A stretch of 64,000 bases of DNA. Origin: Acidihalobacter yilgarnensis (lineage in GTDB: Bacteria; Pseudomonadota; Gammaproteobacteria; DSM-5130; Acidihalobacteraceae). Of this stretch, positions 1 through 64,000 are shown piece after piece. The notes below the pieces were generated by a model. That model searched no databases. It was not told the DNA's origin and worked only from the letters and a program-made list of their open reading frames with translations. Each line of letters opens with the position of its first letter. Position 1 is the stretch's first letter. The stretch is from the NCBI RefSeq assembly GCF_001753245.1, contig NZ_CP017415.1:620001-684000 (forward strand), in the 5' to 3' direction. Position numbers and translations under genes: made by a program.

Positions 1-1
1 G

Positions 2-205
2 GCGCAACGTTACCGCAGTCAGGACCGCAACATTGAGGATGCACGCACGCGCCTGCAGACATTGATCGAGTCCGCGCTAATAGAAGCCAAACCGAGGCGC
101 GCAACGCGTCCGACGCGCGCCTCGCGCGAACGGCGACTCGCGGGCAAGACGGTGCGCGGGAAAACCAAGGTTCTGCGCGGGCGTGTGAAGGGATCTGACG
201 ACTGA
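2..205 (+). CDS. arfB: ArfB-type peptidyl-tRNA hydrolase, C-terminal part
   Basis: This is the 3' end of a gene whose beginning lies outside the window. The visible 67 residues contain RYRSQDRNIEDARTRLQ, followed by the basic stretch PRRATRPTRASRERRLAGK, which ends in a Lys/Arg-rich tail. That pattern is the hallmark of ArfB (YaeJ), the factor that rescues stalled ribosomes by hydrolysing peptidyl-tRNA. In the family the basic tail inserts into the empty mRNA channel, while the GGQ catalytic motif sits in the N-terminal domain, which is not visible here. Reading frame 2 is open from the window edge to TGA. No start can be assigned. Confidence 0.85.
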   Translation, partial: AQRYRSQDRNIEDARTRLQTLIESALIEAKPRRATRPTRASRERRLAGKTVRGKTKVLRGRVKGSDD

Positions 206-313
206 GGCGGGATATCTGGGTGAGCGCGAAACACTGGCGGCGCGTGCTGCTGGGGTGCTGATGTGTGCCACCGGAGGCTCGACCTAGGCGGCGGACGAAG
301 TAGTAGGGTATGA

Positions 314-892
314 CGTATTCTGATCCTAGGTTCGGCGCTGCGCCCGATCATCACCTCGCTGGCGCGACAATTATCGGCGCAGGGACTGAGACCGCTCTAT
401 GCACATGCTTTCCTGCCGCACGTCACACTTTATCTCACTAACTACCTGGCGGGGCGCCTGCCCCAGATCGAAGGGCGCCTGCGTGTCCTGGCGGCGGGCG
501 TGCATCCCTTCGATCTGCGACTGGGTCGCATCGTCGCGACGCCGAGCCACTGGCTGTTGCTGAAAGTGATGGCGAATCGGCGCATGCAGCGGCTGGCCGA
601 TGCGGTGACCCGTGCGCTCGACCCGCTGCGCGTGCCGCACCCGCCGATGTCGGGCTGGGTCAAGGCCTACCCGGAGAAGCGAGAGGTGTTCCGGCGTTGG
701 GGGAGTCCGCAGTTCCAGCCCCATCTAACCCTGCTGACCCCGGCCGATCCGGCACGCATTGCGGCCTTCATGCGTGGCCCGAGCGGGTGTTTTACAGGCG
801 AGGGCGTGCGCGCGGTGGGCATTGGTATCGCCGGGGTTGATGCCCACGGGCAGACGCATCGGGTACTGGTACGCATCCCATTCGAGCCCTAG
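314..892 (+). CDS. 2H phosphoesterase-like protein, start unresolved
   Basis: The frame is open from 314 to a TAG at 890-892. It holds two H-x-T motifs about 100 residues apart: HVTLYLTNY near 419 and HLTLLTP near 721. Two such motifs define the 2H phosphoesterase superfamily (2'-5' RNA ligase-like or cyclic phosphodiesterase), which acts on 2',3'-cyclic phosphate ends or ADP-ribose cyclic phosphates. The substrate cannot be told from sequence. The first ordinary start in this frame is GTG at 500, which lies after the first catalytic motif, and a TGA stands at 311. So either the start is non-canonical (for example ATT at 317) or the 5' end is frameshifted. An ATG at 310 in the adjacent frame would join the open frame if one base were removed. 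Confidence 0.55.
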   Translation, partial: RILILGSALRPIITSLARQLSAQGLRPLYAHAFLPHVTLYLTNYLAGRLPQIEGRLRVLAAGVHPFDLRLGRIVATPSHWLLLKVMANRRMQRLADAVTRALDPLRVPHPPMSGWVKAYPEKREVFRRWGSPQFQPHLTLLTPADPARIAAFMRGPSGCFTGEGVRAVGIGIAGVDAHGQTHRVLVRIPFEP

Positions 893-896
893 TCGC

Positions 897-1786
897 TCAG
901 GCCGGAGCTGGCTGGCGACGCGGCAGCATGGCCAGGGTCACACCGCCAATCACCAGTGCTCCGCCAACGAGTTGGGCGGCGGTCGGCAGAATGCCGACGA
1001 GCGTATCGAGCAACATGGCGAAGACGGGCACGAGATTGAGGAACAGCGAGGTGCGGCCCGCACCTAAGTGGGCGATGCCGATGCTCCAGAAGAGATAGAA
1101 CAGCACCGTACCGCCGACGACCATGATCGCCAGTGCGGCCAAGGTCTCGCCGCCGGGCATGGCCAGGGGCTCGCCCGAGCCGAGGGCGACGAGCATCAAC
1201 AGTATGGCGCCGGCGGCCATGACCAGCGAGGTATTGGTCAACGGGGGCCGGCCGGCATGAAACGCCGAGTGAGGACGTTGTAGGCTGCCCAGGCAAAATC
1301 AGCGGCAATCATCAGCGCGTCGCCGCTGGAGATCTTCAGCGCGGCGAGGCGTGCAAGGCTGCCGCCCGAGATCACCACTACCACGCCGATCAGGGCCAAT
1401 GGCAGTGCCGCGATCTGGCGTGCCGTTGGACGTTCGCCCAGGGTGGCTGCCGCGAGTAGCGTGGTGAGCAGCGGATTGGTGGCCAGGATCAGGGCGGCGT
1501 TGGCCGGTGAGGTGTGCTGCAGCGCGAAAAAGAACAATAAGTTGAAACCGCCGATGCCGACGACGCCGAGCATCAGGTAGACCGGGGCATGGCGCCGCGC
1601 GGCACCGATCAGGTCGCCGCCACGCCAGGCCACGATGGCCATGATCAGCAACGTGCCGAAGAGGAAGCGGGCGGCTGCGGCCCACAGCGGCGGGAGCGCG
1701 GTCATGACCGGACCGGCAAGGGTGAAATTGGCACCGCCGAAGAAGACGGCGACGGTGACGAGGAGATAGACGAGTCCCGTATTCAC
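897..1786 (-). pseudogene. EamA/DMT family transporter with one frameshift
   Basis: Two adjacent frames together give one ten-helix drug/metabolite transporter of about 297 residues. The first half (GTG start at 1786, GLVYLLVTVAVFFGGANF...) runs into a stop after RRFMPAGPR. The second half resumes in another frame with LTNTSLVMAAGAILL and ends at 897. Adding one base to the five-G run at 1243-1247 (plus strand) restores a continuous protein reading FMPAGPPLTNTSLV. Family members export amino acids and other metabolites across the inner membrane. It is transcribed divergently from a LysR regulator, the usual arrangement for an exporter and its activator. I think a sequencing error in the run is more likely than true decay, because both halves are otherwise intact. 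Confidence 0.75.
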
Positions 1787-1886
1787 CTAAAGTTTTCCTT
1801 GAATTGAATTTATGACTGGCACAGCCTAGATTGCGATAATTAAGACTGCAAACGACATTTCATTGACTCAATTTAAAGAAAATCTA
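1787..1886. promoter_or_regulatory. Divergent intergenic region between EamA and LysR genes
   Basis: This 100-bp spacer is clearly AT-rich compared with its surroundings and must hold the promoters of both divergent genes. Related AT-rich blocks, TTGAATTGAATTT near 1799 and TTGACTCAATTT near 1863, could be parts of a LysR-type binding site. I cannot assign exact -10 and -35 boxes. Confidence 0.4.
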
Positions 1887-2777
1887 ATGACAAGGCGATT
1901 GCCGCCACTGACCGCGATCCGTGCGTTGGAGGCAGCGATTCGTCTGCGTTCCTTCACGCGCGCGGCCGAGGAGCTGCACGTCACGCCCGCAGCCGTCAGT
2001 CAGCAGGTGAGGCAATTGGAAGACCTGCTGGGTGTCAGCCTGTTCCGACGCGGGCGAGAGCTGCAGCCGAGTGAGGCTGCGCTGGCTGCGCTGCCGTTAC
2101 TGTCTGAGGGTTTTGATCGCCTGGCGGAAGGTATCGGGCGCCTGCATGGCTCCGATGTCGGCAGGCCTCTGGTGGTGTCCTGCCCACCTGTTTTTGCCGC
2201 GCGTTGGTTGGTGCCGCGACTAGACGATTTTCAGGCCAGCCACCCTGAAATTGAGTTGAGGTTGTTACCGACGCGCCGTCGGGTCGATTTCCGGGTTGAG
2301 GACGTCGACGCTGCCGTCCGCTTCGGCGCAGGGTCCTTTGCCGGCCTGCAGGCCGAGCGGCTGATGCCCGAATCCATCGTCCCGGTCGCCGCGCCGGCAC
2401 TCGCCGCCGGCCTGCGCGTGCCGGCTGACTTGTTGCGCGTGACCTTGCTGCAGGACGATCAGCAGGGAATCGAATTCGGCATGCCGGACTGGGAGACCTG
2501 GCTCGCCTCGCTGGCGGTGAGCGTGGATGGCGCCCTGCGCACGCGCTACGTCGGTGATCTGAACCTCTCGATACAGGCTGCTGTGTCCGGCATCGGTGTT
2601 GCCCTGAGCTGGCACAGCCTGGTGGCGGATGAACTCAAGGCTGGACGTTTGGTGCGCCTGTTCGACGGTGCGGTGCCGACCGATCACGTGTACCACTTCG
2701 TGGCACCGCCGGCGCGCCTGGAACGGCCCGAGGTCGTGGCCTTCCGGAACTGGCTGCTGGCACAGGCGGGCGTCTAA
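1887..2777 (+). CDS. LysR family transcriptional regulator, GcvA-like
   Basis: A 296-residue regulator. The N-terminal winged helix-turn-helix (about residues 5-65) reads LPPLTAIRALEAAIRLRSFTRA and then AAVSQQVRQLEDLLGVSLF, the typical GcvA subgroup signature. A periplasmic-binding-like effector domain follows (about residues 88-290). The ATG at 1887 is preferred over TTG at 1863 because family members begin with M-x-R-x-LPPL. It is divergent from the EamA transporter gene, so control of that exporter in response to its substrate is the natural expectation. The effector is unknown; similarity to GcvA does not imply glycine-cleavage control in this context. Confidence 0.85.
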   Translation: MTRRLPPLTAIRALEAAIRLRSFTRAAEELHVTPAAVSQQVRQLEDLLGVSLFRRGRELQPSEAALAALPLLSEGFDRLAEGIGRLHGSDVGRPLVVSCPPVFAARWLVPRLDDFQASHPEIELRLLPTRRRVDFRVEDVDAAVRFGAGSFAGLQAERLMPESIVPVAAPALAAGLRVPADLLRVTLLQDDQQGIEFGMPDWETWLASLAVSVDGALRTRYVGDLNLSIQAAVSGIGVALSWHSLVADELKAGRLVRLFDGAVPTDHVYHFVAPPARLERPEVVAFRNWLLAQAGV

Positions 2778-2804
2778 GTTACTGCCAATATTTCTGGCGA
2801 CGGC

Positions 2805-4232
2805 TCATAACCAGCCGAGCGCGCGCCACCACAGATAATCGAGTGGCAACAGTAGGACCGCGCTCAGAACGGCCAGCGCCAGCAGCAGGCGCAGCGCGGG
2901 TAGCAGTGACTCGCCGGCGAGCTGCATGGCGACCACTAGCGGCGCCGACTGGTAGGGAAACAGTGCGGTGGAAAATCCCAGGACTTGGGTCATCAACACG
3001 GTTTTTACCGAGAGGCCTGAGGCGGCCGCCATCTTGCCGGCCAGTGGGGTCAGCACCGCCGGTACGCCGGGCAGGGTGGTAAAGATGCCGGTGACCAGCG
3101 ATACCAGCGTTAGTGAGGCGAAATCGCGGAGTGGGTGTCCCGGTGCGAGCGGGAGTATTTGGGCGAGCAGATGCGCGAAACGTGCACCGAGGCCGGTATA
3201 GCTGACGACTGCGCCGAAACCGATGACACCGGCGACGAAGAACAGCGAATTGAAGTTGATGCCCTGGCGGAATTGCTGCGGACTGATGATGCCGAAGCGC
3301 GGCAGCATCAGGATGAGTGCTGCGGCCAGCGCGACCCAGGCGGGCGAGAGGTGGTTCATTGAGTCGGTCATCCACAAGGTGAGGGCTACCGCCAGTACAA
3401 CGGCGAGCAGGCGTTCGTCGCGGCTCAGCACTTGTCTCGCGACTGGTGGGCGAGTGGCGGTCGGTCGCGTGCGGTCGGGGTAAAGCCAGGCGATCAGCAA
3501 AACCAGTGCGACGGCCTTGAGCGCACCGAGCACGGGAAAGTGGAGCAGCAGATATTCGCCGTAGCTCGGAGAGACGTGCAGCAGCGTTTCTGCGCTGCCG
3601 ACCAGCACCATGTTCGGTACGTTGGCGGTGAGGATAGCGAAGGCGGGAATTTGACAGCCGAAGGCGGCGGCGAGTACGACGCCGGTGCGTCCGCGAGATC
3701 CTGGTTCGAAGCCAGCATGCCCAGCCACGGATAGGGCAATGGGGATCAACAGTGCAACGCGGCCGAGCGATGAAGGCATCAGAAAGCTCAGTACGATACC
3801 CACGCCGACCAGCCCGCCGAGCAGGGCGAAGTAGTGGTGGGTGATGCGCTTGGCCATTTGCCGGGCGATGCGTGCGCCCAGGCCGGTGCGGTCGATCGCG
3901 AGCCCGAGTATCAGCCCGGAAAACACCAGCCACAGCGCCGGCGAACTGAAGCCGGAGAAGACCTCGGGAGCCGGGGCGACTGCCAGCAGCATGGCCAGCA
4001 ACATGAACCACAGGGAGGTGAGATGTTCGGGCAAGATGCCGGTCGCCCAGAATCCGATCGTCAGGACTAACAGGGCTGCGGCGCGTGCTTCGTCGACGTT
4101 TAGCCCGAATAGCGGATGGGCGAACAGTGCAGTCGCCAGCAGGACAGTCAGTCCAACCGCGAACCGGCGTAGCTTTTGCGACCAGTGTGACAGGCGAGTA
4201 TCGATTTGGTGGGTGGCGAGGGATTCAGGCAT
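2805..4232 (-). CDS. SLC13/DASS family anion transporter
   Basis: An inner-membrane protein of 475 residues with roughly a dozen hydrophobic segments arranged as two repeats. Each repeat has a re-entrant-type segment: TANVPNMVLVGSA in the first half and LPGVPAVLTPLAG in the second. This layout matches the divalent anion:sodium symporter family, which takes up dicarboxylates, sulfate or related anions. The signature SNT triplets are altered, so the substrate is not assigned. ATG at 4232 (MPESLATHQ) is chosen because 23 upstream in-frame residues lack transporter character. The gene is divergent from the c-di-GMP enzyme gene at 4380 and convergent with the LysR gene. Confidence 0.8.
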   Translation of the reverse strand: MPESLATHQIDTRLSHWSQKLRRFAVGLTVLLATALFAHPLFGLNVDEARAAALLVLTIGFWATGILPEHLTSLWFMLLAMLLAVAPAPEVFSGFSSPALWLVFSGLILGLAIDRTGLGARIARQMAKRITHHYFALLGGLVGVGIVLSFLMPSSLGRVALLIPIALSVAGHAGFEPGSRGRTGVVLAAAFGCQIPAFAILTANVPNMVLVGSAETLLHVSPSYGEYLLLHFPVLGALKAVALVLLIAWLYPDRTRPTATRPPVARQVLSRDERLLAVVLAVALTLWMTDSMNHLSPAWVALAAALILMLPRFGIISPQQFRQGINFNSLFFVAGVIGFGAVVSYTGLGARFAHLLAQILPLAPGHPLRDFASLTLVSLVTGIFTTLPGVPAVLTPLAGKMAAASGLSVKTVLMTQVLGFSTALFPYQSAPLVVAMQLAGESLLPALRLLLALAVLSAVLLLPLDYLWWRALGWL

Positions 4233-4379
4233 GAAATTGCTTGGTCTGGTGTAGAGGCGGGCATTTTTGACGGGCGCTTGCCGCGATGCAATCACAATCA
4301 CGAATCCAATGACGCTTGCGGTATGCTCCTTGATAAGGCGAAGCGATCACCGTCGATGCGGGTAAACAAGGTTAAGGTG

Positions 4380-6203
4380 ATGAAGACGACGGACAGATTG
4401 AATTTGGCGGCGGTACTCAAGGCATTGTCGCGTGAGTCGCGCTTTGAGGATTACTTTCGCAAGGCGGCGGGTGCCGCCGCCAGTTGCTGCGGTGCCGACG
4501 GCGCGGCGCTGATTATGCGTGATGGCGACTCCATGCAATATCGTTTCTTTCTGGGGGTGCCGCAGGCTTTCCGTCAACGTTTCATGGGCTACCGCTATCC
4601 GGCCGATCAAGGTGTATCCGGCGAGGTGCTGCGTACCGGGCGTTATCGCTTCGTGGGTGATTATGCGCACTCGTCAATGGCCATGGAGACCTTCGTTTCT
4701 GCCGGATTGCGGGCCAATCTAGCGGTGCCGGTGCATTGGCCGGATGGCGAGATGGCTGCCGTGCTGGCGGTATCCTGGTTCGGTAGCCGAACCAATCTTC
4801 CTGACCCCGAGGCCCTTGAAACCGTCGAGGCGTTGGCCGGATTGGTCGGGGCGGCACTGCTGCGCGAGGAGATGGAGACTCGCCTACGCGCGCAGGCCCT
4901 GAGCGATTCCCTGACCGGCCTGCCCAATCGCCACGCGTTACCCGAGGTGTTGGAGGGTGCGATGAGCCGGGCGCGGCGCCAAGAGCGCATGCTCAGTGTG
5001 ATCGTGATCGATCTCGATGGCTTCAAGGCGGTGAACGACCGCCTTGGACACCACTTCGGCGATCTCTTGCTCAAGAGCTGCGCTGACCGACTGCGTGAGA
5101 TCGTGCGCCGTGGCGATACCGTGGTGCGGATGGGCGGCGATGAGTTTCTGGTTTTGTCCGAAGGCATTCAGCGCGTCTCGGAGGTTGAAGTATTATGCCG
5201 CCGCATCGATCTGGTCCTGCGCCTGCGTATGACCGTCGATGGGCGGCGCGTGAGCGTGCGTCCGAGTATCGGGGTGGCCATGCTCATGGATGATGAAGGT
5301 GACGTGAATGCATTGATCCACCAAGCCGACATGGCGATGTACAGCGCGAAGAGCGAGGGTGGTGGCTATCGCTTTTACGGCCATGAGATCGACCGTCATC
5401 AGCAGGCACGGCGCGCGATCCGTGAGGCGCTGGAGTCGGCACTGCAGGAAAATGGGCTCGCACTTTACCTACAGCCGATTGTCGATTTGGCGGATGGCCG
5501 TCCAGTGGGCGCTGAGGCTCTGCTGCGTTGGCCGCAGGCGAGCGGTGAGGTGCTTGCTCCCGACAGTTTTCTATGGGCGGTTCACGACGACCCATTGATG
5601 GAGCGTATCGGTCGATGGGTGATTGCGACCGGCGTATCGATATTGCGTGCCTGGCAGAGTGAGTCGGCGCTGGCAGAGATGACGCTTGCGCTGAACGTAT
5701 CGGACTGGGAGCTGCGCAAAAAAGGTTTTTGCGAATCGCTCGATCAGTTGGCCGGAGGCGAACATCCAGTCAATTATGCCCGGCTGCACTTCGAAATCGT
5801 CGAAACCGCATCGCTTAGCGATCGGAAGGAAATCGTCGAGGTACTCACGCAGTGCGCGGCACGCGGGATTTCGGTCTATCTAGACGACTTCGGTACGGGC
5901 TATGCCAGTCTGTCGCATTTGAGCGAAATGCCGGTGAATGGCGTCAAGATCGATCGCCGTTTCGTCGATCAGATTGATCGTGCGAGCCAGAGCCGGAGTC
6001 TGGTTCAGGCCATCATCGGTATGGCCGAGCCCTTCGGGCATGCGGTGGTAGCCGAGGGCATCGAGCGTCCGGAGCAGACCGCATGGCTGCGCCAGCTGGG
6101 CTGCCGATACGGGCAAGGTTACTTATTCGGTCGACCGATGCCGGCGGATGAATTCAGGGCGTGGGTGACCGCCTGGCAAGGTCAGGACGAACTGCCCGCG
6201 TGA
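4380..6203 (+). CDS. GAF-GGDEF-EAL cyclic-di-GMP enzyme
   Basis: A soluble protein of about 607 residues. An N-terminal GAF-like sensor spans residues 15-165. A GGDEF domain follows, with an intact GGDEF motif at 252-256. The EAL domain has the EALLRW motif at about 379, YLDDFGTGYASL near 501 and AEGIE. The GGDEF catalytic signature and the main EAL metal-binding motifs are present, so both synthesis and hydrolysis of c-di-GMP are possible; the net direction cannot be predicted. ATG at 4380 is chosen because AAGG lies 9-12 bases upstream; ATG at 4323 and 4356 are in-frame alternatives with poorer ribosome sites. No membrane segment is seen, so the GAF domain probably reads a cytoplasmic signal. 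Confidence 0.9.
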   Translation: MKTTDRLNLAAVLKALSRESRFEDYFRKAAGAAASCCGADGAALIMRDGDSMQYRFFLGVPQAFRQRFMGYRYPADQGVSGEVLRTGRYRFVGDYAHSSMAMETFVSAGLRANLAVPVHWPDGEMAAVLAVSWFGSRTNLPDPEALETVEALAGLVGAALLREEMETRLRAQALSDSLTGLPNRHALPEVLEGAMSRARRQERMLSVIVIDLDGFKAVNDRLGHHFGDLLLKSCADRLREIVRRGDTVVRMGGDEFLVLSEGIQRVSEVEVLCRRIDLVLRLRMTVDGRRVSVRPSIGVAMLMDDEGDVNALIHQADMAMYSAKSEGGGYRFYGHEIDRHQQARRAIREALESALQENGLALYLQPIVDLADGRPVGAEALLRWPQASGEVLAPDSFLWAVHDDPLMERIGRWVIATGVSILRAWQSESALAEMTLALNVSDWELRKKGFCESLDQLAGGEHPVNYARLHFEIVETASLSDRKEIVEVLTQCAARGISVYLDDFGTGYASLSHLSEMPVNGVKIDRRFVDQIDRASQSRSLVQAIIGMAEPFGHAVVAEGIERPEQTAWLRQLGCRYGQGYLFGRPMPADEFRAWVTAWQGQDELPA

Positions 6204-6206
6204 GGT

Positions 6207-6245
6207 CGTGTCGAGGGCTCCGTGTATAGAGGCGCCCTCGACACG
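6207..6245. terminator. Hairpin between convergent genes
   Basis: Perfect 12-bp inverted repeat, CGTGTCGAGGGC at 6207-6218 and GCCCTCGACACG at 6234-6245, with a 15-base loop. It sits between two converging genes, where a bidirectional terminator is expected. Neither side has a strong T-run, so termination may need a factor. Confidence 0.55.
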
Positions 6246-6254
6246 AAGGCTTTG

Positions 6255-7097
6255 CTACTTCAGCGCGGCGGCGTGGTAGGCCATGTGTTCGCCGATAAAA
6301 CTGGCGATGAAGTGGTAGCTGTGGTCGTAGCCCGTTTGCATGCGTAGCGTGAGCGGGAAGCCGCGTGCGCGGCAGGCAGCCTCCAGATCCTGTGGATGGA
6401 GCTGGTCGGGCAGGAATTCGTCGTCGGTGCCGTGGTCGATCAGCATCGGGATCGGTTCGGCGCCGGCGGCGACCAGTTCGGTAGCGTCGTAGGCCTTCCA
6501 GGCTTCGCGGTCGTCGCCCAGATAAGCGCCGAAGCAGCCCTCGCCCCAGCCGCAAACCGTCGGGTGACAGATCGGCGCGAAGGCAGAGACCGAGCGATAG
6601 GCACCCGAATTCTTCAGCGCGCAGATCAGCGCACCGTGCCCGCCCATGGAGTGCCCCGAAATCGACTTCAGGCCGGGCACCAGCGGGAAGTTCGCCTCGA
6701 CCAGTGCGGGTAGCTCGTGGGTGACGTAGTCGTACATATGGTAGTGCTCGGACCACGGCGTGCGGGTGGCGTCCACGTAAAAACCCGCGCCCTGGCCGAG
6801 GTCGTAGCGTTCCGGCACGTCGGCCACACCCTCGCCGCGCGGGCTGGTGTCGGGGATGACCAGCGCGAGGCCGAGCTCGGCCGCGTAGCGCTGGGCGCCA
6901 GCCTTGGTGCGGAAGTTGTCGTCCGTGCAGGTCAGGCCGGAAAGCCAGTAGACCGTGGGCACCGGCCCCCGCTCGGCTTGCGGCGGCAGATAGATCGAGA
7001 AGGTCATGGGGCAGTGACAGCTCACCGAGTCGTGCCGGTAGCGCTCCAGCCAGCCGCCGCTTTCCTTGATGCGTTCGATGCGTTCGAGTGTGCTCAT
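6255..7097 (-). CDS. fghA: S-formylglutathione hydrolase
   Basis: A 280-residue esterase D family alpha/beta hydrolase. It contains the nucleophile elbow GHSMGGHGALI, the N-terminal segment GGWLERYRHDSVSC, and an aspartate/histidine end consistent with the catalytic triad (IDHGTDDEF, YDHSYHF). It cleaves S-formylglutathione to formate and glutathione, the second step of glutathione-dependent formaldehyde detoxification, in the cytoplasm. It begins 8 bases after the stop of the dehydrogenase gene on the same strand, so the two steps are almost certainly one transcript. Length and motifs are normal for the family. Confidence 0.95.
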   Translation of the reverse strand: MSTLERIERIKESGGWLERYRHDSVSCHCPMTFSIYLPPQAERGPVPTVYWLSGLTCTDDNFRTKAGAQRYAAELGLALVIPDTSPRGEGVADVPERYDLGQGAGFYVDATRTPWSEHYHMYDYVTHELPALVEANFPLVPGLKSISGHSMGGHGALICALKNSGAYRSVSAFAPICHPTVCGWGEGCFGAYLGDDREAWKAYDATELVAAGAEPIPMLIDHGTDDEFLPDQLHPQDLEAACRARGFPLTLRMQTGYDHSYHFIASFIGEHMAYHAAALK

Positions 7098-7105
7098 GAC
7101 CGTTC

Positions 7106-8215
7106 CTAGAAGATGATGACGGACCGGATGCTCTTACCCTCGTGCATCAGGTCGAAGGCGCGGTTGATGTCCTCCAGTGGCATGGTGTGGGTGACCATTT
7201 CGTCGATTTTGATTTCGCCGCTCATGTAGCGCTCGACGTAGCCGGGCAGCTGGCTGCGGCCCTTGACGCCACCGAAGGCAGTCCCCTTCCAGGTGCGGCC
7301 GGTGACGAGCTGGAACGGGCGGGTATGGATTTCCTGGCCGGCGCCGGCGACGCCGATGATGGTGGAGACGCCCCAACCCATGTGGCAACACTCCAGCGCG
7401 TCGCGCATGATTTCAACGTTGCCGATGCACTCGAAGGAGTAGTCGACACCGCCGTTGGTCATTTCCTTGATCGCCTCGGTCACGCCGACGCTCAGCTCCT
7501 TGGGGTTGACGCAGTCGGTGGCGCCGAGTGCGCGGGCCATCTCGAATTTCTCGGGGTTGATGTCGACGGCGATGATGCGCCCAGCCTTGGCCATCACCGC
7601 GCCCTGGATGGCTGATAGGCCGATGCCGCCGAGGCCGAATACGGCCACCGTCGAGCCCGGCTCAACCTTGGCCGTGTTGAGTACGGCGCCGATGCCAGTG
7701 GTGATGCCACAACCCAGCAGGCAGACCTTGTCCAGCGGCGCGGCCTTATTGATCTTGGCCAGCGCGATCTCGGGCACCACGGTGTACTCGGAGAATGTCG
7801 AGCAACCCATGTAATGGAAGATGTCCTGGCCACGCGCTTTGAAACGACGGGTGTGGTCTGGCATGTAGCCACTCCACAGCGTGCCGGCGATGGTCTGGCA
7901 CAGGTTGGTCTTGTCCGACCGGCAGTATTCGCAGTGGCCGCATTCGGGGATGTACAGCGGGATTACGTGGTCGCCGACGGACAGGTTCTTCACGCCGGGG
8001 CCGACCTCGACCACCTCGCATCCGCCCTCGTGGCCGAGAATGCAGGGGAAGGCCCCTTCCGGGTCGTCGCCGGACAGGGTGAAGGCGTCGGTGTGACAGA
8101 CGCCGCTGGCGTGGACCTTGAGGAGCACTTCGCCCTCTCGGGGACCTTCGACTTCGACTTCCTCGATGACGAGGGGTTTGCGGGCTTCCCAGGCGACGGC
8201 GGCTTTGGCTTTCAT
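7106..8215 (-). CDS. frmA: S-(hydroxymethyl)glutathione dehydrogenase, class III alcohol dehydrogenase
   Basis: A 369-residue zinc alcohol dehydrogenase (also called adhC). Features in order: catalytic zinc Cys in [14 protein letters not shown], the four-cysteine structural zinc loop [15 protein letters not shown], a second catalytic-site cysteine in GCGITTG, and the NAD-binding GLGGIG. It oxidises the spontaneous adduct of formaldehyde and glutathione to S-formylglutathione using NAD, and the family also reduces S-nitrosoglutathione. It is the first gene of a two-gene operon with fghA. No FrmR regulator gene is adjacent. The sequence is close to full family identity with no missing ligands. 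Confidence 0.96.
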
Positions 8216-8566
8216 GACGTATCGGTTCCTTGTCGATATGCGGGGCGTCGGCAGCGGCGATCGCGATCTGCTGGCTCGGCTTCAAATCTGCCGACGGAGC
8301 GGGTGATGGGTGTATGGCGAGAATCCCCGTGACGGGGCGGGGTTGGTGCTCGGTCCCCGGTTTTTAATGGCCGGGTAGATGCAATCAAGTGCCGTATTTT
8401 AAGCGGGTTTGTTGAAAATCACCATGTTGGGTATACAGGCGAGGCCTGGTGTCCGTACATGGGGGTGCCGCTAACAATTTGTAATTTATAGCGTTATCTT
8501 GTTAGCGGCATTGCCAATATCGTTATCGTCAAAAGTGATAATCAAATGTATACGAAAAATTCGATA
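8216..8566. other. AT-rich spacer between frmA and mscL, no gene seen
   Basis: About 350 bases without a convincing reading frame on either strand. The half next to frmA is GC-rich and must carry the frmA promoter and leader. The half next to mscL (about 8390-8566) is strikingly AT-rich for this chromosome. It holds the inverted repeat described separately plus repeated CGTTATC/GATAT words such as CGATATCACGATAT. It could contain regulator sites or a small transcript, but I see no specific RNA family. Confidence 0.5.
8466..8510. repeat. 12-bp inverted repeat, 21-base spacer
   Basis: Arms TGCCGCTAACAA (8466-8477) and TTGTTAGCGGCA (8499-8510) are perfect complements. There is no T-run on either side, so it does not look like a simple terminator for mscL, which lies upstream on the minus strand. 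Either a dimeric regulator site or a structured RNA end is possible. Confidence 0.6.
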
Positions 8567-9016
8567 TCACGATATTTCAGACGTGCAGTGTGGACAGCGG
8601 CTGGCCTTGAGGGGAATGTCTGACAGACAGTAGGGGCAGGTTTTGGTGTTGGGCGTCGGTGCGGCCACCTCTTCTTGTCGCTTGAGCCGGTTGATCGAGC
8701 GCACTAGCAGAAAGACGGCAAAGGCGACGATCAGAAAATTGATCACGGTGTTGGCGAACAGGCCAAGATTCAGGGTAACAGCGCCAGCCTTTTGCGCCTC
8801 TACCAGGGATGCATAGGGCCCGACGGTTACACCTTCCTTGAGTACCAGGAACAGATTCGAGAAATCCACATTGCCGAGCATAAGCCCGATCGGCGGCATC
8901 ACAACATCGGTCACCAACGACTTGACGATGGCGCCGAAGGCGGCGCCGATGATGATGCCGACGGCCATGTCGACGACATTGCCGCGCATGGCAAATTCCT
9001 TGAAGGCCTTGAGCAT
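8567..9016 (-). CDS. mscL: Large-conductance mechanosensitive channel with C-terminal zinc ribbon
   Basis: A 149-residue Msc[22 protein letters not shown] is the amphipathic N-terminal helix leading into the pore-lining helix TM1 ([25 protein letters not shown]), and TM2 is [18 protein letters not shown]. The channel opens at high membrane tension to release solutes on osmotic downshock. After the usual C-terminal bundle helix comes an extra C-x2-C...C-x2-C segment (CPYC and CPHC), a small zinc ribbon that Escherichia coli MscL lacks but some relatives carry. ATG at 9016 matches the family start; the in-frame extension upstream has no support. The gene is monocistronic, with an ATP-grasp gene 141 bases upstream on the same strand. 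Confidence 0.93.
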
Positions 9017-9157
9017 GATGTTCCCCCTTATGTCCATTTGAATATCGCGTTTGTGTCGGGCGAATGACCCTTCGCCCAAGCCGACGTCTCCGCTTGAGCG
9101 GGTGTGCCCTGGGTAGGTATAGCAGCCGGTGATGGCTGCGGTGAGCAGGATTTCGGG

Positions 9158-9979
9158 TTAGATCGCGATGGGCAAAATCGGATTGGGGCGGATGGGGTCG
9201 TGAGGTTCGTGATGGTCGGAATATTTGCGCAGATAAGCGAGCATGGCCTCGGCCAGCTGGTCATGCTGTCCGCCGAGTCCTTGATGACCGAACAGGCGGT
9301 TGAATTCAAGCACGTAGGGATGGCCACCGACCATTGCGATATCGAAACCGGCGTGGTCGATACCGAGGGTGTTGGCTAGGAATAAGGCCAATTCCGTAGC
9401 GGCAGCCGGTATTGCAGCATCGCCAATACGCCCGCCGCGGGCGAGATTGTTGTGAAATCCATCGTGCGACTGGAGGCGCCAGAAGGCGCTGACGATTTGC
9501 TCGCCAACGATCACGATGCGTAGATCTCGGTCTATGGGCAGGTATTCCTGCGCATAAATGGTTGGTGTTTTGGCGAGATACGTTTCCCAGTCGCTGTGTG
9601 TTTCGATGAGGAATACGCCCTCGCCCATGCTGCTACGCGGGATCTTGGCGACGAAGGGTGCAACCAGGGAATCCCAGACGCGCGCAGCGCATTCCGGGGT
9701 ATTGGCCTCGATTAGGGTTTCGGGGACGTGATGGGGAGCGATGGCCTGAAAGGCTCGCGTCATTTCGATTTTGTCATGGCCGAGCAGATAGCTTGGCAGG
9801 CTGGGGAATATCCGTTTGTGCAGACCGAAAACCAGCGCGCCGATTTGCCAGTATTCCGGGAACAATATCCAGTCGGCAGCCTCAACCGTCGCGCGCTGCT
9901 GCAGAAAATTTTCAGGCTTGACGTAACGTACGCCGGGGAGTCTGAGGGTTCGGAAGGCATCGAAGGAGACGAGCCGCAT
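9158..9979 (-). CDS. RimK-like ATP-grasp protein
   Basis: A 273-residue protein with ATP-grasp features: a lysine in VAKIPRSSMGEGVFLIE corresponding to the P-loop-like ATP contact, YAQEYLPIDRDLRIVIVGEQIV, LARGGRIGDAAIP, and the metal-binding end AGFDIAMVGGHPYVLEFNRLFG with the E-x-N motif. This resembles the RimK/glutathione synthetase branch, which joins an acyl phosphate to an amine, for example adding amino acids to proteins or small peptides. The substrate is unknown. No ribosomal protein, peptidase or scaffold-peptide gene lies beside it. It is transcribed divergently from the diguanylate cyclase at 10158. Confidence 0.75.
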   Translation of the reverse strand: MRLVSFDAFRTLRLPGVRYVKPENFLQQRATVEAADWILFPEYWQIGALVFGLHKRIFPSLPSYLLGHDKIEMTRAFQAIAPHHVPETLIEANTPECAARVWDSLVAPFVAKIPRSSMGEGVFLIETHSDWETYLAKTPTIYAQEYLPIDRDLRIVIVGEQIVSAFWRLQSHDGFHNNLARGGRIGDAAIPAAATELALFLANTLGIDHAGFDIAMVGGHPYVLEFNRLFGHQGLGGQHDQLAEAMLAYLRKYSDHHEPHDPIRPNPILPIAI

Positions 9980-10157
9980 AAGTCGCCTGCCTGAAGGACC
10001 ATAGGTCCGGTCGATTATACTTGGCGCCGGATTTATAGTGGAATAGGCTCCGATAGCCGTGTTTCGGCATGCGTCACGCGGATGTGATGAATTGAGCGGT
10101 CATGGGTGGGGGCTGCCTGCGCCTGGGCTATACGATGAGCGATCCCTCGAGGTCAGA

Positions 10158-11255
10158 ATGACCCAGAATACAAGCCGCGATGTCGCGCGGGACTTGAGTC
10201 AGAGCGACGAATTCGTCCGGGTCAAGATCAGGTTCATGGACATCGCTGCGTCGATCGGCGTCGTGGTGGCCGTGCTGATGAGCTATGTTGAATTGCGTCA
10301 GGGGCCCTGGTTCCGCGTGGTACCGGCCATGTTGTTCCCGCTGTTCGCGCCCCTGCTTTTGTACCGCCTGCATCGCGGCTATAGAGGATACGAGCAGGCG
10401 GTTACCGGATTTGCCGTGTTGATCAGCGCCCAGCAGATTCTGGGGGCACTGTTCACGCTCAACGATGTGGTTGCGCTTATCTGGTTTCCCGTCTTCCCGT
10501 TGACCTATGTGTTTCTGCTTGGATATGAGCGCGCGCTGCGTTGGAATGCCGCGGTGCTGATCGGTCTGGTCGTGGGCTATCTATTATTCCCTGTGGTGAA
10601 CGAGGGGCTACAGCCGCTTCCACCGATAGCGTTTTGTACCGGTCTGCTGGCCTATGCATTCGCGGCCTTGCTGTCGTGGCAGGATCACAAGGATGTGAGT
10701 GTTTATCAGCGGCGACTTTACGAACAGGCGAGTTACGACGGGCTGACCGGCGCGATGATGCGCGAGCCGGGCATGGAGATATTGGCGCGGTTCATGTCGC
10801 AGGCTGACCGTCAGCCTGCGCAGGCGGTCAGCGTAGCGCTGCTCGACCTTGACGACTTCAAGCGGATCAACGACGAGGAAGGGCACCTGGCGGGCGACCG
10901 CGTGCTGCAGGGGGTGACGGCCGAGGTGCGTGCGCACATCCGTGGGGGCGATTATCTAATCCGTCTAGGCGGCGAGGAATTTCTGATCATATTTCCGGGG
11001 ATGCAGGCGGAGGAGGCCTATGCGCTGTCGGAGACGCTGCGACAGCGCATCCCGGCGGTGACGGACGGTCTGAGCCGTCGGCCGGTGACTACGAGTATTG
11101 GTTTGGCGCAGTACCGTCCGGGGGAGGCACTGGGCCAGTTGCTTGGCCGCGCGGATCATCTGATGTATGCCGCGAAAACAACTGGCAAAAACAAAGTCTG
11201 TGTCGACGAGGGGGCAAACGGCAGCCCGCGTATGGTTTTCGACCCGGTTGCGTGA
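10158..11255 (+). CDS. Membrane diguanylate cyclase, first tandem copy
   Basis: A 365-residue protein with about six hydrophobic segments in residues 30-175, starting MDIAASIGVVVAVLMSYVELR, then a short linker (SVYQRRLYEQ) and a GGDEF domain. The active-site motif is GGEEF at 271-275, which is catalytically competent in the family, so it should make c-di-GMP. No RxxD inhibitory site is obvious five residues ahead. ATG at 10158 is preceded by GAGGTCAG and gives a family-like N-terminus; an upstream TTG/ATG extension in frame looks non-coding. Its C-terminal half is identical in protein sequence to that of the next gene. Confidence 0.9.
   Translation: MTQNTSRDVARDLSQSDEFVRVKIRFMDIAASIGVVVAVLMSYVELRQGPWFRVVPAMLFPLFAPLLLYRLHRGYRGYEQAVTGFAVLISAQQILGALFTLNDVVALIWFPVFPLTYVFLLGYERALRWNAAVLIGLVVGYLLFPVVNEGLQPLPPIAFCTGLLAYAFAALLSWQDHKDVSVYQRRLYEQASYDGLTGAMMREPGMEILARFMSQADRQPAQAVSVALLDLDDFKRINDEEGHLAGDRVLQGVTAEVRAHIRGGDYLIRLGGEEFLIIFPGMQAEEAYALSETLRQRIPAVTDGLSRRPVTTSIGLAQYRPGEALGQLLGRADHLMYAAKTTGKNKVCVDEGANGSPRMVFDPVA
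10696..11201 (+). repeat. 506-bp direct repeat, copy 1, covering a GGDEF domain
   Basis: This stretch matches 11912-12417 with six base differences by my reading, all silent. It starts a few codons before QRRLYEQ and stops shortly before the C-terminus. The flanking DNA on both sides diverges sharply. Confidence 0.9.
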
Positions 11256-11370
11256 GGGAGGACGGCAAGGTCCGTTGGCATGATGACGGCTCGTCGGATG
11301 GCCGATCGTGAGGTTCCCTGTATCGGTGCCTGATGAGAGACAATAACAATACAGATGATGTCGGGGGGGT

Positions 11371-12471
11371 ATGGAAGAGGAGGGCTTGGAACGCGACATC
11401 GCAGGTGAACAGGATCAAAGTCCTACGCTTTTCGGAGAGCGCCTCCCCTTTCTCTACATCGGGGCTCCGCTGGGCGTGCTTGCCTCTCTGGTGATGTTTT
11501 ATATCGAATCGCGCCAAGCTTCCTGGCTGCGAGCATCGTCTGCATTGATGTTTCCTGTGTTCGCGCCGTTGCTGCTGTACTGGATGCATCGTGATCGCAG
11601 TACCTACGAGCATGGTCTGCGCGGCATGGCCTTGCTGATCGTATTGTCGCTGATCAGTGGGGCGTTACTCAATTTCAGCTCTCCGATCCTGCTGATCTGG
11701 ATTCCGGTTATACCGCTGAGTTATGTGCTGCTGCTCGGGCATGCGCGTGCGGTCCGTTGGAATGTGGCGACCCTCCTCGGTTTGATCGTGGCCTATATCC
11801 TATTTCCGGTGATGAATGATGGTGCCCGGCCGGTATCGGTGCTGATTTTCGGCGTCTCACTGCTTGCGGCCAGTGTGTCGATGTTGTTGTCCTGGCATCA
11901 CTACCGTGAGCTGAGTGTTTATCAGCGGCGACTTTACGAGCAGGCGAGTTACGACGGGCTGACCGGCGCGATGATGCGCGAGCCGGGCATGGAGATACTG
12001 GCGCGGTTCATGTCGCAGGCTGACCGTCAACCTGCGCAGGCGGTCAGCGTAGCGCTGCTCGACCTTGACGACTTCAAGCGGATCAACGACGAGGAAGGGC
12101 ACCTGGCGGGCGACCGCGTGCTGCAGGGGGTGACGGCCGAGGTGCGTGCGCACATCCGTGGGGGCGATTATCTGATCCGTCTGGGCGGCGAGGAATTTCT
12201 GATCATATTTCCGGGGATGCAGGCGGAGGAGGCCTATGCGCTGTCGGAGACGCTGCGACAGCGCATCCCGGCGGTGACGGACGGTCTGAGCCGTCGGCCG
12301 GTGACCACGAGTATTGGTTTGGCGCAGTACCGTCCGGGGGAGGCACTGGGCCAGTTGCTTGGCCGCGCGGATCATCTGATGTATGCCGCGAAAACAACTG
12401 GCAAAAACAAAGTCTGTACCGACATGGCGTCCTCGGGTCAGCCGACGGGCGCGACGGAATCCGCGGGCTGA
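11371..12471 (+). CDS. Membrane diguanylate cyclase, second tandem copy
   Basis: A 366-residue paralogue of the preceding gene. Its membrane region (about residues 28-175) is related but clearly diverged: SWLRASSALMFPVFAPLLLY compares with PWFRVVPAMLFPLFAPLLLY. In contrast, the linker and GGDEF domain are identical for about 168 residues, with GGEEF at 272-276. It should synthesise c-di-GMP in response to a different membrane signal. The start ATG at 11371 lies 115 bases after the first copy. The sharp change from diverged to identical sequence indicates recent gene conversion of the catalytic half. Confidence 0.9.
   Translation: MEEEGLERDIAGEQDQSPTLFGERLPFLYIGAPLGVLASLVMFYIESRQASWLRASSALMFPVFAPLLLYWMHRDRSTYEHGLRGMALLIVLSLISGALLNFSSPILLIWIPVIPLSYVLLLGHARAVRWNVATLLGLIVAYILFPVMNDGARPVSVLIFGVSLLAASVSMLLSWHHYRELSVYQRRLYEQASYDGLTGAMMREPGMEILARFMSQADRQPAQAVSVALLDLDDFKRINDEEGHLAGDRVLQGVTAEVRAHIRGGDYLIRLGGEEFLIIFPGMQAEEAYALSETLRQRIPAVTDGLSRRPVTTSIGLAQYRPGEALGQLLGRADHLMYAAKTTGKNKVCTDMASSGQPTGATESAG
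11912..12417 (+). repeat. 506-bp direct repeat, copy 2, covering a GGDEF domain
   Basis: Second copy of the repeat at 10696-11201, at a constant offset of 1216 bases. The six differences I count are all at silent positions (for example TTG/CTG and CAG/CAA), so the encoded residues are identical. Confidence 0.9.
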
Positions 12472-12569
12472 TGCGAGGTATACTCCAAGATAAATAGTGC
12501 GTGATTCGACCTCGGGGGGGACCGCCGTCGATCAGGCAGAGTGGTTTATGGGGGGCGTAGTTGGAGCTG

Positions 12570-15500
12570 ATGAACGGGCCACCAGGTGAATTGGCGCAGC
12601 TGATCCAGGGGCTGGAGCCGATGTTGATGACCGCGAACGACGAGGCGTCTTTGCTCCGCGGCGTGCTGGAGGCGATGTCAATGCATCCGGGCATTGACGG
12701 TGGCTGGATTGGCCACCCTGGCCACGACGGCCAATTTCGCATTGACTGTGCCGTGGGCGCGATGGTTTCCGATTTCCTGGCGCTGGCCGCGCTGCGCATG
12801 GATGACGGTCCGATGGGTTCTGGACCGGCAGGGCTTGCCTGGCGCAGCGGGCAGACGAGCATTGTGACGGATTGGGCCACGGACGCGCGCGCTGAGCCGT
12901 GGCGAGCCTTGCCGCCGGGTTGGGGATCGTCCGTCACCCTGCCGCTACAGGGGGAGATGGGTACGCAGGGGGTTCTCGTACTCTACAGCCGTCGGGCCGA
13001 CACATTCACACCTACTCAGGAGATGTTCCTGACGCATTTCGGACAAATGCTGGGGCTCGCGCTGAGCCGTTGTCGCACCCAAGCTTCGGCACAGGCTTAT
13101 GCCTGCCTCCTCGATGCCATCGTCCGTACCCATGAAGGCATTGATCCGGACGCCGACGAAGCGGCTATAGCCGATCGGTTTGTCGGTATTCTTTACGATT
13201 CCGGTCTGTTTCCGATCCTCTGGGTGGCCCAAGTCGCCGGCGATGGCGACTTGGGCGTGATTGCGGGCAGGGGCGTTACCGATACGATGTCGTCGGTGTA
13301 TCTGGAAGCCAAGCGTGTGGCGGCGGCCAAGGGCGCCACGATGATGATTGATCGCGTCATCGAGAGTGGCCAATCCATGTGGACGGACGACTATCTGCAC
13401 GATCCAGTATTGCAATGGCCAGGGATGCAGGCATGGCGCGAGCATGTCACTGCGATTGGCATGACGCAGATTGCGATGAGTCCGATTTACGTGTCCGGAC
13501 GCCTCTGGGGCGTACTGGTCGCGAACGGTCTGGTTCCGAACGGTACCGGGCAGACGCTGGATTTCAAGCGCCTCCTGCCCCTGCTGGAGCGTGGAGCAGG
13601 TACGTTGGGGACCGCCATCGAGCGTTATGCGCGCGAGCATATCCTGCATGAAACCTTGTCTCGGTTGGATCTTGAATCGCGCGCGATCGCCGCTGCGCAG
13701 CAGGGGATTTCGATCGCCGACATGCGTCAGCCAGGGCAGCCGCTCATTTTCGTCAATCCAGCCTTTACGCAGATCACGGGTTATACCGCGGCGGAAGTCC
13801 TCGGAAACAACGGTCGCTTGCTGCAGAGTAAGGGTACGGATGCGGCCGCGAGACGACGGTTACGGGAGGCGATAACGTCCCGCGAGCCGGTGACAGTGGT
13901 GCTGGAAAATCGTCGCAAGGACGGCACGATTTTCTGGAATGAGGTTTCCCTGTCGCCGGTGATCTCAGAAGGTGGGGAGTTGACGCATTACATTGGTCTG
14001 CAGAGTGACGTCACCGACCGCGTACGGGAGGAAAGTTACCGTCGGCAGATGACGAGTGTGGTCGAGTGCATGCAGGAAGGCATCGTGCTGACCGACGCGG
14101 ATCTGCATATTCTGAACGTCAACCCGGCCTTCACGCAGATAACCGGATATGGCCGAGAGGAGGTGCTGGGCCAGACACCCGCGCTACTGCGCTCGGACCG
14201 CCACGGGCAAGATTTCTATGATGCGATGGCGCTCGAACTGAGCGAGTCGGGATGTTGGCAGGGCGAGATATGGAATCGCCGCCGCAACGGCGAGGTCTAT
14301 CCCGAAATACTGAGCATCAGCGCCGTACGCGATAGTCAGGGCGTGATTCGCCATTACGCCGGTGTGTTTACTGACATCACGGGACTCAAGGAGCGCGAGC
14401 AGGCTCTGCAGCAGGCCGCCACGTGCGATTTTCTCACCGGGCTGCCGAATCGCTTTGCCCTTGACCAGCACCTGGAGGCCTGTTTGCCACGGGCATTACG
14501 CCAGCAGACGCTGCTGGCGATTGGTTTGCTGGATCTGGATGGCTTCAAGGCGATCAACGATACCTACGGCCACGACATCGGTGACATGTTGTTGCGTCAG
14601 CTTGCTGCGCGCCTGCGTCAGATATTGCGTAGTTCGGATTTCCTGGCACGCCTGGGCGGCGACGAGTTCGTGCTGCTGATGGAGGACATTCGCCGCTGGT
14701 CGGATGTCGAATTGCTGCTTGAACGTGTGGGCGCCGTATTTGACGCCCCATTTCGCGTGGGTGAGCACGAGGTCGATATCGGCGCGAGTTTGGGCCTGAC
14801 GCTGTATCCGTTGGATGAATCCAGGCCCCGCGATTTGTTGAGGCATGCGGATCATGCCTTATATGCGGCCAAGGGGCGTGATCGCATCCGTAGTCTGTTT
14901 TATGCCCTGTACGCCTACAACCCAGAGGCCCACGAAACCGCCGAGCACACGAGCGACCCGACCTCCTTGCCGTCGCCTGCCAAGCGTTTGGCCCCACAGG
15001 ATCTGGAGGTTTACTACCAACCCGTATTCGATTTGCCGTCGCAAACGATGAACGGCGTTGAGGCGCTGGCAAGGCTACACCACCGAGAGGGCACTTGGGG
15101 GCCTGACGATTTTCTGTCCCATTTGACGCCGGTGGACGTCCGACGCACCAGCTTCGTGGTGCTCGATCAGGCGCTTGCCCAGTTGCGGCGCTGGGATGAT
15201 GAAGGGCTTTCGCTCGACGTTTCGGTCAATTTCGAGCCACTGGATTTACTGTCGCCAAGTACGGCGCTGGCACTGCAGTCGCGCCTGGAGGCCCACGATG
15301 TCGATCCGGCGCGGTTGACCATCGAAATTATCGACAGTGGCAAAATTTTTGCCGACCGCGCCATGAAGGAGCGCCTGGAAGCCATAAAGGCCCTGGGTGT
15401 CGGGCTCGCGCTCGATGATCTCGGCGGTGTCTACGCCAGTCTCGAGCAACTGCGAGGGCTCCCTTTCGACAGCCTGAAGCTCGATCGTACCTTCGGGATC

Positions 15501-16013
15501 GGCCTTGACCGGCGCCCCAGCGATCTGCGCTTCCTGCTGAGCCTGATCGATCTGGCGCAAAGCCTTGGGGTTTCGCTCGTGGTGGAGGGTATCGACTCGG
15601 CCGAGTCGTTGGCCGCGGTTCAGGCCCTAGGCGTGACCCGTGTGCAAGGCTATTTCCTCGCCCCGCCGATGGCCGGCGAAGGGGTGCCGCGTCTGCGTAC
15701 AGAAGCTTCCGCTGTGCAGGCTTCCGATCCGCTGATCCCGGCCTATGCGGGACACCTGATCTGGGTGCGAGGCTTGCGTAGCCGGTTGCAGGGGGCCGTC
15801 GACGGATGGATGGCGAGCGATGAATCGCCAATGCGATCCGTCGCCGCGCGCTTGCCGGGTTTATGCGGTTTGCTGGATCGTTATCCCCCGTTACTCGCCG
15901 ATACCGCGGCCTCGACGTTGCCTCCGGAGGCCGCGGTATTGCTGATCGATACCGTCGAGCGCGAGATCATGCACACACTGGACAAGTTGTACGAGCCCGT
16001 GGCAGCAGGGTGA
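12570..16013 (+). CDS. GAF-GAF-PAS-PAS-GGDEF-EAL signalling protein with degenerate EAL
   Basis: A protein of about 1147 residues without membrane segments. Domains in order: a GAF-like region (about 15-165), a second GAF-like region (175-350), two PAS domains with paired NPAFTQITGY motifs (about 370-485 and 490-610), a GGDEF domain with intact GGDEF at 696-700, and an EAL domain with EAL at 831-833. The EAL domain is altered at key places: the usual DDFGTG loop reads DDLGGV and the second glutamate of the ExxE motif reads IEIIDS. Hydrolysis may therefore be lost and the domain may only bind c-di-GMP. About 90 residues follow the EAL domain (HLIWVRGLRSRLQG...), probably helical, of unknown type. 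ATG at 12570 is chosen; TTG at 12561 is possible. Confidence 0.88.
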   Translation: MNGPPGELAQLIQGLEPMLMTANDEASLLRGVLEAMSMHPGIDGGWIGHPGHDGQFRIDCAVGAMVSDFLALAALRMDDGPMGSGPAGLAWRSGQTSIVTDWATDARAEPWRALPPGWGSSVTLPLQGEMGTQGVLVLYSRRADTFTPTQEMFLTHFGQMLGLALSRCRTQASAQAYACLLDAIVRTHEGIDPDADEAAIADRFVGILYDSGLFPILWVAQVAGDGDLGVIAGRGVTDTMSSVYLEAKRVAAAKGATMMIDRVIESGQSMWTDDYLHDPVLQWPGMQAWREHVTAIGMTQIAMSPIYVSGRLWGVLVANGLVPNGTGQTLDFKRLLPLLERGAGTLGTAIERYAREHILHETLSRLDLESRAIAAAQQGISIADMRQPGQPLIFVNPAFTQITGYTAAEVLGNNGRLLQSKGTDAAARRRLREAITSREPVTVVLENRRKDGTIFWNEVSLSPVISEGGELTHYIGLQSDVTDRVREESYRRQMTSVVECMQEGIVLTDADLHILNVNPAFTQITGYGREEVLGQTPALLRSDRHGQDFYDAMALELSESGCWQGEIWNRRRNGEVYPEILSISAVRDSQGVIRHYAGVFTDITGLKEREQALQQAATCDFLTGLPNRFALDQHLEACLPRALRQQTLLAIGLLDLDGFKAINDTYGHDIGDMLLRQLAARLRQILRSSDFLARLGGDEFVLLMEDIRRWSDVELLLERVGAVFDAPFRVGEHEVDIGASLGLTLYPLDESRPRDLLRHADHALYAAKGRDRIRSLFYALYAYNPEAHETAEHTSDPTSLPSPAKRLAPQDLEVYYQPVFDLPSQTMNGVEALARLHHREGTWGPDDFLSHLTPVDVRRTSFVVLDQALAQLRRWDDEGLSLDVSVNFEPLDLLSPSTALALQSRLEAHDVDPARLTIEIIDSGKIFADRAMKERLEAIKALGVGLALDDLGGVYASLEQLRGLPFDSLKLDRTFGIGLDRRPSDLRFLLSLIDLAQSLGVSLVVEGIDSAESLAAVQALGVTRVQGYFLAPPMAGEGVPRLRTEASAVQASDPLIPAYAGHLIWVRGLRSRLQGAVDGWMASDESPMRSVAARLPGLCGLLDRYPPLLADTAASTLPPEAAVLLIDTVEREIMHTLDKLYEPVAAG

Positions 16014-16084
16014 TCTCGGCGGGATTCCGGCGTGCGCTCAGGTGGCGTATCCTGCCTGCCCCAATCGAACGATCACAACACCTT

Positions 16085-17284
16085 GTGAACAAGCCCCTTG
16101 CTCCAGATGCCACCTCTTCTCCCAATAGCCAGGGGATCAGTCCCGCACTGGTATTGGCCATGGCCATCGCCACCGGCGTTACCGTTGCCAATATCTATTA
16201 CGCACAGCCGCTGCTCGATACCTTGGCCAAGGCCTTCGATGTACCGATTCACACCGCCGGACTCATCGTCACCGTCACCCAACTGGGTTATGCCGCTGGA
16301 CTGATGTTCCTTGTGCCTCTCGGAGATATGATCGAGCGCCGCCGCCTGGTGGTGACGGTCACACTGCTGACCAGCGTGGCGCTCGTCGGCGCGGCGCTGG
16401 CTCCTAGCATTGAGCTGTTTTTCGCCGCCTCGCTGGCGATCGGCGTCACTTCCGTGGTGGTACAGATCCTCGTGCCCTTTGCCGCGCATCTCGCCGCCGA
16501 CCATGCGCGCGGACGCGTGGTGGGCCGAGTGATGAGTGGTTTGTTGCTCGGCATCCTGCTGGCGCGCACGGTGTCCGGTCTGATGTCGGATGCCTTCGGT
16601 TGGCGCAGCATGTTTTGGCTTGCGGCTGGCGTGATGTTGATTCAGGCCGCAGTGCTCGCGCGCGTGCTGCCCCGCGATCCTGGCAAGGCACAGGTTTCCT
16701 ATCCGGCCTTGCTGCGCTCGGTGCTACATCTGTTGCGCGACGAGCCGGTGTTGCGCCGACGCATCGTGTACGGTTTTTGCGTATTCGCCAGCTTCAGCGC
16801 CTTATGGACCGCCTTGCCCTTTTTGCTTGCGGCACCGCCCTTCGGGTACAGCCTCGCGCGCATTGGCGCCTTCGGCCTGCTTGGTGTGGCCGGTGCGATG
16901 GCGGCCTCGTTCGCTGGGCATTTGCATGATCGCGGCTATGCCCGTGTCGCGACCGGTGGTTTCATCGCGCTGGTCATGCTGGCCTTCGCGCTAATGGGGC
17001 TGTTTCCGCACGCACTGGCGGCGCTGGTGGTCGGTATCGTGGTGCTGGATCTTGGCGTGCAGGGCACCCAGATTCTGAACCAGAGCGCGATCTATCAGCT
17101 CAGCCCAGAGGCGCGCAGCCGCCTGACTACGGCCTACATGACCTGCTATTTCGCGGGTGGCGCAGCCGGTTCCGCGGGCGCGGCCTATGCTTATAGTCTC
17201 GCGGGTTGGGTCGGCGTATCTTGGATCGGCGCCACGCCGCCATTGCTGGCGTTACTCTACTGGCTGACGGAACGTCGCCAGTGA
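16085..17284 (+). CDS. Major facilitator superfamily transporter
   Basis: About 399 residues with twelve predicted membrane helices. The loop between helices 2 and 3 carries PLGDMIERRRLVV, the MFS signature, and NIYYAQPLLDTLAKAF at the start is typical of the arabinose-efflux (AraJ/YgaY-like) subgroup that exports sugars or drugs. GTG at 16085 is selected because it lies after the stop of the previous gene and leaves a short cytoplasmic N-terminus; ATG at 16160 would cut into helix 1. It is followed after 37 bases by a LysE family exporter, so the two may be cotranscribed. The substrate is unknown. Confidence 0.8.
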   Translation: MNKPLAPDATSSPNSQGISPALVLAMAIATGVTVANIYYAQPLLDTLAKAFDVPIHTAGLIVTVTQLGYAAGLMFLVPLGDMIERRRLVVTVTLLTSVALVGAALAPSIELFFAASLAIGVTSVVVQILVPFAAHLAADHARGRVVGRVMSGLLLGILLARTVSGLMSDAFGWRSMFWLAAGVMLIQAAVLARVLPRDPGKAQVSYPALLRSVLHLLRDEPVLRRRIVYGFCVFASFSALWTALPFLLAAPPFGYSLARIGAFGLLGVAGAMAASFAGHLHDRGYARVATGGFIALVMLAFALMGLFPHALAALVVGIVVLDLGVQGTQILNQSAIYQLSPEARSRLTTAYMTCYFAGGAAGSAGAAYAYSLAGWVGVSWIGATPPLLALLYWLTERRQ

Positions 17285-17321
17285 GATGTCTATTCAAATA
17301 GCAGTTTAACCGGAGTGACCC

Positions 17322-17954
17322 ATGAGCCTGCAACTCTGGCTGATCTATGCCACGACGGTGTTCGTCCTGAGCATGATTCCCGGCCCGTGCATGCTGCTCG
17401 CGGCGACCCATGGTATGCATCATGGCGTGCGCCGTACCCTAGCCACGACCTTCGGCGCGATATCCGCGCTGATCCTGATGATGCTGGCCTCGGCCGTTGG
17501 CTTGGGTGCGTTGCTCGCGACCTCTGAGCCGGCCTTCGTGGCCATCAAGTGGGCGGGCGCCGCCTATCTGGTCTACCTTGGCATCAAGACTTGGAGAACG
17601 GTCGGTGAGTCTGTCGGGCTGAAACAGCCTGGGATGGGCGCGCCGCATCGGTCGCTCTGGCAGCTCTACCGGCAAGGTTTTTGGGTGGCCGCGAGCAATC
17701 CCAAAGCCATTGTCTTCTTCGGCGCGTTGTTTCCCCAGTTCATCGATCCTGCACGCCCGCAATTCATGCAGTACGCGATCCTCTGTGGCACCTTCGTAAC
17801 CTTCGAGAGCGCCTGGCAAATGGCCTATGCCTTCGGCGGCACGCATTTGGCCGCGTGGTTCGGCAAGGCGGGCCGTGGCACACTCTTCAATCGGCTGAGC
17901 GGTGGCCTGTTCGTGGGGCTCGGGGTATTGCTCTCGACGGTACATCGAACCTGA
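17322..17954 (+). CDS. LysE/RhtB family amino-acid exporter
   Basis: A 210-residue inner-membrane protein of six hydrophobic segments. It has the family N-terminus with PGPCMLLAATHGMHHGVRR (the PGP-x8-G motif) and FWVAASNPKAIVFFGALFPQF. RhtB/LysE proteins export amino acids such as homoserine, threonine or lysine by proton antiport. The exact substrate cannot be predicted. It starts with ATG at 17322, with GGAGTGACC just upstream giving a Shine-Dalgarno match. It lies directly behind an MFS exporter and converges on the dehydrogenase gene at 17992. Confidence 0.9.
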   Translation: MSLQLWLIYATTVFVLSMIPGPCMLLAATHGMHHGVRRTLATTFGAISALILMMLASAVGLGALLATSEPAFVAIKWAGAAYLVYLGIKTWRTVGESVGLKQPGMGAPHRSLWQLYRQGFWVAASNPKAIVFFGALFPQFIDPARPQFMQYAILCGTFVTFESAWQMAYAFGGTHLAAWFGKAGRGTLFNRLSGGLFVGLGVLLSTVHRT

Positions 17955-17991
17955 ATATTTCGGGCGATGTCCTGAGCGGTGTGCCCGGTAT

Positions 17992-19368
17992 TCAACTCGG
18001 GGCTTCGACCCAGACCGCGTGGATGTTGACGAATTCGCGGATGCCGTAGATCGACAGCTCACGCCCATAGCCAGAATGGCGAATGCCGCCGAAGGGCATG
18101 CGCGGGTCCGACTTCGACATACTGTTGACGAAGGCGGCGCCGGACTCGATTTCGTGCGCTGCGATGCGCTCGCCACGTGCGAGGTCTCGCGTCCACACCG
18201 AGCCGGAGAGCCCGAATTCGGTGGCGTTGGCCACGCGGATCGCCTCAGCTTCGTCGGGTACCCGGATCAGCGTGGCGACCGGGCCGAACAATTCTTCCGA
18301 CCATGCGGCCATGCCGGCTTCAACGCCCGCCAGCACGGTGGGCGGGTAAAATGCGCCGGGCCCTGTGGGCACCTCGCCACCAGCCAGGATGCGCGCGCCG
18401 GCGCGCGCGGTGCGTTGCACCTGATCGGCCAACTCATCACGCAGATCGACGCGCGCCTGCGGGCCGACCTGGGTTGCCGCGTCCATCGGATCGCCCATGC
18501 GCAGCCGGTGAACCGCTTCGACGAAACGTCGCTCGAAGTCGTCGTAGACCGCGTCGACCACGATGAAGCGCTTGGCTGCGATGCAGCTTTGGCCGCTGTT
18601 CTGGAAGCGCGCCGTGATGCCGGCCTCCACCGCGCGGTCCAGATCAGCGTCCTCGAGCACGATGAAGGGATCGGAGCCGCCGAGTTCCAGCACGCATTTT
18701 TTCAGCGCGCGACCAGCTTCCGCTGCCACCGCGCGTCCGGCACGCACACTGGAGGTGATGCTGACCGCGGCGATGCGCGGGTCGTGAATCGCTGCGGTGG
18801 TCTCGGGGATGTCGATCAACAAGCTGCGGAATAGGTGTTCAGGGAAGCCGGCCTCGCGGAACAGCGTCTCGATCGCCAGGCTGGAGCCGAACACATTGGG
18901 TGCGTGCTTGAGTACTGCGCCGTTGCCCGCCATCAGCGTCGGTGCGGCGAAGCGCAGGACCTGCCAAAACGGATAGTTCCACGGCATGATGGCCAGCACC
19001 ACGCCCATCGGACGGAAATTGACGAAGCTGCGATGAGCCTCGGTCTCGACCGTTTCGGGTGTCAGGAAGGCCTCGGCATGGTCGGCGTAGAAGCGGCAGA
19101 CCCAGGCGCATTTTTCGATCTCGGCGATGCCTTGCGCATGGAGCTTGCCCATCTCGTGGCTCATCAATGCGGCGTATTCGGCCTTGCCGGCGAGTAGCTG
19201 GTCGGACAGCGCATGCATTCGCTGTGCGCGTGCCGCGAAGGACATCTTGGCCCAGGTGCGCTGGGCTTCGACGCAGCGGTTGAGGGCATCGTCGACCTGC
19301 ACCCCGGTCATGGCCGCGTAGGTCGCGACCGTTTCTCCGGTCGCGGGGTTAATGCTGGGAAATGACAT
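17992..19368 (-). CDS. Succinate-semialdehyde dehydrogenase, Sad/YneI type
   Basis: A 458-residue aldehyde dehydrogenase. [17 protein letters not shown] and LKHAP form the cofactor-binding face, [11 protein letters not shown] contains the general-base glutamate, and [12 protein letters not shown] carries the catalytic cysteine. The overall pattern, starting SINPATGE, is that of NAD(P)-dependent succinate-semialdehyde dehydrogenases of the YneI branch. It is the third gene of a minus-strand run, 26 bases after an acetolactate-synthase-like TPP enzyme. In cyanobacteria this pair converts 2-oxoglutarate to succinate (decarboxylase, then SSADH). That role is an inference from the context. Alternatives are GABA catabolism or general aldehyde oxidation, but no GABA transaminase gene is nearby. 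Confidence 0.85.
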
Positions 19369-19394
19369 GGAAACTCCTCGGTTTGCGGTCCGCC

Positions 19395-21056
19395 TCAGAT
19401 GAGGCAGGTCTTCGCAGTCAGTTCATCGGTCAGCACGCGCGCGTTTTCGCTGTAGTCCACGGGCACCTCGATTAGCTGTACGCCGCCGAGCGCGAAGCAG
19501 CGTTCGATCAGCGGTGCCAATGCGTTGCCATCGGTGACGCGATGGCCGCCAGCGCCGTAGCTCTCGGCGTAACGCACGAAGTCCGGGTTGCCGAATTGCA
19601 GCCCCCAGTCGGCATGCCCGGAGACGGCTTGTTTCCAGCGGATCATGCCGAATGCATCGTCACGCAGCACTAGTATCACGAGATCGATGCCGAGTCTAAC
19701 GGCGGTTTCGAGTTCCTGGCTGTTCATCATGAAGCCGCCGTCGCCGCAGACCGAGAGCACGCGCGTGTCCGGGTTAAGCAAGGCCGCCAGGATGGCGGAG
19801 GGCAGCCCGGCACCCATGGTGGCCAGCGCATTGTCCAGCAGTAGTCCATTGGGGTGATCGGTCAGGTAATTCCGTGCGAACCAGATTTTGTACATGCCAT
19901 TGTCGAGCGTGACGATGCCGTCCTCGGGGATGGCGCGGCGTACGTCGGCGACGATGCGCTGTGGCGCGAGCGGGAAGCGCGAGTCGTCGTTGAGATCGCT
20001 GATATGCGCGAGGACCTCTTCGCGCATGCGCATAAAATAGTTGAAGTCGTGATGGGGAGAGGGTTCGATACGCTCGGCCAAATGCTCGAAGGTGGCGGCG
20101 ATGTCGCCGATCAGTTCAAGCTGGGGAAAGTACACCTCGTCGACGACCGCGCTGCTGAAGTTGACGTGGATTGCGCGGGCGCCGTTGGGGATCATCAGGA
20201 ACGGCGGTTTCTCCACCACATCATGCCCGACGTTGATCACCAGGTCGGCGCGGTCGATGGCGCAGTGGACGTAGTCGCCGGCGGAGAGTGCGGCGGTTCC
20301 GATATAGCGTGGGTGGGATTCGCCGATGATGCCTTTGCCGAGCTGCGTGTTGAAGTATGGAATGCCGGTTTTGTCGACGAAGCTGCGCAAGGGCTCGATG
20401 ATGCGCTTGCGGTTGGCGCCCGCACCGATCAGCAATAGCGGGCGGCATGCCGTCGCGATCATCTCCACGGCCCAGTCCAGCGCCTGCGGATCGGGCGCTG
20501 GCCGACGCGGGATAGCGATATCGAAGAGGTGGGCTTCGGGCACGATCTCGCCCGCAACATCCTCCGGCAGCTCTAGGAGGACCGCGCCGGGGCGTTCCTC
20601 CTGCGCTACGCGGAAGGCCTCGCGCACCAGTGCGGGAATGGTGTGTGCGGACACGATCTGGCGTGCCGATTTGGTGATCGGCCGCATCATCTCCACCACA
20701 TCGATAATTTGAAACCGCCCCTGCTTGCTCTTCTTGATGGGTTTTTGGCCGGTGATCATCAACATCGGCATCGCGCCGAGCTGACCGTAGGCAGCGGCGG
20801 TGACCAGATTAGTCGCACCGGGGCCAAGCGTTGCCAGGCAGACGCCCGGTCGTCCGGTCAGCCGGCCATAAGTGGCGGCCATGAAGCCGGCTGCCTGCTC
20901 GTGGCGGGTGAGTATTAAGCGAATGGATGATTGTCTAAGGGCTTCCAGCAGGTCCAGGTTTTCTTCTCCGGGAACACCGAATACGTATTCGACGCCTTCA
21001 TGTTCGAGCGCGCGGACGAGCAGTTCGGCGGCCTTGATTTCATGATATTGCTGCAT
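19395..21056 (-). CDS. Acetolactate-synthase-like TPP enzyme, candidate 2-oxoglutarate decarboxylase
   Basis: A 553-residue thiamine diphosphate enzyme. RHEQAAGFMAATYGRL contains the cofactor-activating glutamate (Glu53), GQKPIKKSKQGRFQI lies in the first domain, and GDGGFMMNSQELETA is the C-terminal diphosphate/Mg site. It resembles large-subunit acetolactate synthases but has no regulatory small-subunit gene next to it, so branched-chain biosynthesis is unlikely. Adjacent SSADH suggests it decarboxylates 2-oxoglutarate to succinate semialdehyde, as shown for the acetolactate-synthase-like protein of Synechococcus sp. PCC 7002. Start ATG at 21056 (MQQYHEIKAAELL) is chosen; the open frame continues upstream but with no enzyme-like sequence. 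Confidence 0.8.
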   Translation of the reverse strand: MQQYHEIKAAELLVRALEHEGVEYVFGVPGEENLDLLEALRQSSIRLILTRHEQAAGFMAATYGRLTGRPGVCLATLGPGATNLVTAAAYGQLGAMPMLMITGQKPIKKSKQGRFQIIDVVEMMRPITKSARQIVSAHTIPALVREAFRVAQEERPGAVLLELPEDVAGEIVPEAHLFDIAIPRRPAPDPQALDWAVEMIATACRPLLLIGAGANRKRIIEPLRSFVDKTGIPYFNTQLGKGIIGESHPRYIGTAALSAGDYVHCAIDRADLVINVGHDVVEKPPFLMIPNGARAIHVNFSSAVVDEVYFPQLELIGDIAATFEHLAERIEPSPHHDFNYFMRMREEVLAHISDLNDDSRFPLAPQRIVADVRRAIPEDGIVTLDNGMYKIWFARNYLTDHPNGLLLDNALATMGAGLPSAILAALLNPDTRVLSVCGDGGFMMNSQELETAVRLGIDLVILVLRDDAFGMIRWKQAVSGHADWGLQFGNPDFVRYAESYGAGGHRVTDGNALAPLIERCFALGGVQLIEVPVDYSENARVLTDELTAKTCLI

Positions 21057-21112
21057 CGTGTACCCCGTGGTCTGGCAGGTTATGAAGGTTTGCCTGTGAG
21101 TCGTGCGTATGC

Positions 21113-22615
21113 CTAGGCTTGGTTTTGTTGAGGCGGGGGGTGACGCTCGGCCAAGGATACGGGCATAAGTGCGCCGCCAACGAGCAAGCAGTGGCGTCGC
21201 TCCAGCGCGAGTGGATGGGCCACGCCGCAACTGTGGGCGATCATCTCCAGTCCGTGGCGCATCTCGGCGACGTAATTGGCTACGCGCACGGCCTTTTCCC
21301 GCGGATTGAGGCCGCGTTGCAGGCGTTCGTTGTGGGTTGTGATGCCGGTGGGGCAGGTGTTGCGGTTGCAACGCAGCGCTTGGATGCAGCCGAGGGCGAA
21401 CATGAAGCCGCGTGCGCTGACGACGAAATCGGCTCCGGCACAGAAGGCCCATGCCATTTCGACCGGCGTGACGAGCTTGCCCGAGGCGATGACCCGTACG
21501 CGTTCGCGCAAGCCATGCCGCGCAAGTGCGTCGACTACGGCTGGCAGGGCGAGGCGGATGGGCAGGCCCATAGCGTCGATCAAGGCGAGAGGGGCCGCTC
21601 CGGAACCACCCTCGGCCCCGTCCACCGTGATGAAATCGGGGGCTGCGTCCGGGCCGCGCGCACGGATCTCAATACAGAGCTCGTTCAGCCAGGCCGGGTC
21701 GCCGACGACGCACTTGACGCCGGTTGGTTTGCCGGTGATCCCGCGCACGCGGCCAATGAAATCGAGCAATTCACCCGTCGTGCCGACTTCGGGGTGTCGA
21801 TTGGGGGAAATCGAGTCGGTATCCGGCGAAATACCGCGGATGCGCGCAATTTCCTCGGTCACCTTGGCTGCTGGCAGAATGCCGCCCTTGCCCGGTTTGG
21901 CGCCCTGGCTGAGTTTGATTTCGATCATGCGTACTTGTTCGTGGGCCGCGACCTCGCGCAGGCGTGCTTCGTTCAGTGTGCCGTCTGGTTCACGCACGCC
22001 GTATTTGGCCGTGCCGATCTGGAACACGATGTCGCAGCCGCCTTCCAGGTGGTACGGCGACAGGCCGCCTTCACCCGTGTTCAGCCAACAACCCGCTAGC
22101 GCTGCGCCGCGCGAAAGGGCGCGTACCGCGGGGGTGGAGATAGCGCCATAGCTCATGCCGGAGATGTTGATCAGCGAAACGGCTGTGTAGGGTTGTGGAC
22201 AGTTCGGGCCGATGACCCTCGGTGGTGCGGGGTGGGCGTCGTGTTCCTGCACCGGAAAGGGGGCATTGACGAACAATAGGGTGCCGTTCTGCAGCAATGG
22301 CTGTGTCGAGCCGAAGGCGACGGTGTTGTTGCCGCCCTGGGCGGAGCGATAGACCCATTCGCGTTCGGTGCGGTTGAAGGGCAGTTCCTCGCGATCCAGG
22401 GCGAAGAAGTACTGCCGGAAAAATTCGCCGAGCTTGGTGAAGATCGTGCGAAAGCGGCCGAGAACGGGGAAGTTGTGGCGAACCGCATTGGTCGTCTGCG
22501 AGAGGTCGATTACGAATAACGCGACGATGACGAGGGCGGCGAGGCCGACGACCAGGATGAAGGTGGTGGCTAGAATGTCGGGCGTGCGCCGAATGATGTC
22601 GATAAGTGGATCCAA
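21113..22615 (-). CDS. Glutamate-synthase-like FMN protein, membrane-anchored
   Basis: About 500 residues. One N-terminal hydrophobic helix (LATTFILVVGLAALVIVALFV) is followed by a domain matching the FMN/synthase part of glutamate synthase: NISGMSYGAIS, GGLSPYHLEGGCDIVFQIG, SQGAKPGKGGILP, DFITVDGAEGGSGAAPL and CNRNTCPTGI. The last resembles the iron-sulfur cysteine region. The amidotransferase domain of true GltB is absent. Such stand-alone proteins are widespread but of unproven reaction. TTG at 22615 is preferred, with GAGGA upstream; the residues before it look non-coding. It heads the run containing the TPP enzyme and SSADH, so a link to 2-oxoglutarate or glutamate metabolism is plausible but unproven. 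Confidence 0.75.
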   Translation of the reverse strand: MDPLIDIIRRTPDILATTFILVVGLAALVIVALFVIDLSQTTNAVRHNFPVLGRFRTIFTKLGEFFRQYFFALDREELPFNRTEREWVYRSAQGGNNTVAFGSTQPLLQNGTLLFVNAPFPVQEHDAHPAPPRVIGPNCPQPYTAVSLINISGMSYGAISTPAVRALSRGAALAGCWLNTGEGGLSPYHLEGGCDIVFQIGTAKYGVREPDGTLNEARLREVAAHEQVRMIEIKLSQGAKPGKGGILPAAKVTEEIARIRGISPDTDSISPNRHPEVGTTGELLDFIGRVRGITGKPTGVKCVVGDPAWLNELCIEIRARGPDAAPDFITVDGAEGGSGAAPLALIDAMGLPIRLALPAVVDALARHGLRERVRVIASGKLVTPVEMAWAFCAGADFVVSARGFMFALGCIQALRCNRNTCPTGITTHNERLQRGLNPREKAVRVANYVAEMRHGLEMIAHSCGVAHPLALERRHCLLVGGALMPVSLAERHPPPQQNQA

Positions 22616-22680
22616 GGCGCCGGTCCTCGCTGTGGGGGCGGGGATGCCGATCGGCCAGGAGGCCGGATCACCATCCAATC

Positions 22681-22700
22681 GACTGATGCATGAATCAGTC
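22681..22700. other. Small hairpin overlapping a stop codon
   Basis: GACTGAT at 22681-22687 and ATCAGTC at 22694-22700 form a 7-bp stem with a 6-base loop. The stop codon of the upstream GGDEF-EAL gene lies within it. No T-run follows, so function as a terminator is uncertain. Confidence 0.3.
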
Positions 22701-25397
22701 TTGTCGATTAGAGGGTGGGGTCTGCTTTTGGTTCGTTCGCATCGTCTCGGTTTTGCGCGAACATGAGTTCGTGGGGGGCAGTGGGCGGCTGAAATAGTAG
22801 CCCTGGTACTGATCGCAGTGCTGTTCACGGAGAAAGTCGAGCTGCTGTCGAGTTTCGACACCCTCCGCCACCACGCGGATTTTGAGGCTGTGTGCCATGG
22901 CAATAATCGCCTTGACCAGTGCTTCGTCATCGTGGTCGTTGACCAGATCGCGCACGAAGGATTGGTCGATTTTGAGCTTGTCCACCGGGAACCGTTTGAG
23001 ATAGCTGAGGCTGGAATAGCCGGTGCCGAAATCGTCCAGCGAGAACTCGACGCCCATGTCTTTGAGGCTTTGCAGCATGCGGATGGATGAGTCCAGGTTT
23101 TCCATGATCACGCTTTCGGTGATCTCCATGCCGAGGCGTTGCGGGTCGATGCCGGTGCGCTCGATGATGTGTGTGAAACGCTTGACCAGATCACCCTGCC
23201 GGAACTGCCGCGGCGAGAGGTTGACGACGACACGGCCGGAGAACTGCTTGGTCTTGTCCCATTCGCGGATCTGGCGGCAGGCGGTTTCGAGCACCCATTC
23301 GCCGATCGGCAGGATCAGGGACGAGTCTTCGGCGACCGGGATGAAGCGTGCCGGCGAGACCACACCCATGACCGGGTGGGTCCAGCGCAGCAGCGCCTCG
23401 ACGGCCATGATTTCCCCGCTGGCCAGCGATACGATGGGTTGATAGTGCAGCGATAGTTCGTTGCGTTCGAGCGCTCGCCGCAGATTGTTTTCCAGCATCA
23501 GTCGGTCGGCGGCCTTGGCGTCCATTTCCGGCGAGTAAAAGCGGTAGTTGTTCCGTCCGGAGGCCTTGGCCTGATACATCGCGGTGTCGCTATTCTTGAG
23601 CAGGGCGGTGACGTTGTGTCCGTCCTCCGGGTAGATCGCGATGCCGAGGCTGGCGCCGCTGTGTAATTCGTGGCCTTCGATGGTGTAGGGCTCGGTCAAG
23701 GTGTTGATGATCTTTTGTACCGCCGTGGCGGCATCGTCCGGATGCTCGATGCGCGAGAGGATCACGATGAATTCATCGCCGCCCTGACGCGCGACCGTAT
23801 CTTCTTCGCGCAGACAACCTTTTAGACGGATGGCCACGGAGCGCAGCAGGGTGTCGCCGAGGGTGTGACCCAGCGAGTCGTTGATGGTTTTGAAGTCGTT
23901 GAGATCAATGTAGATCACCGCGAAGCGCTCGCGGCGTCGATGATTGGCGTGTATCGCGTGTTTGATACGATCTTCGAGCAGGGTGCGGTTTGGCAGATCG
24001 GTCAGCGGATCGTGCGAGGCGATGTGCAGGATGCGTGCCTCGGTTTCCTTTCGCCGGGTGATGTCTTGCAGGGCGAGGATGAATTTGTGACGCCCGGCGA
24101 GCACCATGTCGCTGATACGGGCCTCGACGGGCAGTTCCTGTCCATTGCGGCGGATGGCTGTGAGTTCGAAGCTGCTGGGTGGCGTGCCCAGGTCGCGACG
24201 GGCGACGTGGTGCTCGATGCGTTCACGGTACTCGGGATGGTTGCCCGGGTTGATGAGATCGAGCATGTTGCCGCCGAGCAGTCCGCCGGGCGGGTAACCA
24301 AACAATCGCTCGGCTACCGGGTTGAGGGATTCGATGGTGCCATCCTCGGCGAGGGTGATGAGGCCTTCGTCGATGTTGTCGAGTATGGTGCGCGTCCTCG
24401 TTTCGCTATCGCGCAACCGTTCGCTGGCATGGCGCGCTTCACGCTCCGAAATGGCCAGCTTGCGAACCAGCGGATTGACCAGCCAGTAAAGCATCAATAG
24501 TCCGGCGGCGAGGAAGAACAGCAGCATGTAGCTGACCTCGCGCACCTGTTCGTAGATGGGGGCATACAGCTCGTCGGTGTCGACCTTGAGGACCATGCCC
24601 AGGCCTAGTTGGCCTAGCGGAGCATAGGCCGCGACGACCTCGCGGCCGCGGTAGTCTCGGGTCGTGGTGAGCCCGGTTTCACCCTCGAAGGCATAGGCCA
24701 TGGGGAGTCTGCGACCATTTTGCACGAGAGGGACGTCGAGATAGACCCGGCGACTCAGTGCCGCAGGGAAGCATTGCATACCGCTATTGGCATTGCCGCA
24801 GACGACCAGTTCGCCGGTCTTGCCGAGGGTTTGGGTGTCGCGCAACATCCGGGTCAGTTCGGGCAGCCTCGATTCGGTCAGCACGTAGCCGACCAGCCGA
24901 TGTCGGGCATCCAGCATGGGGCGTTCCTGGGAGAGGACGAAGCCGGAATCGCTCCACATCAGGTGTACTGCGGTATCCAGTCGTAGCGGCACGGTCAGTT
25001 CCGGGTGCACGGCGGCAATGCCGGCGGCGGCGGCCGTGTGCCGGTCGGGCATGCTGAACCGTATCAGCGAGAAGCCGGTGGGCAGCAGAGTGTCGGCGGC
25101 GAGCTGCAGTGACTTGATGGCCTTGAAGTCATCGGGGTTTGCGTCCAGTTGCTTGAGCTGCGCGATGATGAAAGGCCGCGTGGCAACCAATTGATTGGCA
25201 TCGAGCCTTTGCTGAATTTTGGCGTCGAACAGGTGGGTGCGGCTTTCAAGAGACAGTAGCAGGCTGCGATTGACGATGCGTTCCGCTTGGTGCTCCATGA
25301 CCAGGAAAATGGAGAGGCTGGCCACCAGCGTCAGGGTGACGAGAATCAGGCCTGCAATAATACTGATGCGACGTTCACGCCGTTTACGGGTGTGCAT
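22695..25397 (-). CDS. Membrane sensor with PAS-GGDEF-EAL domains
   Basis: A 900-residue protein. Residues about 12-33 form a membrane helix, residues 40-270 are a periplasmic Cache-like sensor, and a second helix (EVSYMLLFFLAAGLLMLYWLV) follows near 280. Then come a PAS domain (about 330-450), a GGDEF domain with RQGGDEFIVIL near residue 540 and an EAL domain with VEALLRWTHP near 666, DDFGTGYSSLSYL and AEGVET. The main catalytic motifs of both output domains are present. It should change c-di-GMP levels in response to an extracytoplasmic small molecule. The C-terminal end after FSRPLPP is a short polar tail. It lies upstream of the glutamate-synthase-like gene on the same strand, 79 bases apart. 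Confidence 0.9.
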   Translation of the reverse strand: MHTRKRRERRISIIAGLILVTLTLVASLSIFLVMEHQAERIVNRSLLLSLESRTHLFDAKIQQRLDANQLVATRPFIIAQLKQLDANPDDFKAIKSLQLAADTLLPTGFSLIRFSMPDRHTAAAAGIAAVHPELTVPLRLDTAVHLMWSDSGFVLSQERPMLDARHRLVGYVLTESRLPELTRMLRDTQTLGKTGELVVCGNANSGMQCFPAALSRRVYLDVPLVQNGRRLPMAYAFEGETGLTTTRDYRGREVVAAYAPLGQLGLGMVLKVDTDELYAPIYEQVREVSYMLLFFLAAGLLMLYWLVNPLVRKLAISEREARHASERLRDSETRTRTILDNIDEGLITLAEDGTIESLNPVAERLFGYPPGGLLGGNMLDLINPGNHPEYRERIEHHVARRDLGTPPSSFELTAIRRNGQELPVEARISDMVLAGRHKFILALQDITRRKETEARILHIASHDPLTDLPNRTLLEDRIKHAIHANHRRRERFAVIYIDLNDFKTINDSLGHTLGDTLLRSVAIRLKGCLREEDTVARQGGDEFIVILSRIEHPDDAATAVQKIINTLTEPYTIEGHELHSGASLGIAIYPEDGHNVTALLKNSDTAMYQAKASGRNNYRFYSPEMDAKAADRLMLENNLRRALERNELSLHYQPIVSLASGEIMAVEALLRWTHPVMGVVSPARFIPVAEDSSLILPIGEWVLETACRQIREWDKTKQFSGRVVVNLSPRQFRQGDLVKRFTHIIERTGIDPQRLGMEITESVIMENLDSSIRMLQSLKDMGVEFSLDDFGTGYSSLSYLKRFPVDKLKIDQSFVRDLVNDHDDEALVKAIIAMAHSLKIRVVAEGVETRQQLDFLREQHCDQYQGYYFSRPLPPTNSCSRKTETMRTNQKQTPPSNRQD

Positions 25398-25504
25398 CCA
25401 GGGGGCGCGCCTCTTGTGGTCGGTCAGCCTACAATTCTGATTGCTCTTATGAATTGACTATAGCACGCGCTGGAAAATCCCCTCGTTAGGCACGATGGTC
25501 GTTT

Positions 25505-26347
25505 TTAGGTATTCGCGAAGCGCCCACTTTGATAGTCCTCGAAGGCTTGGCGGATTTCATCCATGGTGTTCATCACGAAGGGCCCGCGCCGCGCAATGGG
25601 TTCGTTGAGAGGGGCACCGGCAATATAGAGAAAGCGCGCCTCTTCACCATCGGCTTTGAGCTCGAGCGTACCATCGCCCTCGATGATCACCAGTTGTCCG
25701 CGTTTTGCGTATCCCCCCTGGCCGTCCTGCAGTTCACCGTCGAGTACGAGCAGAAAGCTGGCTTGGCCCGCAGCTTCATGACGCGAAAATCCCCCGTTCG
25801 CTGCGAGTTCGACATCAAGATAGGTGACCTCGGTCAGCGTCTCGGCTGCGCCAGCCGTGCCCGCATGCGAGCCCGCGATGACGCGTACGCGAGCGTCACC
25901 GTCTTGCAGCACGGGAATGCGTTCCGGGGCGATGTCCTGGTAGCGTGGTGCGTGCAGCTTGAGCTTGGCTGGTAGATTGACCCAAAGTTGGTAACCCCAC
26001 ATCAGACCGGATTCCATTTCCGGCATTTCGCTGTGAATAATGCCGCGTCCGGCAGTCATCCACTGGACGGCACCGGGCGTCAACAGACCTTCCATGCCAG
26101 TGGAATCGCGGTGGCGCATGCGTCCGTGCACCATGTAGGTCACGGTTTCGAAGCCTCGGTGGGGATGCGGTGGGAAGCCGGCAATGTAGTCGTCTGCCTG
26201 CTCGGTGCGGAATTCGTCGAGCAGCAGGAAGGGGTCGATTTCCTCAAGCCCCGGACGCGCAATATAGCGCTTGAGACGGACGCCGGCGCCGTCGCTGGCG
26301 TCCATGCCTTCGAGAATTCGTGCGAATTTGCGATGTTTGTCTGACAT
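25505..26347 (-). CDS. Pirin family protein
   Basis: A 280-residue bicupin. The N-terminal cupin has the metal ligands in FPPHPHRGFETVTY and GRGIIHSEMPE, and the C-terminal cupin lacks them, as is usual. Some bacterial pirins act as quercetinase-like dioxygenases and others bind metabolic enzymes; the actual role here is unknown. ATG at 26347 is chosen because AGGAG lies 8 bases ahead of it (CTCAGGAGATTCCCC). It follows the Old Yellow Enzyme gene on the same strand by 59 bases, so it may belong to the ArsR-OYE transcript as part of an oxidative or electrophile response. This is inference. Confidence 0.88.
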   Translation of the reverse strand: MSDKHRKFARILEGMDASDGAGVRLKRYIARPGLEEIDPFLLLDEFRTEQADDYIAGFPPHPHRGFETVTYMVHGRMRHRDSTGMEGLLTPGAVQWMTAGRGIIHSEMPEMESGLMWGYQLWVNLPAKLKLHAPRYQDIAPERIPVLQDGDARVRVIAGSHAGTAGAAETLTEVTYLDVELAANGGFSRHEAAGQASFLLVLDGELQDGQGGYAKRGQLVIIEGDGTLELKADGEEARFLYIAGAPLNEPIARRGPFVMNTMDEIRQAFEDYQSGRFANT

Positions 26348-26406
26348 GGGGAATCTCCTGAGGGCAGGGCGGGTTTTCACCCGCGCCGCCCGATCACGTT
26401 GTACGG

Positions 26407-27501
26407 TTACGCGGCCACGTACGCAGGGTAATCGATGTAACCTTTTTCGCCGCCGACATAGAAAGTGTCTTGGTCGGGTTCGGCCAGGGGGGCCCCGGTC
26501 GCAAAGCGCGCAGGCAGGTCCGGGTTGCTGATGAACAGTCGGCCGTAGGCGACCAGATCGGCGTGCCCCTGCGCGATCACTTCATTGCCGCGTGCCTGGT
26601 CGAAACCATTGTTGATCATCAGGGTGCCGTGGTAGCGCGGACGATAGTGCTGGGCCACGTGTGGGACCATATTGGGCATTTCGTCCACCGGGGCGAAGGG
26701 CTCCATCAAGTGGAGGTAGGCGAGCGCATAGTCGTTGAGACGTTCGATGACGTAATCGAATTGCGCACGGTTGTCACTCCCGGCGCCGATGTTGAACAGC
26801 CCGCTGGGAGATAGCCGGATGCCGACACGGTCGGCGCCCCAGATTGCGGTCACGGCATCCAGCACCTCGAATACGATGCGTGCGCGATTTTCGATGTTGC
26901 CGCCGTACTCGTCGGTACGTTGGTTGCTCGAATCGATGAGGAATTGATTGAGCAGATAGCCATTCGCGGCGTGTACTTCGATGCCGTCGAACCCTGCTTC
27001 CAGGGCGCAGCGTGCGGCGCGCACGTAGTCCTCGATGATGCCCTTGATCTCGCTATGATCCAGTGCTCGCGGCGTGACTGTCGGCTTCTGGCTGAAATCG
27101 GGCGCGTACAGCGTGGTTTCCGGGTTGACGGCCGAGGGCGCCACCGGTAGTTCGCCAGCATGGAAGTCTGGTAGGGAGATGCGCCCGACGTGCCAGAGTT
27201 GGCAGAAGATGTGCCCGCCTGCTGCGTGTACGGCATCGGTGACGTGGCGCCAGCCGGCCACTTGCGCATCCGAATAAATGCCGGGTGTGTTCGGGTAACC
27301 CACGCCCTGGGGCGAGATCTGGCTGGCTTCGGTGATGATCAGGCCGGCACCTGCGCGCTGGGTGTAGTAGGTGGTGTGTAGTTCGGTCGGCGCGTGTTCG
27401 GGATTGGTCGCGCGATTGCGCGTCAGCGGCGACATGGCGACGCGGTTGGGTAAATTGTAGCGGCCGAGTTTGACCGGGTTGAGCAGGGCTTGATCGGACA
27501 T
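26407..27501 (-). CDS. Old Yellow Enzyme family ene-reductase, NemA-like
   Basis: A 364-residue FMN-dependent alkene reductase. LLNPVKLGRYNLPNRVAMSPL is the N-terminal FMN-binding strand, QLWHVGR and VHAANGYLLNQFL carry the conserved substrate-binding residues (H-x-x-N), and AYGRLFISNPDL binds the FMN phosphate. The family uses NADPH to reduce electrophilic alkenes, maleimides, nitroesters or quinones. Start ATG at 27501 has AAGGAG seven bases upstream. The ArsR-type regulator gene lies just upstream on the same strand, a layout like Escherichia coli nemR-nemA, though with a different regulator family. Confidence 0.92.
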   Translation of the reverse strand: MSDQALLNPVKLGRYNLPNRVAMSPLTRNRATNPEHAPTELHTTYYTQRAGAGLIITEASQISPQGVGYPNTPGIYSDAQVAGWRHVTDAVHAAGGHIFCQLWHVGRISLPDFHAGELPVAPSAVNPETTLYAPDFSQKPTVTPRALDHSEIKGIIEDYVRAARCALEAGFDGIEVHAANGYLLNQFLIDSSNQRTDEYGGNIENRARIVFEVLDAVTAIWGADRVGIRLSPSGLFNIGAGSDNRAQFDYVIERLNDYALAYLHLMEPFAPVDEMPNMVPHVAQHYRPRYHGTLMINNGFDQARGNEVIAQGHADLVAYGRLFISNPDLPARFATGAPLAEPDQDTFYVGGEKGYIDYPAYVAA

Positions 27502-27574
27502 GTGCGACTCCTTGGAGCGTGTGAAGGCATCGGGTCGTGTTCCCGTGCCGGGCATGATGTCGGGTTAAATCGTA

Positions 27575-27594
27575 ATATCTAGGAACATAGATGT
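27575..27594. promoter_or_regulatory. Candidate second ArsR operator upstream of the OYE gene
   Basis: ATATCTA at 27575-27581 faces TAGATGT at 27588-27594 across six bases, an imperfect inverted repeat (6 of 7 pairs). It shares the core AATATCTAG with the perfect palindrome upstream of the regulator gene. Its position between regulator and oxidoreductase genes fits an operator. Confidence 0.5.
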
Positions 27595-27627
27595 ATGCGT
27601 TCGGTTCCAGGCCAGCCCCGTCAGGGC

Positions 27628-27933
27628 TCAAATTTGGCCGGTGAAGAAATCTCCGAGTGCGCGCAGCGTCGCTTCGTTGCGGCGGTAGTAGGTCCATGGG
27701 CCTATACGTCGTGCCTCCACGAGTCCCGCGCGCTGCAGCAGGCTGAGGTAGCTGGAGACGGTGGATTGCGAAAGTCCGAGTTTTTCCTGGATCGCACCTA
27801 CGCAGACCCCGTGTTCGTGCACGCGGCTGAGTGTTTCGTGGCCAGCGAAGTGGCGTTCCGGCTCCTTGAGCAGATCGAGTATCTGCAGGCGGGAGGCGTT
27901 TGAGAGCGCCTTGAATACGGTGACGTGATCCAT
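27628..27933 (-). CDS. ArsR family transcriptional regulator
   Basis: A 101-residue winged-helix repressor: FKALSNASRLQILDLLKEPE, recognition helix region LGLSQSTVSSYLSLLQRAGLVEA, then the beta-wing RRIGPWTYYRRNE. The usual metal-binding ELCVCDL motif is absent; the only cysteine is in HGVCVGAIQEKLG, at the equivalent helix. A single thiol at that place could sense electrophiles or oxidants, not metals. ATG at 27933 is the family start. It heads a transcript with the Old Yellow Enzyme gene, and palindromic sites lie on both sides, so it is likely autoregulatory and controls OYE. Confidence 0.87.
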   Translation of the reverse strand: MDHVTVFKALSNASRLQILDLLKEPERHFAGHETLSRVHEHGVCVGAIQEKLGLSQSTVSSYLSLLQRAGLVEARRIGPWTYYRRNEATLRALGDFFTGQI

Positions 27934-27968
27934 GGGGGGCCAGTATACGCCAAGGTGGCGTAATATCG

Positions 27969-27984
27969 AAATATCTAGATATTT
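27969..27984. promoter_or_regulatory. Palindromic ArsR operator
   Basis: AAATATCTAGATATTT is a perfect 16-bp palindrome centred about 43 bases upstream of the ArsR start codon. ArsR dimers bind AT-rich dyads of this size overlapping their own promoter. Confidence 0.65.
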
Positions 27985-28056
27985 GTTTTTATGGTCTCGT
28001 TGATTGAGCCGGCTGGCTGAAGGATGATGCGCTTGCGGTTCGATGGCGAGGTTTAG

Positions 28057-28707
28057 ATGACCGAGGCGGTTTTGATACTGGCGATAGTGCTCTGCTTTGG
28101 GGGCATGTTTTCGCTCTGGCGTGGTTGGCGTCACCTCGTTGCTAGGCGTCCATTGCGTGCGGGTGGGAGAGGGAGTATCGGATTGATACTGCTCGCCGTC
28201 GCGACCCTGGCGAGTCTTGCGGCATTGGATTTGGCGGGTTATCAGCGGTTGACGGCCGAGCGGCCGGTCGCGGTGATCCGCTTCGCTGCAGCCGGCCCGG
28301 CCACATACACCGCCCGCCTGACTACGGCATTCGGGGAAACAGCGAGCTACCGGCTGCTTGGGCAGGACTGGCGTCTGGACGCACGCGTGCTCAAATGGCG
28401 GGCCTGGGCCACGTTGCTTGGTTTCGAGCCTTTGTATCAGCTGCGCCGTCTGTCTGGGCGTTATGCATCGGTGGCAGATGCGCAAAGCCGGCCGCATACG
28501 GTCTATGCCATTGGACATGACCGTGGCCTCGACGTATGGATGTGGGCGCGCCGGCTGCACTTGTCCTTCGTCGATGCGGTGTATGGCAGTTCGGTCTACC
28601 TGCCGATGGCTGCCGGCGCCGAGTATCGCGTCAGTCTCGGCCCTACGGGGCTGATTGCCCGGCCGGAGAACGAGGCCGCGCGCCAGGCGGTAGCCGGCTG
28701 GCGCTGA
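28057..28707 (+). CDS. Conserved hypothetical membrane protein
   Basis: A 216-residue protein with two N-terminal hydrophobic helices (ILAIVLCFGGMFSLW and IGLILLAVATLASLAALDL) and a C-terminal soluble part of about 150 residues, probably periplasmic. The soluble part contains the stretch LLGQDWRLDARVLKWRAWATL and ends in a mixed beta pattern. I do not recognise a characterised family. ATG at 28057 is the first in a frame that matches the coding pattern. It stands alone between the ArsR gene and a converging 2OG-Fe(II) oxygenase gene, so context does not reveal the role. Confidence 0.7.
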   Translation: MTEAVLILAIVLCFGGMFSLWRGWRHLVARRPLRAGGRGSIGLILLAVATLASLAALDLAGYQRLTAERPVAVIRFAAAGPATYTARLTTAFGETASYRLLGQDWRLDARVLKWRAWATLLGFEPLYQLRRLSGRYASVADAQSRPHTVYAIGHDRGLDVWMWARRLHLSFVDAVYGSSVYLPMAAGAEYRVSLGPTGLIARPENEAARQAVAGWR

Positions 28708-28711
28708 GTTG

Positions 28712-29512
28712 TCAGATCCACAGCGCGCGTGGACCGAAATACGCCATGTCCTTGGTTCGCCGTGCAAGATCGGAAAACAGACTCGCGGAAGGATCGGTGC
28801 AATAAGTCATGCTGATGAGTACGCGGCGTTCGTCTGCCGCCAGCGGCGTGACGCGATGTAATACCCGGCAACCTTCAAAGATCACCAAGGTGTTGGGGGG
28901 CGTGGGAACGGCCACCGTTTCGCCGGCTTGTCGTGCGTGGAGGGTGGCCGAGGAGAGTCCACCGGGTGCCCGACCTTGATTTTCCACGGACAGGAGCACG
29001 GTGAAGTGGCGGCCCTGATAGAAGTCGTAGTCGTAGTGCCAGCCGATATGGTCGCCGGGGCGTTCGTAAAGGAGCACCGAACAGGCGCTTTGGTCGCCGA
29101 CAGGGACCGGTACCAGAAGCTCGCCGACGATGCGTGAGCACAATGCCTGCAGGTCCGCTGACAGATAAAATCCGATGACCTCTGGCGCAACCGCAAGCAA
29201 GGTATCGTAGGACAGAGTGCCGCCGCGCTTGTGCCCAGGAATCAGACTGCGGTCGGCGGTGTGGCCCGCGAGGCCTGCCTCGCGCAGGGCGACAAAATTC
29301 GCCGGCGGCAGGCAGTTCGGGATGCTGGCGAGGTGTTCGGCAAAATCAGGGGGATCGCTCGCGAGGTTCGGGGCGGGATGGCTGTCCTGCCAGGCTTGAA
29401 TTGCCGGCATGGCCTTGGAGACACGGCTGAGCCGGGTTTGCTGCCGGGAAAAGCGAAGCCAGGCGTAGGCCAGACCGAGTGTGGACAGGGTAAAGCCGAG
29501 GGCGAGAAACAT
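28712..29512 (-). CDS. Membrane-anchored 2-oxoglutarate/Fe(II) oxygenase
   Basis: A 266-residue protein. Residues 1-18 form a signal-anchor helix (MFLALGFTLSTLGLAYAW). The C-terminal jelly-roll has the iron ligands H-x-D in GWHYDYDFYQGRHFTVLLS and the distal histidine in RVLHRVTPLAADERRVLISM, the arginine of which binds 2-oxoglutarate. The domain belongs to the prolyl-hydroxylase-like class that oxidises proteins, lipids or small molecules. The substrate is unknown. The gene converges on the hypothetical membrane protein gene, with only a few bases between them, and starts 98 bases from the divergent flavoprotein gene. Confidence 0.8.
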   Translation of the reverse strand: MFLALGFTLSTLGLAYAWLRFSRQQTRLSRVSKAMPAIQAWQDSHPAPNLASDPPDFAEHLASIPNCLPPANFVALREAGLAGHTADRSLIPGHKRGGTLSYDTLLAVAPEVIGFYLSADLQALCSRIVGELLVPVPVGDQSACSVLLYERPGDHIGWHYDYDFYQGRHFTVLLSVENQGRAPGGLSSATLHARQAGETVAVPTPPNTLVIFEGCRVLHRVTPLAADERRVLISMTYCTDPSASLFSDLARRTKDMAYFGPRALWI

Positions 29513-29610
29513 GGCATACTCCGGGCGCTGATGAACAAGGCAGAGCCGATTTTCAGGATGACCAAATTACCGGATGCGTTTTACAGAAATGTAACCACGC
29601 GGGCGAATAG

Positions 29611-30816
29611 ATGCGTTTCGATGTCATCGTAATCGGTGCCGGTGCGGCCGGTATGATGTGCGCCGCCGAGGCCGGTATCCGCGGAAGGCGTGTTCTGCTT
29701 GTCGATCATGCCGAGCGCATCGGCGAGCGCATCCGCGTCTCCGGTGGCGGGCGTTGCAATTTCACCAACCGAGAGGTTGGTCCGGAGAATTACCTTTCCC
29801 GCAACCCTCATTTTTGTCGCTCGGCACTCGCGCGCTTCACCCCCTGGGATTTTATCGCCCGTGTCGAACGGCGTGGCATCGCTTACCACGAACGCGATCA
29901 CGGGCAGCTGTTTTGCGACGATACGGCCCAGGCGATCATTGATCTGTTGCGCGGCGACTGTGACGAAGCTGGCGTGCAGTGGGCGCAGCCTTGTGCAGTG
30001 CAACGTGTGCGACATTTGGGTGTTGTGGGAGAAGAGCGCTTCGAGGTCGAAACCGATGAGGGTATCTTCAGAACGACTTCGTTGGTGATCGCGACCGGGG
30101 GGCTGGCGGTGCCCAAAATGGGGGCGACACCCTTCGGTTATCGCCTGGCTGAGCAGTTCGGTTTGCCTGTGGTGCCGCCGATGGCGGCGCTGGTGCCGCT
30201 CGCGTTGCCGCCCGAGATGTTGGCGCAGCTCAAGCCGCTTTCCGGGGTGTCCGTGGCAGCGGCAGCGCAGGCGCCACCCGCCTCGCCAGAATTTCGGGAG
30301 GCCGTGTTGTTAACCCATCGGGGCGTATCGGGTCCCGCCATCCTGCAAGTATCGAGTTATTGGCAGTTCCAGGCCGCCACGGGGGCTCAAGGGCCGGTGC
30401 ATGTCGATCTGCTGCCGGGCGAGGATGCCGCTGGTTGGCTGGCGGGACGGCAGCGTTCGCGAGCGTTGTTGTCCACCTTGCTGGGAGAACGTCTGCCGAG
30501 GCGTTTCGCCCAAGCATGGTGCGCGCTTGCCGGCGGCGATCGGCCACTCGATACCTATGCATTGCGCGATCTCGAAGCGCTGGGTGACAGGCTCAACGCC
30601 TGGTCGCTTACACCCTCGGGCACGCTTGGTTATGCCAAAGCGGAGGTGACGCTGGGTGGTGTCGATACCGATGCGCTTTCATCCAAGACGATGGAGGCTC
30701 GCGAGATACCGGGCCTTTACTTCGTCGGCGAGGTAATCGATGTCACGGGTTGGTTGGGCGGCTATAATTTCCAGTGGGCGTGGTCTTCCGGCTGGGTAGC
30801 CGGACAATTCGCCTGA
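29611..30816 (+). CDS. BaiN/HI0933 family NAD(P)/FAD-dependent oxidoreductase
   Basis: A 401-residue flavoprotein. VIVIGAGAAGMMCAAEAG is the dinucleotide-binding GxGxxG loop, RIRVSGGGRCNFTN is the family hallmark after the FAD strand, and GLYFVGEVIDVTGWLGGYNFQWAWSSG forms the C-terminal FAD-binding segment. This family (YhiN, HI0933, BaiN) is found in most bacteria; the only known activity is reduction of bile-acid intermediates by a gut homologue, so the general substrate is not known. ATG at 29611 gives the correct N-terminus. A GC hairpin follows the stop. Confidence 0.9.
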   Translation: MRFDVIVIGAGAAGMMCAAEAGIRGRRVLLVDHAERIGERIRVSGGGRCNFTNREVGPENYLSRNPHFCRSALARFTPWDFIARVERRGIAYHERDHGQLFCDDTAQAIIDLLRGDCDEAGVQWAQPCAVQRVRHLGVVGEERFEVETDEGIFRTTSLVIATGGLAVPKMGATPFGYRLAEQFGLPVVPPMAALVPLALPPEMLAQLKPLSGVSVAAAAQAPPASPEFREAVLLTHRGVSGPAILQVSSYWQFQAATGAQGPVHVDLLPGEDAAGWLAGRQRSRALLSTLLGERLPRRFAQAWCALAGGDRPLDTYALRDLEALGDRLNAWSLTPSGTLGYAKAEVTLGGVDTDALSSKTMEAREIPGLYFVGEVIDVTGWLGGYNFQWAWSSGWVAGQFA

Positions 30817-30820
30817 GTCC

Positions 30821-30836
30821 CCCCGGTCTTCCGGGG
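30821..30836 (+). terminator. GC hairpin after the BaiN-like gene
   Basis: CCCCGG (30821-30826) and CCGGGG (30831-30836) with loop TCTT form a stable short stem five bases past the stop codon. No clear T-run follows, so it may be a weak or factor-dependent terminator, or part of the deaD leader. Confidence 0.4.
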
Positions 30837-30920
30837 TGCAATCGATTTGAAATAAACCGCGAATTGACCGGCCTGTTCGGATACAATGCGCGCCCTTGTT
30901 CTTATTGGCCCGCGTTTTTT

Positions 30921-32870
30921 ATGACCCGGGCCCTCGCCAGTAGGCCCGCCGATGTCCGCAGTTCCCCCCAGCGCTTTGCCGATCTGGCGCTCGCGCCCGC
31001 CATCCTTAAGGCCGTTGAAGAAATCGGCTACGAGGCGCCTTCGCCAATTCAGGCGCAGAGCATACCGCCGTTGCTGGAAGGCCGCGATTTGATCGGTATG
31101 GCGCAGACCGGCACAGGCAAGACCGCGGCCTTCGCGCTGCCGCTGCTCAGCCGACTTGACCTCTCCCGAGCAGAGCCACAGATTCTGGTGCTGACACCCA
31201 CCCGCGAGCTGGCGATTCAGGTCGCTGAGGCGATGCAGACCTATGCACGCCATCTCAAGGGATTCCACATCCTGCCCGTGTACGGTGGCCAGGGTATGGA
31301 TACGCAGTTGCGACAGCTGCGTCGCGGCGCACATGTCATCGTCGGTACGCCGGGGCGAGTCCAGGATCATCTACGTCGGCGCACGCTTTCGCTCGCAGGT
31401 CTATCGGCGTTGGTATTGGATGAGGCCGACGAGATGTTGCGCATGGGTTTCATCGACGACGTCGAGGCGATCCTGACGCATACGCCGGCCAAACGTCAGG
31501 TGGCATTGTTCTCGGCTACGATGCCCGATGCCATCCGACGGGTGGCACGCACCCATCTGCGCGACCCGGTAGAAATTCGTATCCAGTCGAAAACGACCAC
31601 AGTGGCGACCATCAATCAGCGTTATTGGCTGGTCAGTGGTGCGCATAAACTCGACGCGTTGACGCGCATGCTTGAGGTCGAGGATACCGACGCGCTAATC
31701 ATTTTCGTGCGCACCAAGACCGCTACGGCAGAGCTGGCAGAGAAGCTTGAAGCACGCGGTTATGCTTGTTCGGCACTCAACGGTGACATGAACCAGCAGC
31801 AGCGCGAGAAGACCGTTGAGCGTCTTAAGTCGGGTGGCTTGGACATCGTGGTGGCAACCGACGTCGCCGCACGCGGTCTGGATGTGCCACGTATTAGTCA
31901 TGTGATCAATTACGACATTCCAAACGATACCGAGGCTTATGTGCATCGTATCGGCCGGACCGGCCGGGCGGGGCGCAAGGGTGAGGCGATCTTGTTCGTG
32001 GCGCCAAGGGAAAGGCGTATGTTGCGCTCGATCGAAATCGCCACAAGTCAGCCGATTTCGCAAATGCAGCTGCCGAGTCAGGAGGCTATTGCCGACCGTC
32101 GCGTGGCGCAGTTCAAGCAGCAAATCAGCGAGGCGCTCGAATCACAGGAATTAGCGCCTTTCGAGACGTTGGTCGAGTCCTATCAGGCCGAGCACGACGT
32201 CGGCCCGGCCGAGATTGCCGCGGCGCTGGTCTATTTGCTGCAGCGAGAGCGGCCGCTGTTCGCGCCGGTAAGACCCGCGAACTCGCCATCGGCTGCGCCC
32301 CGGCCCGAACCTAGGGTAAGTGAATCGTCGGCAGGTGATGCCTCGGCCAAGAAGCGTTCCGCCAAGCGCGACGTCCCGAGCATGATGCGTTACCGTCTGG
32401 ATGTCGGTCGCGAACATGGTGTGCAGCCCAAGCACATCGTTGGCGCGATCGCCAATGAGGCCGGCGTGGAGAGTCGCCATATCGGTCAGATCAAACTGTT
32501 CGACGATTACAGCACCGTGGAATTACCCGAGGGCATGCCGAAGGACATCTTCAGGCACTTGCAGAAGGTGTGGGTATGCGGCCGGCCGCTGCAGATCAGC
32601 GAATTTGGCGGCGGCGATACGACAGGGGAGGCCCCTGCGCGCAAGCGTTCGGCTGCGGCGTCGCCGCGGCCGAAGGCAGGTAAGGGGGCTGGGGCGAAGT
32701 CGGGTGCTAAGCCTGCTTCGAGGACCCCTACCCGACCCAGTGATCGAGCGGCTGCCAAGCGCGGTAAGCCCGGCGCCGCCAAGGGTCGAACAGCCACTGC
32801 TTCGGGTGCTCCGCGAACCACGCCACGGCCGCAACTGGGCGTGAAGAAGCAGACGAAGGATGAGGGATAA
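30921..32870 (+). CDS. deaD: ATP-dependent RNA helicase DeaD/CsdA
   Basis: A 649-residue DEAD-box helicase. Motifs in order: Q motif SPIQAQSIP, Walker [31 protein letters not shown], then the second RecA fold ending [12 protein letters not shown]. Residues about 480-560 match the DbpA-type RNA-binding fold (RYRLDVGREHGVQPKHIVGAI, VELPEGMP). A basic Ala/Lys/Arg-rich tail of about 90 residues completes it. This is the DeaD/CsdA layout, which unwinds RNA during ribosome assembly and mRNA decay at low temperature. ATG at 30921 fits the family; the cold-shock protein gene next door fits a cold-adaptation role. Confidence 0.92.
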   Translation: MTRALASRPADVRSSPQRFADLALAPAILKAVEEIGYEAPSPIQAQSIPPLLEGRDLIGMAQTGTGKTAAFALPLLSRLDLSRAEPQILVLTPTRELAIQVAEAMQTYARHLKGFHILPVYGGQGMDTQLRQLRRGAHVIVGTPGRVQDHLRRRTLSLAGLSALVLDEADEMLRMGFIDDVEAILTHTPAKRQVALFSATMPDAIRRVARTHLRDPVEIRIQSKTTTVATINQRYWLVSGAHKLDALTRMLEVEDTDALIIFVRTKTATAELAEKLEARGYACSALNGDMNQQQREKTVERLKSGGLDIVVATDVAARGLDVPRISHVINYDIPNDTEAYVHRIGRTGRAGRKGEAILFVAPRERRMLRSIEIATSQPISQMQLPSQEAIADRRVAQFKQQISEALESQELAPFETLVESYQAEHDVGPAEIAAALVYLLQRERPLFAPVRPANSPSAAPRPEPRVSESSAGDASAKKRSAKRDVPSMMRYRLDVGREHGVQPKHIVGAIANEAGVESRHIGQIKLFDDYSTVELPEGMPKDIFRHLQKVWVCGRPLQISEFGGGDTTGEAPARKRSAAASPRPKAGKGAGAKSGAKPASRTPTRPSDRAAAKRGKPGAAKGRTATASGAPRTTPRPQLGVKKQTKDEG

Positions 32871-32951
32871 CGCAGTCCAGCCCGTATCGGGCGCACGGCG
32901 TGGTAAATAGACAAGGGAGTGCCGAACGCGGCGACTGCCGGCTCGGGATGT

Positions 32952-32984
32952 AAAACTACGGAACCCTGCTAGCCGCAGGGTCCC
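32952..32984 (-). terminator. Intrinsic terminator of the cold-shock gene
   Basis: Read on the minus strand, a 10-bp stem (GGGACCCTGC with GCAGGGTTCC, one G-U pair) and a 5-base loop are followed by GTAGTTTTA. The site begins about 27 bases after the csp stop codon, a good match to a rho-independent terminator. Confidence 0.7.
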
Positions 32985-33010
32985 GTCATAATCCGGGTGA
33001 AGACCCTGAA

Positions 33011-33214
33011 TTACTGCGCGGTGACGTTCGCCGCTTGAGGACCCTTGGGACCCTGCTGAAGGTCAAAATTAACCTTCTGACCTTCCGCCAGGGTTTTGAA
33101 GCCCTGAGACTGAATCGCGCTGAAATGCACGAATACGTCATCACCACCGTTGTCCTGGGCAATGAAACCAAAGCCCTTGGACTCGTTGAACCACTTCACA
33201 GTACCTGTAGCCAT
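33011..33214 (-). CDS. CspA family cold-shock protein
   Basis: A 67-residue single cold-shock domain. [20 protein letters not shown] carries RNP1 (KGFGFI) and [10 protein letters not shown] carries RNP2 (VFVHF). It is a nucleic-acid chaperone that melts RNA structure in the cytoplasm. Length is exactly that of the family. ATG at 33214 gives MATGTVKWF; the eight residues upstream in frame are not part of the family. Two helicase genes elsewhere in the window (DeaD next door, RhlE) serve similar RNA-remodelling roles. Which Csp paralogue this is cannot be told. Confidence 0.95.
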
Positions 33215-33538
33215 TTGATATTTACCTGGTGTTGCCAAATAAAGGATGTTGTTGACTGCAGCCGTGCAAAGGGGGTTAAGGGTGATGCCGAAGGGACAAC
33301 CAAAACAACCTTAGCGTGAGCTGCAGCGATTACAGTCTAGCCCATGGTTCTGGCGAATGCTAATGGTTTGTTTAGGGTTTGTACGCCCGCCGCGGCCAGC
33401 GCTGACGCGGGCTGCAGCCCTATGTATGATACCCGTTTGCCCACCTCCCGCAGGCCTTTCCGGGCACACCTTGAGCGATGCTCTGTCACACGTGTGACGT
33501 TGTTGCCGAGGCGCTGCCACCACCCGCCGAGTCGATCC
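33215..33538. other. Spacer between csp and dedA genes, leader region
   Basis: About 320 bases separate the divergent cold-shock and DedA genes. The part next to csp is expected to hold its promoter and the long 5' leader typical of cspA-type mRNAs. The DedA gene uses GTG at 33539 in the same region. No additional gene, hairpin with T-run or repeat is convincing. Confidence 0.4.
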
Positions 33539-34186
33539 GTGACAGCCCAGTACATCCAGCAATACATCGCGACACATCAGGCGTTTTTTCATACTTACGG
33601 TTATGCCGCCGCCTTCTTTCTGGTCTTGCTCGAGGACTTCGCCATGCCGTCGCCGGGCGAATTGGTCCTCATCGGCACTTCGCTGATTGCCTCTCAGGGT
33701 GGGCTGCATATCACGCCGCTGCTGCTGCTGGCTTGGTTGGGTGCTGTGATCGGCGACAATATTGGTTTCGCGATCGGACACTTCGGAGGGGCGCGACTGC
33801 TCGTGCGCTATGGTCGGCGGCTGGGCTTGACGCACGAGCGGCTTGATCGCGTGCATCGATTCTTTGAGCGTTATGGCGGCGAAGTGGTGCTGGTCGCGCG
33901 CTTCGTGCAGGGGGCACGTCAGCTCAACGGCATCGTAGCCGGTAGTGCAGGCATGCCCTGGCGCAGGTTTCTGATCTATAACGCCATCGGTGCTGCCCTG
34001 TGGGTAGGAGCTTGGGGTTATGGTGTTTACCTGCTGGGTAAACGCTTTTTCGATTATTTGCCATTGATCGAGCGGTTTTCCTTCTATCTGGGTGTGATGA
34101 TCGTCGTACTGCTGTTGGGTGGATTGCTGTGGTGGGCCTGGCGTCGCCGATCGCGTCGCAAGGTCGTTATCGAATCCGATGATTGA
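33539..34186 (+). CDS. DedA family membrane protein
   Basis: A 215-residue inner-membrane protein. [23 protein letters not shown] carries the acidic residue and P-S-P-G-E motif of the DedA/VTT domain. [27 protein letters not shown] and [24 protein letters not shown] give the essential arginine region. DedA proteins are thought to act as lipid scramblases or proton-dependent transporters needed for envelope and antimicrobial-peptide resistance. GTG at 33539 is selected from the homologous N-terminus; no ATG fits. The last codons overlap recQ (ATG at 34179), so the two are translationally coupled. Confidence 0.88.
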
Positions 34187-36320
34187 GGCGCAGGGCACTC
34201 GCGCGGAGCAGATTCTGCGCACGGTATTCGGCTATGAAAGCTTCCGCGGCGAGCAGGCGGATATCGTTGATCATATGGGGGCAGGTGGCGACGCGTTGGT
34301 GTTGATGCCGACCGGTGGCGGCAAGTCATTGTGTTACCAGATTCCTGCATTGCTTCGCGAGGGTGTGGGCGTGGTGGTTTCGCCGCTGATCGCGCTGATG
34401 CAGGATCAGGTAGCGGCGTTGAAGCAGAACGGTGTGCGTGCCGCCTTCCTCAACTCCAGCCTGAGCGCAGAGGCGGCACGCGAGGTCGAATCTCGGTTGA
34501 TGGCGGGCGAGCTGGATCTGCTCTACGTGGCGCCCGAACGCCTGCTACTACCGCGCACGCTGGAGCGTCTCGCGAGTATCCGTTTGGCATTGTTCGCTAT
34601 CGATGAGGCCCACTGCGTTTCTCAGTGGGGGCACGATTTCCGCCCGGAATACATTCGTCTGTCGACGTTGCACGAACGCTTCCCCGAGATTCCGCGGATC
34701 GCGCTGACCGCGACGGCGGATGAGGAAACGCGCCGAGAGATCATCGAGCGCCTGGGCCTCGACCGTGCGCGCGTGTTCGTCAGCGGCTTCGATCGCCCGA
34801 ATATTCGCTATCGCATTTCCGAGGAAACGGGTGATGCGCGCGTGCGGTTACTCGACTTCATCCGTGAGGAGCACGCGGGCGAGGCGGGTATTGTGTACTG
34901 CTTGTCGCGCAAGCGTGTAGAAGCAGTGGCTGAGTGGCTGTGTGCGAAGGGACTGAATGCGCTGCCGTATCACGCGGGTCTGCCGACTGAGCAGCGACAG
35001 GTACATCAGTCGCGGTTTTTGCGCGAGGAAGGGGTGATCATGGTCGCGACCATTGCCTTCGGCATGGGCATCGACAAGCCAGATGTCCGCTTCGTCGCAC
35101 ACCTCAACCTGCCGCGCAGTCTTGAGGCTTACTATCAGGAAACGGGTCGTGCAGGCCGCGATGGGCAGCCTGCGGATGCCTGGATGAGCTATGGCCTGCA
35201 GGACGTCATCACGCTGCGCCAGATGCAGGCCGGTTCCGAGGCTGACGAGGCGCGCAAGCGGCTGGAACGGCATAAGCTCGACGCGATGCTCGGTCTGTGC
35301 GAGCTGACCGGCTGCCGCCGTGAGGCATTGTTGCGCTACTTCGGCGATGTCCTCGAGGCACCTTGCGGCAATTGCGACAACTGTCTCGCGCCGCCAGAGA
35401 CCTGGGATGCCACGGTAGCTGCGCAGAAGGCGCTGTCCTGTGTGCACCGGACCGGCCAGCGCTTCGGCGTCACCCATGTGGTCGACGTGCTGCTCGGGCG
35501 AAGTGACTCCCGTGTGCAGGCGCTGGGGCACGACCGGCTGAGTACCTACGGTATCGGTACTGAGCTGGATGTCTCAGGCTGGCGAGGTCTGTTCCGCCAG
35601 CTCATCGCGCGCGGCCTGCTGACGGTGGATCTGCAGGGACACGGCAGTCTGCTACTGACCGAGGCTAGCCGGCCGGTGTTACGTGGCGAGTCGCGCCTTT
35701 ATCTGCGCGTACAACGGCCGGTGGTCAAGCGACAGCCGCGTGCCCGGCGCGTGGAGGCGGGTGGTTTCGATGGGGTGGGTGACGAGCGCCTGTGGGCCGC
35801 CCTGCGCCAGTTGCGCCAGCGCCTAGCTGAATCCCAGGGTGTGCCGGCCTATGTGATTTTCCACGACGCCACTTTGCGCGAAATGGTCGAGGCGCGGCCC
35901 GACACCCTGGTACGGTTAGGCGAGCTGGGCGGTGTCGGCGCGCGCAAGCTCGAGGCTTACGGCAACGACTTTCTTGATGTGATCCGTGCTCATGCGGCGG
36001 ATGAAGAGCGGCCGCCGGCCAGTGCCGGCGAGTCGCTGGCACTGTTTCGTGCGGGTATGACCGCATCCGCCATCGCCGAGCACCGGAACCTGAGTTTATC
36101 CACGGTTTATGCTCATCTGGCCGAGGCGGTGGCGCGAGGGGAGATTGAGGTGAGCGAGGCCGTCGGCCTGGATGCGGTGAGCGTCGGGCGGATTCGCGAG
36201 GCTATCCAGGCGCATGGCAGTGATCGGATGAAGCCGGTGTATGAAGCTCTGGACGGCCGTTATGACTACGGCGTGTTGCGCTGCGTACGCGCCGACATGA
36301 CTTCGATCAAGCGTGATTGA
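34179..36320 (+). CDS. recQ: ATP-dependent DNA helicase RecQ
   Basis: A 713-residue RecQ. Walker [17 protein letters not shown], helicase motif [20 protein letters not shown], motif [12 protein letters not shown], then the RecQ zinc site ending APCGNCDNC, winged helix ([17 protein letters not shown]), HRDC domain near residues 525-605, and a C-terminal helix-turn-helix extension of about 100 residues ([26 protein letters not shown]). It unwinds DNA 3' to 5' in recombination and repair. The extra C-terminal HTH occurs in a subset of RecQ proteins. It overlaps the dedA stop by 8 bases. Confidence 0.96.
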
Positions 36321-36364
36321 TCCTCATTGGGAACGAGACTGTCGCGAACCCGTCTGAATGGTAT

Positions 36365-36381
36365 CCCTATCGAGGATAGGG
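36365..36381 (+). terminator. Short hairpin after recQ
   Basis: CCCTATC and GATAGGG with a 3-base loop form a perfect 7-bp stem, followed by CTTTGGTTC. It lies 45 bases past the recQ stop and just ahead of the ribosome site of the next gene, so it may be a recQ terminator or a leader element. Confidence 0.35.
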
Positions 36382-36400
36382 CTTTGGTTCGGAGGTGGCG

Positions 36401-36979
36401 ATGGGTTCGAGCGTGGAATGGGATGGTTTTACTCGGGTTTTGCACTGGGGGCTGACCCTATTCGTGACCTTTCAGTTATTCAGCGGTCTGTGGATTTCGA
36501 CGCCGGGGACGCTGGTGTACTTCCATTGGCACGAATATGTCGGGTTGGCTGCCGCCGCAGTCATTTTGTTGCATTGGATGTGGAGCTTTACCTGCCGCGA
36601 CCTGGGCATTCTGTTTCCCTGGAATGGGGCCGGCTTCGCGCGTATCGGCAAGGAAACGCGGGGGATGCTGCATGGGCAGGTCCCGGCAGCAGGTCACCAA
36701 GTAGGATTGTCGAGCTTCGTGCACGGCCTGGGTTTATTGGCGATGACCGGCATGGCGGTCACCGGGGTGTTGTTGTTCCTCGTCATCCCCGTGCGTCTTG
36801 GTGGCATGGCAACAGGCGCGCACAGCGGCGCGATCACCTCGCTGTCGCTGATCCACCGCTATCTCTCGTACTTGGCCTGGATCTACTGGGGGGGCCACGT
36901 TGGTTTTGCCTTGCTTCACCAACTGCGGGGAGGGCGTATCCTCGGCGCGATCTTTCTTGGTCGTCCAGAGCATCCTTGA
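36401..36979 (+). CDS. Cytochrome b561-like membrane protein
   Basis: A 192-residue four-helix membrane protein. Histidines in RVLHWGLTLF, YFHWHEYVGL, SFVHGLGLLA and LIHRYLSYLAW are placed as the two haem-b ligand pairs of the bacterial b561/Ni-hydrogenase cytochrome b family. These proteins pass electrons between quinol and periplasmic partners. No partner oxidoreductase gene is adjacent. ATG at 36401 is preceded by GGAGG with a 5-base gap. The gene ends 9 bases from the converging pelG stop. Confidence 0.82.
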   Translation: MGSSVEWDGFTRVLHWGLTLFVTFQLFSGLWISTPGTLVYFHWHEYVGLAAAAVILLHWMWSFTCRDLGILFPWNGAGFARIGKETRGMLHGQVPAAGHQVGLSSFVHGLGLLAMTGMAVTGVLLFLVIPVRLGGMATGAHSGAITSLSLIHRYLSYLAWIYWGGHVGFALLHQLRGGRILGAIFLGRPEHP

Positions 36980-36988
36980 ACAGCGGGG

Positions 36989-38359
36989 TCAGCGTAGCAT
37001 GAAGGTTTCGTAGTCTAGGCGTTCCAGGGTGCGGTCGGTCAGGGTGAGTGCGACCAGTGCGGTGAGCAGCATGGCGGCCGCGAAGCCGTAGCCATAGAAA
37101 TATGGGCCGAGCAGCAGGCTGATGAGGGTAAACAAGGCATTGGAGGCGAACATCAGGAGTGCGATCAGAGCGGCATCGCGCGTTCTATCGAGATAAAACA
37201 GGATATTCAACCCGGCCATCACCAGTAGCTGCAACATGACGCCAAGCGAATCGAGGATCAGCAGTGGCTCGAACAGGGGCGAGATACCGAGCAGGTGTAA
37301 GGCATGACCGCCAAAGACAATCAGGAACAGCAGGGTCATGCCTTGCACCTTGAGGATGCCGAATAACCCCTCGCGCGCGGCGATGACCATGCGCGCACGA
37401 TGATCGCGGATGGCGGAAAGTGCGCCGCCGTCGCGCACCGCGTTGTAATAACGATCGTAGGCGTAGACGAAATCGACTTCCATGCGCAGCAAAAAAACCG
37501 CCATGCCCGGGATAATCGTGAAATAGGCGAGGAATACTGGTGTGTCGTAGATCACGGAGGCATGTAGCGTGCCGATCACGGTGCTCCCCGTGCCCGGCCA
37601 CAGCCAGAACATGAGCTTGTCGATCCACACGCCTAAATTGAAAAATAGCCCGGCGAAAAACAGCCAGCCGTGCAGGCGCCCGGGCACGAAGAAATCGAAT
37701 TCGACGAAACGTGTAGGGGGATATTCGCGCCAGATCAGCGCGAACATACCTACCGCGAGCACGATCTGTCCGAGGACGAAGCCTGCGAGCAGGCCTTCCA
37801 GGCCCCACGGGCGGAGCCACAGGCCACTGGCCACCGCGCTGCCGTAACCCAGTGCGTAGAGCGTGAGTACCGCGCCGTACTGCTTGAGCCCGGAGAGCAG
37901 CACGGTCAGTACCCAGATGACGCACAGTAGGAGTCCACCGAGGATCATCAGGAGGCGGTAGGCGGCGGAGGTTCCCGGTAGTAGCCACAGGCTGGCGGCC
38001 ACCGCGAGCAAAAACGCAGGGGTGAGGGCAATGAACAACATGCCGATCAGATTGGGAATTACGCGCTTGGGCTCCTGCGCGAACAGGCGATCGGCGACGT
38101 AGCGCGTGAAAATGAGCTGTAGCCCGCCGGTATAGATCAGACTCAAGGCGATCAGCCAGGTGACGCTGACCTGAAATTGGGTAATCAGTCCGGGAGGGAT
38201 GACGATTCCAAGGCTCATGAAGCCGAGGATCAGGATGGCGAGAATGGACAACACCCAGGGCCCAGAGCCGATTACGCCGGCATAGGTATAGGCGCGTAGC
38301 AGTCCAAGATAGGTTTCGCTGTCCGCCAGACGGCGCAGCTCGAAGCCGATACCCGCCAT
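36989..38359 (-). CDS. pelG: Pel exopolysaccharide transporter PelG
   Basis: A 456-residue inner-membrane protein with about twelve hydrophobic segments. The start MAGIGFELRRLADSETYLGLLRAY is diagnostic of PelG, a relative of Wzx flippases. In the Pel system PelG pairs with PelD and PelE to form the synthase-transport complex with the glycosyltransferase PelF. It is the last gene of the operon; its ATG overlaps the pelF TGA (TGATG). No anomaly is seen in length or sequence. Confidence 0.93.
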   Translation of the reverse strand: MAGIGFELRRLADSETYLGLLRAYTYAGVIGSGPWVLSILAILILGFMSLGIVIPPGLITQFQVSVTWLIALSLIYTGGLQLIFTRYVADRLFAQEPKRVIPNLIGMLFIALTPAFLLAVAASLWLLPGTSAAYRLLMILGGLLLCVIWVLTVLLSGLKQYGAVLTLYALGYGSAVASGLWLRPWGLEGLLAGFVLGQIVLAVGMFALIWREYPPTRFVEFDFFVPGRLHGWLFFAGLFFNLGVWIDKLMFWLWPGTGSTVIGTLHASVIYDTPVFLAYFTIIPGMAVFLLRMEVDFVYAYDRYYNAVRDGGALSAIRDHRARMVIAAREGLFGILKVQGMTLLFLIVFGGHALHLLGISPLFEPLLILDSLGVMLQLLVMAGLNILFYLDRTRDAALIALLMFASNALFTLISLLLGPYFYGYGFAAAMLLTALVALTLTDRTLERLDYETFMLR

Positions 38360-39855
38360 CAGTCGGTCTCCATGTGCTCGCGGAACAAGGCGTCGAAGGT
38401 TTCGATCATTCGATCCTTGTCGTAGTAGCGTTCCGCGCGGGCAATGGCGGCCCGCGAGGCCTGCGCGTAAGCTTCCGGGTCGTTCAACAAGGATAGGCAG
38501 GCGTCGGCCATGGCCTCTGGATCGGCCAATCCCACGATGCGGCCGGCTGCCCCGAGCGCCGGCACTTCATCCGGGCGTCCGTGGATGAGCTCGGGGCAGG
38601 CGCCCACCTCGGTTGCCACCATCGGCAGCCCGGCTGCGAAGCCCTCGATGGCAGCCAGTGGTAGACCCTCGCTGATCGAACTCAGTACTAGGAGTCCGAC
38701 CTTGGGCAGAATGTCTTCAAGGTAACGGAAGCCCAGAAAGCGGACGTGTCGTCCAAGGTCGAGAATTTCCACCAGTTCGTGGCATTCGGCGCTGTATTCG
38801 GGATCTTCGTCTTCCGGTCCGACGATCCAGGCTTCGATGTCTGGGCGCTGGTCGCAGAGTATGCGGGCCGTGCGAATGTAGGTCTTGATGTCCTTGATCG
38901 GCACGACGCGCCCCAGGAGGCAGATCACGGGTGGCGGTGGCCCGGGTGGACGGCGTAGGCGGGCCAAGCGTTCGATATCGATCCCGTTGGGAATGATACG
39001 CGTGCGCTCGTCTGCCGTACCATCTTGGATTTGCTGGCGGCGGGCGGCTTCGAACAGGCTGATGATCGGGTCGGCGCCTTGGTAGGCTTGCCGTCCGAGC
39101 ACCTCGAAGAAGCGGACCCACAGCTCGCGCAGGTAGCTGACTTCGGTCTGATCGCGCTGGAGGATGTTGCGGCTATCGCGTATCCAATCCGCCTTCATGA
39201 GATCGATACGGCGTTCTTTGGTGTAGATGCCGTGCTCCATCAGCACGAAGGGGCGTGATTGCTCTCGTGCGGCGAGTGTGGCGAGGAAGCCTGCATAGCC
39301 GGTGGAGGGGCTGAAGAACAGACGTGTACGCGGGAGCGCGGCTGCGGTTCTGGCGAGAATCCACAGTGGCGTATGCAGGTTGCGCACGTTCCAGAAGTAG
39401 TCGACGAAGGAGGGTTCGGCGGCAACGGTTTCGTATTGCTCGGTGATGTAGTCCCAGGCGGTTTCGCTGTAGAGGAATGCGCGTTCGCCAAAGGGGCCTG
39501 TCTCGTCCAGATAAGCCTCCAGCGGCAGAGGGTCGTCGTGCCCCGCCCGCAGGTTGGTGTGCAGCTCTGCCATGCGTTCGCCTGCCTGCGCAGGCAGGCG
39601 TGGCGGTTTGATCGACGGTGGTTGATCGGCGGGATTGAAGAGGTAGTGGGCTTCCAGATGGACGAAGTTGGTCGGCAGCTCATAGAGAATGTCGCCGTAA
39701 TCCTCGCGGCGGGAACCGAGGAAGATGCCGGCGAAACGCAGATGGGGCAGGCCACTGATCAGCTCATGCACCCAGCTCGACACGCCGCCCTTGATATACG
39801 GGTAGGTGCCTTCGAGCAATAGGGTTACATCGATGTCCGGGTCTGTGTGGGTCAT
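38359..39855 (-). CDS. pelF: Pel polysaccharide glycosyltransferase PelF
   Basis: A 498-residue GT4-type glycosyltransferase. It starts DIDVTLLLEGTYPYIKGGVSSWVHELI, the PelF N-terminal signature. IPNGID and CLLGRVVPIKDIKTYIRTA span the donor-site fold, and SSISEGLPLAAIEGFAAGLPMVATEVGA is the C-terminal nucleotide-binding segment with the EGLPLAAIE motif. It polymerises Pel, a partly deacetylated GalNAc-rich polymer, in the cytoplasm. ATG at 39855 overlaps the pelE stop by 4 bases. Upstream in-frame residues belong to the overlap only. Confidence 0.94.
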   Translation of the reverse strand: MTHTDPDIDVTLLLEGTYPYIKGGVSSWVHELISGLPHLRFAGIFLGSRREDYGDILYELPTNFVHLEAHYLFNPADQPPSIKPPRLPAQAGERMAELHTNLRAGHDDPLPLEAYLDETGPFGERAFLYSETAWDYITEQYETVAAEPSFVDYFWNVRNLHTPLWILARTAAALPRTRLFFSPSTGYAGFLATLAAREQSRPFVLMEHGIYTKERRIDLMKADWIRDSRNILQRDQTEVSYLRELWVRFFEVLGRQAYQGADPIISLFEAARRQQIQDGTADERTRIIPNGIDIERLARLRRPPGPPPPVICLLGRVVPIKDIKTYIRTARILCDQRPDIEAWIVGPEDEDPEYSAECHELVEILDLGRHVRFLGFRYLEDILPKVGLLVLSSISEGLPLAAIEGFAAGLPMVATEVGACPELIHGRPDEVPALGAAGRIVGLADPEAMADACLSLLNDPEAYAQASRAAIARAERYYDKDRMIETFDALFREHMETD

Positions 39856-40823
39856 GAGAGCGGTGCCCAGCGTTTGACGACGCGTCCGACGACCGGCAGT
39901 TCGGTGAACAATGCGCTGCGCGCGAGTAGTGCACGTATGGCGGGATAGTCGCGTCTGCGCCATGCGATTTCGGCCAAATAAGGCAACACGCGTGCTGGCG
40001 GCGCACCCGCTTCAAGTGCACGAGCATAGGTGTCTGCGGCCTGGACTGGATGACCTGATTGTTGCATCAGGCGCGCCTCGATGCGTAGTAGTCGCGGTGT
40101 TTCGCCTATCACCTCGCGTGCGGCATCGAGATGGCGCCGACTGGCTTGCAGGTGCAACCGCGACATGCCCTCGCGCACAAGGCCCATGTACAACAGTTCC
40201 TGATGGAGCTCAGCGAGTTCGAGGCGCAGTGTTCCCTGCGTACGCTCCACCGTGTGCGGTACCGCGCCTTCGAGGCGTTTGATCATGCGTGTGATGCCGG
40301 CCTCGCGCCGGTCGATCAGGGCGTGTGCGAGGAGACGCAGGTGCTCGTCGGGGTGGCGCAGGGTTTCGCGCAGCAGCTCGGTGGTATTGGCGCTGCGTTG
40401 GCTTTCGATGGCCATCAATGCGCGTGAACCTTGAGCGGAGCCTGGGTCGAGATTGCGCAGTCGGGCGATGGCGCCGCCGACGCCGAAGTGACCTGGCTCG
40501 CTCGGGATCTCCGGCGCGAATGTCGGTGCGCTCAGATGTCTGGGTAGCTGTGGGACGCGCGCCTTTTCCAGCCGCGGGAGCACGAGCAGCATCGCGAGCA
40601 GAAGCAGGGGGCCTAGGATCGGGATCAATGCCCCCATCGCGGTCAGGGTGGCGTAATCGATGACCGGCAGCCCTCTGAGTTTCGCCGGAATGAGGCGTCT
40701 GGCCGGCAGGGCGATCAGCAGGCTAAGCAGTGTGTTGATGAGTAGCAAGGTGAGAACGAGCTGCTCGGGCGCGGTGGTTTGCGGTGAGAGCCAGGCGCCC
40801 AGCGAAAACAGGGACGCATTCAT
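39852..40823 (-). CDS. pelE: Pel biosynthesis membrane protein PelE
   Basis: A 323-residue protein with two N-terminal membrane helices (about residues 20-80) and a cytoplasmic helical-repeat domain containing TPR-like motifs such as RHPDEHLRLLAHALIDRREAG and DTYARALEAGAPPARVLPYLAEIAWRR without a full consensus. This is the layout of PelE, which holds the PelD-PelE-PelG complex at the inner membrane. Recognition rests partly on position between pelD and pelF. Start and stop overlap both neighbours in ATGA form, so translation is coupled. Confidence 0.88.
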   Translation of the reverse strand: MNASLFSLGAWLSPQTTAPEQLVLTLLLINTLLSLLIALPARRLIPAKLRGLPVIDYATLTAMGALIPILGPLLLLAMLLVLPRLEKARVPQLPRHLSAPTFAPEIPSEPGHFGVGGAIARLRNLDPGSAQGSRALMAIESQRSANTTELLRETLRHPDEHLRLLAHALIDRREAGITRMIKRLEGAVPHTVERTQGTLRLELAELHQELLYMGLVREGMSRLHLQASRRHLDAAREVIGETPRLLRIEARLMQQSGHPVQAADTYARALEAGAPPARVLPYLAEIAWRRRDYPAIRALLARSALFTELPVVGRVVKRWAPLS

Positions 40824-42139
40824 GCCACACGCTCCTGGCTTAGTATCGTTTGCAGCGTGATGTCAGGGTCGGCATTGTCGATGGCGCGTATTTCGGCAGT
40901 CCAACCGGTCTCGTTCAACGGTGTGCCTAGCTGTTCGCGTGATAGAGCGTCGACTCGGGTGACGAAGCCGCTGGCGGCCGTTGGGCCGCTCAGTGGCAGC
41001 AGCGCGAGCAGTCCCGGTGCAGCCTCGTCCAGTGGGTTCTGCCAGTATTGATCGAGGCCCCGACGTACCGAGTGAATCAGCGGTAGTACGTTGAGATTGG
41101 CATGCGGGTCGATCGGTCGGAACAGTACCAGCGTTGAATGTGCGCCAACCCGAGACCATAGGTGGCAGATTTTGTACAGTTCGTGCGCGAAGGCGGCGGG
41201 ACAACGTGGGTGGTGACGCAACAGGCCACCGATGTCGCGCTGAGCGGCGGCCTCGTCGGCGAAATACTCCAGGATGGCGGTGGCGGTCAGCAGGTTTTCC
41301 TCGTCCAGCGCGAGCAGGGGCATATCGCTGACCGCGAGCAGGCCGATACGCACGCCGTCGGCCGCGATGATCGGAATGGCGAGCCGGTATTCTCCCGCGA
41401 GGCCATCAATGATTTGGTCGACGCTGAAATAGGCGGCATCCTCGCGTTCCAGGGCGAGGGACACCAACGGGTCATCCGGGTTGAAGCGGATGTCCTGGCC
41501 CAGGCGGGCGACCGGCGTGGGGTCGAGGCGCGCGCCTTCGAAGACATAGAGTGCGGCGGCTTCCAGGCGGCAGTAGTGTGCGAGTAATTGGAGCAGCGCC
41601 TGACCTGCCGTCTGGTTCAGGCGTGCGCCATTGAGCTGCAGCTCGGCGCGCACGGCCTCGAGAGCGCCGCGCAGGCTGACGGGACGCGTGATCAGCGTTT
41701 CCTCCAGTCGGTCGTGCGAAATGCGGGTGACGTAGAACGCGCGAGTCAACGACTCGAGGCGGTTCTCGCTGTAAATCAGCCGCGCCTCGGCTTGGCCGAG
41801 ACGGCCGTGCCATAAATTGGCGTATTGCCCGCCGATCAGGCTGATGATCATGCCGCCAACGATCTGAGGCATGGGCATGGCCTCATCGCCGAGTCCCAGT
41901 TCAGGTAGCCACAGGCCGCCGACGGCCATAATGCCGCTGGAGACCAATGCCGGGCCTATCCCGTAGCGCAGGCCAATCAGCAATGGCACCAGCCATAGCC
42001 AAGGAAATCCGCCGGTGGTGAAGGGATTGGCCGGCGAGAGCAGATGACCCAGCCAGAGGGTCACTAGCGGTAGCAACAGGATTTCTGCGATGGGACCGGG
42101 GCCAAGTGTGCCCAGACGGATGGGACGGCGCTCGATCAT
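40820..42139 (-). CDS. pelD: Cyclic-di-GMP receptor PelD
   Basis: A 439-residue inner-membrane protein. About four helices in residues 15-110 are followed by a GAF domain (about 150-310) and a degenerate GGDEF domain. The sequence RRGLDQYW places R360-x-x-D363 exactly as the RxxD c-di-GMP-binding site of Pseudomonas aeruginosa PelD, so allosteric activation of Pel synthesis by c-di-GMP should be conserved. No GGDEF signature remains. Start overlaps the pelC stop. This protein ties the many GGDEF/EAL genes of the window to Pel output. Confidence 0.93.
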   Translation of the reverse strand: MIERRPIRLGTLGPGPIAEILLLPLVTLWLGHLLSPANPFTTGGFPWLWLVPLLIGLRYGIGPALVSSGIMAVGGLWLPELGLGDEAMPMPQIVGGMIISLIGGQYANLWHGRLGQAEARLIYSENRLESLTRAFYVTRISHDRLEETLITRPVSLRGALEAVRAELQLNGARLNQTAGQALLQLLAHYCRLEAAALYVFEGARLDPTPVARLGQDIRFNPDDPLVSLALEREDAAYFSVDQIIDGLAGEYRLAIPIIAADGVRIGLLAVSDMPLLALDEENLLTATAILEYFADEAAAQRDIGGLLRHHPRCPAAFAHELYKICHLWSRVGAHSTLVLFRPIDPHANLNVLPLIHSVRRGLDQYWQNPLDEAAPGLLALLPLSGPTAASGFVTRVDALSREQLGTPLNETGWTAEIRAIDNADPDITLQTILSQERVA

Positions 42140-42669
42140 CAGGGTAGTAAACGGTCGAGCAGGCGGTTGAGCGTCTGCTGTGCGAGTACGGCGATGCCTT
42201 CACGACTGCCGCCCGTGGCGGCGGCCGTGCCACTCCAGAGCGTGTGCCCATTGTCGAGATCGACGAGGCGCAGGGTGAAGCCAACCGCCGGCTGGCCGTC
42301 AAGACCGATCTTGTACCGCCACTCATCGACGCTGCCGAGTAGCGCGTAGCGCAAGTGTTGCGCGCGCGCCCAGGCCAGTGCCGCTGCTTGATCTGCCTCA
42401 CCGTTGTGGACCGGCAGTGCGGCGTTGTCGGCGGGTGATGGCGGTTGTTGCACTCGGTCTATGCGATGGCTGATGAGCAGTGCGGCGAGCATTTGCTGAG
42501 CTCTGGCGCCGGCATAGGGCGTCGCGGTGTTGTTGACCAGGACGGGTACGGCCCAGCCAGCGCTATCGCTCATGGCGGGTCTCGGGCTGGTATACAGGCT
42601 GCGCGTCGCGCAACCGGAGAGAACGAGCAGGCCGCAGAGGGCAAGCAGGCCGAGGATCCGTGATTTCAT
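42139..42669 (-). CDS. pelC: Outer-membrane lipoprotein PelC
   Basis: A 176-residue lipoprotein: signal MKSRILGLLALCGLLVLSGC with a lipobox cysteine at residue 20. The mature part includes NNTATPYAGARAQQMLAALL, ALLGSVDEWRYKIGLDGQPAVGF and LDNGHTLWSG, the pattern of PelC. PelC makes a dodecameric ring on the periplasmic side of the outer membrane that funnels Pel towards PelB. It starts 18 bases after pelB and overlaps pelD. Confidence 0.92.
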   Translation of the reverse strand: MKSRILGLLALCGLLVLSGCATRSLYTSPRPAMSDSAGWAVPVLVNNTATPYAGARAQQMLAALLISHRIDRVQQPPSPADNAALPVHNGEADQAAALAWARAQHLRYALLGSVDEWRYKIGLDGQPAVGFTLRLVDLDNGHTLWSGTAAATGGSREGIAVLAQQTLNRLLDRLLP

Positions 42670-42687
42670 GGGCAGGCGTCCTTATTT

Positions 42688-45481
42688 TCAGTTGACTGGT
42701 TTGAAATAGTAGCGATAGGCCAGGGTGAATGTTTGGGTGACACCTCCGGCAGCGCCCAGATTGGTGCCCAGCTGCAGGCCGATCGAGAAGTGATCTGGGC
42801 CGAGCAGCGGTAGGGCGATGCCGGCGGTTGTCGAGTAGCCAGGGCCATAATCGGTGTTGGCGCATACGCTGGCGTTGAGAAACGGGCGCAGTTGCGACGT
42901 GTAGTCGACCTGATAGCGATCGTTGAATCCGCCACCGGCACAGGCCTGGACGTAGCTGCGCGGGACGAAGAACCCGATGGCGGGTGTTTGTCCTGGCGGC
43001 ACGAGCGTCGTCAACTGCGCCGGCAGGTGCGCTGCGTGGCCATATTGGGCGCCGCTGATGCTTGCGCTAATCCGATAGTTCGGAGGTGACAGCCAGAATT
43101 GGTGATCGAAAGCTAGGCTGAAGGCGGCGGTACTACCCAGATATCCACCGCCCTGAGCTCGGTATTCGCCCAGATGCAGGCTCCCCCAAGGCTGTCACGC
43201 GCCGTGAGGGCATAGCTGCCGTCGAGGCCGATTCGGTCTTCTAGTCCACCGAGTTGCAGGGGGATGCTGGCCGTGGGTATGGCGCCGTAATCCACAAGCA
43301 CGGAGGTGGACAGGCGGCGGCTCCAGCGATGATCCCAGCGCGCGCCGGCCTGAAGATAAGTGTCCAGATTGCGTCCCCCCCGAGGCTCAGCGAGGCGCTG
43401 CCGCGTGGCAGCGTTCGAGTGAGGTTCAGCGAGCCTTGTCGGCTCCAGCCAGGGATTGTACCGAGCTGCGTGTGGTCATAGATGGACTGCATGCCCGCGT
43501 CGATATTTCCAGTCAGCGACAGGCCTGAGCTCAACCAGTGCCGGGCGCTGAGGCGCGTGCCGACCACGCTCAGTCCGCTGGCACGCATCAGCGAGCCGGT
43601 CGCGCCGAGCGTATCGCTGCCCCCGAGCGCAAGTGGGCGGAAGCTTTGCTGCCAGCGGTCTGTATTCGGGGTGCCGCGCATGCCGTCGAAGACAAGCTGA
43701 GTGGCCAGTGGCGTCCAGCCGAGGCCTTCGGCCGCGCTGGCGGCATCCTGTCGAGGCAAGGCATTCAGGTCTCGCGACAGCAGCTGCGCCTGGGTCGATG
43801 CATCGTCTGTTTTGAGTGCCAAAGACAGGCGTGCCCAAGCGGGTATAGGTGTGTCGGCATAGGCTTGTCGCTGCCAGGACTGTGCGGCGCCGATGTCGTC
43901 ATTTTGTAGCGTCCAGCCGAGCACTTGCTCGCGTGCACGAGCATCCTGCGGGTGGCGCGCGAGCCTGGCAACCCAGCGATAGGCCGGGTCGCCAGGCAGC
44001 AGGTGAGTGGCCAGTGATGCGAGCAGGCGTTGTCGATGTCCGATGTTGGCGGGTTCGGTGGGGTTTACGGCCAATGTTTGTAGAGCGGCGCGGCGCAGAC
44101 GCTGGGCGAGTTGCGGGTAACCGGCCAGCGCGATTGTGTCGGCGTAGTCGCTCAACCAAGCCGGGTCGCGTGAATGTTTGGCCCATATCCGGTTCAGAAA
44201 GGGTAAGGCGTCGTCGGGTTGCCCGATCAGCCCGAAACCCGCCGCCAGTGGTGCCCACAAGGCTGGCCGGCTGATCGCATGCGCCGCCAGGCGGGGGAGT
44301 AGGGCGCGCAGGCGTGTCTGATCGCTGGCGTCGATCAACATCCATAAATCGTCTGCCCACAGTCGGTCGTCATCCGGGCGTAGGGCCATGGCCTGCGCGT
44401 AGGCGCGTTGCGCGAGCGCCATCCGACCTTGACTGGCGTGCAGCATCGCGAGACTGGTCCAGTACAGCGGATGCTGGCCGAGGTTCTGCGTGTCGATCTT
44501 GTTGAGGTGAGTAAAGGCCTGTCGCAGCCAAGCCGGTTTATTGGCTGCGTTGGCGACTGAAAGGGCAGCGAAGAACAGCGAGGATTCATGTGTGTGCCGC
44601 CAACCCGCCAGCGCGATCTCGAAGGCGCGATGCGGTTCACTCGCGAGATGGATCAGATAAAGCCGCCGATAGTCGTCCGGGTCGGCGGTGTTGGCCTTGT
44701 AAAGGACTTCGCTGGCTTGCCTCGCAACCGGATAATCCTCAAGCAACCAGGCCAACCCGCTCAGCGTTCTCCAGTAGGCCGTGTCCTGTGGCGTTGCCTG
44801 CACGCGTGCAGCTTTTAGACTGGTGTAGGCCTTCTGATAATCGCCCTGCAGGTACTGCAGCGTCGCGATTTGGAGCATGACCTTGGGTTCCGGCCCATAT
44901 CGGCGTCGGTAGATATCCAGTGTCTGTAGTTCGTGTCCGGGTTCGCCCATCTGCTGGTACAGGACGACTTGCTCCCAGAGGAAAAAACGTCTGGGGTGCT
45001 GGCGATCGGCCACCTGCAGTAGTCGTAACGCCCGTGGGTACTCGCCGAGTTTGAGCAGTTCGCCAAGCGTGGCTATCCAGCGCTCTTCGCTGTATGGACG
45101 CAAACGCAGCGCCAGTAACATCAGCGGTACCGCCCTGCTGGCGTCGTTGAGTCCTGAGGCCAGGTTCAGTGCCTTGTCGAGATATTCGGTTTGTCCGGCG
45201 TGCATGATCAGCCAGTCATAAGCGCCCAAAGCGGTGCCTGGATGCCCACTCTGCTCAGCGGCCAGCGCGAGCCGATGGCGCCACTGCACACTGCGCGGCT
45301 GGGCCGCGACCGCTGCGCGGGCCAATGCGTAGGCGGCTTGAATATCGCCGCCGCCGAGAAATGCCCGCCACGCGAGATTCCAGTCGCTCGATTCATAGGG
45401 CCGTGTAGGCATGATCTGGGACTGCGCGAGCACCGGGATCAGGATAAACAGCAGGCCGGCTCCTAGACGGGCGTGCCTCAT
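42688..45481 (-). pseudogene. pelB: Outer-membrane exporter PelB (TPR and beta-barrel), two frameshifts
   Basis: From ATG 45481 a signal peptide (LGAGLLFILIPVLAQSQ) precedes some 550 residues of TPR-like repeats and then a beta-barrel. The frame breaks twice in the barrel: at the seven-C run 43375-43381 and at the five-C run 43183-43187. Adding one base to each run restores a continuous barrel: GGGRNLDTYLQAGARWDHRWSRR, then LGGSLHLGEYRAQGGGYLGS, ending RYYFKPVN. PelB exports Pel through the outer membrane, with the TPR part binding PelA. Restored, the protein is about 930 residues, shorter than the roughly 1190 of Pseudomonas aeruginosa PelB, because the N-terminal part is a separate gene just upstream. 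Under-called homopolymers are more likely than true loss. Confidence 0.85.
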
Positions 45482-46386
45482 GGCCCGGACTCGGGCAAGC
45501 CGACGAGAAGGCGAGCGTAATGCGCGGCGAGCCGAGGTTGATTGGCGGACAGCGCGAGTCGGGTCATGCGGCGCCACAACGAGCGGTCTTGGTGCATTCC
45601 GGGTAGCAAGGTCCTGGCCGTTTGCAACGCGATATCTGGCCGCCCAGCGGACAAATATGCCTCGACAACGGCATCGAAGGCCTTGCGTCGCTGAGCCGGC
45701 GAATCGGCAAGTTGGTACCAGCTTTGGGCATAGCGCGCGGCCGATCCGGGCTTGCCTGCCTGGATGCTCAGATGGAATAGCGTGCGCCATAGCATGGCCG
45801 ATGGGGGCATCATGCGCTGTGTTTCGCGTATGGCAAAGCGAAGCGCTGCTTCAGGGTCGCCCGATGCGAGAAGGCTGTCGATACCGAGCCGAAAGGCGGA
45901 TGTTCTGTCGCGCGTCGTCGTGGCGCGGCGCAACACCTCGCTGCTGAGCGCGACGGCGGTATCGTACAGCCCTAGCCCAAGGCCGATCCGTGCCTGGGCG
46001 AGGAGGTCTGGTAGCGGCAGCAGTGGTGCGGCGCGCATGACGCTGCGTCGATAGCGCGCGATGGCGTCCCGGCGAGCCGCGGAATCGGGTGCGGTGGCGA
46101 GCAAGGCGACCTTGTGTATCGTCAGGCGTAGGGAGACGATGGCCGTGGAGGCACCGATCGCCCCATCAGGCCAGGGGGCGAGCGCCCGCTCGGCCAAGGT
46201 CAGGTTCCCCGCCTGTAAGGCCTTGCGCGCGAGCAATATATGCAGTGCTTGATCGCCGGGGCTGGCATGGGTCATAAGCGTCAGGTAGGCCAGCGTGGCG
46301 GCGGTCACGGGCGCATCCTGGGCGAGCTGGCGGTCCAGACTGGCCTTGGGAAAGAGGAACACGAAGGCGGCCAGCGTTCCCGTCAA
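45478..46386 (-). CDS. PelB N-terminal part: membrane-anchored TPR protein
   Basis: A 302-residue protein. A hydrophobic anchor opens it (TGTLAAFVFLFPKASLDRQ), then helical repeats of TPR type (ILLARKALQAGNLTLAERAL, AYLSAGRPDIALQTARTLL). The start FPKASLDRQ...LAYLTLM resembles the N-terminus of full-length PelB. The stop overlaps the start of pelB (ATGA), so in this organism PelB is divided into an inner-membrane-anchored TPR piece and an exported piece with its own signal peptide. The start is uncertain: TTG at 46386 lies within the anchor, and no ATG exists before the pelA stop codon in the same frame. Confidence 0.72.
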   Translation of the reverse strand: MTGTLAAFVFLFPKASLDRQLAQDAPVTAATLAYLTLMTHASPGDQALHILLARKALQAGNLTLAERALAPWPDGAIGASTAIVSLRLTIHKVALLATAPDSAARRDAIARYRRSVMRAAPLLPLPDLLAQARIGLGLGLYDTAVALSSEVLRRATTTRDRTSAFRLGIDSLLASGDPEAALRFAIRETQRMMPPSAMLWRTLFHLSIQAGKPGSAARYAQSWYQLADSPAQRRKAFDAVVEAYLSAGRPDIALQTARTLLPGMHQDRSLWRRMTRLALSANQPRLAAHYARLLVGLPESGP

Positions 46387-46422
46387 TAGGGCCGCTGAAA
46401 ACCAGGCGAAGCCAGCCGCTCC

Positions 46423-49323
46423 CTAGCGGCGAGGGCAGGCGAAGGCGATCTTGGCACGGGACTGTTTGATGCGGTAGTGAGTGAGGTGCTGCTGCGTTTG
46501 CCCGTGAATCGGGCGTCCGTCGGCGGTGACCTTGCATCGGGCGGCATTCGCTAGCGTGAAGGAAAGCGGGGTCGCTGTGGCGGCCAGCATGATCCGCATG
46601 CCGTCGGGGTTGCTGCCGAGGCTCTGGATCAAGCCATTGGCGCTCTGCAGGTATGTCATTGCAGCTGGGTGCTGCGTTAGGACGAGTCGGGCATTGTCGC
46701 CAGGGCCGAGATGGATGTAGCGGATATCGCCGTGATCGTCGAAGCCGGCGATATTGCGGCTGGTCGCTATGTCGGGGTAACCCATCGCGCTCGGAATGCG
46801 CAATGTCTGGTCCTGACCGTAGCCGCGGATCAGGAAGCCATTGCCGTCGCGGGCGATCGCAGCTTGTTCGAAGCCGAGCGCGATATGGGAATAGGTGGAG
46901 GGAAATACGGGTGTGGTTTTCTGCGCAAGTGCCCAGCGATAAACCGTCTGCAGAGAGTTGAGGGCGCAGGTGCGAGCACCGGAATAGAAGTGGTAGTAAA
47001 TATCGATGGGCGCTAGTCGGCGTGGCCGGTCCGTCATTTCGAAGGTCTGGATAACCTTGCGATAACCGCAATAGGGAGGCTGCCAGCCATTGGTATAGGT
47101 ATCTTCGTTGGCGTCCGGGGCGAATACCTGGAAGTGCGCGCCCTTCCAAACGCCCAGTGGGGCGACGTTGGTGAGTGACGGGCGGGCGTGATCGATATTG
47201 CTGTTGAGCCCATTGATGTTCATTACGCCGGCCTTGTATGCCAGCGCTAGCACCTCCGCGTTGGGATCGGTGTCGCCAGACCATTGGATGATGCGGACAT
47301 GCTTGCCGGGAGGCGCGAGCAGTCGATTGATGATGTCGATCGCGCCAGATATTTCCATATGCGGGTCGAAGCGATAACCCGGTACCGGCAGGTTATATCC
47401 GTATTTGAGGCCGAGGGTGCGTACATAGCCGCGTTCGTCACGCACGTCCTTACCCAGATGCAGGCCGGCCGAGAGGCCGGGATCGCGCTCCAGTGCGGGC
47501 CAGTCGAAGGGGTGTGAATAGGTATGTGAACCGATTTCGATCCAAGGGAGTTTGAATGTCTTTCGGGCCACGGGGCGCAAGCGTGCCACCTCTTTGGGGG
47601 GGTATAGCCCATCGTCGCTGAACTCGGAGGCAATCACCGAGGCGGAGGTTGGCACCCGGAAGCGCTTGAGTATCTGATCGAGGATCACCTGGCCCGCTAA
47701 TTGATCCCGATAGCGATAATCCCAGGACTTGGAGCCGAAGCCGTCGCCATCGATCTGGGCGAACAGCAGCCGACGCCCGCTTGCCGTGGTGGTGTCAGGG
47801 ACCGGCATTGATGGCAGGTGCAGGGCGGCGGCCAGGAAGCGGAAGGGATTGAGGACCCAACTGCTTTGGCGCATGTTGTCAGGCAGATTGCCTTGCGGCA
47901 GCGTACGTACTACGTAGGGCGTCAGGGCATAGCCACCCCAGGGAGTCAGGGCGACGGCGGTTTCGTTGTGCCCACCGACCGAGATGTCGAGCAACGAGCG
48001 TCCGTGTTGGAGTGATAGCGGCAGGAAGTTCGGCGCGCTTGGCAACACGGACCCCTCGAAGCCGACGAAGGCGTCATCCGCATGCACAATGTGTGCTTTG
48101 AGCAGGCCGGCCGGCGATGCCGAGACATCCAGACCCAAAGGGGCGAGATGCGCCGCGTCCATGGGGAAACCGAACTGTCCAAGCAGCGCGACGGGTACGC
48201 CTGCGGCCATCTGCCGGCGCAGCCAGGCATAGACCTTGCCCGCATTGGCCAGGTCGTCGGTATTGAACCATGTGACGATGCCAGCGACTTGGCCGGTGAG
48301 CAAGCCATCCGGCAGCGGTGTTTTCGACACATCGATTGATCGTGTGGCATAACCCATATGATTGAGCGGCATGGCCGCATACCAGTTGGCATTGTTATGC
48401 ATGGCGTCTTCGTCGCCGGAGTACAGCAGTAGGACGCGGCGTGGCAATACCCGCACGGTGCTGGTGCCGACGATATCGAGTGACGCATTGGTTACGTAGG
48501 GCACGATGCCGTCGGCTTCGATGCGCTTGGCGTCCAATTCGGCCGCTTGTTGCCGATTTGGTGGGAGATAGTCGATGGCGATGGATACTAGGCCGGACTT
48601 ACGCACCGCCCGGAGCTGACCGAGCAGCCATTTCGTATCGTCCGGCTTGACGGTGACATAGCGTTGCCGCGCCTGATCCCAGCCTTGGTACAGCGATTCT
48701 GCAGCCACGCCGACCACGCCCACGTCTTGCAGAGCGGGCAGTAGTTCGAATCCGCGGTTGAGGATAAAGGTCGCGCGGGGGTCGAGACGTCGTATGTCAC
48801 GGATCAGCGCGACGAGGCCACTGCGGTATGCTGCCTGGGCGTCTGATTGCTTGAGCGTTAGTCGATAGCTGTCGAGCGTGTCCAGGAAGAACCCGTTGAA
48901 ACCGCGTGCGAGCAAAGGCTTGATGACCCGGTCCAAATAGAACTGCCGGCATATAGTGCTGGCCTGATCGACAACCCAGCTATTCCAAGGGGCATCGGTC
49001 CCCAGGTGACAACTGGCCGGTAGTGATGCCGCTAGGGGCGATGCTTTGCCCATTTCACCGAGCGAGACGTAGGCGAAATAGCGTGTATGGGCGGTGTCTG
49101 CCTGGCGTGGATCGACATCAGAATAGGGCTGAACCACGACCCAGTCGAAAGATTGCAGGACATCAACTGGCGGGTGGGGGCCATAGAAGAATGCCACGCT
49201 TGGTTGTTGCCCTGCCGCTGCCCAGGCCGGCAAGCCGCAAAACAGCCATGCCAGTAGTATGATGATCGATGTGATTTTGACGGGCGTCGGCATCGCTTTT
49301 TTGTGTCGGCTCGATTGCGGCAT
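46423..49323 (-). CDS. pelA: Pel deacetylase/hydrolase PelA
   Basis: A 966-residue periplasmic protein. Signal sequence ITSIIILLAWLFCGLPAWA ends near residue 36. An N-terminal glycoside-hydrolase region follows (SVAFFYGPHPP, GFNGFFLDTLDSY, the GH166-type domain). The deacetylase module has IDGDGF near residue 525 and the metal histidines in HTYSHP near 599-603. A C-terminal beta-rich part closes it. PelA trims and partly deacetylates Pel in the periplasm, giving the polymer its positive charge. It is the first gene of the operon. ATG at 49323 leaves almost no ribosome-site space after a large inverted repeat; ATG at 49293 is an alternative. Confidence 0.93.
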   Translation of the reverse strand: MPQSSRHKKAMPTPVKITSIIILLAWLFCGLPAWAAAGQQPSVAFFYGPHPPVDVLQSFDWVVVQPYSDVDPRQADTAHTRYFAYVSLGEMGKASPLAASLPASCHLGTDAPWNSWVVDQASTICRQFYLDRVIKPLLARGFNGFFLDTLDSYRLTLKQSDAQAAYRSGLVALIRDIRRLDPRATFILNRGFELLPALQDVGVVGVAAESLYQGWDQARQRYVTVKPDDTKWLLGQLRAVRKSGLVSIAIDYLPPNRQQAAELDAKRIEADGIVPYVTNASLDIVGTSTVRVLPRRVLLLYSGDEDAMHNNANWYAAMPLNHMGYATRSIDVSKTPLPDGLLTGQVAGIVTWFNTDDLANAGKVYAWLRRQMAAGVPVALLGQFGFPMDAAHLAPLGLDVSASPAGLLKAHIVHADDAFVGFEGSVLPSAPNFLPLSLQHGRSLLDISVGGHNETAVALTPWGGYALTPYVVRTLPQGNLPDNMRQSSWVLNPFRFLAAALHLPSMPVPDTTTASGRRLLFAQIDGDGFGSKSWDYRYRDQLAGQVILDQILKRFRVPTSASVIASEFSDDGLYPPKEVARLRPVARKTFKLPWIEIGSHTYSHPFDWPALERDPGLSAGLHLGKDVRDERGYVRTLGLKYGYNLPVPGYRFDPHMEISGAIDIINRLLAPPGKHVRIIQWSGDTDPNAEVLALAYKAGVMNINGLNSNIDHARPSLTNVAPLGVWKGAHFQVFAPDANEDTYTNGWQPPYCGYRKVIQTFEMTDRPRRLAPIDIYYHFYSGARTCALNSLQTVYRWALAQKTTPVFPSTYSHIALGFEQAAIARDGNGFLIRGYGQDQTLRIPSAMGYPDIATSRNIAGFDDHGDIRYIHLGPGDNARLVLTQHPAAMTYLQSANGLIQSLGSNPDGMRIMLAATATPLSFTLANAARCKVTADGRPIHGQTQQHLTHYRIKQSRAKIAFACPRR

Positions 49324-49659
49324 TATTTATTCCAATCAACCACGAACTGCTGATGGTTGATTGGAATAGTAGGTTGAATTATGCGTCAAATCAGCTGCTT
49401 TTGGGAGTTTGCGATCCGGCCTGATTGAAAACGGCGGCCTGCTGGCTTTCATGTTACAATTACGATGTTTGTCGAGATGCGGGGCTGTATCCGTATCGCG
49501 AGTACCAGCAATCACGCCCGTATGGTGACTTAGGCCGGTACCGTCAAACCGGTCGCGGTCTGCCTTCTGCCAGGGCCATTCCCCGATTATTCGTAATTCA
49601 GTGCCGGCGTTTCGTACGCGGCCATGCCTTGGCGATTTTGTCCCTTCAAGGAGTTCTTC
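49324..49659. promoter_or_regulatory. Divergent spacer between pelA and rhlE
   Basis: About 336 bases separate the divergent pelA and rhlE starts. Next to pelA is the AT-rich block with the inverted repeat described separately. The rhlE side (about 49440-49659) is a GC-rich leader of up to 200 bases, with TTACAATTAC near 49455 as a possible -10 region. AAGGAG ten bases ahead of the rhlE ATG is clear. No further gene is seen. Confidence 0.5.
49328..49368. promoter_or_regulatory. 15-bp-arm inverted repeat immediately upstream of pelA
   Basis: TATTCCAATCAACCA (49328-49342) pairs perfectly with TGGTTGATTGGAATA (49354-49368) across 11 bases. On the minus strand it ends four bases before the first pelA ATG. 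In RNA it would form a strong stem directly over the ribosome site; in DNA it could be a dimeric regulator site. It is far too close to the ATG to be a terminator of anything upstream. Confidence 0.75.
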
Positions 49660-50970
49660 ATGTCATTTTCAGACCTCGGCCTGTCGGCCGCCGTTTTGCG
49701 TGCCGTCACCGAGCAGGGTTATGAAACACCCACCCCGATTCAGGCCCAAGCCATCCCAGCCGTGCTTCGCGGCAAGGATTTGATGGCAGGAGCCCAGACC
49801 GGCACCGGTAAGACGGCTGCCTTTACGCTGCCGTTGCTCGACCGTTTGATTGAGGGCGCCCAGGGCGGCCCGCGTCGTGTACGTGCCTTGATTCTGACCC
49901 CGACGCGCGAACTGGCGGCTCAGGTGCAGGACAGCGTGCGCGTCTATGGTAGCCAGTTGCCGCTGCGTAGTGCGGCGGTGTTCGGCGGTGTCGGTATCCA
50001 GCCGCAGATTTCCGCGTTACGTCGCGGTGTTGACATCCTGGTTGCTACGCCAGGCCGCTTGCAGGATCACTTGGATCGCGGCACCGTCGATCTGTCCAAG
50101 GTCGAGATTATGGTGTTGGACGAGGCGGATCGCATGCTCGACATGGGATTCCTGCCAGCCATCGAGCGCATTCTGCGCAGTGTTCCCGAGCGTCGTCAGA
50201 CGCTGCTGTTCTCCGCGACTTTCGCCGGCCCGATTCGGCAACTTGCCGGGCGCTTCCTGCGTGAGCCGGAGATGATTGAGGTTGCGCGTGCCAACGCAAC
50301 GACCGAGGCCGTGACGCAGGCGGTATATCTCGTGGACCATGCGCGTAAGCGCGAGCTGCTGTCCTACCTGATCGGTTCACGCAATTGGCGCCAGGTACTG
50401 GTGTTTACGCGGACCAAGCGCGGCGCCGACCGATTGGCCATGAGCCTAGCCAAGGACGGCCTGTCGGCTGCAGCGATTCACGGCGATAAGAGCCAGGGCG
50501 CGCGTACGCGCGCGCTAAAGGACTTCAAACAACAGTCCGTTCGGGTGTTGGTTGCCACCGATGTGGCGGCGCGAGGGCTGGACATCGATCGCCTGCCGTA
50601 TGTGGTCAACTATGAATTGCCGGATACCCCAGAGGATTATGTGCACCGTATCGGACGCACCGGCCGTGCCGGTGAGCGGGGCGAAGCGCTGTCGCTGGTT
50701 TGTGCCGACGAGTCGGAGCAGTTCCGTGCGATACAGCGGCTGATCAGCATCCCACTGCCTGTTTCAACCGTTGATGGCTTCGAGCCGGAATCGTCCTTCG
50801 ACCCGAATCGGGCCCCGGGCAAGCCGGCCGCCAAGCGTGGCGCAGGTAACAATAAGGTGGTTGCACGACGTCGCCCATCGCAGGATAGCCAGCATCCCCG
50901 TGGTGAGCGTAGTCGCCCGCAAACCACTGGAAAACCCGGTTCGCCGCGAGCACGACAACGCCGAGCATGA
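49660..50970 (+). CDS. rhlE: ATP-dependent RNA helicase RhlE
   Basis: A 436-residue DEAD-box helicase: [16 protein letters not shown]...[14 protein letters not shown] (Q motif), [44 protein letters not shown], and a short basic tail (RARQRRA). The sequence start and lack of a DbpA domain identify RhlE. It assists ribosome assembly and RNA turnover. ATG at 49660 has AAGGAG ten bases upstream. It is divergent from pelA across a long leader. Confidence 0.94.
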
Positions 50971-51106
50971 GGTGTACGACTGCACCGGCACTGGCCGGCG
51001 CAGTCGGTCTGGGGCAGGATGGACATTTCCCCGGTACGGGCGCGCCTTCGTACAATGGCTGGCCGTTCCGGTTATGTCGTGACTGGCTTTCCTGGGCGGA
51101 TCGGCG

Positions 51107-52180
51107 ATGAAAACCTTTACCTGCAGTTGCGGCAACCGCCTGTATTTCGAGAACACTCGTTGTCTGAGTTGTGGCAAGACGCTCGGCTATCTGCCTGATC
51201 TCGGTTTGATCGCACCTCTGATCGCCGCCGGCGGCAGCGCTTGGCGACCCGATATTGAGGCGCATCGTGGCCGACGTTATCGCAAGTGTCGGCATTACGC
51301 GGTCGAAAACGTCTGTAACTGGATGATCGCAGAAGGAGATGCCGGAGTTTTTTGCCGCGCATGCCGGTTGAACGAGGCGATTCCCAACCTGGGCAAACCG
51401 GGCAACCGCCAAGCGTGGTTACGCATTGAAAAATCGAAGCGGCGCCTGATTTACACGCTGGATCGGCTCGGCCTGCCCGTGGCAGGCAAGACGGTAGATT
51501 CGGCGCGGGGCCTCGCCTTCGCCTTTCTTGAAGATGCCGACGACAGCCTGGAATTCAATGACGATGGCGGTAGCGGCCGTATCTTCACCGGGCATCTCAA
51601 CGGTACGATCACGATCAACCTTGCGGAGGCCGACCCGAGTACACGCGAGCGCGTTCGTGAAGCGATGAACGAGCAATACCGTACCCTCTTGGGGCACTTC
51701 CGGCACGAAAGCGGCCACTATTATTGGTACCGCCTGGTCGAAAGCGGTCCCTGGCTGGGGACCTTCCGTGAGGTCTTTGGGGATGAGCGTGCGGACTATG
51801 CCACTTCCCTTGCCCGGTATTACAGCTCAGGCCCGCCCGCAAACTGGTCGCGGCGGCATGTTAGTGCCTATGCGGCGGCGCATCCCTGGGAAGACTGGGC
51901 GGAGACGTGGGCGCATTACCTACATCTGGTCGACACTCTGGAGATGGCTCGTGATTACGAGCTGGCGGTCCACGGCAGCCGGATACGCGCGCTGGAGTCA
52001 ACGCGCGACGGGACGGCCGATATGGACGATCTGCTGGCCGATTGGCACCAGCTGACTCAGGCGCTTAATGCACTGAATCGCAGCATGGGGCAACCAGATG
52101 CCTATCCCTTCACGCTCACAGGTCTGGCGGTGGAGAAAATGCGCCTAGTCCACCGTGTGATCGCTGATTCAGCCAGCTGA
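51107..52180 (+). CDS. Zinc-ribbon metallopeptidase (DUF2248-type)
   Basis: A 357-residue protein. A CxC...CxxC zinc ribbon opens it (CSCGNRLYFENTRCLSCGKTL), more cysteines follow (YRKCRHY, VFCRACRLN), and the metallopeptidase motif HFRHESGHYYW (HExxH) is near residue 205. FGDERADYATSLARYY and HPWEDWAETWAHYLH supply a candidate third ligand. This pattern belongs to the putative zinc-binding metallopeptidases often encoded near Anbu and ATP-grasp genes. Start ATG at 51107. Its end overlaps the converging Anbu gene by 12 bases, so the two may form one functional neighbourhood. Confidence 0.85.
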   Translation: MKTFTCSCGNRLYFENTRCLSCGKTLGYLPDLGLIAPLIAAGGSAWRPDIEAHRGRRYRKCRHYAVENVCNWMIAEGDAGVFCRACRLNEAIPNLGKPGNRQAWLRIEKSKRRLIYTLDRLGLPVAGKTVDSARGLAFAFLEDADDSLEFNDDGGSGRIFTGHLNGTITINLAEADPSTRERVREAMNEQYRTLLGHFRHESGHYYWYRLVESGPWLGTFREVFGDERADYATSLARYYSSGPPANWSRRHVSAYAAAHPWEDWAETWAHYLHLVDTLEMARDYELAVHGSRIRALESTRDGTADMDDLLADWHQLTQALNALNRSMGQPDAYPFTLTGLAVEKMRLVHRVIADSAS

Positions 52181-52924
52181 CGGCGGTCGCAGTGCGGCTT
52201 CCCAATCGAATTGCGGCAAGGCATTGATGCCGTCGATGAGGGCCTTGTTCCAGATTTGCTGTATATCGACGTACAGTGGGTCGTCGATATCGAGCAGCAT
52301 CCGGTGCTCCAGATGCAGGCGACCGGCTTCGTAGATTGCCAATTCGTAGGGGGCGCCCACGGAGACATTGCTACGCATGGTCGAATCGAGTGAGACCAAG
52401 GCGCAGCGTGCGGCGTCGCCCAAGCTAGTCTCCGGGCGCACTACGCGGTCGAGAATCGGCTTGCCGTACTTGATCTCGCCAATCTGCAGATAAGGTTTGG
52501 AGGGCGGTGCGGCGATGTAATTGCCTTCTGGGTAAATCAGCAGGAGTTCCTGCGGCTGCTCACCGATCTGCCCGCCCAGGATGAAGGTGGTTTCCAGGTT
52601 GACGCCGCTGCGCAGCGTCCCGCCAGAGTGCTGGCGCTGTACCTCGCAACTGAGGTTGCCGATGTAGTCGGCGGCCTCGAACAGATGTGCTACGGTGTTT
52701 AGGCTGGTAGGCGCATTTTGTTCGAGATCGCGCTCGACGAGATTGATCACCGCCTGTGTGGTGGCCAAATTACCAGCGCTGAGCATCACGAAGCACCGCT
52801 CGCCTGGCATGTCGAATGCATACATTTTGGAGTAGGTGTTGATATGGTCCATGCCGGCATTGGTACGGCTGTCGGAGGCGAGGACTAACCCGGAATTGAC
52901 CTTGATCGCGAGGCAGTACGTCAT
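52169..52924 (-). CDS. Anbu proteasome-type protease
   Basis: A 251-residue protein of the proteasome beta-subunit fold. MTYCLAIKVNSGLVLASDSRT gives the N-terminal threonine (exposed after Met removal) and the SDSRTNAG segment of Anbu, the ancestral beta-subunit. Anbu forms ring or spiral oligomers, and its natural substrate is unknown. ATG at 52924 is chosen so that Thr directly follows Met. It lies divergent from the ATP-grasp, alpha-E and transglutaminase genes, the classic Anbu neighbourhood, which is thought to build and remove peptide conjugates. Confidence 0.92.
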   Translation of the reverse strand: MTYCLAIKVNSGLVLASDSRTNAGMDHINTYSKMYAFDMPGERCFVMLSAGNLATTQAVINLVERDLEQNAPTSLNTVAHLFEAADYIGNLSCEVQRQHSGGTLRSGVNLETTFILGGQIGEQPQELLLIYPEGNYIAAPPSKPYLQIGEIKYGKPILDRVVRPETSLGDAARCALVSLDSTMRSNVSVGAPYELAIYEAGRLHLEHRMLLDIDDPLYVDIQQIWNKALIDGINALPQFDWEAALRPPSAG

Positions 52925-53143
52925 GGCAGGTGCTCTGTTGACAATGGAGGTCGGCGATGCTGCAGAATCTCGCTCGGCAGCACATTTAGTGCACCGCAAT
53001 GGTGCGCATGATGCCTGATCGGATCATTTTGACCGTCATACAAGCTTGGCCAGACCCAAAACAGGTGCCGAATACGGCGAAATATTGCGGAAGGATACGC
53101 CCGATTCAAGTCGCTGGCGCATCATCTCACAGGGAGCTTGTGC

Positions 53144-54598
53144 ATGGCGATTGACTGGCAGCGTTACATGGCCGAGGGGTTTTACGACGAGCTGATCGAG
53201 GCGCCGGGTAACCCACGTGATGCGGCCGCTGCGCTTTGCCGGTTTCTTGAGGGGCTTGACGATCGAGAGCTGGTCGAACATCGCACTGCGGCCGAGTTGG
53301 CGATACGTACGATGGGCATCACCTTTACCGTGTATTCGGAGGAGGATGGGTCGATCGACCGTGCCTGGCCGTTCGATGTCGTCCCGCGTGTCATCGCGCG
53401 CTCCGAATGGGAGCCGGTCGAACGGGGTCTCAAACAGCGGGTGCAGGCCCTGAACCTGTTTATAGATGATCTTTATCACCGCCAGCGCATCCTCAAGGAC
53501 GGGATTGTGCCGCGGGAGCTGATTGCCAACTCGCGTGACTTCCGCCCCCAGTGCGTCGGTATTAATCCGCCGCACGGCGTCTGGGCACATGTCTGCGGTT
53601 CGGATCTCGTGCGTGACAAGGACGGTACGGTTTACGTGTTGGAGGACAATCTGCGCGTACCTTCCGGCGTTTCCTACATGCTGGAGAACCGGCAGGTGAT
53701 GAAGCGCGTCTTCCCGGAGTTGTTCGAGGACTACAGCATTCTACCGGTGGACGACTATCCCGCCCAGCTATACGACTGTCTCGCGGCGCTTTCGCGCCGC
53801 CGCGCCAAACGGCCGGAGGTGGTGGTGCTCACCCCAGGGATATTCAACTCTGCCTATTTTGAGCATGCCTATCTGGCGCAGCAGATGGGGGCCGAACTGG
53901 TCGAAGGTTCGGATCTGCTGGTGGGAGAGGACGACTGCGTTTACATGCGTACCATTGAGGGTTTGTCGCGGGTGGATGTGATCTACCGCCGCATCGACGA
54001 TCAATTTCTCGATCCCGAGGTGTTTCGCGCGGATTCACAGCTCGGCGTGCCGGGCCTGATGCGTGCCTGGCGCAAGGGTAAGGTGGCGCTTGCCAACGCC
54101 CCGGGCTCCGGCGTGGCCGATGACAAGGTGATTTACACCTATGTGCCGGAAATCATTCGTTACTATTTGGATGAGGATCCGATTCTGCCCAACGTGCCCT
54201 CTTACCTGTGCGTGAACAAGACCGAGCGCGATTATGTGCTCGATAATCTCGACAAGCTGGTGGTCAAGCCAGCCAACGAATCCGGGGGCTACGGGATGTT
54301 GGTGGGCCCGGCCGCCAGCCGTAAGGAGCGCGAGGCCTTCGCCGATTTGATCCGCCGGCATCCGCGCAACTACATGGCTCAACCGATGTTGACGTTGTCG
54401 ACCGCTCCGACCCTGATCGACAACCATGTCGAGCCGCGACATCTCGACCTGAGGCCGTTTATCCTCTCTGGCAAGAAGACCTACGTGACGACCGGTGGCC
54501 TCACACGAGTGGCCTTGCGTAAGGGATCGATCGTGGTGAATTCCTCCCAGGGCGGTGGTAGCAAAGACACCTGGATCGTCGACACGGAGGGAAGCTGA
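53144..54598 (+). CDS. Circularly permuted ATP-grasp protein (DUF404/DUF407)
   Basis: A 484-residue protein. RNPPHGVWAHV-like sequence GINPPHGVWAHVCGSD, YVLEDNLRVPSGVSYMLENR, KLVVKPANESGGYGMLVGP and AQPMLTLSTAPTLIDNHVEPRHLDLRPFIL are the landmarks of the circularly permuted ATP-grasp ligases. These are predicted to join amino acids or peptides by acyl phosphate chemistry. ATG at 53144 has AGGGAG seven bases upstream. The gene is the first of three with short gaps, and the alpha-E gene starts 2 bases after its stop, so coexpression is nearly certain. Confidence 0.92.
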   Translation: MAIDWQRYMAEGFYDELIEAPGNPRDAAAALCRFLEGLDDRELVEHRTAAELAIRTMGITFTVYSEEDGSIDRAWPFDVVPRVIARSEWEPVERGLKQRVQALNLFIDDLYHRQRILKDGIVPRELIANSRDFRPQCVGINPPHGVWAHVCGSDLVRDKDGTVYVLEDNLRVPSGVSYMLENRQVMKRVFPELFEDYSILPVDDYPAQLYDCLAALSRRRAKRPEVVVLTPGIFNSAYFEHAYLAQQMGAELVEGSDLLVGEDDCVYMRTIEGLSRVDVIYRRIDDQFLDPEVFRADSQLGVPGLMRAWRKGKVALANAPGSGVADDKVIYTYVPEIIRYYLDEDPILPNVPSYLCVNKTERDYVLDNLDKLVVKPANESGGYGMLVGPAASRKEREAFADLIRRHPRNYMAQPMLTLSTAPTLIDNHVEPRHLDLRPFILSGKKTYVTTGGLTRVALRKGSIVVNSSQGGGSKDTWIVDTEGS

Positions 54599-54600
54599 GC

Positions 54601-55599
54601 ATGCTGTCGCGGGTTGCCGAACGGATTTACTGGTTGGGGCGTTATCTGGAGCGCGGCGAGAATACCGCGCGGTTGGTCAACGTCAATACGCTGTTGTTGC
54701 TGGATCTGCCAAGACGGGTACCGCTGGGATGGCAGCCGTTGATCGACATCACCGGTAATGCCGAGCTGTTTGCCGAACATTTGAGCGAAACATCGGAACG
54801 CAACGTGGTGCGTTTTCTGGTCGCGGACGAAAAAAATCCGGGGTCGCTGCTGAGTTCGCTGCATTCCGCGCGCGAAAATGCCCGTACCATCCGCGATGCC
54901 CTGCCACGTGAAGGTTGGGAGCGGATCAACGACTTGTATCTGCAAGCCAAGGCAGAGCTGCCTTCAGGGCTTGCACGTAGCCGCCGCTACGACAAACTGG
55001 TGGGGGTGATTGCGGCCTGCCAACAGGTTACTGGCCTGCTGGCAGGCGCCATGCTGCACGACGAGGGTTACGACTTCCTGCGCATCGGCCGTAACCTGGA
55101 GCGTGCAGACATGACTACGCGCATCGTCGACGTGCGTACCGCGCCGGCGCACCCGGATATACAGGGTGTGGAACTTGAGCCCTTTCGACATGCCCAGTGG
55201 CTCTCTCTGTTGCGCTCGATTTCGGCATATCAGGCCTATTGGCTGAAGGTACAGGCGCCGGTACGCCGGCGCGAAGTGCTTGAGTTTCTGTTCAAGGAGC
55301 GGCAGTTTCCGCGCTCGATCCTGCATGGGATCGGCGAGGTTGCGACGGCGATCGGGCATCTGCCGCGTAGTGAGGCGCTGACCGCCGAGGTTAATGCGCT
55401 GGCGTTGCGGATCGAGAAACGTCGGGTTGGGCGCATGGATGACGACGCGGTGCATGCCTTTGTTGATCGCTTGCAGCTCAACCTCGCGCGTCTTCACAAG
55501 GCCATCGCCACCAATTATTTCCAGATCGGTGCCGTCGAGCAACGTCCGCGTCGCCCTCGTAGTCGCAAGAAGCCTGTGGAGACCGTTGCGCAGAACTGA
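54601..55599 (+). CDS. Alpha-E domain protein (DUF403)
   Basis: A 332-residue, almost all-helical protein. MLSRVAERIYWLGRYLERGENTARLV is the family start, and HDEGYDFLRIGRNLERADMTTRIVDVR is the second repeated motif. The E-R-x-x-N/D-T-x-R pattern at both places gives the name alpha-E. The family always occurs with the circularly permuted ATP-grasp protein and is predicted to be its partner, possibly a carrier or second ligase subunit. Its basic C-terminal end (RRPRSRKKP) is short. It begins 2 bases after the ATP-grasp stop. Confidence 0.92.
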   Translation: MLSRVAERIYWLGRYLERGENTARLVNVNTLLLLDLPRRVPLGWQPLIDITGNAELFAEHLSETSERNVVRFLVADEKNPGSLLSSLHSARENARTIRDALPREGWERINDLYLQAKAELPSGLARSRRYDKLVGVIAACQQVTGLLAGAMLHDEGYDFLRIGRNLERADMTTRIVDVRTAPAHPDIQGVELEPFRHAQWLSLLRSISAYQAYWLKVQAPVRRREVLEFLFKERQFPRSILHGIGEVATAIGHLPRSEALTAEVNALALRIEKRRVGRMDDDAVHAFVDRLQLNLARLHKAIATNYFQIGAVEQRPRRPRSRKKPVETVAQN

Positions 55600-55650
55600 A
55601 CCGCCATCCGGCGCTACCATACGCATCAGCGATTGAAGGAGTGTCAACCG

Positions 55651-58600
55651 ATGGCCATACGCGTCGCGATTCATCACCATACCGAATACCATTACGATCG
55701 CCTGGTTGCCCTCACGCCGCAGTTGATTCGGTTACGGCCTGCGCCACATACGCGCACCCCGGTTTTGAGCTATTCGCTCAAGCTCGATCCGGCGGAACAC
55801 TTCATCAATTGGCAGCAGGATCCCTTCGGTAATTTCCAGGCAAGACTGGTTTTTCCGCAGAAAACCCGGCGTCTCGCAATCACGGTAGAGCTGGTCGCCG
55901 AGATGACGGTGATCAATCCCTTCGATTTCTTTCTCGAGGCCTATGCTGAACACTGGCCGTTCGAGTATGCCCCCGATCTTGCCAAGGCGTTGATTCCTTA
56001 TCGGGAATTGTCCGAGTCCGGTCCCTTGCTGCACGAATGGCTGTTGGGCGTGTCCCGCGAGGCGGTTCCCACGGCGGATTTTCTCGTCGCCATTAACCAG
56101 CGGTTGCAGCGCGATATCGGCTATCTCGTACGCATGGAACCGGGCGTGCAATCCTGCGAAGAGACGTTGGATCTGCGCAGTGGTTCCTGCCGGGATTCGG
56201 CGTGGCTGCTGGTGCAGATATTGCGACATCTTGGCTTGGCTGCGCGCTTCGTGTCGGGTTATCTCGTGCAGCTCACGGCCGACGTCAAGGCATTGGATGG
56301 CCCTGCGGGCCCTGCACAGGATTTCACCGATCTGCACGCCTGGGCCGAGGTCTATGTTCCTGGCGCTGGCTGGATAGGCCTGGACCCGACCTCCGGGTTA
56401 TTCGCGGGCGAGGGGCATATCCCGCTTGCCTGCACCCCGTCACCCGAGGACGCGGCACCATTGACGGGGTCGACCGAGCCCTGCAAGACCGAATTCACCT
56501 ATCGCAACGAAGTCACTCGAATTCATGAAGATTCTCGGGTGACGCGTCCGTATACCGAAGCGCAGTGGGCGGAGGTGATGAACCTAGGGCGGGCAGTGGA
56601 CGCCGACCTCGAGCGCGGCGATGTGCGCTTGACCATGGGCGGCGAGCCCACCTTCGTGTCGGTGGACGACATGGACGATCCGCAGTGGAATACCGCAGCC
56701 TTGGGCGATGACAAGCGCCGCTTGGCCGACGACTTGTTCAGGCGTTTGCAGGCGCGTTTCGCCCCCGGCGCCTTGCTGCACCGCGGGCAGGGCAAATGGT
56801 ATCCGGGCGAACCCCTGCCGCGTTGGGCGCTGACCTGCGTTTGGCGCCGCGATGGTGAACCGGTATGGCGTGAGCCGCGTTGGTTGGCTGATGAAGGGGA
56901 AGCCGGAACGGCAGATCTCGCGCAGGCGGAGCGTTTCGCCATCCACTTGGCAGAGCGTCTTGATCTTGACGGGAGCTATGTGAGTGCCGGCTATGAGGAT
57001 GCCTATCACTATTTGCATGCCGAGCAGTGCCTTCCAGACAACATCGACCCGCTTAACGTCGAGCTGGATGATCCACTTGCGCGCCAGCGTCTTGCTCGGG
57101 TGCTCTCGCGCGGCCTGCACCAACCTGTGGGATATGTTCTGCCGGTGCGTTGGGATGAACCTGAGGGGCGCTGGCGTTCCTCGCACTGGCGCTTCCGCGC
57201 CGGGGCGATGTATCTACTGCCGGGCGACTCGCCGATGGGTTTCCGGCTGCCGCTGGATGCGTTGCCCTGGGTTGAACCCACACGCCGTGCGCTGCCGACC
57301 ACGCGCGATCCCTTTGAGCCGCGCACGGCATTGAAGGTATCGATAGGTGAGGTGGCGCGGCGCTATGCCCGCGTGGAGAGTGAGGGCGAAGCACCGGCGG
57401 CCGAACCTGTGGATGCCGATGAGTGGGCGGCAGGTGAGATGCCGGTGGCGCATACGGCGCTGTGCGTCGAGGTCCGCGAATCGAGATTGTGCGTGTTCCT
57501 ACCACCGGTCAGTCATGCCGAGCACTTCCTCGCGCTGGTGACGGCGGTCGAGGACGTGGCGGCAAAGCTCGGCCAGGCAGTCATCGTGGAGGGGTATGAG
57601 CCCCCGGAGGACCCGCGTCTGACGCGCTTCAAGCTGACTCCGGACCCCGGCGTGATTGAGGTCAATGTGCAACCGACCGCAAGCTGGGATGCGTTGGTGG
57701 AATTGACCACCACGCTTTACGAGGAGGCATTCCAGACGCGCCTAGGCACGGAGAAATTCATGCTCGACGGCCGTCATACCGGGACGGGCGGTGGCAACCA
57801 CGTGACCCTCGGTGGATTGACGCCGGCGGATAGTCCGATCCTCCGCCGGCCGCAGCTGCTACGCAGCCTGCTCGTGTATTGGCAGCATCATCCGGCTCTG
57901 TCGTATCTGTTTTCGGGATTGTTCATCGGCCCAACCAGTCAGGCGCCACGCATTGATGAGGCGCGCGACGACAGCCTGTACGAGCTGGAGATTGCTCTGC
58001 AGCAGCTGCCGCCCGGCGAAACCCCCGCACCTTGGCTGGTGGACCGCTTGCTGCGCAATCTGTTGACCGATATCACGGGCAACACCCACCGCGCGGAATT
58101 TTGTATCGATAAACTGTTTTCCCCGCAAGGCCCCGCTGGGCGCTTGGGCCTACTGGAATTTCGCGGCTTCGAGATGCCGCCGCACCCACGCATGAGCGCG
58201 GTGCAGATGCTGCTGCTCAGGGTCTTGGTAGCACGTTTCTGGAATCAGCCCTATCTGCATCGTCCGGTGCGCTGGGGCACCGGACTGCACGACCGTTTCA
58301 TGCTCCCACACTTCGTATGGGCCGACTTGCAGTCGGTGGTCGAGGATCTGCAGCGCTGGGGTTATGCCTTTGACCTGCAGTGGTTTGCGCCATTCCTCGA
58401 ATTTCGCTTCCCGCATTACGGCACGGTGCACTGGAATGGCATCGGCATGGAGTTGCGCGCCGCCCTGGAGCCTTGGCATGTGCTGGGCGAGGAGGTCACG
58501 GCTATGGGTACCGCGCGTTACGTGGATTCGTCAGTCGAGCGCGTGCAGCTACGCGTCAGCGGACTGCCGGAAGGACGTTACCGGGTGGTCTGTAACGGTC

Positions 58601-58953
58601 GCCACGTGCCCTTGACGCCGACCGGCACCGCCGGCGAATACGTCGCCGGCGTGCGCTTCAAGGCCTGGCAGCCGCCTTCAGGGTTACACCCGACAATCCC
58701 GCGTCAGGGGCCGCTGGTGTTCGACCTAATCGATTGCTTCAACGCACATGCCGTGGCTGGTTGTACCTACCACGTAGCCCATCCTGGCGGGCGCAACTAC
58801 GAGGGGTATCCGGTGAATGCCAACGAGGCGGAGGCACGCCGCATCGCACGCTTCCGGGCCGAGGGTCATACGCCGGGGGTCGGCGTGCCACCGCCCGAGG
58901 AACCCAACCCCTATCTGCCGACCACGCTGGATCTGCGCTACCGCCCCGCCTGA
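55651..58953 (+). CDS. Transglutaminase-like protein with DUF2126 domain
   Basis: An 1100-residue protein. Residues about 1-290 are a bacterial transglutaminase module: N-terminal HHHTEYHYDRLVALTPQLIRLRP, then the catalytic Cys in RSGSCRDSAWLL, His in DLHAWAEVYVP and Asp in DPTSGLFAGEGHIP. The remaining 800 residues are DUF2126, opening with LTMGGEPTFVSVDDMDDPQWN and including a second domain around TGGGNHVTLGG that resembles an ATP-grasp or glutamine synthetase fold. Such fusions accompany alpha-E and ATP-grasp genes. The likely role is forming or cleaving amide bonds on a peptide substrate. ATG at 55651 has GAAGGAG upstream. Confidence 0.92.
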   Translation: MAIRVAIHHHTEYHYDRLVALTPQLIRLRPAPHTRTPVLSYSLKLDPAEHFINWQQDPFGNFQARLVFPQKTRRLAITVELVAEMTVINPFDFFLEAYAEHWPFEYAPDLAKALIPYRELSESGPLLHEWLLGVSREAVPTADFLVAINQRLQRDIGYLVRMEPGVQSCEETLDLRSGSCRDSAWLLVQILRHLGLAARFVSGYLVQLTADVKALDGPAGPAQDFTDLHAWAEVYVPGAGWIGLDPTSGLFAGEGHIPLACTPSPEDAAPLTGSTEPCKTEFTYRNEVTRIHEDSRVTRPYTEAQWAEVMNLGRAVDADLERGDVRLTMGGEPTFVSVDDMDDPQWNTAALGDDKRRLADDLFRRLQARFAPGALLHRGQGKWYPGEPLPRWALTCVWRRDGEPVWREPRWLADEGEAGTADLAQAERFAIHLAERLDLDGSYVSAGYEDAYHYLHAEQCLPDNIDPLNVELDDPLARQRLARVLSRGLHQPVGYVLPVRWDEPEGRWRSSHWRFRAGAMYLLPGDSPMGFRLPLDALPWVEPTRRALPTTRDPFEPRTALKVSIGEVARRYARVESEGEAPAAEPVDADEWAAGEMPVAHTALCVEVRESRLCVFLPPVSHAEHFLALVTAVEDVAAKLGQAVIVEGYEPPEDPRLTRFKLTPDPGVIEVNVQPTASWDALVELTTTLYEEAFQTRLGTEKFMLDGRHTGTGGGNHVTLGGLTPADSPILRRPQLLRSLLVYWQHHPALSYLFSGLFIGPTSQAPRIDEARDDSLYELEIALQQLPPGETPAPWLVDRLLRNLLTDITGNTHRAEFCIDKLFSPQGPAGRLGLLEFRGFEMPPHPRMSAVQMLLLRVLVARFWNQPYLHRPVRWGTGLHDRFMLPHFVWADLQSVVEDLQRWGYAFDLQWFAPFLEFRFPHYGTVHWNGIGMELRAALEPWHVLGEEVTAMGTARYVDSSVERVQLRVSGLPEGRYRVVCNGRHVPLTPTGTAGEYVAGVRFKAWQPPSGLHPTIPRQGPLVFDLIDCFNAHAVAGCTYHVAHPGGRNYEGYPVNANEAEARRIARFRAEGHTPGVGVPPPEEPNPYLPTTLDLRYRPA

Positions 58954-58967
58954 AGCTGGGGTTTGGC

Positions 58968-59396
58968 TCAGTCGTCGTCTTCGTCCCAATCGTCGTCTTC
59001 GTCTTCGTCCTCGTCTTCCTCTGCATCTGAGTCAGGGTCGTCGACGACGGTGACGAATTCGTCCACCAGCGAATCTTCCGATGGCTCGTCAGGCGCGGTT
59101 TTGACCGCTGTCGTACTGCGTTCAGCGATGGTCTGCGCGCGACTGGTGCGGGGGCGGAACTCCTTGCGCGCCTCATTGAATGCGGCCTTCAGCGCGCCTA
59201 CGTTGGTTTCGCCCTCTTCGAGCTCGCGCAGCTTGGCGTCGACGATCTCACGCTTGTATTCGAGGAAGGTATTACGCGTTTGGTTGAAGAGGTAGATGGT
59301 GTCCGGCTTGCCCGTGTTCAGGCGCTGATCGAGCACCACGGGCGTGCTTTTGCTACCTGCCTCCAAGTAACCGCACCATATAGGATTTTCGCTCAT
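58968..59396 (-). CDS. Acidic-tailed protein of unknown function
   Basis: A 142-residue protein. Residues 1-85 look like a folded or helical domain (NPIWCGYLEAGSKSTPVVLD, YLFNQTRNTFLEYKREIVDAK) with one cysteine. From residue 110 on, the chain is almost only Asp and Glu with Ser, ending EDEDEDEDDDWDEDDD; the DNA is a degenerate repeat of GAN-type codons. I do not recognise a named family. The acidic C-terminus is rare for a small protein, and it converges on the transglutaminase/DUF2126 gene 14 bases away. That makes it a candidate substrate or partner, which is speculation. Confidence 0.7.
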   Translation of the reverse strand: MSENPIWCGYLEAGSKSTPVVLDQRLNTGKPDTIYLFNQTRNTFLEYKREIVDAKLRELEEGETNVGALKAAFNEARKEFRPRTSRAQTIAERSTTAVKTAPDEPSEDSLVDEFVTVVDDPDSDAEEDEDEDEDDDWDEDDD

Positions 59397-59739
59397 AGAT
59401 TTGACAGCCTACCGGTTGACCGCTGGGAAAGTAGCGACCGTCGGGTGGGTCTGGCGGCGGAGATATCCGCATGCCGGCGATGCGCGATGGTGGGTTTCCC
59501 GGCATCCGCTGATCAGCGACGGAAACGCCTTCCATTGCGCCCGTGACCTGCCGGACGTGTCTCGCGCCGCATAATAATCATTGCAGCGCCGGTGTCCATA
59601 TTTTTGTGCGAGATATTTTCGTCAAATAGGCCACCGCGAAGGCGATCGCAAGCGAACCGGGCAGGTGTGTCATATGCTCTAGTCATGGTTTCGGGCTTCT
59701 TGCCCGACGCACCTCAGTAAAAAGGAATGCCAGCCAGTC
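59397..59739. other. Spacer upstream of the PAS-GGDEF gene, no gene seen
   Basis: About 340 bases without a supported coding frame. Inside is a small hairpin, TCGGGC (59691-59696) with GCCCGA (59702-59707), 33 bases ahead of the next start codon and not followed by a T-run. An AT-richer patch at 59565-59635 could carry promoters for the acidic protein (minus) and the cyclase (plus). No specific element is identified. Confidence 0.45.
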
Positions 59740-61353
59740 ATGACGCGGCAGGTCACGGGACATCCACCGGATAGAGATCGCTGTGCATCCGAGGCGAACT
59801 CGGTCTATACCCTGATCGGCGGTTTCGCCGATGCCCATCTAGAGGCGGACTTCAGGCGCACCCATCTCGGGTGGTTTAACGGTCGCCTGATCACGGCCGG
59901 CTTGCTGGGCGGGATTCTTTACTGCGTCGCGCTGTCCTACGACCACGCGGTGCTGGGCAACTCGCGGGCTTTTCAGTTCTTGCTGGCCGATCGCCTGACA
60001 GTGCTGATCTCGGGCCTTTGGCTCGCGCTCCATGCGTACCGGAACGGCAGGCGTCAGCTCAGTTTGCCGGTCTTCAGCATGCTCGTTTTTGAGCTGATCC
60101 TGGCATCGGGTTTTCTGGGCGTGGTGTTTCTGCACGGTGGTAGCATCGTCTTCCACACGATGAGCATGTTGGCGATCGTCACCGTGTTCTATATTTTCCT
60201 GCCCAACCTATCCACGGGTCAGCTTCTCATCCCTTGGTTGTTTAGCCTGGCCTTCCTGGTCATTTTCCGACTCGTATTCGAAGCAACCTCGATTGAATTG
60301 ACTATCCCGGCCCTGCTATTGCTGCTGAGCAATCTGTTGGGCACCTTCTTTGTCCGTCTGATCAATCGCGGGCAGCGCAGCGAATATGCAACTGTGCAGG
60401 CATTGCAGTTGCTCAATGCGGAATTGCGGCAGGAAATCGCTGATCGCAAGCTCATTGAGGATCGTTTGCGAGCGAGCGAGGACAATCTGCAGCATTTGTT
60501 CGATGTCGCGCCGGTGCCGCTGGTGCTGACCCGAGATCGAGACGGTGCGATTCTGCGCCTTAACCGCGCGGCTTCCTTGCTGCTGCGTGTCGAGGCCGGT
60601 CAGGCCGCGAATCTACGCACGCCGGATTTTTACGTCGATCTGCGCGAGCGTGAGGACGTTATTACCCGGCTGCGTACACAGGGACTGGTCGAGGGCGCGG
60701 ACGTGCATCTACGCACGAACGACGGCAAGCCGATTGAAACCTTGTTGACGGCGGTGCGTACCGAATTCGATGGCGAAACTGTGTATTTCGTCGGGTTGGT
60801 GGATATCAGCGAGCGCAAGCGTATCGAGCGCGAATTGCAGCGACTCGCCAGTACGGATGCGTTGACGGGTCTGCATAACCGTCGCAGTTTCTTTGAGCTG
60901 GCCGAACGTGAAATCAGGCGGGCTCGGCGTAAGCACGCGCCACTGTGTCTGTTGTTGCTGGATGTCGACGAATTCAAACAGATCAACGACCGTTTCGGTC
61001 ACGCGGTGGGCGATAACGCGCTAAACTCGGTCGTTCGCGCGATCAGCGCTTGCCTGCGCGAATATGATATCCCGGCGCGTATCGGTGGCGAGGAGTTCGC
61101 CATCCTGCTGCCTGAAGTGGCGCTCGAGGCTGGGATCGAGGCTGCAGAACGCCTGCGTGAGGCCGTAGCCGCCGCATCGGTAGTAACGCCAGGGGGACCG
61201 ATTACTCTGACCGTGAGCATCGGCGTAGCAGTCGTTGATGGGGATGCCGGGACCATTGATCGTGCCCTCAGTCAGGCAGACGGGGCGCTTTACGAGGCCA
61301 AGCGCGCTGGGCGTAACCGCGTGGCTCAGGCCGGCGACGAGAGGCTGAATTAG
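59740..61353 (+). CDS. Membrane PAS-GGDEF diguanylate cyclase
   Basis: A 537-residue protein. A 7TM-like membrane region (residues about 45-215: LITAGLLGGILYCVALSYDH, VFSMLVFELILASGFLGVVF, IPALLLLLSNLLGTFF) leads through a short coiled linker (LRQEIADRKLIEDRLRASEDN) to a PAS domain (about 245-365) and a GGDEF domain with GGEEF at 449-453. The active site is complete, so c-di-GMP synthesis is expected. The membrane part resembles MASE-type sensor domains but is not assigned to one. ATG at 59740. It is the first gene of a pair with the kinase-HDOD gene 64 bases downstream. Confidence 0.88.
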   Translation: MTRQVTGHPPDRDRCASEANSVYTLIGGFADAHLEADFRRTHLGWFNGRLITAGLLGGILYCVALSYDHAVLGNSRAFQFLLADRLTVLISGLWLALHAYRNGRRQLSLPVFSMLVFELILASGFLGVVFLHGGSIVFHTMSMLAIVTVFYIFLPNLSTGQLLIPWLFSLAFLVIFRLVFEATSIELTIPALLLLLSNLLGTFFVRLINRGQRSEYATVQALQLLNAELRQEIADRKLIEDRLRASEDNLQHLFDVAPVPLVLTRDRDGAILRLNRAASLLLRVEAGQAANLRTPDFYVDLREREDVITRLRTQGLVEGADVHLRTNDGKPIETLLTAVRTEFDGETVYFVGLVDISERKRIERELQRLASTDALTGLHNRRSFFELAEREIRRARRKHAPLCLLLLDVDEFKQINDRFGHAVGDNALNSVVRAISACLREYDIPARIGGEEFAILLPEVALEAGIEAAERLREAVAAASVVTPGGPITLTVSIGVAVVDGDAGTIDRALSQADGALYEAKRAGRNRVAQAGDERLN

Positions 61354-61417
61354 GCGCATAACCAAGTGAATGCGTCATCGGATGGGGTAGGCAGCCCCTC
61401 GGCTCGAAACAATCCCG

Positions 61418-63784
61418 ATGATGGTGTATCAGGGCAGGAATCGTGTGGGATCGGTGAAGCAACCTTCCAATATTGATCGGTTCGAGGTGCGGGGGATCCT
61501 GGGCAAAGGTGCGCAAGGCGCCGTCTACCAGGCTTATGATCCGCGCCTCGAACGGCTGGTCGCCATCAAGACCGTGCTCTCCAATGCACTGGGCGATGCT
61601 CGCGCAGGCGAATGGCTGATGCGCGAGGCCCGTATCGTGGGGGGCCTCAAGCACCCGAACATCGTGCCGCTGTTCGAGGCGGGGGTGTACCCGGAAGGTG
61701 TATTCCTGATCTTCGAGTATGTCGAGGGTGCTTCTCTCGCCGAGCGTCTGCGCAGCGGCCCGTCGTGTGCCGATGAGGCGCCCGGCTTCATGCTCGATGT
61801 GCTTGCCGGGGTGGAAGCGGCCCATGCTGCAGAGATACTTCACCGCGACATCAAGCCTTCCAATGTGCTGATCGGTGGCGATGGTCGGGCACGCGTCACC
61901 GATTTTGGTATCGCGATGGCAGCGACTGCGGTCACCGATACCAATCTGCAATGGGGTTCTGTGCCTTATCTCTCGCCGGAGCAGGTTACGGGCGGCACGG
62001 TGGATACGCGCTCGGATGTGTTCGCGCTCGGGGTTTTGTTTTACGAGTTGTTGACTGGCAAGCGCGCCTTTACCGGCGATTCGCCCGAGGCGATCCGCCG
62101 CAACATCGTACAGCGTCGTCTCGATCCACCCTCTCGGGTTGCCGGTCAGGGGGATCCCAGGCTTGACCAGTTGGTGCTGCGCGCCACCGCACGGACACCC
62201 GAGGACCGCTACACGGACGCGGGTGAATTTCGTCTGGCGCTTGCCGCGTTGAGTGACGTGAGCCATGAGGCCGGGCGCGGTAGCGGTCTGGATTTCATGC
62301 TCCGACGCATCAAGCGCAAACCCGATTTTCCCGGATTTTCGCGTGCGATCCAGGAAATTAACCGCCTGTCTGCCGAGGCGAGCAACCGCAGCGTGGGACA
62401 GCTCGCGAATGTCGTCCTGCAGGATTACGCGACCACACAAAAGCTGCTGCGACTGGCCAATTCGTCCTATTACGGTCAATTTGGCGGCAATATTCGTACA
62501 ATCAGCCGGGCGATCATGATCCTAGGCTTCGAGCAGGTGCGTATGGCCGCGCTTAGCCTGATCCTGTTCGAGAATCTCAAGGATTCCGGTACTGACAGGC
62601 ATCTGGTCGAGGGTTTGATCGCAGCCTTGCACAGCGCTGTGATCGCCAAGGCCGTGGCCGAGCAGCACACCAATTTGGAACCGGAGCAGGTCTTCATCTG
62701 CGCGCTGATGTACACCGTAGGCCGGTTGCTGGTGATTTATTATTTTCCCGAAGAGTATGCGGATATCCGCCTGACGGCGGAGCGCCGCCGAGTGCCGGAA
62801 TCGAGTGCTGCACGCGAGGTGTTGGGTGTTGATTACGCGCGTATCGGTAAGGCGGTGCTCAAGGAATGGAATTTCCCCGCCCCGATGATCCAGACGCTCA
62901 CGCCGGTACCCGAGGGGACGGTCTCCAAGCCTGGCGCCGAGGATGAGCGCCTGCGTGTGGTGTGCGCATTTGCCAACGAACTCAGTGGCGAGGTGTCGAC
63001 CAAGAGCGCGGATGCCAGTCGTCGGTTGGATCGCCTGGCGACCCGTTTTCAGCCGGCACTGGGCCTCAAGCGTCGTCAGCTCGACGAGTTGATCGAATCC
63101 TCGCGCAGCAGCCTTCGCGCCTTCGTGGCCGGCACCGGTATCAGCCTACCCGATTGGGCGCTCTCGAAGATGCATGTGCCATCGACCGGCAGCGCTGGAG
63201 CTGCCGATGCAGGAGAGGCGGGCGCGATGACCGATTTCGACGCGCCTACGGCGTTGCAGATGAGCGATGAGCAACGTTTGGGCATGCTGATGGCTGGGGT
63301 CAATGACGTGACCGCCAGCCTGATGGATAAATTCAATCTGGCCGAGTTGCTCCAGGGCGTGCTGGAGATCATGTATCGCGGGGCGGGCGCCGAGCATGCG
63401 GTGTTGTTCCTGCTCGATGCGGCAGGTGGGCACGTGACCGCGCGCCTCGTGCTGGGAGATCGTGCCGAGGCTTTGTTTGGTCTGCGCCTACCGAGCGGTG
63501 CCGAACGGCGTGACGTGATAGCCCTTGGATTGTCGGTGGACAAGGATATCGTGGTGCAGGAGGTCGCAGCGGTGGAGCGGCCTGCACAGCGTTATCTGCC
63601 GAGCGAACTCGATGGCTTGTTGCGTGGCGAGCGCTTCCTCGTGTTGCCGCTGGTTGCGGCTGGTCGCCGGCTCGGTTTGTTCTATCTGGATCTTCCGCCG
63701 GGATTGATACTGGGAGACACGGTGCTGGCAGCCATCAAGACCTTGCGCAATCAGGCGGTCATGGCCTTGCGCCAAGGCAGGTAG
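61418..63784 (+). CDS. Serine/threonine kinase-HDOD-GAF fusion protein
   Basis: A 788-residue cytoplasmic protein. Residues 20-285 are a Hanks-type kinase with all catalytic features: GILGKGAQGAVY, the ATP lysine K51 in VAIK, HRDIKPSNV, DFGIAM and SVPYLSPEQ. Residues about 300-500 are an HDOD domain (LANSSYYGQFGGNIRTISRAIMILG), which is non-catalytic and usually binds partners in signalling. Residues about 600-780 are GAF-like (GVLEIMYRGAGAEHAVLFLL). The kinase probably relays a GAF-sensed signal through HDOD contacts. ATG at 61418 or the next codon may be used. It follows the diguanylate cyclase on the same strand, so crosstalk is plausible. Confidence 0.88.
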   Translation: MMVYQGRNRVGSVKQPSNIDRFEVRGILGKGAQGAVYQAYDPRLERLVAIKTVLSNALGDARAGEWLMREARIVGGLKHPNIVPLFEAGVYPEGVFLIFEYVEGASLAERLRSGPSCADEAPGFMLDVLAGVEAAHAAEILHRDIKPSNVLIGGDGRARVTDFGIAMAATAVTDTNLQWGSVPYLSPEQVTGGTVDTRSDVFALGVLFYELLTGKRAFTGDSPEAIRRNIVQRRLDPPSRVAGQGDPRLDQLVLRATARTPEDRYTDAGEFRLALAALSDVSHEAGRGSGLDFMLRRIKRKPDFPGFSRAIQEINRLSAEASNRSVGQLANVVLQDYATTQKLLRLANSSYYGQFGGNIRTISRAIMILGFEQVRMAALSLILFENLKDSGTDRHLVEGLIAALHSAVIAKAVAEQHTNLEPEQVFICALMYTVGRLLVIYYFPEEYADIRLTAERRRVPESSAAREVLGVDYARIGKAVLKEWNFPAPMIQTLTPVPEGTVSKPGAEDERLRVVCAFANELSGEVSTKSADASRRLDRLATRFQPALGLKRRQLDELIESSRSSLRAFVAGTGISLPDWALSKMHVPSTGSAGAADAGEAGAMTDFDAPTALQMSDEQRLGMLMAGVNDVTASLMDKFNLAELLQGVLEIMYRGAGAEHAVLFLLDAAGGHVTARLVLGDRAEALFGLRLPSGAERRDVIALGLSVDKDIVVQEVAAVERPAQRYLPSELDGLLRGERFLVLPLVAAGRRLGLFYLDLPPGLILGDTVLAAIKTLRNQAVMALRQGR

Positions 63785-63944
63785 GACGCGCCGGCGCGGC
63801 TGGGCCCAGTCAGCACCGTGAACAATCGATATGTAGCCGCTGACGGAACCTTGAGGCACCCTTGCGGGCGCCGTTCGCGTATTGATTTCCCGTTTGCTCT
63901 TTCCGTATTTGATCGAGATTATTATCAGCCGGGATCGTGAATCG

Positions 63945-64000
63945 ATGAGCGATATCGAGGCAACGCATCGTGCAACCGAGTGCCTGAACGAGGTCGTTGA
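63945..64000 (+). CDS. Possible start of a truncated gene at the window edge
   Basis: ATG at 63945 opens MSDIEATHRATECLNEVV to the edge of the window. The frame is open further upstream to 63855, with TTG at 63882 giving a hydrophobic LISRLLFPYLIEIIISRDRE. With so few codons neither reality nor identity can be decided. The 160 bases before it hold no other feature. Confidence 0.3.
   Translation, partial: MSDIEATHRATECLNEVV

Follow-up and report, generated by a model that had tools for sequence, protein, structure and literature searches.

Why do two adjacent diguanylate cyclase genes share an almost identical catalytic half when their sensor halves have diverged? The question is raised by a 64-kb stretch of the Acidihalobacter yilgarnensis genome (hereafter the window), in which two membrane-sensor diguanylate cyclase genes lie in tandem on the forward strand. 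Gene A (10158–11255, 365 amino acids; GGDEF Pfam match 1e-33) was delimited with the help of the ortholog alignment, its ATG being picked from the ortholog starts (the longest frame begins at 10059). Gene B (11371–12471, 366 amino acids) has its GGDEF match (1.9e-33) at residues 192–347. In each gene, a sensor half that is not homogenised (10158–10695 in A, 11371–11911 in B) is followed by a homogenised block (10696–11201 and 11912–12417, respectively) that in gene A comprises the GGDEF domain and the 10 preceding codons.

An earlier note on this DNA claimed that these 506-bp blocks differ at six silent positions and encode identical proteins, and base-by-base comparison bears this out exactly: at an offset of 1216 bp, 500 of 506 bp are identical, and the differences, all silent, fall at 10724, 10782, 10814, 10958, 10967 and 11090 (copy A coordinates). 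The note also placed a sharp boundary beside QRRLYEQ. The edges are indeed sharp, with mismatches directly outside the block at 10694–10695 and 11202–11203 and an immediate drop to 37% nucleotide identity in the C-terminal tails; however, the 5′ edge lies three codons earlier than proposed, at the Ser of SVYQRRLYEQ. The sensor halves are only moderately alike, as the note had it (56.7% identical nucleotides and 43.5% identical amino acids), and silent divergence is far from equal along the genes, with pS of 0.666 in the sensor half, which is near saturation, and 0.048 in the catalytic half. In the matching segment, 176 of the 182 variable sites agree, and its score of 152, against a maximum of 23 over 2000 shuffles of the columns, excludes chance. 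The two blocks are the sole long direct repeat within the window, and the 3.57-Mb single-contig genome (3,566,941 bp) holds no third copy, the next match being 57 bp at 77%. Inverted repeats flanking the blocks were not found in the window, where the sole reported pair is a near-palindrome internal to both copies, so that an invertible switch was rejected.

We compared the locus among three Acidihalobacter species, namely the window genome and two relatives, G001 and G002. Both relatives contain this tandem pair as well, with A and B in the same order and adjoining the same gene, a divergent ATP-grasp (RimK-like) gene (9158–9979 on the reverse strand in the window; Pfam RimK 2e-16) that neighbours the pair in all three species and served as the yardstick of vertical divergence. 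In both, moreover, the catalytic halves are homogenised: across the three species, these halves are 97.6–99.0% identical at the nucleotide level within a genome vs 70.7–79.0% between genomes, with pS of 0.02–0.05 and 0.44–0.60, respectively. The sensors behave in the opposite manner. Amino acid identity across species is 59–76% for A–A and 46–56% for B–B comparisons, compared to 35–44% for any A–B pair. In the sensor tree, all A sensors, that of the window included, fall on one side and all B sensors on the other (support 100/100), and a topology that pairs the two sensors of a genome is rejected in all three cases (p = 2.8e-6, 9.6e-5 and 3.8e-58). The catalytic tree, by contrast, pairs the copies by genome, and a tree constrained to group the A copies is worse by 523 log units (AU p = 1.4e-35). 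Site patterns show the same division: the catalytic half has 154 concerted and no paralog-type sites, the sensor half 17 and 26, respectively.

Given the split of the sensor tree and the synteny in the three species, the duplication predates speciation; the homogenisation has occurred repeatedly. Had the gene been duplicated in tandem recently and separately in each species, with one of the two sensors then diverging or being replaced, the catalytic halves would likewise be near-identical in each genome, but we regard this scenario as very unlikely: the sensors group by position across species and not by genome, gene order and the neighbouring gene are the same in all three species, and the same sensor pair would have to be re-acquired three times with almost the same junction. 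The earlier suggestion of recent gene conversion or domain replacement stands with respect to conversion but not as a single recent event, which is rejected because the three species show homogenisation independently. Nor was the catalytic half swept in from outside, since its between-species dS (0.65–1.18) equals that of the ATP-grasp neighbour (0.74–1.16).

Strong purifying selection on the catalytic protein could account for the identity of the two catalytic proteins in the window genome with no recombination involved. This explanation is hardly credible, however, given that the silent sites are homogenised as well (within-genome pS 0.02–0.05), so that constraint on the protein does not suffice as a cause, and that the same domain differs at 29–48 residues between species. 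Within the tract, amino acid differences between species occupy 45, 29 and 38 columns for the three species pairs, and every one of them, with no exceptions, has changed in A and B alike. As a control, a second adjacent GGDEF pair, at one locus of the same genomes (L054–L056), is only ~39–49% identical within genomes and is not homogenised, so that being neighbours is not in itself sufficient. This pair counts to some degree against the conversion model, but it has another architecture and its members have diverged too far to recombine.

Another potential source of near-identical blocks is assembly error, whereby one catalytic block is placed twice. Some grounds for this concern come from G002, where, within the GGDEF block of gene B (L042:7344–7439), a single N joins two contigs and 95 bp are repeated exactly, lengthening the frame by 96 bases; the duplicate was excluded from the codon alignment behind the distances and trees. 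The A/B identity in G002 past column 226 may reflect partial assembly collapse, but even without this genome, the case for conversion stands on the window genome and G001. As a general explanation, an artefact is most improbable, considering that in none of the three genomes are the two copies the same, that each is flanked by unique sequence, and that the pair recurs in G001, which, taken as DSM 14174, was assembled from Illumina reads and from PacBio reads with a mean length of 11.8 kb (PMC5255921) that cover the entire locus. The earlier note's own alternative of an assembly duplication fails on the same facts.

Taken together, these observations make it highly probable that an old tandem duplication was followed by recurrent gene conversion of the catalytic halves, the sensors having become too dissimilar for recombination. 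Under this model, a membrane-sensor diguanylate cyclase was duplicated in tandem before the three species split; the GGDEF halves have since served as templates for each other time and again, through gene conversion between direct repeats ~1.2 kb apart; and the sensors and short C-terminal tails have diverged so far that conversion could not enter them. Changes in the catalytic core would spread to both enzymes, so that the cores would evolve as one unit. The process behind the homogenisation is likely to be non-reciprocal transfer by homologous recombination, presumably of the RecA type.

The extent of the tracts fits this model. Their boundaries nearly coincide among the three species, running over codon columns 210–377, 219–377 and 218–378, and match the limits of the Pfam GGDEF domain. 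The longest exact shared runs are 143–458 bp inside the tract vs 10–15 bp in the sensors, where A–B nucleotide identity is 51–57% across the genomes. Homologous recombination usually needs a few tens of bases of identity. Because the exact runs in the sensors are shorter than that, the limits of the tract can be explained without any special signal, and sensor divergence would be what confines conversion. Mosaic tracts were detected as well. At the junction in the window genome, an A-type Tyr (column 217) is found in gene B and a B-type Val (column 211) in gene A. In G001, a cluster of four silent differences occupies no more than 7 codons at the 3′ end of the tract (P = 1.4e-4). These traces point to several conversion events per lineage. 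As a rough estimate, assuming an equilibrium between conversion and mutation, a mean within-genome pS of ~0.04 would imply a per-site conversion rate about fifty times that of silent substitution.

The same repeat could, as suggested previously, recombine to delete 1216 bp and create a chimaeric gene. Such an event is plausible, but the deleted form is absent from all three genomes. Because both genes persist in all three species even though a single crossover within the ~500-bp direct repeat could delete one of them, both inputs are probably useful and maintained by selection. The notion of one catalytic unit behind two input modules is thus apt as a description of the outcome; that this arrangement is itself selected, or is a route to new inputs, would be a further step.

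A related possibility, which adds to gene conversion and does not replace it, is that selection acts on the very identity of the catalytic halves, through mixed dimers or a common partner, with conversion as the means of maintenance. GGDEF enzymes work as dimers. Furthermore, the genes are adjacent and co-directional, with a 4-bp overlap in G001, every species shows the homogenisation, and the tracts coincide with the domain. Nevertheless, plain homology-dependent conversion predicts the same pattern, and we consider selection for identity unlikely, if worth keeping in view. More doubtful still is the specific version in which the two proteins would be interchangeable halves of mixed dimers and conversion would maintain a two-input c-di-GMP sensor. 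Between A and B, we found no sigma-70-like promoter site, a result that is not informative for this organism.

With regard to function, all six proteins from the three species carry the GGEEF active-site motif and, five residues ahead of it, an RxxD inhibitory site (RGGD, RQGD and RRGD across the three species). With these motifs intact, A and B are GGDEF diguanylate cyclases predicted to make c-di-GMP. In the structure models (mean pLDDT ~72, moderate), six membrane-type helices are predicted, also specifically in the sensor half of gene B, and the last of these continues into the GGDEF domain. The best Foldseek match of the sensor is ImcA (PDB 8wcn; prob 0.90, TMq 0.61, E 0.92), which is not significant; the sensor has neither a significant fold match nor a Pfam family above cut-off. 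Membership in MASE6 (PF20966) was rejected: only one of the six members gave a match, at 20.3 bits vs the Pfam cut-off of 27.4, and the two proteins of the window gave none. A scan of genome contigs returned only a distant GGDEF match, and outside the genus the sensor profile gave no hit among 369 genomes of the class or in two genomes of the sister genus. The sensors resemble those of integral-membrane diguanylate cyclases, such as ImcA of Pseudomonas aeruginosa and the MASE-type enzymes, in having a multi-helix membrane bundle with a long helix leading into GGDEF, but differ in that the match is weak and below the MASE6 cut-off, and in that this sensor was found in this genus only. Between species, the sensor of gene B evolves faster than that of gene A (dN 0.37–0.47 vs 0.16–0.30).

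Domain-limited concerted evolution is already known, and the A/B pair, in which the paralogs within a genome are closest in one domain only, the duplication antedates speciation and silent sites are homogenised, is an unusually clean new case. Its closest precedent is mtrA-1/mtrA-2 of Methanococcales and Methanomicrobiales, tandem paralogs that similarly stem from an old duplication and in which long-lasting conversion in each lineage homogenised the soluble domain, whereas the transmembrane part remained distinct (PMC4632066). However, mtrA encodes an archaeal methanogenesis enzyme, and its second membrane part arose via gene fusion and domain shuffling (PMC4632066); the A/B sensors are homologues of each other that diverged in situ, and the enzymes function in c-di-GMP signalling. 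More broadly, long-lasting concerted evolution has been described for 26 prokaryotic genes, most of which encode members of stable complexes; there, as in A/B, paralogs are closer within than between species, at silent sites too, and the pattern was ascribed to recurrent gene conversion (PMC6053082). The text of that study includes neither GGDEF nor signal transduction, and the A/B pattern differs in being limited to one domain and one genus. Our literature search found no paper on gene conversion of GGDEF proteins or c-di-GMP enzymes, and none linking chemoreceptors, gene conversion and concerted evolution. The pair provides a clean natural example of one enzyme core kept current while two input sensors diverge, and raises a testable question, namely whether the shared core is a by-product of recombination or is needed for the two sensors to act together. 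It also implies that duplications of c-di-GMP enzymes can be badly misdated when only the GGDEF domain is used for the tree.

Several minor observations pertain to the blocks and their surroundings. At five of the six silent differences (window 10724–11090 vs 11940–12306), copy A has A/T and copy B has G/C, and for the four that could be polarised by the relatives, copy A is the changed copy each time; with such small numbers, this bias may be due to chance or to differing codon selection. The c-di-GMP network of this organism is rich, with 48 GGDEF-type matches genome-wide in 3.57 Mb; further GGDEF domains in the window are located at 4875–5360 (+), 14397–14879 (+), 23547–24104 (−) and 60790–61326 (+). 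The mscL channel gene (8567–9079, reverse strand) adjoins the locus in the window; tblastn gave no match to it in the 15-kb pair-bearing stretches of both relatives, in which adhC and the ATP-grasp gene are kept. Downstream of the pair lies a GAF-PAS-PAS-GGDEF-EAL gene (12561–16013), the ortholog of which is split in G002 (L042:8049–13053): codons 4–71 are found at 8049–8252, the part from codon 97 on begins at 9925, and ~1.7 kb of sequence without a match separates the two.

Follow-up and report, generated by a model that had tools for sequence, protein, structure and literature searches.

Known RNA thermometers are imperfect stems, weak enough to open close to physiological temperature, and a 5'-terminal stem-loop of the ompA kind can stabilise an mRNA. 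In Pseudomonas aeruginosa, the psl leader has an RsmA-linked stem that covers the SD sequence (PMC2984543), and RsmN binds the pelA transcript and represses its translation (PMC6061880). RsmA of the same species reaches pel indirectly through vfr, the leader of which has an SD-blocking stem, and loss of RsmA leaves the stability of pelA mRNA unaltered (PMC7705225). Template switching has been described as able to produce perfect stems in a single event (PMC8794818). A literature search for a hairpin in a pelA leader found no paper on one, a search on Acidihalobacter found nothing on a pel leader, and the accessible text of a study of pel in Acidithiobacillus has nothing on the leader (PMC5852609).

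The inverted repeat upstream of pelA

The window (the whole stretch of Acidihalobacter yilgarnensis DNA that was analysed, 64 kb) contains a perfect inverted repeat upstream of pelA, with 15-bp arms (49328-49342 and 49354-49368, 15/15 complementary), a spacer of 11 bases (49343-49353) and four bases (49324-49327) between it and the first ATG of pelA (49321-49323). A sequence-only reading of the window had described these arms, this loop and this distance from the first ATG, and all of its coordinates are correct. As pelA is on the minus strand, the 5' arm in the transcript is 49354-49368 and the 3' arm is 49328-49342. The features of the locus, with reference to a congener designated G002, are as follows.

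49354..49368, minus strand: 5' arm of the repeat as transcribed with pelA, 15 nt; has an aligned counterpart in the G002 leader
49343..49353, minus strand: spacer or loop, 11 bases; in the predicted fold, a 16th pair (U-G) reduces the loop to 9 bases
49328..49342, minus strand: 3' arm, 15 nt, with an SD-like GGA at 49331-49333; within a 33-base block missing in G002
49378..49383, minus strand: CATAAT, candidate -10 element; common to G002
49321..49323, minus strand: first ATG of pelA (ATG1); within the block missing in G002 or on its border
49291..49293, minus strand: second in-frame ATG of pelA (ATG2), codon 11; some two codons upstream of where the GTG start of G002 aligns
46423..49323, minus strand: pelA, 966 codons from the first ATG, with a GH114 domain; heads the pel cluster; 75% identical in G002
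49624..50970, plus strand: divergent DEAD-box RNA helicase gene, rhlE-like; on the far side of the intergenic region

Among the perfect inverted repeats of the window that have loops of 3-25 bases, none is as long as this one, the next-longest having 13-bp arms. The genomic background was sampled in 20 stretches of 20 kb each from the same genome (400 kb in all), which contained 18 repeats with arms of at least 12 bp, two of them with 15-bp arms; mononucleotide shuffles of the sample gave no arms longer than 11 bp. The pelA-leader repeat is beyond chance, and it is rare in the genome, where others of its kind exist at about one per 150-200 kb. Each of the other two 15-bp-arm repeats in the sample has an ORF of at least 150 codons no more than about 200 bases away.

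The pel cluster and its integrity

The whole pel cluster lies on the minus strand within 36395-49623, headed by pelA, between the helicase gene and a small membrane-protein gene that we take to be b561-like. The genes pelD and pelG were named by Pfam, and the other pel genes by position, by glycosyltransferase or TPR domains, or by similarity to G002. Another congener, G001, has the small membrane-protein gene directly adjoining the helicase gene with no pel genes, so that the cluster was either gained elsewhere or cleanly lost in G001.

In place of a single pelB (42688-46386, minus strand) there are two genes that overlap in an ATGA at 45478-45481, the first encoding a TPR part with a membrane segment and the second a signal-peptide TPR-porin part. 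The same ATGA overlap is present in G002, and two ORFs are also found in genome G003 and at pelA locus L007. Compared with G002, the second pelB gene (the porin part) has two frame changes, at approximately 43376-43379 and at 43188-43201 on the minus strand. In G003 and L007 the corresponding region is covered by long open frames; the frame of G002 is also broken, at another position. The frame breaks of pelB may be sequencing errors or decay; if real, they may compromise the secretion of Pel, in which case fine control of pelA would be of less consequence.

Comparison with relatives

The family and the order, as represented in the genome set, consist of the same five genomes, three of which possess a full-length pelA: the host, G002 (75% identity to the host, same genus) and G003 (59%). 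In G004 the match to pelA is no more than partial, and in G001 there is none. In G002, pelA is divergent from the rhlE-like gene as in the host, and 312 bases on the rhlE side align at 83%; in G003, pelA is located away from the helicase gene. Between the shared sequence CTCGACAAAC and the start, the leaders of the host and G002 align with a score of 59.5 versus a shuffle mean of 36.4, a score reached by 0/500 shuffles. The alignment contains one 33-base gap in G002, which takes in the loop, the 3' arm and the first ATG of the host. The 5' arm aligns with G002 sequence outside this gap, and an exact reverse-complement copy of the 5' arm lies in the missing block. The sequence-only reading had named a lack of conservation of the arms in close relatives as a result that would refute it, and this was the outcome in the only congener with pelA (1/1, G002).

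The frame upstream of the GTG start of G002 has no ATG, GTG or TTG, and this GTG is located about two codons after the position of ATG2 in the host (ungapped comparison by eye). CATAAT and the start are 55 apart in G002; in the host, ATG1 lies at a distance of 54 from CATAAT and ATG2 at 84. The G002 leader (L064) has a 7-bp inverted repeat of its own (ACAAATG / CATTTGT) immediately upstream of the candidate -10 element, which is not found in the host window.

The hairpin structure is not present in G002, G003 or L007; G003 and L007 have no perfect arms of at least 7 bp in the 450 bases upstream of the match. Leaders were scanned at 49 of the 56 loci where PelA was found (those with a cut or partial match, L008, L033, L034, L048, L052, L057 and L061, were left out). 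Query residue 11 served as the approximate start, and only perfect arms were counted, so that imperfect hairpins would be missed. Perfect arms of at least 9 bp lie over the start in 0/49 leaders and further upstream in only one (L055, well upstream).

Copy number and possible DNA-level functions

The exact repeat is present in a single copy in the genome and has no match in the 368 other genomes of the class (369 searched, including the host), and the leader sequence has no match in plasmids. A dispersed palindrome or MITE was rejected because of the single copy. That the arms are the terminal repeats of a small mobile element, left behind after internal loss, is hardly credible: the block missing in G002 resembles an insertion and the repeat has TA at both of its outer ends, but the single copy already largely refutes this origin, the 368 other genomes contain no copy, the leader has no match in plasmids, and only one of the arms falls within the 33-base gap, the 5' arm being alignable with G002.

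The sequence-only reading had also remarked that the repeat, as DNA, would suit a dimeric regulator. A perfect dyad just downstream of a candidate -10 element is what might be expected of an operator beside the pelA promoter, bound by a dimeric transcription factor. However, this would be the only such site in the whole genome, where there are just two other half-site matches with up to two mismatches; it is missing in the congener despite the same gene order, and no regulator or other transcription factor gene was seen among the neighbouring ORFs. An operator therefore appears very unlikely, and neither the genomic copy and half-site counts nor the neighbouring ORFs gave evidence of a cognate regulator.

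Predicted folding and accessibility of the start codons

Folding of 101 bases around the repeat gave z = -3.67 on the plus strand, which is not the strand of the pelA transcript. For the transcript strand, the predicted free energy of the stem is -20.7 kcal/mol at 37 C, against -11.6 kcal/mol at 60 C; folds predicted from 20 to 60 C all contain this stem, closed. The suggestion that a temperature change might open it is contradicted by this prediction, and an RNA thermometer was rejected as a candidate: the stem is too stable, with no predicted melting in the physiological range. An intrinsic terminator was rejected as well, since no T-rich tract follows the arms on either strand and two terminator-like matches lie elsewhere. 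Covariance models of known Rfam RNA families had 0 matches at E values up to 1 in 49150-49700.

ATG1 has a single SD-like GGA (49331-49333), which is paired in the stem and has a predicted unpaired probability of about 0.001 at 37 C. Clearing the ribosome footprint of ATG1 (-20..+15) is predicted to cost 27.8 kcal/mol. For ATG2, the predicted cost is 15.34 kcal/mol with the hairpin versus 15.23 kcal/mol in a transcript started after the hairpin, and this near-equality indicates that the hairpin is not what burdens ATG2. Both starts have weak SD pairing (-3.3 kcal/mol for ATG1, +0.3 for ATG2), compared with -2.1 for the GTG start of G002, -5.9 to -7.8 for pelC, pelE and pelG of the same cluster, and 0.4 for pelD. 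Thus the proposal that the stem buries the pelA ribosome site stands in part: it may hold for the GGA of ATG1, if transcription starts upstream of the repeat, but not for ATG2, which is unhindered by the stem and nearer to the aligned start of the congener. The GGA of ATG1 is the reverse complement of a TCC in the 5' arm, so that its being covered would be a by-product of an inverted duplication.

The stem may nevertheless act as a regulated gate that hides the ribosome site of ATG1 until a protein or small RNA (for example, of the RsmA/CsrA or Hfq type) opens or locks it, as proposed for P. aeruginosa psl. The covered GGA and the high cost of clearing the ATG1 footprint are consistent with such a gate, as are the SD-covering stem-loop of the psl leader (PMC2984543) and the response of P. 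aeruginosa pelA translation to RsmN (PMC6061880). We consider it unlikely, however, because the hairpin is missing in the congener, only 1/49 of the pelA leaders scanned has perfect arms of at least 9 bp, and these are away from the start, and no Rfam family matches. Nor is there an obvious alternative partner with which a perfect 15-bp stem could switch. The only GGA is situated in the stem rather than in a loop, unlike the RsmA sites that are described (PMC2984543).

If CATAAT is the -10 element, transcription would begin approximately 0-3 bases before the stem, and an ompA-like 5'-terminal stem-loop might then stabilise the pel mRNA by hindering attack on its 5' end. As the principal role of the repeat this is quite unlikely: the stem is not conserved, and a two-hexamer promoter scan found no promoter and did not pick up CATAAT.

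Origin of the repeat

On balance, it is probable that the repeat is a lineage-specific inverted duplication of the template-switch type, which provided the pelA leader with a hairpin whose effect is constant and not switched; as the one close relative with the gene is without the hairpin, an accident of local copying, constant in effect, is more likely than a conserved regulatory switch. A template switch during replication would have copied the 5' arm in reverse, most likely in one step, and from the reverse copy the leader would have obtained its second arm, its loop and a new ATG. The resulting transcript would have a very stable hairpin at or near its 5' end, which would close the weak ribosome site of the new ATG1 and leave initiation mainly to ATG2, and which may also shield the 5' end of the pelA mRNA. 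The analysis establishes the sequence itself, the missing block in the congener, the predicted stability and the unaltered predicted accessibility of ATG2; we infer the mutational mechanism, a gain over a loss, the transcript start, the start codon that is used and any effect of the hairpin on expression.

A loss of the block in G002 would be as possible as a gain in the host, since only one congener can be compared and no outgroup aligns in the leader: G001 is without pel and G003 has pelA elsewhere, so that neither serves as an outgroup. An extension of the inverted copy beyond 15 bp to take in the CATAAT region is weak, 290/5000 shuffles scoring as high. Against the use of ATG2 as the start, ATG1 has the better SD-like pairing, and its distance of 54 from CATAAT matches the 55 of G002. 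If ATG1 is the real start, the stem would be a serious block, and selection for the stem would be possible.

It is conceivable, if improbable, that one replication error in one species installed a new start codon, its own SD-like sequence and a hairpin locking both, so that pel output is set by competition between a locked ATG1 and an open ATG2. There would then be two N-termini of PelA, and in one of them the stretch preceding the signal peptide would be longer. The locus would be a newly arisen translational control element, with the sister species as a record of how it came about.

Under the inverted duplication that we favour, a hairpin that acts would be a regulatory hairpin that arose in one lineage, in one mutational step, before a biofilm operon, and the sister species would show the state without it. 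If the hairpin is inert, it would be a caution that a perfect stem which covers a start codon need not be a switch, since a reverse copy of TCC always supplies a hidden GGA.

Comparison with known systems

Like RNA thermometers, the pelA leader has a stem over a ribosome site, but the stem is predicted to be closed up to 60 C. Like the psl leader, it precedes an exopolysaccharide operon and has a predicted stem that pairs an SD sequence of the first gene, here the SD-like GGA of ATG1; the psl stem, however, is imperfect with a protein site in the loop (PMC2984543), whereas here the stem is perfect, the loop contains no GGA and the congener is without the hairpin. The control of P. aeruginosa pel by RsmN and by RsmA through vfr likewise is post-transcriptional (PMC6061880, PMC7705225), although the accessible text of these papers describes no comparable hairpin in those systems, the SD-blocking stem of PMC7705225 being in vfr. 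Template-switch mutations are a further comparison, although in the pelA leader only one relative aligns, so that the switch points cannot be fixed. The resemblance to such mutations, of the quasipalindrome type, lies in a perfect reverse-complement copy that is located a few bases from its source and is present in one lineage but not in its relative (PMC8794818).
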